Position numbers and translations under genes: made by a program. From Aquaspirillum serpens DSM 68 (GTDB lineage Bacteria; Pseudomonadota; Gammaproteobacteria; Burkholderiales; Aquaspirillaceae): 32,038 nt of DNA. The stretch is taken from NCBI RefSeq assembly GCF_000420525.1, contig NZ_ATVC01000028.1, positions 1 to 32,038 of the forward strand. The letters are read 5' to 3'. Of the stretch, positions 1 through 32,038 are shown in pieces (the stretch's first letter is position 1; every line of letters starts with the position of its first letter). Under the pieces are notes generated by a model. The model did not search any database. It was not told where the DNA came from and worked only from the letters and a program-made list of their open reading frames with translations.

Positions 1-297
1 GCCAGCGCAGCCCATCAGGCTTTGCTGCAACAGCACGGTTTACGACTGAGTATGAGCCGCAAGGGTAATTGTTGGGACAACGCCGTCATGGAGCGATTCT
101 TCCTCAATCTGAAGATGGAACGCGTCTGGCAACGCGACTACGCCAACCACAACGAGGCCATCCGCGATATCGCTGATTACATCGTGACGTTCTACAACAA
201 CCTGCGATTGCATTCAACTCTGGGTTATTTGCCCCCAGCTGTCTACGAACAGAATATGGCAAACACACAACCTATCTCTCTGTCCGAAAAAATTTGA
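1..297 (+). CDS. IS3-family transposase OrfB, C-terminal part (partial)
   Basis: This is the C-terminal end of a DDE integrase-type transposase that catalyses strand cutting and transfer of an IS3-family element. The frame is open from base 1, so the true start lies upstream of the window; an internal TTG at 22 is not the real start. The stretch [18 protein letters not shown] is the hallmark block of IS3 OrfB, and its Glu is the third residue of the DDE catalytic triad. The closing motif [18 protein letters not shown] is also typical. In IS3 elements OrfB is normally made as an OrfAB fusion by programmed -1 frameshifting; that region is not visible here. The visible end appears intact. Confidence 0.88.
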
Positions 298-305
298 CCG
301 TTACA
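1..305 (+). mobile_element. IS3-family insertion sequence, right end only
   Basis: This is the terminal part of an insertion sequence that enters from the left of the window. It holds the 3' end of an IS3-type transposase (orfB). Its boundary is set by where htpX homology stops: htpX reads cleanly up to base 306 on the other strand. The last IS bases read TGACCGTTACA, so the inward-facing end begins TGTAACGG, matching the TG...CA ends usual for IS3 elements. The transposase stop codon lies within a few bases of this end, as is common in the family. The other end and the target duplication lie outside the window, so the element's subgroup and activity cannot be judged. Confidence 0.8.
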
Positions 306-1010
306 TCGAGCGGCGCCTTCGTCTGCGCGGAACTCACGCTGGCGAGAGAAATACATGACAATGATCGAAGCCAAAATCCCAAAGACAATCTCACAGATAA
401 TGACCGTTATCATATAACCCAGCCCCGGGCCAGAGCTTTCTTCATCATCCTTGCGCAGCATTTGATCGACAAAATAGCCAACAATCCGTGCAAAGAAGAT
501 AACAAAGGTATTCACCACCCCTTGAATCAAGGTCAGTGTCACCATATCGCCATTGGCAACGTGTGCAACTTCATGCGCTAGCACCGCCTCCACTTCATCG
601 CGGCTCATGTTGTATAGCAACCCAGTCGAGACCGCTACCAGCGCATTGTCACGGCTGGCCCCAGTGGCAAAAGCGTTTGGCTCACCTTCATAAATCGCCA
701 CCTCTGGCATACCAATCCCAGCAATTTGGGCTTGTCGTGCCACGGTAGAGACTAACCAATGCTCCAGTTCATTACTCGGTTGTTGAATCACTTGGGCACC
801 CGTTGACCACTTAGCCATCGGCTTGGACATCAACAACGAGATAAAACTACCACCGAAACCCATTAGGGCGGCAAATATCAACAACATACCCAGATTAAGA
901 CCGTTTGAGGTCAAAAATCGATTCACCCCCAACACACTGGCCGTAATCGATAACACGAGGACAACGGCAAGGTTGGTCACTAAAAAAAGGGCAATTCGTT
1001 TGAAATCCAT
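306..1010 (-). pseudogene. htpX: HtpX membrane zinc protease, 3' end removed by IS insertion
   Basis: HtpX is an inner-membrane M48 zinc metalloprotease that degrades misfolded membrane proteins under envelope stress. The start is the ATG at 1010 ([10 protein letters not shown]), which has an AAGGA ribosome site in front; a longer frame to 1061 has no family support. Visible features are two N-terminal membrane segments (about residues 7-29 and 40-60), the zinc-binding HEVAH motif (146-150), further membrane segments around 160-180 and 198-220, and the third zinc ligand Glu226 in SRQREFRAD. Homology stops at Arg235; beyond it the frame reads 20-odd residues of IS sequence. Family members run to roughly 290 residues, so the C-terminal domain is lost. 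The catalytic ligands remain, but a stable working protease is doubtful. It is the last visible gene of a minus-strand group with the lipoprotein and GGDEF-like genes. Confidence 0.87.
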
Positions 1011-1073
1011 GATCGATTTTCCTTTTGCTAAGTCTGACGACCCACCTAAACCACCCATCATCGACTCAAAAAC

Positions 1074-1787
1074 TTAACGCCGTCTTTTTTGATTGGACTT
1101 GGCAGTTGTTTTTTTCGCTTTCTGTTGTGTGGCCTTGGTTTGATTGCGTGGTGTGGTTGCAGGCCGTGAGATACGGCGGGTTGAAGGGGTGTAAGCAGGT
1201 AGCCCATCTTCTGACCACACTAATAAACGCTCACTTTCTTGTTGTTGCCGTTGGCGAATGGTTTCCACCAACTGTTGTAGTTCTGGCCGTAATTTGACGT
1301 CTTGAGCTTGTTCTAAAAAGGCCAGAGATCGTTCATGTTGTGCTAATAGACGCTCGATCAAGTCTTGTTCCACTTGTGCTCGTGCGCCTTGGAATTCCAC
1401 GGGTGCAGGTAAAAAGTCGGCAATGGTCTGTTCAGGATACCAACGTTGCCGCCAACTACGCAGCTGCGCCAATTCAGCAGCCCCCCCTTTCAGAGTGTCG
1501 GTCAACATAGCATTTAACGCCGGATGGCCAATTTTCCCTGTTGCACCGAGGGCTAAGTTCAAGGCTTCACGATGTGATTGCGACAGTTGCTGCAAAAAAT
1601 CCTCTTCAGTTTGCAACACTGGAACTTGTATCACCGGACGCGGTTTTTTATTTGCCAAAGGTTTGACTGTTTTTACCGCTGCGGTCTTCCCGTCAGACTT
1701 AACCCCAGTTGGCGTGACACACGCGCTTAACCCCAATACCACGCCGGCAAGACAGAGCCAACGACACCCTTTTAAAAATCGCTTCAT
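1074..1787 (-). CDS. DUF305-like lipoprotein
   Basis: This 237-residue protein has a lipoprotein signal peptide: a positive start (MKRFLKGCR), a hydrophobic stretch, and the lipobox LSAC with Cys23 as the lipidation site. The body holds two similar helical repeats. The first, around residues 62-120, reads FLQQLSQSHREALNLA and ends AELAQLRSWRQRW; the second, around 140-195, contains LLAQHERSLAFLEQA and ends ESERLLVW. This is the pattern of the ferritin-like DUF305 fold, but the paired His of the usual signature is reduced to one His per repeat. The C-terminal 40 residues are very rich in Lys, Arg, Thr and Gln and look disordered. An AGGGTGA ribosome site precedes the ATG. It lies 63 bp upstream of htpX and 56 bp downstream of the GGDEF-like gene, so the three may be co-transcribed. 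The function is unknown; the DUF305 link is from motif pattern only. Confidence 0.62.
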   Translation of the reverse strand: MKRFLKGCRWLCLAGVVLGLSACVTPTGVKSDGKTAAVKTVKPLANKKPRPVIQVPVLQTEEDFLQQLSQSHREALNLALGATGKIGHPALNAMLTDTLKGGAAELAQLRSWRQRWYPEQTIADFLPAPVEFQGARAQVEQDLIERLLAQHERSLAFLEQAQDVKLRPELQQLVETIRQRQQQESERLLVWSEDGLPAYTPSTRRISRPATTPRNQTKATQQKAKKTTAKSNQKRRR

Positions 1788-1843
1788 TATTCACCCTAAT
1801 TCGGGAAAGAAAAAAACCTTATCAACAACCCATGGCCTCATGT

Positions 1844-3436
1844 TTAACGTGGGGTGGAGAGAATATCAACCTCAACACAATTTCCCCCCGCTTGTCGTGC
1901 CCGATGTAGCGCCGCCTCTAGCCGCACCAATAATCCCTCTAATGGTTCAATCGAGCTGGCTTCAACCACAGCGATAGTGCAGGTTTGATAAATCGGTTGA
2001 CTGGCATGGGGATGGATTACACGGCTGTAGGCATCGCGGACATCATCCAAACGACGACCAGAGATAGCAGGGGACGCATTCGGTAGCAAGGCCACAAAAC
2101 GCCCCCCACTATACCGCCCCACCCAACGCCCACGCGGTAAACTGGCTTTTAAGAAACGCGCTGCCGCACGCAAAATACGATCCCCTGTGCCATGACCATA
2201 CAGCTCGTTAAGCTGTTTCATTTTGTCTAGCTCAATCAACGCCACACTCAGGCTTTCGCCGTGCTCATGAGCACGCTCACGCTCAACTTGGAATACCGAA
2301 GCAAAAGCAGCGCGAGTCGGTAGGCCGGTTAACAGGTCTGTCATCCAACGCAACTGGCTGTTACGGTAGCGTTGAATACGGCTGTCGAGCGCCTGTAGCA
2401 AGGTTTCAATTGCCACCGGTTTACATAATGTCCCATCAATCGCCGCCGGCGCCGTTTCAGCTAACCATGCGGCTTGCTGTCGATCATGACACAACAACAA
2501 GACTGGCACCGGGGCCAAACTGGCTTGTTGTCGAATTAATTTCACCACTTCTAGTCCGGTACACTCGGCCAATTGTTCTTCTATCAAGACCATTTCCGGC
2601 TTAAAAGAAATCATACGATTCATCAATAAAGCAGGGTCGTGCAACACCAATAGCTCGGCCCCTTGCTTTTTCAATGACTCTTGAAACGGGTGTTGGGTCG
2701 TTTGACTATCGCATAACAACATAATCCGCCAAGGTGCAGCAGCTTGTTCACGGCGGGCATGTTCCAATACTTCAACAATTTCTTCCCGTCCGACTGGCCA
2801 CGTCAATACCGCAGCCGCCCCAACACGCAAAGCAGCCAGTTGAATTTCAAAATTCGGCTGTGGACATAGAAAAATCAACGGCACGCCTGCCAAGGGCCCC
2901 GCGCATAACACTTTCAAACGGCTCAACAGCGGCAAATCGGCCCCATCAAAGCGATTGAACACCAATAAGGCTTCGGGACGTGGCAAGGCAAATAGCGCGT
3001 TGACATCATTGACCTGATGGACTTCATAGCCAAACCACTGTAATTGACTGGGCAGCGGCCCCACTTGGAAAGACTCGGGCGCCAATAACACCAAGCCTTG
3101 GCGTAAGCGTGGCTGGCTTGGTTCAGTCGGAGCAACGGGCGTTGTGGCTTGGCTGGCGCGTTGCCGCAATAAATTGCGATGAGCAGCAAGTGTCACGACA
3201 AAATCATTCTTATCTTGCGGCAAATCGGCAACACAACCATGTAAGAAATGCGCCAAACGCTTGGCTTCGTTGGCCAGCCCGTCGTTATTTTCATGTTCAG
3301 CCAGACACTTCAAATTGAGTGCCAAATATTCCGCATGGGCCAACTCAGCCAAACTGATCTGTTTTACCAATTTTGAGCAAACCGCCTCTAACTCGGATAA
3401 AACAGGCACAAAGGGAGGGGAAATTAAGAGTGTCAT
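1844..3436 (-). CDS. PleD-like protein: two pseudo-receivers plus degenerate GGDEF
   Basis: The start is uncertain: an ATG at 3436 (MTLLISPPFV, 530 aa) is preferred over a GTG at 3463 that has no ribosome site. Counting from the GTG, residues 1-110 are a helical N-terminus, 122-238 a first receiver-like fold, 245-362 a second, and 370-535 a GGDEF domain. The first receiver lacks the phospho-acceptor Asp. The second has Glu295 where that Asp should be (VLIEEQLAECTG) but keeps the Lys of CKPV. The GGDEF domain keeps DLLTGLPTR and the ELDKMKQLNELYGHGTGD block, but the active-site motif is SGGRF (452-456) and no RxxD inhibitory site is seen. It is therefore unlikely to make cyclic di-GMP and more likely works as a binding or scaffold protein, which is inference. 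It heads a minus-strand group and is divergent from the RNase II-family gene. Confidence 0.8.
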   Translation of the reverse strand: MTLLISPPFVPVLSELEAVCSKLVKQISLAELAHAEYLALNLKCLAEHENNDGLANEAKRLAHFLHGCVADLPQDKNDFVVTLAAHRNLLRQRASQATTPVAPTEPSQPRLRQGLVLLAPESFQVGPLPSQLQWFGYEVHQVNDVNALFALPRPEALLVFNRFDGADLPLLSRLKVLCAGPLAGVPLIFLCPQPNFEIQLAALRVGAAAVLTWPVGREEIVEVLEHARREQAAAPWRIMLLCDSQTTQHPFQESLKKQGAELLVLHDPALLMNRMISFKPEMVLIEEQLAECTGLEVVKLIRQQASLAPVPVLLLCHDRQQAAWLAETAPAAIDGTLCKPVAIETLLQALDSRIQRYRNSQLRWMTDLLTGLPTRAAFASVFQVERERAHEHGESLSVALIELDKMKQLNELYGHGTGDRILRAAARFLKASLPRGRWVGRYSGGRFVALLPNASPAISGRRLDDVRDAYSRVIHPHASQPIYQTCTIAVVEASSIEPLEGLLVRLEAALHRARQAGGNCVEVDILSTPR

Positions 3437-3471
3437 AGTGTGGTCTGGCCTTACGAAAATCACTGTACTGC

Positions 3472-3477
3472 TATAAT
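3472..3477 (+). promoter_or_regulatory. Probable -10 element of the RNase II-family gene
   Basis: A perfect TATAAT lies 31 bp before the ATG at 3508 in the divergent region between the GGDEF-like gene and the RNase II-family gene. No good -35 hexamer is present at 16-18 bp, so this rests on the -10 match alone. Confidence 0.45.
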
Positions 3478-3507
3478 CGGCAACCTGATAGCGAAGCGAA
3501 GGCGGCG

Positions 3508-5388
3508 ATGAAAAACGTATTTTATGAAGAAGATGGCAACTTTAAGGTAGGCAGTATCATGACGGCAACCGATGCCAGCCTACAAGTCGAAGCGCCACAT
3601 GGAAAGCGCAGTAAAATCAAAACAGCACAGGTTCTATTACGTTTTGAAGGTACCGCAGCCGACTTTTTACCACAGGCGGAAGCGCTCGCTGCCGAGCTCG
3701 ATATCGATTTTCTCTGGTCATGTTGTGGCAGTGACGAGTTTTCTTTCGATAGCTTGGCACAAGAGTATTACGGGACACAGGCCAGTGCAGTGCAACAGGC
3801 AGCGGTTGCTATTCGCTTGCATGGCGCACCGATGTATTTCTATCGCAAAGGTCGTGGCCGTTATAAGGCTGCGCCTGAAGAATCTCTGCAAGCGGCTTTG
3901 GCCGGTATTGAACGCAAAAAGCGCGAACAACAACAAATCGACCAATGGTTAGCTGATTTAACCCAAGGTCAAGTTCCACCGAACTGGTTGCCACATATTC
4001 CTGCTTTGCTGACTAAACCAAACAAAAACACCTTGGAATATAAAGCACTCGATCAGGCCAGCCAACATTTAGCCGAGTCACCCCTGCGCCTATTAGCCAA
4101 ACGCGGCGGGATTCCTTCCGTCCCACAGTTTTTGCTGTCTTGTTTCTTGTTAGAGCACTTTCCCAAAGGTCGTGGTTTTCCATCCTATCAAGCCCCGACA
4201 CTGCAACATGAACTACCACAGGCGAATGTCCGCGCATTCTCGATTGATGATGCTGCCACCACAGAAATTGACGATGCTTTCTCACTGGTCAAACAAGATA
4301 ATGGGCACTATCAGGTTGGGATTCACATCGCTGCACCTGCGCTCGGCATTTCAGCCCAAAGTGATTTAGAAAAAATTATTCAACAACGGTTATCCACCGT
4401 GTATTTCCCCGGCGACAAGATCACCATGTTACCGGAAGAGGTGGTCACACACTTCACACTTAAAGAAGGACATTACGTCCCTGCTTTGAGCATGTATATC
4501 GATGTCAGCCCAGAGTGGGAGATTCTTGGCCATCACAGCGTGTTAGAACAGGTTTTTATCGCAGATAACCTACGCCATGACCGTTTAGAAGTGTTTTTCA
4601 ACGAAGAAACGGTGGGACAACAACAGGGAGAAGCCTATCCCTACAAAGAAGAATTAAACTGGCTATGGCAATTTGCCAATGTGCTGGAGCAAAAACGTGG
4701 CAAAGCAGATCCGAATCGCCCACCGCAGGTAGATTACAACTTTGCCCTTGAGGGTGAACGAGTGATTATCACCCGCCGCAAACGCGGTGCGCCAATGGAT
4801 AAGTTGGTGTCTGAACTGATGATTTTGGTCAACAGCACTTGGGGCGGGGATTTAGCACAGGCAGGGATTGGTGGGCTCTATCGTGCACAAACCAACGGTA
4901 AGGTCAAAATGACCACCAGCCCACTGCCGCATGTCGGCTTGGGTGTTGAACAATACGCTTGGTCCAGCTCCCCCTTGCGGCGAGCAGTCGATTTTGTCAA
5001 TCAACAACAATTGATTGCCATGGTGACAGACACACCACCGCGCTTTGCACGGAATGATGCAAGCTTGTTTGCAGTGCTGCGTGATTTTGATGCCGCCTAT
5101 ACCGCCTATGGCCAATTCCAATCAAAAATGGAACGCTATTGGTGTTTACGTTGGTTGCAACAGGAAAATATCACCGATACCACCGCAACTTGGCTGAAAG
5201 AAGATTTAGTCCGCCTTGAGAATTTGCCGTTTACCTTCCGTTTGGCCGGTTTACCTAGCGAACTGACACCGGGCACGCGGTTGCGCTTGCAAATTATCAG
5301 TATGGACGAGTTAGAACAGCAGTTGGAATGCCGTTATCTTGGTTTGTGCGATGTTGAACCGCCGATCGTGGCAGAAGAAGGTGTTTAA
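3508..5388 (+). CDS. RNase II/RNB-family 3'-5' exoribonuclease
   Basis: This 626-residue protein belongs to the RNB family, which degrades single-stranded RNA from the 3' end in the cytoplasm. The catalytic region starts near residue 243. The segment FSIDDAATTEIDDAFSL aligns with the metal-binding block of E. coli RNase II, giving Asp247, Glu253 (Asp207 in E. coli), Asp255 and Asp256. Further family blocks are VGIHIAAPA, YFPGDKITMLPE and the SELMILVNSTWG region. The N-terminal 240 residues are divergent, and obvious cold-shock OB motifs were not recognised. The C-terminus carries a small S1-like beta region. Its length is close to RNase II (about 640) and far shorter than RNase R. The ATG follows a GAAGGCGG ribosome site. 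It is convergent with the enoyl-CoA hydratase gene across a 473-bp gap. It could be called rnb, but this divergent lineage is not certainly orthologous, so no symbol is given. Confidence 0.82.
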   Translation: MKNVFYEEDGNFKVGSIMTATDASLQVEAPHGKRSKIKTAQVLLRFEGTAADFLPQAEALAAELDIDFLWSCCGSDEFSFDSLAQEYYGTQASAVQQAAVAIRLHGAPMYFYRKGRGRYKAAPEESLQAALAGIERKKREQQQIDQWLADLTQGQVPPNWLPHIPALLTKPNKNTLEYKALDQASQHLAESPLRLLAKRGGIPSVPQFLLSCFLLEHFPKGRGFPSYQAPTLQHELPQANVRAFSIDDAATTEIDDAFSLVKQDNGHYQVGIHIAAPALGISAQSDLEKIIQQRLSTVYFPGDKITMLPEEVVTHFTLKEGHYVPALSMYIDVSPEWEILGHHSVLEQVFIADNLRHDRLEVFFNEETVGQQQGEAYPYKEELNWLWQFANVLEQKRGKADPNRPPQVDYNFALEGERVIITRRKRGAPMDKLVSELMILVNSTWGGDLAQAGIGGLYRAQTNGKVKMTTSPLPHVGLGVEQYAWSSSPLRRAVDFVNQQQLIAMVTDTPPRFARNDASLFAVLRDFDAAYTAYGQFQSKMERYWCLRWLQQENITDTTATWLKEDLVRLENLPFTFRLAGLPSELTPGTRLRLQIISMDELEQQLECRYLGLCDVEPPIVAEEGV

Positions 5389-5406
5389 CTGAGTGCCAGA
5401 TGTGCA

Positions 5407-5429
5407 GAGGGCCGCATTGCGCGGCCCTC
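5407..5429. terminator. GC-rich hairpin after the RNase II-family gene
   Basis: A perfect 9-bp stem (GAGGGCCGC / GCGGCCCTC) with a 5-base loop lies 18 bp after the stop codon. No T-run follows on either strand, so it may act as a transcript-end stabiliser or weak terminator rather than a classic intrinsic terminator. Confidence 0.45.
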
Positions 5430-5877
5430 GGTTGGCAGAAAGACAGAAAACAACAGGTTAGTCGGAAACAATACGGCAAACTACACTTCTGAAAGATCGT
5501 CCGCGCAACTCATGCGCAAAAGTTGATCACTGCTAGACCGAGTTTTGATACGCACTTCAACTTCACACAACAACTTCAACAACCCAACACGCTCGGTCTA
5601 ACCCTTCTTCAACAAACTACTTTCTAAAGAACAAACTACCGCGCTGACAACTTCCTAACAGCTTACTACCAAACAGCCTTACTGCTTTTTTCCAGCCACG
5701 TCACAATATCGTGTATCAAACAGCAGACTTTTCATTCAAGCCATATTGCTGTTTTACCTGCTGGATCATTCGCGATCACTCGCAATTCAGTTATAGCCCT
5801 TATTGCACAAAAACCTAATGCTCATTCATTAAAATAACGCGACAAAACCATGACATTAAGGTTAATTGTCATTTTTT
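5430..5877 (+). other. 473-bp convergent intergenic region; possible long 3' UTR or small RNA
   Basis: No credible reading frame was found between the RNase II-family gene (ends 5388) and the enoyl-CoA hydratase gene (ends 5862 on the minus strand). The plus strand is strikingly poor in G from about 5540 to 5700, with CAACTTCA-type runs. It contains a 9-bp inverted repeat, TAGACCGAG (5534-5542) with CTCGGTCTA (5592-5600), around a 49-base A/C/T-rich loop. A short hairpin GCGCA-ACTCA-TGCGC lies just to the left of it. On the minus strand 5633-5625 reads TGTTCTTTA, similar to the boxA antitermination element of rRNA operons. The region closes with a terminator-like hairpin at 5850-5877 on the plus strand. 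No strong promoter was found inside, so a long 3' UTR is at least as likely as an independent RNA. Confidence 0.35.
5850..5877 (+). terminator. Intrinsic terminator candidate
   Basis: The hairpin arms ATGACA (5850-5855) and TGTCAT (5867-5872) can extend by a few A-T pairs with one bulged T. Six Ts follow directly (5872-5877). It would stop rightward transcripts leaving the RNase II-family gene, and it overlaps the last codons of the opposing enoyl-CoA hydratase gene. Confidence 0.5.
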
Positions 5878-6569
5878 GGGATAAAACGGGCCCAACGTGC
5901 ACCGCGCATAGCGCGTTTGATACGGGTATAGGCACGGCGGTCTTTGCTGGCGAGGTAGGCCGCATAGGTCAAGCTTTCTTCTAGCAGGCTCTCTTCTGAC
6001 AGGGCTTTATCCACCACGCCAACCGCCGCTGCTTCATCGCCCCCCAAAGCCAAACCGGTCACCGCCATCTCCCAACGGATTTTTTCATTGGGTAAATTAC
6101 CTAAGCATTCGACCATCACATCAGACAAACTCAACTTCAGATCGATTTCAGGGAAACAAATACGGCCTCGGTCGGCACGCATAAAACGGAAATCACAGGC
6201 CGCCGCCATCAACGCACCACCGCCATAAGCATGGCCATTGATCGCGGCAAGTGTTGGTACATTCAGCCAAGCCAAACGAGCCAACAAAGCATCTAAACGT
6301 GGGACAAAGCTGGCAAACAGATAATCCATACCACGGCTACGGATAAAATCGAGATTGATGCCATTGCTGAAAAATTTTGGATCGGCGCTGGCAATCACCA
6401 ACGCCAAATGTGGTGCGGGGTCGGATTCAATGGTATCGAGATGGCGGTGCATTTCTTCTAACATATCGTCGTCAAGTGCATTGGCCACCCCACTGTTCAC
6501 CATGGTCAACAGATAAACGCTGTCACGTTTTTCTAAGGTAAAGTAGGTCATGAACTCCATCCTTGTCAT
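5862..6569 (-). CDS. Enoyl-CoA hydratase/isomerase family protein
   Basis: This 235-residue crotonase-fold protein would act on enoyl-CoA thioesters in fatty-acid breakdown. The oxyanion-hole regions are visible at SNGINLDFI (first) and GHAYGGGALMAAACDFRFM (second). The first catalytic Glu of enoyl-CoA hydratase, expected just after GGG, is replaced (GGGALMA). The second is kept in CFPEIDLKLSL. Loss of the first with retention of the second, and the sequence MRADRGRICFPEID, resemble delta3-delta2 enoyl-CoA isomerases more than true hydratases; the assignment is inferred. Two starts are possible: ATG 6569 with AGGA 8 bases upstream, or ATG 6551 (MTYFTLEK) with AAGGA 8 bases upstream. The gene is divergent from uvrD. 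The fadH gene at the right edge would fit the same pathway but is 25 kb away. Confidence 0.82.
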   Translation of the reverse strand: MTRMEFMTYFTLEKRDSVYLLTMVNSGVANALDDDMLEEMHRHLDTIESDPAPHLALVIASADPKFFSNGINLDFIRSRGMDYLFASFVPRLDALLARLAWLNVPTLAAINGHAYGGGALMAAACDFRFMRADRGRICFPEIDLKLSLSDVMVECLGNLPNEKIRWEMAVTGLALGGDEAAAVGVVDKALSEESLLEESLTYAAYLASKDRRAYTRIKRAMRGARWARFIPKNDN

Positions 6570-6682
6570 ATTTTATATCCTGTGCATCATGCCTTAAACG
6601 ACTGTTTGAATTCAAGTCAAAAATCGGAGTTGGGTGAAAAAAATCGTACAATTTTCAGCAAATTTCATGCCGAGTTTATTTT

Positions 6683-8797
6683 ATGTCTGATTCCTTATTA
6701 GCGGGTCTCAACCCACCACAGCGTCACGCCGTCACCCTTGAGCAAGGCTCTGCGCTGGTTCTTGCTGGCGCAGGCAGTGGCAAGACCCGCGTATTAACCA
6801 CCCGCATTGCTTGGTTATTACAGGTAAAACAAGTGCCAGCTTATCGCATCTTAGCGGTCACTTTTACCAACAAAGCGGCCCGCGAGATGCAAACACGGAT
6901 TGAGGGCTTGATTGGGCAATCGTGCCGAGGGATGTGGATTGGCACATTTCATGGCCTGTGCCATCGTTTTTTGCGCCAACATTGGCGAGATGCTGGCTTA
7001 GCACAAAACTTTGCCATCATCGATATGCAAGATCAGCTCAGTGCCATCAAACGACTGTTGAAGCAACACAATATCGATAGCGAACGCTATCCACCAAAAC
7101 AAATTCAGTTTTTTATCAATCAAAATAAAGAACCAGGTCTGCGCCCCCAACAACTCCCACCAGCGCATGATGTCTATGGCAAACAATTGCAACAACTCTA
7201 CCTTGCCTATCAAGCGCAATGCGAGCAGGAACATACGGTCGATTTTGCCGAATTGTTACTACGCAGTTATGAATTGCTGGCGGCACACGCTGCACTACGC
7301 GAGCATTATCAACAACGATTTGCCCATCTTTTAATTGATGAATTTCAAGACACCAATGCATTGCAATACCGTTGGCTGACTTTGTTGTCAGGAAGTGATA
7401 ATCAAATTTTTGCTGTTGGTGATGATGACCAATCCATTTATGGGTTTCGCGGGGCAGAAATTGGCAATATGCGACGTCTGATGCAGGACTATGCCATCGA
7501 GCAACCGATTAAACTTGAACAAAACTACCGTTCCACCGGTGCTATTTTGCAAGCAGCCAATGCTGTTATTGCCCGTAACCAGCAACGCCTAGGAAAACAG
7601 CTGTGGACAGAAGCGGCAGAGGGTGCGCCGCTTAAACTGTTCCAAGCCAATAATGAACAAAACGAAGCCGAGCATGTGGTTGAACAAGTGCGTGCTTTAC
7701 GCCAACAGGCCCTGCCGTATAGCGAGATTGCAGTGTTATATCGCTCTAACGCCCAATCACGCTTGTTGGAACATCATTTATTTCAAGCGGGTATCCCGTA
7801 TCGGGTGTATGGTGGGTTGCGTTTCTTTGAACGGCAAGAAATTAAACATGCGTTGGCTTATTTACGTTTAATTCTCGACCCCGATGATGATGCAGCATTT
7901 TTACGGGTGGTCAATGTCCCGGCACGAGGGATCGGCAGCCGCAGCGTAGAACAATTACAACAATTTGCCCAACAACAACAGCAATCGCTGTGGCAAAGTT
8001 GTAGCCAACTCACTGGTCGTGTGGCCAGTAAATTCCTGACCTTTACCTTACTGATCGAACGGCTACAAGAAGCCTGCCAATCGTTGGATTTTGCCAGTCA
8101 AGTTGAAGCGGTGGTGAAAGGGTCGGGTTTACGCGAGTTTTACGGCCAAGAAAAGGAAGGCCGCGAGCGCTTGGACAATTTGGATGAGTTGGTGAATGCG
8201 GCGGCCCTATTTAGCCAAACGAATCCAGAATGGCCATTGGCCGATTTCTTGGCACATGCAGCACTCGAAGCTGGGGAACATGGCGCAAAACCAGGGGAAG
8301 ATGCGGTACAACTGATGACGGTACACGCAGCGAAAGGGCTTGAGTTTCACAGCGTCTTTTTGGTGGGCCTCGAAGAAAGTTTATTCCCCCATGAAAATGC
8401 GCTGAGTGAACACAGCGGTTTAGAAGAAGAAAGACGCTTGTTATATGTTGCATTGACCCGTGCCAGACAACAATTATTTTTGAGCCATGCCCAAGCCCGC
8501 TTTTTACATGGCCAAATGCGTTATCCGCTGCGCTCGCGTTTTGTGGATGATATTCCTGCCAATATTTTACAAACCATTGGGGTTGCACGTTCACCGATTG
8601 CACCACACATGCCACACACCGCAGTTGATGGTTGGTTTATTGGGCAAACGGTTGAACATCCAGTATTTGGTTGTGGCAGCATTGCACAAATCGAACGCGG
8701 ACAAAGTGTAAGAATTCACGTCAATTTTGTGCAACACGGGCTAAAATGGCTCGACCTGCGGTTTGCGTCGATCACCCCAAGACAAATAAATAGATGA
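6683..8797 (+). CDS. uvrD: DNA helicase II (UvrD)
   Basis: UvrD is a superfamily 1A 3'-5' DNA helicase that removes the nicked strand in mismatch repair and the excised oligonucleotide in nucleotide-excision repair. At 704 residues it is close to the E. coli protein (720). Motifs in order are the Q-motif region LNPPQRHAV (9-17), Walker A AGAGSGKT (28-35), motif Ia TFTNKAAREM (60-69), motif II DEFQD (219-223), motif III GDDDQSIYGFRGA (246-258), motif IV QNYRST, motif V VQLMTVHAAKGLEF and motif VI EEERRLLYVALTRAR. The C-terminal GQTVEHPVFGCGSI...GLKWLDL segment is the Tudor-like RNA-polymerase/UvrB-interacting domain that separates UvrD/PcrA from Rep. No Shine-Dalgarno is obvious before the ATG, and no full LexA box (CTGT-N8-ACAG) was seen upstream, so SOS control is not supported by sequence. 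Confidence 0.93.
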   Translation: MSDSLLAGLNPPQRHAVTLEQGSALVLAGAGSGKTRVLTTRIAWLLQVKQVPAYRILAVTFTNKAAREMQTRIEGLIGQSCRGMWIGTFHGLCHRFLRQHWRDAGLAQNFAIIDMQDQLSAIKRLLKQHNIDSERYPPKQIQFFINQNKEPGLRPQQLPPAHDVYGKQLQQLYLAYQAQCEQEHTVDFAELLLRSYELLAAHAALREHYQQRFAHLLIDEFQDTNALQYRWLTLLSGSDNQIFAVGDDDQSIYGFRGAEIGNMRRLMQDYAIEQPIKLEQNYRSTGAILQAANAVIARNQQRLGKQLWTEAAEGAPLKLFQANNEQNEAEHVVEQVRALRQQALPYSEIAVLYRSNAQSRLLEHHLFQAGIPYRVYGGLRFFERQEIKHALAYLRLILDPDDDAAFLRVVNVPARGIGSRSVEQLQQFAQQQQQSLWQSCSQLTGRVASKFLTFTLLIERLQEACQSLDFASQVEAVVKGSGLREFYGQEKEGRERLDNLDELVNAAALFSQTNPEWPLADFLAHAALEAGEHGAKPGEDAVQLMTVHAAKGLEFHSVFLVGLEESLFPHENALSEHSGLEEERRLLYVALTRARQQLFLSHAQARFLHGQMRYPLRSRFVDDIPANILQTIGVARSPIAPHMPHTAVDGWFIGQTVEHPVFGCGSIAQIERGQSVRIHVNFVQHGLKWLDLRFASITPRQINR

Positions 8798-8819
8798 TAG
8801 AAAGCAGTTTGAAAAAATC

Positions 8820-10505
8820 ATGAATACTTTGAAAAGCGGTCATTCTGGCATCCAGACTCTGCGTGTTGAGGATAAAAACCCCTATGCCTCTAAGCTGGTA
8901 TTGATCATTGACAGTGTGCCGGAAATGCAAAGGGCACTGTCGATGACCTTAGCCAGCTTCGGCGCCAATAAGGTGGAATACGCCATGCGCGCAGGTGATG
9001 CTTTATCAAAGTTGGGGCGCTTTGATGTTGATATCATTTTATGTGATTATGATTTAGGTAACGGCTATGACGGTTTACATCTTCTAGCCGAAATTAAAGA
9101 AAAGAACCTCATTAAACAATCTTGCGTCTTTATGATTGTGACTGGTGAGCGCCGAGCGCAGCGGGTGATTGGTGCGGCTGAGTTATCGCCCGATGGCTAT
9201 GTCTTAAAGCCCTTTACCGGCGAACAACTGCGGGTGCGGTTAGAACGGGCCATGATTCGCAAAGAAGCGATGAAATGTGTCGATGATTTTATGCTGCGGC
9301 ATGAGTACCTCGCTGCGATTGCAGAATGTGATAAAAAAATCCTCGCCAAAGATGAATACACCATTGATTTTATGAAGTTAAAAGGCAGCCTTTGTCTAAA
9401 AATCGGTGACCACCTTGGCGCTAAATCAGTCTATGAACAAATTTTGGCGGTCAAGCCCTTGGCGTGGGCACAAATGGGGTTAGGGAAGTGCCTCACCCTC
9501 GCCAAACAATATGATGAAGCTGCCGTCTTATTTAATGAGGTGATTAAAGAAAACGACCAGATCATGGAGGCTTATGATTGGTTGGCAAGAATTCACCATG
9601 CTCGACAAGAGTTTCAAGAAGCGCAACAGGTGACAGAACGGGCAGTTGAGTTATCGCCGGTGGTGTTGCATCGGCAAAAAGCGTTGAGTGAGGCAGCCGT
9701 GCTCAATGGAGATTACGAAACCGCCACCAAAGCGATGAGTAAGACCATTGATATTGCAAAATACTCAACCTATCGCTGTGCGGAAGACTATGCCAACCTT
9801 GCCCGCTTACAGCGGTTAAAAGGTGATATGGAAGAGGCTTTGCAAACGGCTTCGGTCGTCCGTAGAGAATTTCGCAGTGATCCGGTGGCAAAATGGATGG
9901 CTGATTTGGTTGAAAGCCAAATTCAAAAACAAATGGGTAATCCACACCGCGCCCGCGAACTGCTCGACCAAGCTGTCATGCAGTATCAAGACCTTGCGCC
10001 ACTGTTGTCACAAGATGCGCAGTTAGAATTAGTTCACGCCAGCTATCAACAAGGTCGTGATGACATTGGCCAGCAAGTGGTAGAAAAACTGGTCAAAAAT
10101 AACCACGATAATGAAGAAGTGTTGGATAAAATTGCCACCGTGTTTCGTGTTGAAGGCCGTGAGGCAGATGGTCTGGCCTTGATTGCGGAAAACGTCCAAA
10201 GCGTGGTGGATCTTAACAACGATGCGGTGCGTTTGGCACAATCCGGCAAACTGGAAGAAGCGGTCAGCATGTTTATTAAAGCGGTGGAAGAATTGCCATC
10301 GAACAGCCAAATTATGTTGAACGCGGTCAATGCGATTTTAGGCTTTGTCCATCAAAAAGGCTGGCATGAGAGCTATGTCGCCAAAGCACATGGCTATTTA
10401 GATAAAGTGCGTAAACAAGACCCAACCAGTGGGAAATATCAAAAACTGCTACAGGCCTATCGGACTTTGGTACAAAAACACGATAAGCGTGAGTGGTTGG
10501 TCTAA
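8820..10505 (+). CDS. Response regulator with TPR repeats
   Basis: This 561-residue cytoplasmic protein has an N-terminal receiver domain (about 24-145) and a long helical repeat region (about 150-550) with TPR-type units such as GAKSVYEQILAVKP, AQMGLGKCLTLAKQYDEAAVLFNEVI and AYDWLARIHHARQEFQEAQQV. The receiver has the expected phospho-acceptor Asp76 (IILCDYDLG), Thr108 (VTGE) and Lys130 (VLKPF). The acidic pair that binds magnesium is reduced to one Asp at 31 (LIIDSVPEM). It has no DNA-binding or enzymatic output domain, so signalling is probably by protein-protein contact through the TPRs, which is inference. It starts 22 bp after uvrD and is followed by a DUF3460 gene 47 bp downstream, with which it may be co-transcribed. 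No cognate histidine kinase is in the window. Confidence 0.82.
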   Translation: MNTLKSGHSGIQTLRVEDKNPYASKLVLIIDSVPEMQRALSMTLASFGANKVEYAMRAGDALSKLGRFDVDIILCDYDLGNGYDGLHLLAEIKEKNLIKQSCVFMIVTGERRAQRVIGAAELSPDGYVLKPFTGEQLRVRLERAMIRKEAMKCVDDFMLRHEYLAAIAECDKKILAKDEYTIDFMKLKGSLCLKIGDHLGAKSVYEQILAVKPLAWAQMGLGKCLTLAKQYDEAAVLFNEVIKENDQIMEAYDWLARIHHARQEFQEAQQVTERAVELSPVVLHRQKALSEAAVLNGDYETATKAMSKTIDIAKYSTYRCAEDYANLARLQRLKGDMEEALQTASVVRREFRSDPVAKWMADLVESQIQKQMGNPHRARELLDQAVMQYQDLAPLLSQDAQLELVHASYQQGRDDIGQQVVEKLVKNNHDNEEVLDKIATVFRVEGREADGLALIAENVQSVVDLNNDAVRLAQSGKLEEAVSMFIKAVEELPSNSQIMLNAVNAILGFVHQKGWHESYVAKAHGYLDKVRKQDPTSGKYQKLLQAYRTLVQKHDKREWLV

Positions 10506-10552
10506 ATTTTTTTCTGATGATGTTGCAGGATCTTTTTTTGGAGTAAGCAGTC

Positions 10553-10738
10553 ATGGCAATGTATGAATCCGATTTCACCCGATTCATGAATGAATTTTTG
10601 GAAAAGAACCCCCATATCGACGAAGAACGCCGTCGCTTTCGTTTGACTTGGTGGGATAAAAAAGTGGATTTGGATGAGCAAAAACGCTTTAACGCAGCCA
10701 AAGTGAAACAAAAGCCCTATGTTTACCAACCCGAGTAA
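10553..10738 (+). CDS. DUF3460 family small protein
   Basis: This 61-residue protein matches the small DUF3460 family, which I know as conserved in betaproteobacteria. Recognisable features are MYESDFTRFMNEFL at the start, the central WWDKKVDLDEQKRFNAAKV and the C-terminal PYVYQ. It has no signal peptide or membrane segment and is rich in charged and aromatic residues. The function is unknown. GGAG at 10540-10543 serves the ATG at 10553; a second in-frame ATG at 10559 is possible and equally family-like. It follows the receiver-TPR gene and is closed by two hairpins, the second a clear terminator. Confidence 0.82.
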   Translation: MAMYESDFTRFMNEFLEKNPHIDEERRRFRLTWWDKKVDLDEQKRFNAAKVKQKPYVYQPE

Positions 10739-10771
10739 GCTTGGTGCGGTGTTTGACCCGCTGTGCGACAT

Positions 10772-10789
10772 CCCCACTTTCAAGTGGGG
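10772..10789. terminator. Hairpin after the DUF3460 gene
   Basis: CCCCACT-TTCA-AGTGGGG forms a 7-8 bp perfect stem with no T-run. It sits 11 bp upstream of the stronger terminator at 10800 and could be a stabilising stem or part of a double hairpin. Confidence 0.45.
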
Positions 10790-10799
10790 AACCGTTAAC

Positions 10800-10828
10800 A
10801 ACCCGGTCAACGCCGGGTTTTTTGTTTT
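10800..10828 (+). terminator. Intrinsic terminator between DUF3460 and tolR
   Basis: AACCCGG (10800-10806) pairs with CCGGGTT (10813-10819) around a 6-base loop and runs directly into TTTTTGTTTT. This is a textbook rightward terminator. It leaves only 37 bp before the tolR ATG, so tolR must use a promoter overlapping this region or depend on read-through. Confidence 0.85.
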
Positions 10829-10853
10829 ATGACTTTTTCTTAATTTTTTGAAT

Positions 10854-10862
10854 TTATCCACA
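10854..10862 (+). promoter_or_regulatory. Perfect DnaA-box sequence in front of tolR
   Basis: TTATCCACA, the consensus high-affinity DnaA box, ends three bases before the preferred tolR ATG at 10866. A single 9-mer like this has a real chance of occurring by accident in 32 kb, and no second box was noticed nearby, so a regulatory role is only possible. Confidence 0.3.
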
Positions 10863-10865
10863 ACT

Positions 10866-11273
10866 ATGCTCAACCGCCGTGCCCGTCGCTCTATGAGCCA
10901 AATGAATGTGGTGCCGTATATCGACGTCATGTTGGTATTACTGGTGATTTTCATGGTGACAACACCGATGTTTTCACCTGGCATCGTTAATTTGCCAAGT
11001 GTCGGGCAAGCCGCGCAAGTGGAAAGTGAACCGATCCAAGTCACAGTCGACAAAGAGGGTCACTATGCTGTCAGCGATAAGGGAAAAACCGAAACAGCAA
11101 CATCCTTAGACGCAGTCTTGCCACTGGTACAAGCCCACCTTGGCCCACAAGGACAACGACCCGTGGTGATTTCTGCTGACAAAACCGTTGCCTATGAAAA
11201 GGTAATGGATGTGATGTCTGTGTTACAAAAAGCAAATATTGCCCGAGTTGGCCTGCTGGTTAAAACCGAATGA
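10866..11273 (+). CDS. tolR: TolR, Tol-Pal energising subunit
   Basis: TolR is the inner-membrane partner of TolQ in the proton-driven motor that works TolA and pulls the outer membrane inward during division. The preferred start is ATG 10866 (MLNRRARRSM, 135 aa); a TTG at 10848 would add six residues. Residues 14-36 form the single membrane helix, NVVPYIDVMLVLLVIFMV, with Asp20 as the proton-path Asp equivalent to Asp23 of E. coli TolR. The rest is the periplasmic ExbD/TolR domain, ending in VLQKANIARVGLLVK. No clear Shine-Dalgarno was found. Oddly, tolQ, which normally sits directly upstream, is missing; instead an intrinsic terminator lies 38 bp before the ATG. The stop codon overlaps the tolA start (ATGA), so the two are translationally coupled. 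Confidence 0.87.
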   Translation: MLNRRARRSMSQMNVVPYIDVMLVLLVIFMVTTPMFSPGIVNLPSVGQAAQVESEPIQVTVDKEGHYAVSDKGKTETATSLDAVLPLVQAHLGPQGQRPVVISADKTVAYEKVMDVMSVLQKANIARVGLLVKTE

Positions 11274-12391
11274 TGAAGCACGACAACGAGCAACATAATT
11301 GGCGTGGGTTAGCCATCTCTATTCTGTTGCACCTGCTGCTGTTAGGGGCTTTTTTGTTGCAATTTACCTCCCCCCCCAAACCACAACCGAGTGCGATTGG
11401 TGTGGAGTTGTGGTCGGCACCACCGCCTCCACCGCCGCCGCCATTGCTAGGTAGCCAAACCGCTACGACTAGCGCGGCCCCAGTGAGCGAAAGCAAGCCT
11501 ACGCCACCACCGCCGCCGCCACCTGAAATCGAAGCGCCCACGCCAACACCCACACCGCTACCCACGCCACCGGTGAAGACGGATATTGCGCTAAAGAAAA
11601 AAGAGGTTGAGCCGGAAGTGAAAGAGAAGAAAGTCGAGCCGCCAAAACCAAAAGAAGAGAAGAAAGAACCTGAGAAAAAAGTCGAAAAGAAAGTTGAACC
11701 GAAACCTGAAAAGAAACCCGAACCGGAGAAGAAGGTAGAAGAAAAGAAGGTTGAGAAAAAACCAGAACCAAAAGTGGAAGAAAAAAAGGTCGAACCTAAG
11801 AAAACAGAAGCAAAACCTGAACCTAATAAAAAGGTAGAAAACAAACCTGAGGCAAAAGACAGCAAAAAAACCGAGAGCAGCGCCAAAGACAATAAAGGTA
11901 ATGAAAAAGGTGATAGCAAAGGCGCAGAAAAAACCGTTGCTTCGCCAGTCAATAAGGTTGGGGGCTCTGGCAGCAAACCGGTGAAAGCGGATAATCCATT
12001 TGCAGATGATTTATTAGCAGACCTTGATAGCACCAATAGCACGCACAAACCTAACAGCACCAAAACCCAAGCGGGGGCGCCCAATGGTGTCGCCGGGGGT
12101 GGGAGCAGCGGTGGTCATACCAAGGGCTATGCAGATTTGGTGATTGCACGGGTTAAACCACGGGTGCAAGTGCCAGATGATGTCACAGGTAATCCCAAAG
12201 CAGTGTTAGAAGTGACGTTATTACCGAGTTTAGAAGTGCGAGAGGTCAAACTGCTGCAGTCATCGGGTCATGCTGGCTATGATGATGCGGTACAACGCGC
12301 TGTTTGGTCGGCAAAAACCTTCCCACCTTTATTAACAGGGATGAATTTCTCGGATGTGCGTAAAATTCGCTTAGAATTCCGCCCACGTTAA
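11270..12391 (+). CDS. tolA: TolA, Tol-Pal spanning protein
   Basis: TolA links the TolQR motor in the inner membrane to TolB and Pal at the outer membrane. At 373 residues it shows an N-terminal membrane helix (about 12-33) with the SxxxH motif (Ser17, His21) that contacts TolQR. A proline-rich stretch with two poly-Pro runs (about 50-100) follows, then a very long Lys/Glu/Pro/Val tract (about 105-215) of KKVEPKPE-type units, a Gly/Ser/Asn linker, and the C-terminal domain III (about 285-373) with YADLVIARVKPRV, LEVTLLPSLEV and the DDAVQRAVWSAKTFPPL block. The middle region lacks the Ala-rich helix of E. coli TolA and is TonB-like in composition; domain III and the context decide for TolA. 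ATG 11270 overlaps the tolR stop, and a second ATG follows at once. Confidence 0.88.
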   Translation: MMKHDNEQHNWRGLAISILLHLLLLGAFLLQFTSPPKPQPSAIGVELWSAPPPPPPPPLLGSQTATTSAAPVSESKPTPPPPPPPEIEAPTPTPTPLPTPPVKTDIALKKKEVEPEVKEKKVEPPKPKEEKKEPEKKVEKKVEPKPEKKPEPEKKVEEKKVEKKPEPKVEEKKVEPKKTEAKPEPNKKVENKPEAKDSKKTESSAKDNKGNEKGDSKGAEKTVASPVNKVGGSGSKPVKADNPFADDLLADLDSTNSTHKPNSTKTQAGAPNGVAGGGSSGGHTKGYADLVIARVKPRVQVPDDVTGNPKAVLEVTLLPSLEVREVKLLQSSGHAGYDDAVQRAVWSAKTFPPLLTGMNFSDVRKIRLEFRPR

Positions 12392-12444
12392 TGGGCAGTT
12401 AACCCGTTATTGCTATGGTCATCGGTAAGAGGATAATTGATTTT

Positions 12445-13731
12445 ATGCCAAAGTTTTTATTTCACTATGTCTTGTTGCCTTTGCTGCTGCTATGCAGCCT
12501 ATCGGTACGCGCCAATGATTTAACCATTGAAGTGGTGGGCGGTGGCACCAACCGCCATGCCATCGCATTGCCGGAGTTTGGCCTCGAAAGTGCTTTGCCC
12601 GGGGGCCTAACGCCGATTATCCAAAGCAATCTGGCACGTACCGGTGTGTTTTCGTTTGTGGATCCCAATAAGGTCAATAACCGTCCGATTGACCCAGCGC
12701 AAATTGATTACCCCGCGTGGCTAGGTGCTGGCACGATGTCGATTGCAGTCGGCAAAGTCACGGCAGGTGCTGGTGGTACGATTACGGTCGAATTTCATTT
12801 ATTCGATGCGGCACGAAAAACCCGCTTAACTGGTGCCAGCTTTAGCATTCAACCTAACCAGTCGCGCCAATTAGCTCACCGTATTGCTGACATGATTTAT
12901 GAAGCGATTACCGGCAAAAAAGGGATTTTCGGCACACGTATTGCCTATGTGATTAAGCACAGCGCCAACAGCTATTCTCTACAAGTGGCGGATGCCGATG
13001 GTGCCAACGGATTTACGCTATTGCGTTCTTCCGAGCCGATTATCTCGCCAGCTTGGAGCCCCGAGGGAGGACGCTTGGCGTATGTTTCTTTTGAAAGCAA
13101 AAAACCGGTTGTCTATGTGCATGATGTCAGCAGCGGTAGCCGCCGTGCGGTTGCTAACTTCAAAGGCTCCAACTCAGCGCCAGCATGGAGTCCCGACGGT
13201 AGCCGCCTTGCCGTGGTATTAACGCGCGATGGTCATTCACAAATTTATGCTGTTTCGGCCAATGGTGGCGAAGCAGTCCGCTTGTCCAACAGCAACGCCA
13301 TTGATACCGAACCGGCTTACAGCGCTGACGGCAGCCGGATTTATTTCACATCTGACCGCGCCGGTGGGCCACAAATTTATGTGATGGGCGCCGGTGGAGG
13401 AAGCGCACAACGGGTGACTTTCGAAGGCAACTACAATGTCTCGCCTACACCTGCACCAGATGGCACCGCATTAGCCTTTGTCCGCCGTGAGGCAGGTCGT
13501 TTCCGTGTGATGGTGCAAGAAACGGCCACTGGCCAAGCGAACTATGTTACTGACACCCATTATGATGAATCACCTAGCTTTGCACCGAATGGACAAATGT
13601 TGGTCTATGCCAGCGAGCAAGGCGGGCGAGGGGTTTTATTTACGGTTACCCGCGATGGATCGACAAAAACCCGCTTAACCACCAGTGGCGGTGATATTCG
13701 CGCACCGGTGTGGGGGCCATATCCACGTTAG
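12445..13731 (+). CDS. tolB: TolB periplasmic propeller protein
   Basis: TolB is a periplasmic protein that binds Pal and the C-terminal domain of TolA. The preferred start is ATG 12445 (MPKFLFHYV, 428 aa), preceded by AAGAGGA; an ATG at 12415 lacks a ribosome site. Residues 1-22 are a Sec signal peptide, with cleavage likely after SVRA. Residues about 23-165 are the N-terminal domain (LTIEVVGGGTNRHAIALPEF) and 170-428 the six-bladed beta-propeller, with repeated WSPEGGRLAYVSF-, WSPDGSRLAVV- and YSADGSRIYFTSD-type blades. The length is normal for the family. It lies 53 bp after tolA and 43 bp before pal. Confidence 0.94.
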   Translation: MPKFLFHYVLLPLLLLCSLSVRANDLTIEVVGGGTNRHAIALPEFGLESALPGGLTPIIQSNLARTGVFSFVDPNKVNNRPIDPAQIDYPAWLGAGTMSIAVGKVTAGAGGTITVEFHLFDAARKTRLTGASFSIQPNQSRQLAHRIADMIYEAITGKKGIFGTRIAYVIKHSANSYSLQVADADGANGFTLLRSSEPIISPAWSPEGGRLAYVSFESKKPVVYVHDVSSGSRRAVANFKGSNSAPAWSPDGSRLAVVLTRDGHSQIYAVSANGGEAVRLSNSNAIDTEPAYSADGSRIYFTSDRAGGPQIYVMGAGGGSAQRVTFEGNYNVSPTPAPDGTALAFVRREAGRFRVMVQETATGQANYVTDTHYDESPSFAPNGQMLVYASEQGGRGVLFTVTRDGSTKTRLTTSGGDIRAPVWGPYPR

Positions 13732-13774
13732 GCAAACCGTGTTTTTTGATTGTGAATGTTGATTGGAGAATTTG

Positions 13775-14335
13775 ATGATGTGGAAAAAAGTCTTATTGGC
13801 CGCGATGGTTGCAGGTTCGTTAGCCGCTTGCTCTAGCCCCAAAGGCCCAACTGATCCCAACGCCGCCGGTGCTGCTGGCATGAATGGTAAAAATGGTGCC
13901 AACGCCAGTGGTATGTACGGTCAAGGTGGTCTGAATGGCAGTGGGAACGGGATGGGCGCGGATGGCAGCGGCAATCCACTGACCGATCCTAAGAGCGTGC
14001 TGTCCAAACGCAGCGTATTTTTTGACTTCGATAGCTCGTTGGTCAAAGACGAATACAAACCTTTGGTACAAGCTCACAGCGAATTTTTGAAGAAAAACCA
14101 AACTCGCAAAGTGATTATCCAAGGTAATACTGACGTACGCGGTAGCAGCGAGTACAACTTGGCCTTGGGTCAACGCCGCGCTGAAAGCGTGAAAAGCATG
14201 ATGCGCGTGATTGGTGTCCCAGAAAATCAGCTGGAAGCGGTCAGCTACGGTAAAGAAAAACCCCGCGCCACCGGTATGGGTGAAGCCGACCACGCACAAA
14301 ACCGCCGCAGCGATATTGTGTACGATGGCGAATAA
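13775..14335 (+). CDS. pal: Pal, peptidoglycan-associated lipoprotein
   Basis: Pal is an outer-membrane lipoprotein that binds peptidoglycan and TolB. The start is ATG 13775 (MMWKKVLL, 186 aa), with GGAG six bases upstream; a TTG at 13763 is open but unlikely. The signal peptide ends in the lipobox LAAC (Cys19). Residues about 25-70 form an unusual Gly/Asn/Ala/Met-rich linker (GMNGKNGANASG and similar). Residues about 80-186 form the OmpA-like domain, with VFFDFDSSLVKDEY, the NTDVRGSSEYNLALGQRRAE peptidoglycan-binding block and the NRRSDIVY end. The usual GHTD is GNTD here. A strong hairpin lies 29 bp after the stop, before cpoB. Confidence 0.93.
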   Translation: MMWKKVLLAAMVAGSLAACSSPKGPTDPNAAGAAGMNGKNGANASGMYGQGGLNGSGNGMGADGSGNPLTDPKSVLSKRSVFFDFDSSLVKDEYKPLVQAHSEFLKKNQTRKVIIQGNTDVRGSSEYNLALGQRRAESVKSMMRVIGVPENQLEAVSYGKEKPRATGMGEADHAQNRRSDIVYDGE

Positions 14336-14363
14336 TCTCGCATTGTAAGATTGAAGAACATGC

Positions 14364-14391
14364 CTTGGGCGGTCAAAATAGACCGCCCAAG
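14364..14391. terminator. 11-bp hairpin between pal and cpoB
   Basis: CTTGGGCGGTC (14364-14374) and GACCGCCCAAG (14381-14391) form a perfect 11-bp stem around a 6-base AAAATA loop. Only a weak U-stretch follows. It may partly end transcription or protect the 3' end of the abundant pal message, while some transcripts continue into cpoB. Confidence 0.6.
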
Positions 14392-14438
14392 TTGTCTATA
14401 AAGCGTGTATTTTTCTTCCAATAGTGATTGATTGACGG

Positions 14439-15245
14439 ATGAGTGGAAAAGTGAAAAAGATTAAACTGCCGATGGTGTTGGTATGTAGCAGTGTCTTATT
14501 GGCCAGCTGTGCCAGTGTGGGAGAGGTCGACGCAACACGCCGTCAGTTGGCTGAATTAAATCAACGCTCACAAGAGCGATTTACCACCCTAGAAAGCCGC
14601 CTGAGCAATGAACGGCTATTAGAATTGGTGAATCAAGTCGATCGTATGAGCCAAGATATTGCTAAATTGCGTGGCGATATGGAAGTCCTCAACTACACCT
14701 TACAAACCACACAAAAACGGCAAAACGATCTTTATAACGATCTCGATCTCCGTCTAGCACCACTCGAAGGCAAGCCTGCCGGCGGCTCGGGTTCGATTAC
14801 CACCGACCCCAGCATGAGCAATGGCAATCCAGCCACCGCTACCAGCCCCGCACCAGCCGTCGCCCCCGACCCAGTGCAACTCGAATACAGCAAAGCTTTA
14901 GAAAGCCTGCGGGCACGCCAATTTAATCAGGCCATCCCCGCCCTGAAAAACTTTATCGACAACCGCAGCAGTGCCCCGCAAGTCGCTGATGCCCAATACT
15001 GGCTTGGTGTTGCCTACACCGCCGAACGGCAGTGGAAGAATGCGATTGCGGCACACAAGTCGTTTGTTGACAGCCATCCCAACCACGCCAAAGTCCCCGA
15101 GGCATTGCGCAACATTGGCAATTGTTACCGTGAATTGGGTGATAAGGCCGGCATGAAAACCGCGTGGGACAGCCTGTTAAAACGCTTCCCGAAAAGCGAA
15201 GCAGCGGCCAAAGTCAAACAACAGTTAGCCGCCCAAAATAGCTAA
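14439..15245 (+). CDS. cpoB: CpoB/YbgF-like Tol-Pal accessory protein with lipobox
   Basis: CpoB coordinates Tol-Pal action with septal peptidoglycan synthesis. This 268-residue protein shows an N-terminal coiled-coil region (about 30-110, EVDATRRQLAELNQRSQERF to LDLRLAPLEG), a Pro/Ala/Ser/Thr linker (about 112-145), and C-terminal TPR repeats (about 148-265) with EYSKALESLRARQFNQAI, DAQYWLGVAYTAERQWKNA and KVPEALRNIGNCYRELG, typical of the family. The signal peptide ends in LASC (Cys24), a lipobox, so the protein is predicted to be membrane-anchored. E. coli CpoB is a soluble periplasmic protein, so this is a notable difference. The Shine-Dalgarno is weak, and an internal ATG at 14472 would shorten the signal peptide. 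It is the last gene of the Tol-Pal cluster; purE follows after 137 bp. Confidence 0.85.
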   Translation: MSGKVKKIKLPMVLVCSSVLLASCASVGEVDATRRQLAELNQRSQERFTTLESRLSNERLLELVNQVDRMSQDIAKLRGDMEVLNYTLQTTQKRQNDLYNDLDLRLAPLEGKPAGGSGSITTDPSMSNGNPATATSPAPAVAPDPVQLEYSKALESLRARQFNQAIPALKNFIDNRSSAPQVADAQYWLGVAYTAERQWKNAIAAHKSFVDSHPNHAKVPEALRNIGNCYRELGDKAGMKTAWDSLLKRFPKSEAAAKVKQQLAAQNS

Positions 15246-15382
15246 ATACGCTGGATCAGACTGATATGGGAGGAAATGGGTCATGTTGACAGCAAACACT
15301 GAACCCTCTCCCATTAGACAGCAACCAAGCGCTAGGAAAATTTGCGGTACAATCCTCAGTCTTTTTTGACGGATTTTTTGCC

Positions 15383-15871
15383 ATGATTGACATCGGTATT
15401 GTGATGGGCAGCAACAGTGATTGGCCCGTAATGGAACATGCAGCGCGTATCCTGCGCGACTTTGGTGTTGCGTTTGAAACACGCGTGGTCTCTGCTCACC
15501 GCACCCCTGATTTGTTGTTTGAATATGCAGCAACAGCGCAAGAGCGCGGGCTTAAAGCCATTATTGCTGGCGCCGGTGGCGCGGCTCACTTACCCGGTAT
15601 GTTAGCGGCAAAAACCGCCGTGCCTGTGTTGGGTGTGCCAGTACCGTCGAAATATCTGCGCGGCGAAGACTCCCTGCTGTCGATTGTGCAAATGCCTAAA
15701 GGCATTCCAGTAGCGACGTTTGCCATCGGTGAAGCCGGTGCCGCCAATGCCGCCCTGTTTGCGGTTGCAATGTTGGCAAATGAACAACCGGCATTACGCG
15801 ATGCCCTCGCCGCTTTCCGACTCAAACAAAGTGAAACGGTCTTAGCGATGACCTTGCCGGAGGTTGAGTGA
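15383..15871 (+). CDS. purE: PurE, N5-carboxyaminoimidazole ribonucleotide mutase
   Basis: PurE moves the carboxyl group from N5 to C4 of the imidazole ring (N5-CAIR to CAIR) in purine synthesis. The 162-residue length and presence of purK next door fit class I PurE. Signature blocks are the N-terminal [12 protein letters not shown] loop, VVSAHRTPD carrying the catalytic His, the Gly-rich [16 protein letters not shown], and the [23 protein letters not shown] stretch. A possible -10 (TACAAT, 15348-15353) lies in the 137-bp gap after cpoB, without a clear -35. In the same gap ATGGGAG (15266-15272) and CTCCCAT (15308-15314) form a spaced inverted repeat. The stop codon overlaps the purK start. 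Confidence 0.95.
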
Positions 15872-17001
15872 TGGCAGCGATTTTACCTCCTGCCATGCTG
15901 GGAATTTTAGGCGGTGGTCAGCTTGGACGAATGTTTACTGTTGCCGCTAAAACCATGGGCTATCGTGTGACGGTGCTAGACCCCGATCCGATAGCGCCAG
16001 CGGCTGAATTTGCTGATGTGCACCTGTGTCAAGCCTACGATGATGCCGAGGCGCTGAATACCTTAGCCAACACCTGTGCAGCGATTACCACCGAGTTTGA
16101 AAACGTCAATGCAGATTCCATGCGTTGGCTGAGTCAGTTCGTACCAGTCTCACCGTCTGGCGACTGTGTCGCTATTGCCCAAAACCGCATCAGCGAAAAA
16201 ACATGGATTAACAAAGCCGGCCTAGCCACTGCCCCCTATCTTGCTATTACTTCTGAGGCCGATCTCGCCACAGACCTCACCCCCTATCTTCCCGGCATCC
16301 TCAAAACCGCCCGTCTTGGCTATGACGGCAAAGGCCAAATCCGTGTGCAAACTGCTGCCGAAGTCGCTGCGGCCTATCAACAACTAGGCGCCAACGACTG
16401 TGTACTCGAAAAAATGCTGGACTTAAAAAGCGAAGTCTCTGCTATCGTCACCCGAGTCTCTGATGCACAAATCAGTTGTTTCCCTGTGGCAGAAAACCAC
16501 CATGCAAATGGGATTTTAGATGTCTCGATTGTGCCGGCACGGGTGTCTGCTGAGTTGGCTGAACAAGCACAGACGATGGCGAAACAATTGGCCAGCGCAC
16601 TGAACTATGTTGGCGTGTTGGCCGTTGAGTTTTTTGTCTTGGCTGATGATCGTTTAGTGATCAATGAAATTGCACCACGGCCACATAATTCGGGACACTA
16701 TACCCTCGATGCCTGTGCCTGCGACCAATTCCAACAGCAAGTACGTGCTATGTGTGGCTTACTTCCTGGTGATAGCCGTTTATTATCCCCTGTGGTTATG
16801 GTAAATCTGTTGGGGGACAGTTGGGGGGAAGATCAAAGCGAACCCAATTGGGCGGTGTTGATGGAAGCCCCTAACGTGCATTTACATCTTTATGGTAAAA
16901 AATCGGCACGTCCCGGCCGTAAAATGGGACACTTTACTGTCTTGTCTGCCACCGCAGATGAAGCCTTAGAGCAAGCACGCGCGATTCAAGAAACGCTCTA
17001 A
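15871..17001 (+). CDS. purK: PurK, N5-carboxyaminoimidazole ribonucleotide synthase
   Basis: PurK uses ATP and bicarbonate to carboxylate AIR to N5-CAIR, the substrate of PurE. The start is ATG 15871, which shares its A with the purE TGA stop and has GGAGG eight bases upstream; a GTG one codon earlier is also open. The 376-residue ATP-grasp protein has the N-terminal LGILGGGQLGRMF loop, the TTEFENV motif, the ATP-grasp lid around GILKTARLGYDGKGQ, and the metal-binding end VEFFVLADDRLVINEIAPRPHNSGH. Length and motifs are typical. Tight overlap with purE means coupled translation. Confidence 0.95.
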   Translation: MAAILPPAMLGILGGGQLGRMFTVAAKTMGYRVTVLDPDPIAPAAEFADVHLCQAYDDAEALNTLANTCAAITTEFENVNADSMRWLSQFVPVSPSGDCVAIAQNRISEKTWINKAGLATAPYLAITSEADLATDLTPYLPGILKTARLGYDGKGQIRVQTAAEVAAAYQQLGANDCVLEKMLDLKSEVSAIVTRVSDAQISCFPVAENHHANGILDVSIVPARVSAELAEQAQTMAKQLASALNYVGVLAVEFFVLADDRLVINEIAPRPHNSGHYTLDACACDQFQQQVRAMCGLLPGDSRLLSPVVMVNLLGDSWGEDQSEPNWAVLMEAPNVHLHLYGKKSARPGRKMGHFTVLSATADEALEQARAIQETL

Positions 17002-17058
17002 TAGACGGCGGATAAGTCGCCCCCACATCCTTTTTTATGACTGAACACAGAGAGAACT

Positions 17059-17799
17059 ATGGCAACAGCTATTTTAATTGATGGTGCATTTTTCCTGCAC
17101 CGCTATCGCGCTTTAATGACAGAATCGACCCAGCATAACCCAGAGGATGTGGCGTCGATGATGATGCGGTGGGCGCTGTCTCATCTCAACCAAAATGACG
17201 AACGCCGCGACTTGTATCGCATTTTTTACTACGATTGCCCCCCTCTGGACAAAAAAGTCACCCTGCCAATCAGCAACACGCCATTCGATTTTGCCGAAAC
17301 CCACGAAGCCCAGTTCCGGCATGGTCTGTTTGACGAATTGCGGCGCAAACGTAAATTGGCGCTGCGGCTGGGTTATCTCGCCGATACCGGCCAATGGACA
17401 ATTAAACCAACGGTGATGCGCGCTTTGCTACGCGGTGAAAAACAATACAACAGCCTGCGCGATGAAGACTTTGCCTACGATGTGCGGCAAAAAGGGGTTG
17501 ATATCCGGATTGGACAAGATATTGCCTCGTTGGCGTATAAAAAATTAGCAGACCAAATCGTTCTATTCGCTGGCGATGCCGATTTTGTCCCTGCGGCTAA
17601 ATTGGCACGGCGAGAGGGCATCGACTTTGTGCTCGACCCAATGTGGAAATCAATCCCACCCGAATTGTTCGAGCATATTGATGGCTTACGCTCTACCTGC
17701 CCGCGCCCCATCCGTGATGGCGTCGGGATTGGTCCAGCCAATACCTTATTGCCCTACCCCCCTAACACCAGTAGCTATCCCCCAATTAGCTCGATTTGA
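17059..17799 (+). CDS. NYN-domain (PIN-like) putative nuclease inside the purine cluster
   Basis: This 246-residue cytoplasmic protein has the NYN/LabA-like (DUF88) pattern, a PIN-like fold shared by many metal-dependent ribonucleases. The acidic positions expected at the active site are visible: LIDGAFF at the N-terminus (Asp8), the VRQKGVDIRIGQDIASLAY block and the late LFAGDADFVPAAKLARREG. The C-terminal 35 residues are rich in Pro, Ser and Asn and look disordered. A GAGAG ribosome site precedes the ATG. It lies 57 bp after purK and 26 bp before purC on the same strand, so it is probably co-transcribed with purine synthesis genes, although nothing in its sequence ties it to purines. RNA cleavage is inferred from the fold; the substrate is unknown. 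Confidence 0.78.
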   Translation: MATAILIDGAFFLHRYRALMTESTQHNPEDVASMMMRWALSHLNQNDERRDLYRIFYYDCPPLDKKVTLPISNTPFDFAETHEAQFRHGLFDELRRKRKLALRLGYLADTGQWTIKPTVMRALLRGEKQYNSLRDEDFAYDVRQKGVDIRIGQDIASLAYKKLADQIVLFAGDADFVPAAKLARREGIDFVLDPMWKSIPPELFEHIDGLRSTCPRPIRDGVGIGPANTLLPYPPNTSSYPPISSI

Positions 17800-17825
17800 T
17801 TGATTGCCTCTTGTAAGGACATGCC

Positions 17826-18704
17826 ATGACCGGCCTCACCACATCGCACCTCAATAGTTTGAAAAAAATTTATTCGGGCAAGGTGCGGGATTTGTATGAA
17901 ATTGACGACAAACGCATGTTAATGGTCGCCACTGATCGTTTGTCCGCTTTCGACGTGATTTTGAATGAACCGATCCCCGAAAAAGGCAAAATTCTGACCG
18001 CCATCTCCAACTTCTGGTTTGCTAAGTTACAGCATGTGGTGCCGAACCATTTGACCGGAGACAATGTGGCTGATGTGCTGTCAGGCGACGATTTAGCCCA
18101 AGCCGAGGGCCGTTCGGTGGTGGCCAAACGCTTAAAAGCCATCCCAGTTGAAGCGATTGTTCGCGGTTATTTAGCCGGTTCGGGTTGGAAAGAATACCAA
18201 CAACACGGCAGCGTCTGTGGCATTGCACTGCCCGCCGGTTTGCGTGAAGCAGATAAGCTACCCGAACCAATTTTCACCCCCTCCACCAAAGCAGCGGTGG
18301 GTGATCACGACGAAAATATTTCGTTTGCGCAGTGTGAAGCCTTGATTGGGACAGAATTAGCCAACAAGGTGCGCGAGACCGCGATTGCCTTGTATATGGC
18401 AGCAGCAGAATACGCCGCCAGCCGTGGCATTATTATCTGTGATACCAAATTTGAATTTGGTTTGGACGAAGAGGGAACGTTAACGCTGATGGATGAGGCG
18501 TTGACCCCCGACTCCAGCCGTTTTTGGCCAGCAGATAGCTATGCCCCAGGCAGCAATCCACCGAGTTTTGATAAGCAATTTGTCCGCGACTGGTTAGAAG
18601 CAACAGGTTGGAATAAAACCCCACCCGCCCCAGCAGTACCGGTTGAAGTCGCACAAAAAACTGCCGACAAATACCGCGAAGCACTGACTCGTCTCACGGC
18701 TTAA
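17826..18704 (+). CDS. purC: PurC, SAICAR synthase
   Basis: PurC joins CAIR and aspartate, using ATP, to make SAICAR in purine synthesis. At 292 residues it is the longer form, unlike the roughly 240-residue enterobacterial type. Signature blocks are [12 protein letters not shown] (ATP loop), [13 protein letters not shown], the [16 protein letters not shown] segment, IFTPSTKA and the LIDTKFEFG-like block reading [14 protein letters not shown], followed by [22 protein letters not shown] ribosome site sits seven bases before the ATG. It closes the purE-purK-NYN-purC block and is followed 16 bp later by a strong terminator. Confidence 0.95.
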
Positions 18705-18720
18705 GCGATATCAACAACAA

Positions 18721-18755
18721 AAAACCGCAGGGTGCTCACACGCTGCGGTTTTTTT
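18721..18755. terminator. Bidirectional terminator between purC and the TolC-like gene
   Basis: AAAACCGCAG (18721-18730) pairs with CTGCGGTTTT (18743-18752) around a 12-base loop that itself holds GTG/CAC. Seven Ts follow on the plus strand, and the mirror A-run gives a T-run on the minus strand, so it can end both convergent transcripts. Confidence 0.88.
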
Positions 18756-18777
18756 CTTGCCCCAGAAAAACGATCAA

Positions 18778-20178
18778 TCAGCTTTTCTTATCTGCTTTGG
18801 TGGTTGCTGCAGGCGCAGTTGTCTCGGCATTGGCAGCCGTCGCCCCCGCCAAGAAGCCGTTTAATCGAGCAATATCATCCTCGACCAACACACCAGCACT
18901 GGCGCGTAAACGCAGCGTGCTGACCAAATATTGATAACGTGCCTCGGCTAAATCACGGCGCGCTTGGAACAGTTGTTCTTCTGCGTTCAGGATATCAACG
19001 TTGGTACGCAAACCGGCAGTAAAGCCCATTTTCGTCGAATGTAGCGCACGTTCGCTGGATTTCACCGCTTGTTCATAACCACGTACTTTGCTCACCCCAC
19101 TGAGCGAAGCAGTGAAGTAACGGGTAATGTCCAGCTCAACCCGATGACGGGCCGCTTCGAGCTCTTGCCGCGCTTGTTCGCGTTTCGCTAAGGTTTGATC
19201 GCTCAATGCCCAGCTATAGCCGCCGCTGAAAATGGGGATACTGACTTGAACACCGATGGAACGGGTACGGTTTTCTTGGTTCAAGGTTGACACCGTATCC
19301 GACACCGTTTTGCTGACCGAGCCGATCATATCCACTGTCGGTAAATGACCTGCCCGCGCTTTGTCCACCTCGCGTGCCGCAATTTCAAAAGCCTGTTCAC
19401 CGGCACGAATGTCTGGGCTGTTTTGCCGTGCAATATCCACCCATTCTTCCAGCGTAGCCGGCACCGGTGCCGACAGGGGAAATTCTTCACCCAAGGCATG
19501 CAAGGTTTCAGGCGTTGATCCGGTCAACTCTTGCAAACTACGCAAGGCAACTTTCAACCGATCTTGTGCTTCATAACGCTGGGCGATGGCAATATCACGC
19601 CGCGCACGCGCCTCGTCCATATCGGTTACCGTACCATCACCAGCACGGTAAAGATTTTCTGCCCGTACCAGTTGTTCTTCGTAGGCACGCACCCGCGCAT
19701 CCAGCAGCGACAGCGTATTTTTTGCCAATAAGGCATCAAAATAAGCGCCGGCCACCCGAATGGCTAACTCATTGCTTTTTGCTGCAAACACCGCATCACT
19801 ATAACTGACACGGGCGCGCCCTTGCCGAAACTCGCTGATTTTGCGCCAATCAAACAACGATTGACGCAACTGCAAACCGTAGTTTTTACTGTCGTAATCT
19901 AGGTCGGATTGGGTAATCCGGCCAGTGAAACCCGGTTGTAGGCGTACACCGACGGTTTTACCGCGATAGAGACTGGCTGATATCTGTGGTAACAACCCAG
20001 CCACGGCCAATTCATCATTTTTCTGACCAGCTTCATGCTCAGCCATCGCCGCGCGATAAGTTGGATCATTTTGTTTAGCGGCCTGATAGGCCTCCAACAA
20101 ATTCAGCGCATAGGCTGGCATCGCACATAACGACACCAAAACAGCACCAACAAGGGGTTTTAGCGAAAGACGCGCCAT
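18778..20178 (-). CDS. TolC-family outer membrane channel of a type I secretion system
   Basis: This 466-residue protein is the outer-membrane exit duct of a type I secretion system. A Sec signal peptide (residues 1-24, MARLSLKPLV to PAYA) precedes the mature start LNLLEAYQAAKQNDPTYRAA, a classic TolC-family opening. Two homologous halves follow, each with a beta part and long alpha-helical coiled regions, as seen in GLQLRQSLFDWRKISEFR and GVQVSIPIFSGGYSWALSDQ. The Ala/Thr-rich tail (about 450-466) is poorly conserved. Its start lies five bases after the stop of the HlyD-type adaptor gene, with GGAG in the end of that gene, so it is the third gene of a leftward operon. It is closest in kind to the AprF/PrtF-type channels, but without a search the subtype is open. 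Confidence 0.9.
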   Translation of the reverse strand: MARLSLKPLVGAVLVSLCAMPAYALNLLEAYQAAKQNDPTYRAAMAEHEAGQKNDELAVAGLLPQISASLYRGKTVGVRLQPGFTGRITQSDLDYDSKNYGLQLRQSLFDWRKISEFRQGRARVSYSDAVFAAKSNELAIRVAGAYFDALLAKNTLSLLDARVRAYEEQLVRAENLYRAGDGTVTDMDEARARRDIAIAQRYEAQDRLKVALRSLQELTGSTPETLHALGEEFPLSAPVPATLEEWVDIARQNSPDIRAGEQAFEIAAREVDKARAGHLPTVDMIGSVSKTVSDTVSTLNQENRTRSIGVQVSIPIFSGGYSWALSDQTLAKREQARQELEAARHRVELDITRYFTASLSGVSKVRGYEQAVKSSERALHSTKMGFTAGLRTNVDILNAEEQLFQARRDLAEARYQYLVSTLRLRASAGVLVEDDIARLNGFLAGATAANAETTAPAATTKADKKS

Positions 20179-20183
20179 CGAGA

Positions 20184-21539
20184 TTAGTCTCCGGTAAACG
20201 CAATATTCATACGGTCAATAAGGGGTTTCAGCAGGTAATTTAACATAGTTCGCTCACCCGTTATCAATAATGCAGTAGCAGGCATCCCCGGACGAATCTT
20301 GTGCACACCTAACATCTTCATCCCTTCAGGTGTGACCTGAACTTTAACCGAGTAGTACGGCATCCCTGTTTTTTGATCGACCACACTGTCAGCCGCTACC
20401 ACCTGTACCGTACCCGGAATATTGGGAGTTTGGCTGTGGCTGAAGGCAGGGAACTGGATTTCCACTGGCAAACCAACATGCACTTTATCAATCAGGTTGG
20501 TTGGCACTTGTGCCTGAATAATCAATGGCTCATTGTGCGGTACCACATCCATTAACGGCTCACCGCTGCGAATCACACCGCCCACAGTATGAATATTCAA
20601 CCCCACCACCGTGCCATCAATCGGCGAGCGAATCAGGGTATTTTTGGCTTCATAATCTAATGCCGCCATCCGATCAGCCAACGATTGCACTTCTTTTTGC
20701 ACATCGGTGAGTTGCGATTCAACTTCTTTTTGATATTCCTGCTGTCGGTTTAACACGCGCAATTTCAATTCAGAAATTTGGTTGCGTGTGCGGCCGATAT
20801 TGGCAATATCCTCTGCCAAACCAGCAGCAATTTGCGACACATTACGCTCTAACTCGAACATCCGATTACGCGGCACAAAACCTTTATCTGCCATATCGCG
20901 GATATTAGTGAGCTCTTGTTTTAACGAGCGCAACTGTGATTCGCGGTTGACCTTAACTTCTTCTAAACCGCGTAACTGTTGCTGTGCGCCAGCCAGATTT
21001 TCATTGAGGATGCTAATTTCATTGCGCAAAGCAGTGCGGCGAGACTGGAACAGTTGTTCTTGCAACGCAATCGCATTGCCCACCCGTTCATCTTGCTGTG
21101 GGATTTTATCTAGCATCGGCGAGAAATCGATTTTCTCGGCATTCATCCGTTCTGCCGACAAACGCGCTTCCACTGCCGCTGCAATGATGTATTGCGCTTG
21201 AGTCATACCTAACTGGGCTTCGGCCTGTGTTGCATTCAAACGCACCAACACTTGGTCTTTTTTCACCGCTTGACCATCTTTGACTTCGATCGCATCGATG
21301 GTGCCGCCGGTTAAGTGTTGAATGGTTTTGCGATTGCCAGCGACAGTGACTGTCCCGTTTGCCGGTACCCCAGCATCCAGCGGGGCAGTGGCTGCCCACA
21401 ACATAAACAAGCCAAAGCCACCGACTAAAACCCACATCCCCCAACGCGACACTCGACTGGCGTCGGTATCAACCTTAGGGTTTTGCCCTTCGGGGGTTTG
21501 ACCGCGACCGCGTTCAAATAAATTTTCTAACCACTTCAT
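20184..21539 (-). CDS. HlyD-family periplasmic adaptor of a type I secretion system
   Basis: This 451-residue membrane fusion protein bridges the ABC transporter and the TolC-type channel. It has a short cytoplasmic N-terminus, one membrane helix (about 34-51), a split lipoyl/barrel-sandwich domain beginning near GNRKTIQHLTGGTIDAIEV, a long coiled-coil hairpin (about 110-300, with NLAGAQQQLRGLEEV and RQQEYQKEVESQL), and the beta-barrel end with IRSPIDGTVVGL and HKIRPGMPATALLITGERT, the latter near the family's C-terminal signature. An AAGGAC ribosome site stands before the ATG. It lies 22 bp after the ABC transporter gene and 5 bp before the TolC-type gene. The length and layout match AprE/PrtE proteins. 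Confidence 0.92.
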   Translation of the reverse strand: MKWLENLFERGRGQTPEGQNPKVDTDASRVSRWGMWVLVGGFGLFMLWAATAPLDAGVPANGTVTVAGNRKTIQHLTGGTIDAIEVKDGQAVKKDQVLVRLNATQAEAQLGMTQAQYIIAAAVEARLSAERMNAEKIDFSPMLDKIPQQDERVGNAIALQEQLFQSRRTALRNEISILNENLAGAQQQLRGLEEVKVNRESQLRSLKQELTNIRDMADKGFVPRNRMFELERNVSQIAAGLAEDIANIGRTRNQISELKLRVLNRQQEYQKEVESQLTDVQKEVQSLADRMAALDYEAKNTLIRSPIDGTVVGLNIHTVGGVIRSGEPLMDVVPHNEPLIIQAQVPTNLIDKVHVGLPVEIQFPAFSHSQTPNIPGTVQVVAADSVVDQKTGMPYYSVKVQVTPEGMKMLGVHKIRPGMPATALLITGERTMLNYLLKPLIDRMNIAFTGD

Positions 21540-21561
21540 GCCTATTGTCCTTCTCTAACCA

Positions 21562-23340
21562 TCAAGCAGACGCATCGCCAACCGCAGGGCGGGCAGCAGC
21601 GACCACTTGTGTTGGAGCCGCTGCCTGTTGCTGTGCGGCGGCTTGTTGTGCCTGCTGGGCTTGTTGCATCAAAGCAGCCAAGACTTGGTCACGGGGGCCA
21701 TACAGCTGCATCATGCCATCACGCAACACCATCAGTTTTTCCACTGCATTGATGATATTGGTGCGGTGTGTAATCAGAATCACTGTTTTGCCACGCGCTT
21801 TGAGGTCACGAATCGCGCCCACCAACGCCGCTTCACCCACATCATCCAAATTCGAGTTCGGCTCATCCAACACAATTAAGGAAGGATTGCCGTACAAGGT
21901 GCGGGCCAAACCAATGCGCTGTTTTTGACCGCCTGACAACATGCCACCATCTGGCCCTAAGCGGGTGTCGTAGCCTTGTGGGAAGCGCAGAATCATCTCG
22001 TGCACACCGGCGCGTTGCGCGGCATCGATCACTTGATTGGAGTCCATCTCACCGAAACGAGCGATATTTTCTGCAATCGTGCCTTCAAATAATTCGATGT
22101 CTTGCGGCAAGTAACCGATGGATGGCCCTAGTTCGTCCTTATTCCACTGGAAAATATCAGCACCGTCTAACCGCACCTTACCCGCTTGTGCCGGCCAAAC
22201 CCCGACCAATAATCGCGCCAATGTCGATTTACCCGATGCCGAAGGGCCTACCACACCGACCACATCGCCCGCCTGAATAGCAAAACTCAAGCCTTTCAGA
22301 ATCGGCACTTGACCGCCGGGCGCACCGGCCACCACGTTTTCAACCAAAATATTGCCTTCTGGTTTTGGCAATGGCATCCCTTCACCACGGACAGGATGGT
22401 CTTTTAACAAGCCTTCCAGACGGGAATAGGCTGCACGGGCAGAAATCAACTGTTTCCAAGTCCCGATCGCCATTTCCACCGGTTGTAACGCACGGCCCAT
22501 CAAAATCGAAGCGGCAATCATCATCCCGGGGGTGATTTTGCCTTCAATCGCTAACAAAGCACCGGCACCCAACGCCAACGATTGCAACGAAATCCGTACA
22601 AATTTGGTGATGGCGCTGATTTTTGCAGCGCGGTCGGAAGCCAAAGTTTGGTTTTCCAAAATCCGCATGTGCTGGGCAAACCATTTTTCACGGATCGCTG
22701 GCAACATCCCCATCGCTTCAATCACTTCGGCATTACGCAAGTTGTTATTCGCGAAAGCACCGGCGGCAATCGAGGCTTGGTTGGCTTCGGCCAGAGGTTT
22801 ACGGGTGGCGATTTCAGTCGCGTAGGCCAAGGCAAATAAGATTAACGCCCCAACCACCACGATCGAACCTAACAGGGGATGGAAGAAGAAACAGAAGATC
22901 AGATAAATCGGTGTCCACGGCGCATCAAAAAAGGCAAACAAACCTTGGCCAGTTAAGAATTGTCGCACCGAGGTTAAATCGTGAATCGCTTGCGCTGCAT
23001 TGCCACCGGTACGGCGCAAATTACGCTCGAATGCCGCCGTAAAAGTACGGTTATTGAGCTGCATATCCATCTGGTTACCCACTCGGATTAACACCGAGGA
23101 ACGCACCAGCTCTAACAATGACATCAAGGCATACAGCCCGAGGGTCATCGCAGTCAGCATCAACAAGGTAAATTCATTGCTCGATGCCAAGACGCGGTCG
23201 TAAACCTGCATCATATAAATCGAAGGCATCAGCATCAGCATGTTAATCACAAAGCTGAAAGCACCCACTTTGTAAAAGGTTTTGCGAAAACCGAACAGTA
23301 TTTCGCCCAGCTCGCTACGTTTATCGAACAGTTTTTTCAT
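21562..23340 (-). CDS. Type I secretion ABC transporter (permease plus ATPase)
   Basis: This 592-residue inner-membrane protein powers export of an unfolded substrate directly to the outside. It has an N-terminal transmembrane domain (about 25-300, with helices around 25-48, 58-80, 142-180 and 250-280) and an ATP-binding domain with Walker [10 protein letters not shown] (365-373), signature LSGGQ (468-472), Walker B LIVLDE (488-493) and the His525 switch. There is no N-terminal C39 peptidase or C39-like domain, which matches the PrtD/AprD class that exports RTX-type proteins. The last 40 residues are a Gln/Ala-rich tail ([18 protein letters not shown]) that looks disordered. It heads a three-gene leftward operon and is divergent from the Nif3-type gene. 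No RTX substrate is encoded in the window. Confidence 0.92.
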
Positions 23341-23574
23341 AACGGAGACAAAACAAGCCGCACAGGCTTACCAAGAATGACAAGGCCACGATTTTAACAT
23401 GGGGGCCTCGCCACACCGCGCTCATTTAAAATGGATATGTAACCGCCTGTACCAAACAAAATATTCTGACTTGCGTAAAAAATGTCCTGCAAGCAACAGG
23501 TTTTGTGCGCCAAGTCAAAAAGCAGCGGCGAGGTATGTCATAATCTCCTTTTTGCAAACAGGGATACACCGGCA

Positions 23575-24321
23575 ATGCATCGCAGTGAGCTGATTGGCAT
23601 ACTTGACGACACGCTTGAACCTCATCGTTATAAAGATTACGCGCCCAATGGCCTACAAGTCGAAGGCAAGGCCGAGATCAAACGGGTGTTGTTTGGTGTC
23701 ACCGCCAGCGAAGCATTGATTGATGTCGCTATCGCCAAACAGGCCGATGCGATCATCGCGCATCACGGTTATTTCTGGAAAAATGAAGACAGCCGAATTC
23801 TCGGTATAAAACGTCGTCGTTTGGCAAAGCTACTTGCGCATGACATCAATCTTATTGCCTACCACCTGCCCTTAGATGCCCACCCACAACTGGGCAATAA
23901 TGTGCAACTGGCCGAAGAATGCGGTTGGGTCATTGGTGGCTGCACTGGGGAAAACAACTTGCTGTGGCATGGACATCCTCCAGTCACTGTATCGCTGGCA
24001 GATTTTGCCAACACAATTGAACAGCGTTTACAACGTGCGCCCCTTGTCCTCGGTAAAACCGACCGAGCAATCCACCGTATTGCGTGGTGCACAGGCGGAG
24101 CAGACAGCTTTTTTCCTCAAGCCATCGAACTTGGGGTGGATGTATTTATCACGGGAGAGGCATCTGAACCTTGCGCGCATCTTGCGGCAGAAAGTGATGT
24201 CGCATTTATTGCCGCCGGACACCACGCAACAGAACGCGGTGGCGTGCGGGCAATGGCAGCTTGGCTAGACCGATATGAAGAGCTCGATTGTGAGTTTGTC
24301 GATCTCTGGAACCCAATCTGA
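23575..24321 (+). CDS. Nif3-like dinuclear metal centre protein (YbgI/DUF34)
   Basis: This 248-residue protein belongs to the NIF3/YbgI family, which forms rings with a two-metal site; one proposed role for E. coli YbgI (NghI) is repair of GTP cyclohydrolase I-type products. The start is ATG 23575 (MHRSELIGIL); the frame is open further upstream, but those residues are not family-like. Metal ligands seen in the family are present at His63, His64 (IIAHHGYFW), Asp101 (YHLPLDAH), His216 and Glu220 (GHHATERGG). The PNGLQVEG motif near the N-terminus is also diagnostic. It lies divergent from the type I secretion operon across 234 bp and just upstream of petA, 119 bp away. Confidence 0.92.
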   Translation: MHRSELIGILDDTLEPHRYKDYAPNGLQVEGKAEIKRVLFGVTASEALIDVAIAKQADAIIAHHGYFWKNEDSRILGIKRRRLAKLLAHDINLIAYHLPLDAHPQLGNNVQLAEECGWVIGGCTGENNLLWHGHPPVTVSLADFANTIEQRLQRAPLVLGKTDRAIHRIAWCTGGADSFFPQAIELGVDVFITGEASEPCAHLAAESDVAFIAAGHHATERGGVRAMAAWLDRYEELDCEFVDLWNPI

Positions 24322-24367
24322 TTCTGACCAGTCCTAAACCCGCCAACTAACTTTTTCGCATACGCGC

Positions 24368-24397
24368 TTTAATAGGTGGGAGGGTATCGGGTAGAAT
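24368..24397 (+). promoter_or_regulatory. Possible petABC promoter
   Basis: TTTAAT (24368-24373) and TAGAAT (24392-24397) are separated by 18 bp in the 119-bp gap between the Nif3-type gene and petA. The -10 matches five of six consensus bases, while the -35 is weak, so this is only a candidate. Confidence 0.4.
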
Positions 24398-24440
24398 CAG
24401 GCGATTTTAGCTCGATTTTTCTCGTTTTGAGGTGAATGTA

Positions 24441-25025
24441 ATGAGTGAACAACACGTTGATCAGGGGCGTCGCCGGTTTCTGACCGTAGCCACTGGTGCA
24501 CTCGGCGGCGTGGCAGCAGCAGGCGTTGCTACACCCTTTGTGCTAAGTTTTTTTCCATCCGAACGCGCAAAAGCAGCCGGTGCGCCAGTTGAGTTAGACA
24601 TCAGTAAACTCGAACCTGGCCAGCAAGTCACTGTTGAATGGCGTGGTAAGCCGGTCTGGGTGTTAAGCCGTACTCCAGAACAGCTGACAAACTTAGCCAA
24701 ACTTGATGGCAACCTCGCCGATCCTGCTTCCGATGTGCCGCAGCAGCCCGCCTACTGCAAAAACGCACACCGTTCTATCAAGCCAGAAATTCTGGTGACT
24801 ATCGGGATTTGTACCCACTTGGGCTGTTCCCCTACCCACCGTCCCGATCTGGCACCTGCCGACTTAGGTGCTGATTGGTTAGGTGGCTACTATTGCCCCT
24901 GTCACGGTTCTAAGTTTGATCTGGCAGCGCGCGTTTACAAGGGGGTGCCTGCGCCGACTAACCTCGAAATTCCACCACACAAATATCTCAGCGATACCAT
25001 GCTGTTGATTGGTGACGATAACTAA
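24441..25025 (+). CDS. petA: Ubiquinol-cytochrome c reductase Rieske iron-sulfur subunit
   Basis: This is the 2Fe-2S subunit of the bc1 complex (complex III), which takes the first electron from ubiquinol. The start is ATG 24441 (MSEQHVDQ, 194 aa) with GAGGTG upstream; the GTG at 24432 overlaps that ribosome site. A twin-arginine motif (GRRRFLT, residues 9-15) precedes an uncleaved membrane anchor (about 17-37), as is normal for bacterial Rieske proteins. Cluster ligands are Cys124 and His126 in CTHLGCSP, and Cys152 and His155 in CPCHGSKFD, with Cys129 and Cys154 forming the disulfide. The length is typical. It is the first gene of petABC, 17 bp before petB. Confidence 0.96.
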   Translation: MSEQHVDQGRRRFLTVATGALGGVAAAGVATPFVLSFFPSERAKAAGAPVELDISKLEPGQQVTVEWRGKPVWVLSRTPEQLTNLAKLDGNLADPASDVPQQPAYCKNAHRSIKPEILVTIGICTHLGCSPTHRPDLAPADLGADWLGGYYCPCHGSKFDLAARVYKGVPAPTNLEIPPHKYLSDTMLLIGDDN

Positions 25026-25042
25026 GTAAGGGTGAGAAACAG

Positions 25043-26362
25043 ATGAGCAAGCAACAAGGTCTCCTTGACTGGATCGATGCCCGCTTCCCGCTGACATCGA
25101 CCTGGAAGGCGCACGTTTCGGAATACTACGCACCGAAAAACTTTAACTTCTGGTACTTCTTCGGTTCGCTGGCACTGTTGGTGTTGGTGATTCAGGTGGT
25201 AACTGGTATTTTCCTGACCATGAACTACAAGCCTGATGCGGCCACCGCTTTCTATTCGGTGGAATACATCATGCGTGACGTGGCGGGGGGATGGATTATC
25301 CGCTACATGCACTCCACCGGAGCATCGATGTTCTTCGTGGTGGTGTATCTGCACATGTTCCGTGGTCTGATCTACGGTTCTTACAAACAACCTCGCGAAT
25401 TGGTGTGGGTGTTTGGTACCTTAATTTTCTTGGTGCTGATGGCTGAAGCCTTTATGGGCTATCTGTTGCCTTGGGGCCAAATGTCGTTCTGGGGCGCTCA
25501 GGTGATTGTGAACTTGTTCGCAGCCATTCCTGTGATTGGTCCTGATCTGTCGGTGTTTATCCGTGGTGACTTCGTGGTGGGTGATGCAACCCTCAACCGC
25601 TTCTTTGCCCTGCACGTGATCGCTGTGCCGCTGATTCTGATCGCTTTAGTTGTCGCCCACTTGGTGGCGCTGCACGAAGTCGGTTCGAACAACCCAGACG
25701 GTATCGAGATCAAAAAGAACAAAGATCCAGAAACCCATATCCCACTGGATGGCATTCCATTCCATCCTTACTACACCGTTAAAGATATTCTCGGTGTGGC
25801 GGTGTTCTTGATTGTGTTCTCGTCCATCGTGTTCTTTGCACCAGAGATGGGCGGCTACTTCCTCGAGCGGCCAAACTTCGACCCAGCTGATCCGCTGAAA
25901 ACCCCTGCCCACATCGCGCCAGTGTGGTACTTCACTCCGTTCTACGCCATTTTGCGTGCAATTCCTTCCTTCTTCGGCACCCAAGTTTGGGGTGTGTTGG
26001 GGATGGGTGCAGCGGTGGTGTTGATTGCCTTCCTGCCGTGGTTGGATAAATCCCCAGTGAAGTCGGTACGTTATCGCGGTCCACGCTTCAAATTCATGTT
26101 GGTGTTGTTTGTGATCAGCTTCATCGGTCTGGGTATTTTGGGTGCATTGCCATCCACTAACGTCCGTACCGTGATTGCACAGATTCTGTCGATCATCTAC
26201 TTTGCCTTCTTCCTTGGCATGCCGTTCTACACCAAGAACGACGTTGGCCCTGTCGCTCCGCCTGCACGCGTGACCGACAGCAATTTGGGTCGTCAGTTGA
26301 AATTCTTGGTGCTGTTTGCACTGGCAATTGGCGGTGCTGCTCTGTTTGCCAAGTTTGTTTAA
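25043..26362 (+). CDS. petB: Cytochrome b of the bc1 complex
   Basis: This 439-residue inner-membrane protein holds the two b hemes and both quinone sites of complex III. Eight or nine membrane helices are visible. The heme ligands are His90 and His104 (RYMHSTGAS, VVYLHMFRG) and His191 and His206 (FFALHVIAV, VVAHLVALHEVG). The ubiquinol-oxidation site motif is PDWY-like but reads APVWYF here, after LKTPAHI, as in many proteobacteria. It is the fused full-length form, with the subunit-IV-like part included. A GGTGAG ribosome site precedes the ATG. It lies between petA and petC with short gaps. Confidence 0.96.
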   Translation: MSKQQGLLDWIDARFPLTSTWKAHVSEYYAPKNFNFWYFFGSLALLVLVIQVVTGIFLTMNYKPDAATAFYSVEYIMRDVAGGWIIRYMHSTGASMFFVVVYLHMFRGLIYGSYKQPRELVWVFGTLIFLVLMAEAFMGYLLPWGQMSFWGAQVIVNLFAAIPVIGPDLSVFIRGDFVVGDATLNRFFALHVIAVPLILIALVVAHLVALHEVGSNNPDGIEIKKNKDPETHIPLDGIPFHPYYTVKDILGVAVFLIVFSSIVFFAPEMGGYFLERPNFDPADPLKTPAHIAPVWYFTPFYAILRAIPSFFGTQVWGVLGMGAAVVLIAFLPWLDKSPVKSVRYRGPRFKFMLVLFVISFIGLGILGALPSTNVRTVIAQILSIIYFAFFLGMPFYTKNDVGPVAPPARVTDSNLGRQLKFLVLFALAIGGAALFAKFV

Positions 26363-26380
26363 TCGAGGGAACCGGCTGAA

Positions 26381-27142
26381 ATGAAAAAGTTTATCCGTCA
26401 TCTGATTGCCGCTGCAGCCCTCGCGGTGCCGGCTTCGGTGTTTGCTGCAGGTGCTTCGGTGCCGTTGGACAAAGCACCGATTGACATCCAAAACGTTGAA
26501 TCTTTGCAACGCGGTGCACAGATTTTCACCAACTACTGCCTAAGCTGTCACAGCGCGCAAGCCATGCGCTACAACCGCCTGACCGATTTGGCATTAAGTG
26601 AAAAACAAATCAAAGAAAACCTGATGTTTGCCACTGAAAAAGTTGGTGACACCATGAAAGTGGCGATGGCACCGGCTGATGGCAAAAAATGGTTTGGTGC
26701 AACCCCACCCGATTTGTCTTTGATTGCTCGTGCCCGTGGTGCAGATTATCTGTATAGCTATCTGCGTGGTTTCTATCGCGACCCAAGCCGCCCAACAGGT
26801 TGGAACAATAAAGTGTTCGACAAAGTGGGTATGCCTCACATCATGTGGGAATGGCAAGGCGACCAAGTCATGGAAACCGTCAAGGGTAAAGACGGCCACG
26901 ACACGCATGAGTTGAAATTGGTGAAAGCGGGTGCGTTCACTAAGATCGACGAGAACGGCAAAGCCAATACCGCCGAATTTGATAGCCGGATGGCCGACTT
27001 GACCAATTACATGGTCTATATGGCAGAACCAGTGCAGGTTAAACGCCAGCAAATCGGTTATGTGGTATTGATGTTCTTAGTGTTGTTGCTGTTGCCTTTC
27101 GCCTACTTCCTGAAGAAGGAATACTGGAAAGACATCCACTAA
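26381..27142 (+). CDS. petC: Cytochrome c1 of the bc1 complex
   Basis: This 253-residue protein is the heme-c subunit that passes electrons from the Rieske centre to soluble cytochrome c. A Sec signal peptide (1-22, ending VFAA) is followed by the heme-binding CLSCH (Cys53, Cys56, His57). Family blocks PPDLSLIARARGADYLYSYL and MPHIMWEWQG follow, the latter region carrying the likely Met ligand. A C-terminal membrane anchor (about 226-245, IGYVVLMFLVLLLLPFAYFL) ends in KKEYWKDIH. The ATG stands 18 bp after petB. A strong terminator follows the stop. Confidence 0.96.
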   Translation: MKKFIRHLIAAAALAVPASVFAAGASVPLDKAPIDIQNVESLQRGAQIFTNYCLSCHSAQAMRYNRLTDLALSEKQIKENLMFATEKVGDTMKVAMAPADGKKWFGATPPDLSLIARARGADYLYSYLRGFYRDPSRPTGWNNKVFDKVGMPHIMWEWQGDQVMETVKGKDGHDTHELKLVKAGAFTKIDENGKANTAEFDSRMADLTNYMVYMAEPVQVKRQQIGYVVLMFLVLLLLPFAYFLKKEYWKDIH

Positions 27143-27158
27143 GCAACACGATAGTGGC

Positions 27159-27189
27159 AAAAATGGCGGGGGCTTCCCCGCCATTTTTT
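27159..27189. terminator. Bidirectional terminator between petC and the esterase gene
   Basis: AAAAATGGCGGGG (27159-27171) and CCCCGCCATTTTT (27176-27188) form a perfect stem around a GCTT loop, flanked by A-runs and T-runs on both sides. It serves both convergent transcripts and overlaps the last base of the esterase stop region. Confidence 0.92.
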
Positions 27190-27763
27190 ATGGCCCACGC
27201 AAAAATTCCAGCACTGCCGGTAGATACTGTGGAAAGCAAGAAAAACTATGATCACCACCTTCGACATAGTCCAACCGCTGGCAACCCCGATAGTAAGCCA
27301 ACGCCTGTTGCGCATCTAAGGTTTCATCCCCACTCGCCAACATCAACCAATAACGTTGAGGGTGAATAGACTTCGGCTCAAGCACCGCCAAAGCCTCAAT
27401 CATCTCGGGAGTAACCGTGACCTCTTGTGCCGAGTAGTAATAACGATGTGTCCCCAAAAAATGATGGGCCAGTTGATGCGGACGAACCGCAGGATTAATC
27501 AACACCGCCGGCAGGTCATAACGCTCGGCTACCACCGTTGCAAAAAACCCACCTAACGAACTGCCCATCACCACTAGCTGTGTCAAATCTTGCTCGGCTA
27601 ACCATGTGGTCAATAACTGCATCACCGCCTGTGGTTCGGCGGGCAGTTGTGGCGCAAATAGTTGTTCAGATTGCCCCAATTCGGCGAATATGGCTGCCAA
27701 CTGCTGTGATTTAGCGGATTCGGGGCCAGATAAAAAACCATGTAAGTACAACAGTTTTTTCAT
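27188..27763 (-). CDS. YqiA-like alpha/beta-hydrolase (esterase)
   Basis: This 191-residue protein matches the small YqiA/YcfP alpha/beta-hydrolases; E. coli YqiA (193 aa) acts on palmitoyl-CoA and p-nitrophenyl esters. The opening KLLYLHGFLSGPESAKSQ is the family hallmark. The catalytic triad is visible as Ser69 in GSSLGG (67-72), Asp146 in ASGDETLD and His172 in EGGDHSFSCF. No signal peptide is present, so it is cytoplasmic. Its ATG shares one base with the stop of the AAA+ ATPase reading frame upstream (TAATG), so translation is normally coupled to that gene. If the ATPase frame is broken upstream, expression of the esterase may be reduced. Confidence 0.88.
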   Translation of the reverse strand: MKKLLYLHGFLSGPESAKSQQLAAIFAELGQSEQLFAPQLPAEPQAVMQLLTTWLAEQDLTQLVVMGSSLGGFFATVVAERYDLPAVLINPAVRPHQLAHHFLGTHRYYYSAQEVTVTPEMIEALAVLEPKSIHPQRYWLMLASGDETLDAQQALAYYRGCQRLDYVEGGDHSFSCFPQYLPAVLEFLRGP

Positions 27764-28644
27764 TACACAAACCCTATCGTCTGGCCGTGACCACCACGTT
27801 GACTGCGCCGTGTTTTCACTTCTTCGCTCAGGCGTTGTAAAAAGCCCTCGGCAGAAAAGGTTTTACGCAAGAGATAGGCTTGCCGTTTCACCACCGCAAA
27901 ATCCCCTGGGGTTAAGCCATCCAAACGCGCCAGCTGTTGTTTGAGGTCTAAACTCAAACGGCCGGTTTTGCCTTGTAACGCTTCTTGCATAAACAGTGTT
28001 TCGCGTTGCGCCACGCTCAAAGCCTGAAATTCAATTTTGAACACAAAACGCCGCAACACCGCCGGATCTAAACCAGAAAATAAATTGGTGACACAAATAA
28101 ACACGCCAGCAAACTGTTCCATTTGTTTGAGCAGCTCGTTGACCTGCGTGACTTCCCACGAACGCTGCGCATCCTCACGCGAACGCAATAGGCTATCGGC
28201 CTCATCTAAAAACAAGATGGCTTGCGATTGCTGTGCTTCTTGGAACATGGCAGCAATATGTTTTTCTGTTTCACCGACATATTTATCCAGCAGTTGGCCG
28301 GCAGTTTTTGCCACCAAAGGCCGTTGCATTTGCTCGGCAATATGTTGCACAAACGAGGTTTTACCCGTCCCAGGCGGGCCATATAAGCACAAACTGCCTT
28401 GGCCATGATGCTGCAACGCGGCCACCACTTCTTCTGCTGAAAACTCACCTTTGAGATTCAGGAAAGCAGTAGAAAAACGAGTGGCTGCGGCTTGCTGATG
28501 TTGTGAGGGCAATTCGGGTTGATGCAACGCCGCTTTGGCGTTTTGTAATGCCAACCAACATAAACGCCGCTTCTTGCTCGGCGGTGGCAGAAGCACGGGC
28601 AAAACGCGCCGCACTCGCCACTTGCGCCGGTGCCAGACTATCAT
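27763..28644 (-). CDS. AAA+ ATPase, C-terminal frame of the split gene
   Basis: This 293-residue frame carries the second AAA+ module. Its first 30 residues (MIVWHRRKWRVRR and on) are the out-of-frame reading of the preceding module and are not expected in a real protein. Family-like sequence starts at ALQNAKAALHQPELP. No good ribosome site stands before ATG 28644, so separate translation is doubtful. The stop codon overlaps the esterase start codon. Confidence 0.6.
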   Translation of the reverse strand: MIVWHRRKWRVRRVLPVLLPPPSKKRRLCWLALQNAKAALHQPELPSQHQQAAATRFSTAFLNLKGEFSAEEVVAALQHHGQGSLCLYGPPGTGKTSFVQHIAEQMQRPLVAKTAGQLLDKYVGETEKHIAAMFQEAQQSQAILFLDEADSLLRSREDAQRSWEVTQVNELLKQMEQFAGVFICVTNLFSGLDPAVLRRFVFKIEFQALSVAQRETLFMQEALQGKTGRLSLDLKQQLARLDGLTPGDFAVVKRQAYLLRKTFSAEGFLQRLSEEVKTRRSQRGGHGQTIGFV

Positions 28645-29998
28645 CTTGCGCTAAACGGGCCACCGTTGCCGCCGACACGGTTAAATCGTGCAAATGACGG
28701 GTCAGAATTTTGCTGCGCACTGTTAACGGCGGCACCGGAACTTCCAAGTGGAACGAGAAACGGCGCAAGAAGGCAGGATCAATTTGATGCACGCGGTTAG
28801 CAATCCAAATCCCAGGCACCGGATTACTTTCTAACAGCTGATTCACCCACGCTTTACGATAGCCAGAACGCTGATGGTGGTTTTCATCATCATCGGGAAA
28901 CACATCTTCGATTTCATCAAACACCACCACCGACCGCCGCGTTTGCGCCAAAAAACGCTGGGTGAGCGCAAACGACTGCATCCGTTGTGAGGGGCGCAGA
29001 GGTTCTTTATCATCGTCTTCCGCACTGACGCTATAACCTTCGGCGCGTAGTTCTTTGACCAATAAACGGGCTAATTGGCTCTTGCCCGTCCCCGGCGGGC
29101 CATACAGCAATACGTTGGCACCAACCTGCTTTTTTTGCAGCACTTGGCGCAAAAATGCCATCAGGGGTTTCAAGGCGGTTGCCAGATGGGGATAGTCAGT
29201 GCGTTTTAACTCTGGCACATTCACCGGCGCACACGCCCGCCGCATTAAGCCATCAATATCTTGAATTTCTTCATTGAAAATTTGTTGGCCGATATTGTCG
29301 AGCGAGAATAAATCTTCTAAATCGCTGTCGCTGCGTTCAATCCGCAATAAGCCATACATCTCTAATAAATTATCGCGCCGCAACACAGTACGAGCAGCTT
29401 GATCGTCAATCCCTAGAAAAATCGCCACCGCTTGCGTAGCGCGTAAATTTTTGGGTTGGCGCAACCGGCGCAAAATCAAGCTAAAATCTTGTTGGTTGTG
29501 GCGCACCGCCGTAAATTGCAACAGGCGGCTGCTGTTGCGATCGAGCCCTAAACGCTTTTCCAGCTCTAACACAATCGGCGGCAGCGAGGTTTTCTCTTGT
29601 GCCACCTGTTCCACCCGTTGCAGCGCCCGCCGCAACATCGCTTGTAACCGTTGTGGCCGCAATAACGCCACTGACAGCGGATGGGGTTCTTCTGGGCGTT
29701 CGCTGCCCATGTTCTTAATTAAAAAATCCAGCCCTTCGTCTTCTTCGTCCACCAGTTGATGTGCCACCTGATAACGGCGAATTTCATCAGCAAAGCTCTC
29801 GGGCAACCACGGCAACAATAACCGCGCCAGCCGTTGTTCAGCATGGGTGATTAACAAGGCACTGGCCGAGGGCAACGCCACCATCAATCGCAACAGATAT
29901 AGCGCCGCCAGTTCGTCTAGGCGATCGAGGGGATGAGGGTCAATGACTGGCGGGGGAGGTACAGCAATACGGCGAATAGAAGAGGTTTGTGCAGACAT
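28445..29998 (-). CDS. AAA+ ATPase, N-terminal frame of the split gene
   Basis: This 517-residue frame carries the N-terminal helical region and the first AAA+ module. Up to Met480-Leu481 it reads as expected. After the TTGGTTGG site it continues for 36 residues rich in Ser, Thr and Arg that look like out-of-frame sequence before the stop. If expressed as is, it would give a single-module ATPase with an aberrant tail. A GGGATGAG ribosome site precedes the ATG at 29998. Confidence 0.7.
   Translation of the reverse strand: MSAQTSSIRRIAVPPPPVIDPHPLDRLDELAALYLLRLMVALPSASALLITHAEQRLARLLLPWLPESFADEIRRYQVAHQLVDEEDEGLDFLIKNMGSERPEEPHPLSVALLRPQRLQAMLRRALQRVEQVAQEKTSLPPIVLELEKRLGLDRNSSRLLQFTAVRHNQQDFSLILRRLRQPKNLRATQAVAIFLGIDDQAARTVLRRDNLLEMYGLLRIERSDSDLEDLFSLDNIGQQIFNEEIQDIDGLMRRACAPVNVPELKRTDYPHLATALKPLMAFLRQVLQKKQVGANVLLYGPPGTGKSQLARLLVKELRAEGYSVSAEDDDKEPLRPSQRMQSFALTQRFLAQTRRSVVVFDEIEDVFPDDDENHHQRSGYRKAWVNQLLESNPVPGIWIANRVHQIDPAFLRRFSFHLEVPVPPLTVRSKILTRHLHDLTVSAATVARLAQDDSLAPAQVASAARFARASATAEQEAAFMLVGITKRQSGVASTRIALTTSASRSHSFFYCFPESQR
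28551..28558 (-). repeat. TTGG tandem duplication that breaks the AAA+ frame
   Basis: The minus strand reads ATG TTGG TTGG CATTACAA (plus strand CCAACCAA at 28551-28558). Deleting one TTGG gives ATG TTG GCA TTA CAA, which joins the two AAA+ frames without a stop and makes the total length a multiple of three (744 codons with stop). Confidence 0.72.
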
Positions 29999-30040
29999 AA
30001 ACTCATCCCAAGAAAAACAACAAAAGCAAACAAAGCGAGA

Positions 30041-31246
30041 CTATTGCGGCTGGGTGGTGGCCTCCTGTGTCCGCCGGAAGCAGCTTAACATGCCATATCC
30101 CAAAGCCAAAAATAAGCACATGGCACACGCCAGCCACAGCGGATCATCCCATAAAAGTGGTGCAATCGCGCCAGCCACCAAGCTTGACAGCGCCGTTTGG
30201 GTAAACCCTTGCATCGATGACACCGTACCACGTAAATCGGGAAACCGATCAAGCAAAAACAGTGTGATTGTTGGCGCTGCCAGTGACATCCCCACCGCAT
30301 ATAACGCCATCGGCAATACGCTCCAAGGCAAAGCCGGTGGCAACATCACACAAACCAGCACATTGGCTACAGCTGCGGTTGCCATAATACGGTAGGCAAT
30401 CGACACCAACTCACGCGCACTGCGGCGCCCTGCCATCCGACCAGACAGCCACGCACCCAACATAATGCCACTTACCGCTGGGCCAAAAAACCATAAAAAT
30501 TCAGTCGGCGCGAGGCCCAAATGTCGCATTAAAAACACCGGCGCTGCCGGAATATAAAGGAAAAAACCAGCAAAATTACACGCCACTGCCAAAGCTAAAA
30601 AGCGGAAAGCTTGTGTTGCCGCCACGTGGCGATAGCTAGCCAATAGGCTTTTAATTTGCAAAGGCCGTCTGTGTTCTGCTGGATGGGATTCTTGTAATTG
30701 CCAACTGCAAAGTAAAAATAAAAAGAATCCCACCAAAGCCATAAAAACAAAGATCGAGCGCCACCCCAAGCCCTGATACAGCCATCCCCCAATCACGGGA
30801 GCAATCGCCGGTGATAAAGAAAATAACATGGTGACCTGCGACATCAAGCGTTGTGCTGCAGCCCCTTCAAAGGTATCGCGAATAATCGCCCGCCCAACAA
30901 TCAAGCCAGCGCCACCGGATAGCCCTTGTAAAGCACGATAGAGCAACAATTCGGGCAGGCTATCGGCCACTGCACACCCCAAAGAAGCTAGGGTAAACAC
31001 CAAACAAGCGGTCAAAATCACTGGCCGCCTACCCACGGCATCCGAAATCGCCCCATGCCACAGCATCATCAAACCATAACAAAACAAATACACGGTTAAA
31101 GCTTGTTGAATTTCTAATGGTTTGGCGTCGAGAGCATGGCCGATAGTCGCCATCGCCGGTAAAAAGGTATCAATCGAAAATGGCCCTATCGTGGCCAAAG
31201 CAGCTAATAAAAAAGCCAATACACGCGGAGAAACAGGGTTTGACAT
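30041..31246 (-). CDS. Bcr/CflA-type MFS drug efflux transporter
   Basis: This 401-residue inner-membrane protein has about 12 membrane helices and belongs to the Bcr/CflA branch of the major facilitator superfamily, which exports drugs or metabolites by proton antiport. The start is ATG 31246 (MSNPVSPRVLAFLLAAL); the frame is open up to 31360, but the added residues are not membrane-like. The first helix ends in the branch hallmark FSIDTFLPAM. Motif A appears between helices 2 and 3 as GAISDAVGRRPVIL, and motif C-like Gly/Pro stretches (SPAIAPVIGGWL) lie in helix 5. The C-terminus is a short polar tail. It is divergent from fadH and lies 42 bp upstream of the AAA+ gene. The substrate cannot be told from sequence. 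Confidence 0.9.
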   Translation of the reverse strand: MSNPVSPRVLAFLLAALATIGPFSIDTFLPAMATIGHALDAKPLEIQQALTVYLFCYGLMMLWHGAISDAVGRRPVILTACLVFTLASLGCAVADSLPELLLYRALQGLSGGAGLIVGRAIIRDTFEGAAAQRLMSQVTMLFSLSPAIAPVIGGWLYQGLGWRSIFVFMALVGFFLFLLCSWQLQESHPAEHRRPLQIKSLLASYRHVAATQAFRFLALAVACNFAGFFLYIPAAPVFLMRHLGLAPTEFLWFFGPAVSGIMLGAWLSGRMAGRRSARELVSIAYRIMATAAVANVLVCVMLPPALPWSVLPMALYAVGMSLAAPTITLFLLDRFPDLRGTVSSMQGFTQTALSSLVAGAIAPLLWDDPLWLACAMCLFLALGYGMLSCFRRTQEATTQPQ

Positions 31247-31393
31247 AACAGAGCGTCTGACGGGATCGCCGCCAGCGTAATAGAGAAAAGGCGTGGCCTC
31301 ATGGTAGACCCTCGCCATGCAAACGGCTAGTTCGGAACGGTAACACCATGTATCAAGCAAATGGCTTATTGGCCAACAAATTCAAACGCTCGA

Positions 31394-32038
<645 letters not shown>

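Follow-up and report, generated by a model that had tools for sequence, protein, structure and literature searches.

tolQ lies apart from tolR in Aquaspirillum serpens DSM 68, an inherited division of the Tol-Pal genes shared with Chromobacterium, Vogesella and Laribacter relatives

The Tol-Pal genes of Escherichia coli form the canonical cluster ybgC-tolQ-tolR-tolA-tolB-pal-cpoB (PMC12204202, PMC7391070), from which ybgC is sometimes absent (PMC7391070). Adjacent genes for the two motor subunits, TolQ and TolR, are usual, and this linkage is often taken as keeping their ratio right. Other divisions of the tol-pal genes have been described, either with tolQRAB and pal-cpoB at separate places or with tolQRA separate from tolB-pal-cpoB; in these too the system is in two places, but TolQ and TolR stay together (PMC12204202). 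A split tolQ was stated in 2011 for Laribacter hongkongensis and Chromobacterium violaceum (PMC3125207), in what is, within the available part of that article, one genome-survey sentence without location, neighbours, origin or regulation.

The locus described here comes from the draft genome of Aquaspirillum serpens DSM 68, another member of the L. hongkongensis/C. violaceum split clade; the window is the whole stretch analysed, 32,038 nucleotides of one contig (C28). The system shares with that of E. coli its proteins, the order tolR-tolA-tolB-pal-cpoB and key residues, but its tolQ is distant and not before tolR, and the genome has no ybgC match above cut-off. Unlike the divided loci of PMC12204202, the break here falls between the two motor subunits themselves. 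The sequence-only reading of this DNA took the arrangement as more surprising than it is, since the split is a long-standing feature of the clade and has been published for two species. What is new are the tsaC-tolQ and DUF3460-(methyltransferase)-tolR contexts, the lack of ybgC, the probable single origin and a candidate ECF-sigma (sigma-E-like) promoter dyad.

That reading had the Tol-Pal cluster beginning at tolR, 3′ of a DUF3460 gene and an intrinsic terminator, and the ORFs are as it described them. On the plus strand, tolR (10866..11273; 135 aa from an ATG) is followed by tolA (11270..12391), which overlaps the tolR stop, then by tolB (12415..13731), pal (13763..14335) and a cpoB/ybgF-type gene (14439..15245). 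TolA (TIGR02794, 95.3 bits, cut-off 59.45), TolB (TIGR02800, 487.3 bits, cut-off 343.15) and Pal (TIGR02802, 128.9 bits, cut-off 125.35) exceed their family cut-offs, TolR only just passes (TIGR02801, 131.5 bits, cut-off 127.3), and the CpoB-type protein, at 89.7 bits, is 0.4 below the TIGR02795 cut-off of 90.1. For pal, the ORF is counted from its first TTG; translation probably begins a few codons further in. TolR carries the proton-path Asp20 that had been claimed, which lies in an NVVPYID motif, and also Phe29; the solved structures closest to it are ExbD and TolR. Ser17 and His21 of TolA are spaced like the TolQ-binding Ser18 and His22 of E. coli.

Two plus-strand genes precede the cluster. 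The first (8820..10505) encodes a TPR/response-regulator-like protein, the TPR label being read from sequence, and tblastn places a homologue 5′ of DUF3460 in Vogesella and an Aquitalea-type genome as well (L098, L102). The second (10553..10738) encodes a 61-aa protein that, following the sequence-only reading and not Pfam, we take to be of the DUF3460 family; among split relatives its gene adjoins the cluster that begins with tolR. Between it and tolR, on the same strand, lie a stable hairpin without a T-run (10771..10790; 8-bp stem, −13.6 kcal/mol, z −3.67) and the intrinsic terminator (10800..10828), whose hairpin (10800-10819) has eight pairs, five of them G-C, and is followed by TTTTGTTTT. 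This hairpin is the strongest of four terminator-like sites in 10300-11300, for which shuffles average 1.3, and the reported 37 bp do separate the end of the T-run (10828) from the tolR ATG (10866). The terminator is not conserved before tolR: the gaps of relatives hold a terminator-like site in 5 of 31 cases, with about 3 expected.

No MotA/TolQ/ExbB gene had been seen in the window, and a partner for TolR was expected elsewhere; the whole genome bears out both points. A genome-wide Pfam MotA/ExbB search gave four matches above cut-off, on contigs C14, C8, C23 and C26 and none on the window contig, and the C14 protein is a TolQ (C14:17781-18476; 231 codons from a GTG), the sole protein of the genome above the NCBIfam TolQ cut-off (TIGR02796, 278.4 bits, cut-off 221). 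It falls below the cut-offs of the ExbB model TIGR02797 (141.4 bits, cut-off 206.2) and of the stricter E. coli-type model NF008066 (258.7 bits, cut-off 403), and among solved structures it matches TolQ chains best (E 3e-67). In the structure-chain alignment, its Thr148 and Thr181 align with the channel threonines Thr145 and Thr178 of E. coli, for which a functional role is described (PMC7391070). The gene lies 47 bp 3′ of a tsaC-type gene, which at 170 bits falls 5 short of the TsaC model cut-off, and is followed on its 3′ side by a convergent pair that its sequence names as HigA/HigB-like. By the same kind of naming, one MotA gene adjoins fliA/flhF/flhA-like genes and another adjoins MotB. 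The C23 ExbB gene lies between tonB and exbD, its ExbB and ExbD products having been scanned with models.

The same separation runs through the family. In all six family genomes (four genera, with a Laribacter MAG, G002, among them), tolQ has no adjacent tolR, and each genome has a TolQ above cut-off. The one-contig genome G004 has tolQ at 3,953,648 and tolR at 3,089,669, 864 kb apart, and in G003 the two genes are 119 kb apart on one contig. tolR and its upstream DNA are seen in five of the six, with no tolQ upstream in any. In the sixth, the MAG (87% complete), there is no TolR beyond the model's ExbD-like matches, probably owing to incompleteness.

We scanned named genomes with the TolQ of the window genome and used the best 80 of 140 relatives. 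Among these best 80, the top 46 TolQ loci (65-78% identity), including Chromobacterium, Vogesella and Laribacter kin and all Neisseriales-type by partly inferred assignment, are split in 45 cases. The one joined locus is that of Formivibrio citricus, tolQ-tolR-tolA-tolB-pal-cpoB with ruvC upstream, the common placing of the tol-pal cluster (PMC12204202). The remaining 34 of the 80 (at most 59% identity), mostly from gammaproteobacteria and other betaproteobacteria, are joined without exception. From the order, 120 genomes were evenly drawn; the seven without TolQ were left out, and of the 113 with TolQ under the limit, seven are split: G000 and G001 (f1), G032, G079 and G121 (f28), and G046 and G091 (f42). 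Five of the 45 split named loci belong to genomes that also appear here under G numbers; a 399-genome scan gives TolQ only, and the split count does not draw on it. In the 106 joined genomes, tolR stands beside tolQ on the same strand with a median gap of 35 bp and four gaps of 0.9-1.7 kb. Two further candidates for split genomes, G098 and G120, proved joined on fetching, their adjacent tolR having merely scored too low to be listed.

Some joined loci carry genes between tolQ and tolR. All three sampled genomes of the joined family f22 (G116, G026, G073) have a TraB/GumN-like gene there, named from sequence (L112:2597-3472, L256:464-1339 and a like stretch of L277), and G101 has two tandem methyltransferase-like genes spanning 1.7 kb (L111:2423-4092). 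Four sampled genomes, two of f41 and two of f45, have no TolQ under 1e-65, and further f45 genomes are among those listed without a TolQ match in the larger sample. These two families are possibly Neisseriaceae; Tol-Pal is given as absent in Neisseria meningitidis (PMC12204202).

A single origin of the split is probable, and we favour it because the neighbourhoods are shared on both sides and the constrained tree is not rejected. In the TolQ+TolR tree, the ten rows from f1 and f28 group as a single clade (100/99) with f5, f22 and Formivibrio as its closest neighbours, and the two low-GC f42 rows stand elsewhere on a long branch with odd composition. Had the split arisen two or more times, once in f1 and f28 and separately in f42, this would agree with the free tree, which requires two changes (none of 200 bootstrap trees has one), and with the difference in tolQ neighbours, tsaC-tolQ as against the purD-tolQ-ubiG order of f42. 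Yet forcing all 12 split rows into one group gives a tree that the AU test does not reject (p-AU 0.766) and whose likelihood exceeds that of the free search by 7.18; the f42 rows are those with the long branch and odd composition. Moreover, purD near tolQ and DUF3460-methyltransferase immediately 5′ of tolR are common to the f42 and f1/f28 sides. In none of the 12 joined relatives checked (f5, f14, f22, f33 and Formivibrio) does DUF3460 stand beside either tolR or a methyltransferase gene. Independent splits are unlikely.

Of the 45 split named loci among the best 80 of 140 relatives, 43 have tsaC directly 5′ of tolQ; it was not found before tolQ in two Paludibacterium loci (L146, L154). The gap from tsaC to the matched tolQ start is 6-51 bp, with a median of 23 (50 rows, 46 distinct genomes). 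In Paludibacterium denitrificans (L161:3888-6564), purD and tsaC before tolQ look broken into pieces, perhaps by uncorrected long-read errors. For the tolR half, f28 and f42 commonly have the order DUF3460-methyltransferase-tolR. The window genome and G004, which is of another genus of the family, have no methyltransferase gene between DUF3460 and tolR, and the direct adjacency of these two recurs there; in G001, G003 and G005, DUF3460 is elsewhere and not beside tolR. Three joined relatives (G018, G066, G109) have purD adjoining tsaC, and from this and the lone DUF3460 of joined relatives it seems that tolQ came behind an older purD-tsaC region and tolRAB-pal-cpoB behind DUF3460. The latter half would have arrived behind both DUF3460 and the methyltransferase gene, which the window genome would later have lost.

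The sequence-only reading placed ybgC among the genes absent from their usual position. It is indeed absent before tolR, but rather than being merely out of place it appears missing: the genome has no YbgC above the cut-off of 141.35, its best match being a protein of contig C30 at 59.1 bits. None of the seven split genomes of the sample has a YbgC above cut-off, nor do the joined relatives of f5, f22 and f33 and two of the three of f14, the third (G018) having one. Since the gene is missing in joined relatives too, it was probably lost before the split, and the ancestor of the Chromobacterium, Vogesella and Laribacter lineages would already have been without it when the split arose, most likely once. 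The Laribacter-type genome G001 has a minus-strand thioesterase-like gene about 750 bp upstream of tolR (G001:C1:253890-254261) that scores 56.9 bits on the YbgC model, far below cut-off.

We are highly confident that the genome encodes a complete, ordinary Tol-Pal machine in two places, with a split that is inherited, most likely from one origin. The split is an old inherited rearrangement and not a missing part. tolRAB-pal-cpoB make up one cluster in the window, and tolQ comes after tsaC in a two-gene pair on a different contig, the two presumably being separate transcription units. The separately made TolQ and TolR are expected to form the usual TolQ-TolR stator driving TolA, because the residues of the 5:2 proton-driven motor are present in both. 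A lineage with parted tolQ and tolR is a natural test of whether linkage matters.

An ExbB-like protein might instead serve TolR, with the C14 gene a paralogue of different role. In E. coli, ExbB can replace TolQ in part; the C23 ExbB scores 185 bits on the TolQ model, and the best solved match of TolR is ExbD, about equal to E. coli TolR (E 1e-13 and 1e-12, respectively). The C23 ExbB, however, sits in its own tonB-exbB-exbD group and remains below the TolQ cut-off of 221, the C14 protein is far above it, and all six family genomes have retained a TolQ gene. We consider this alternative very improbable; the ExbB-like substitute suggested earlier is not needed. A fault of the 119-contig draft, by which tolQ and ybgC had dropped out of a true position before tolR or been joined elsewhere, has practically no likelihood. 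The same split is found in the one-contig genome G004, on one contig of G003 and in 45 named genomes, and DUF3460 directly before tolR recurs in G004, so that an assembly join at 10740-10865 is not the cause. Nor does a tolQ just outside the window in the same transcript apply, as tolQ is distant in every relative examined. The genome also has an ExbD-type gene on contig C100 (G000:C100:2871-3296, L012; minus strand), before an lpxK-kdsB-adk-like run. The 228 bp between this gene and the contig end hold no recognisable ExbB, and the four MotA/ExbB matches of the genome leave none for it; it is possibly an orphan ExbD or reflects a contig-end gap.

Of these findings, the promoter signal most deserves attention. 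A sigma-70 scan of window positions 10300-11300 gave 0 sites, and the relatives' tolR gaps gave 3 in 29, with 3.0 expected. A −10-like hexamer, TATGAC (10828..10833, plus strand), lies 32 nt 5′ of the tolR ATG and may act as a promoter element; at its position G004 has TATCAT and several Chromobacterium genomes TATGAT, and 14 of 17 non-redundant gaps, the window included, have a −10-like hexamer 33-65 nt before the matched start. Relatives show a second, stronger signal: 29 of 38 rows, or 28 of 35 when only distinct sequences are counted, have GAACTT-16 nt-GTCTGA/GTCAGA within 330 bp 5′ of tolR, against 1.0 expected from shuffles. An unbiased count found GAAC-N17-GGTC to be the commonest dyad, present in 11 of 17 non-redundant intergenic gaps (maximum of 6 in 200 shuffled sets); it used intergenic DNA alone, as coding sequence swamped the signal when upstream coding regions were included. 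The −35 element of E. coli sigma-E is GGAACTT (PMC3397946); the sigma-E consensus is not given in the passages of PMC4577112, PMC5333181 and PMC6941012.

Over 33 distinct split genomes (34 rows, one genome appearing twice and negative both times), the dyad stands before tolR in 25 rows (0.56 expected; 25 of 33 genomes), before tsaC in 11 rows (0.35 expected; 11 of 33) and before both in 10 of 33 genomes, all Vogesella-type or Crenobacter-type; the rows in these counts are related, not independent. The contrast in column identity (0.91 and 0.83, spacer 0.49) is in part circular, the rows having been picked by motif. A GAAC-N15..18-GTC dyad is absent upstream of the window tolR, and the window genome is without the tsaC dyad too. 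Genome-wide, the strict form GAACTT-N15/16-GTCWGA shows no enrichment, with 11 matches across 10 genomes as against 16 for the reversed control, and only 2 of the 11 are recognised tolR sites (G127, G148). Of 64 joined loci, 22 have the loose motif in the 900 bp 5′ of tolQ, counted without a shuffle control, and several have it at one shared position that is probably coding sequence.

We offer tentatively, as a possibility drawn from sequence patterns, that after the parting of the two motor genes the halves came under common stress control: an ECF-type (sigma-E-like) sigma factor would read GAACTT...GGTCT before tolR and, in Vogesella-type and Crenobacter-type genomes, a matching site before tsaC-tolQ, so that the unlinked operons would be co-induced by envelope stress. 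For Chromobacterium, Aquitalea and Pseudogulbenkiania, where the tolRAB-pal half alone has the site, the supply of TolR and that of TolQ would be set separately, TolQ following tsaC, a tRNA-modification gene; the window genome would have lost both dyads together with the methyltransferase gene and would rely on a plain promoter beyond the terminator. Such a shared promoter, lacking in the window genome, could re-couple the halves of the motor and, if this is true, a split operon would have been re-joined by regulation. Among the papers listed in the mostly open-access literature covered, none appears to deal with the tsaC-tolQ gene pair or with a tolR promoter of sigma-E type.

Annotators and operon-based searches that expect a motor gene beside tolR will miss TolQ here. 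The NCBIfam model NF007722 (PRK10414.1) is called 'tol-pal system-associated acyl-CoA thioesterase', yet its matches to ExbB and TolQ span almost the full length of both, and its description looks wrong.
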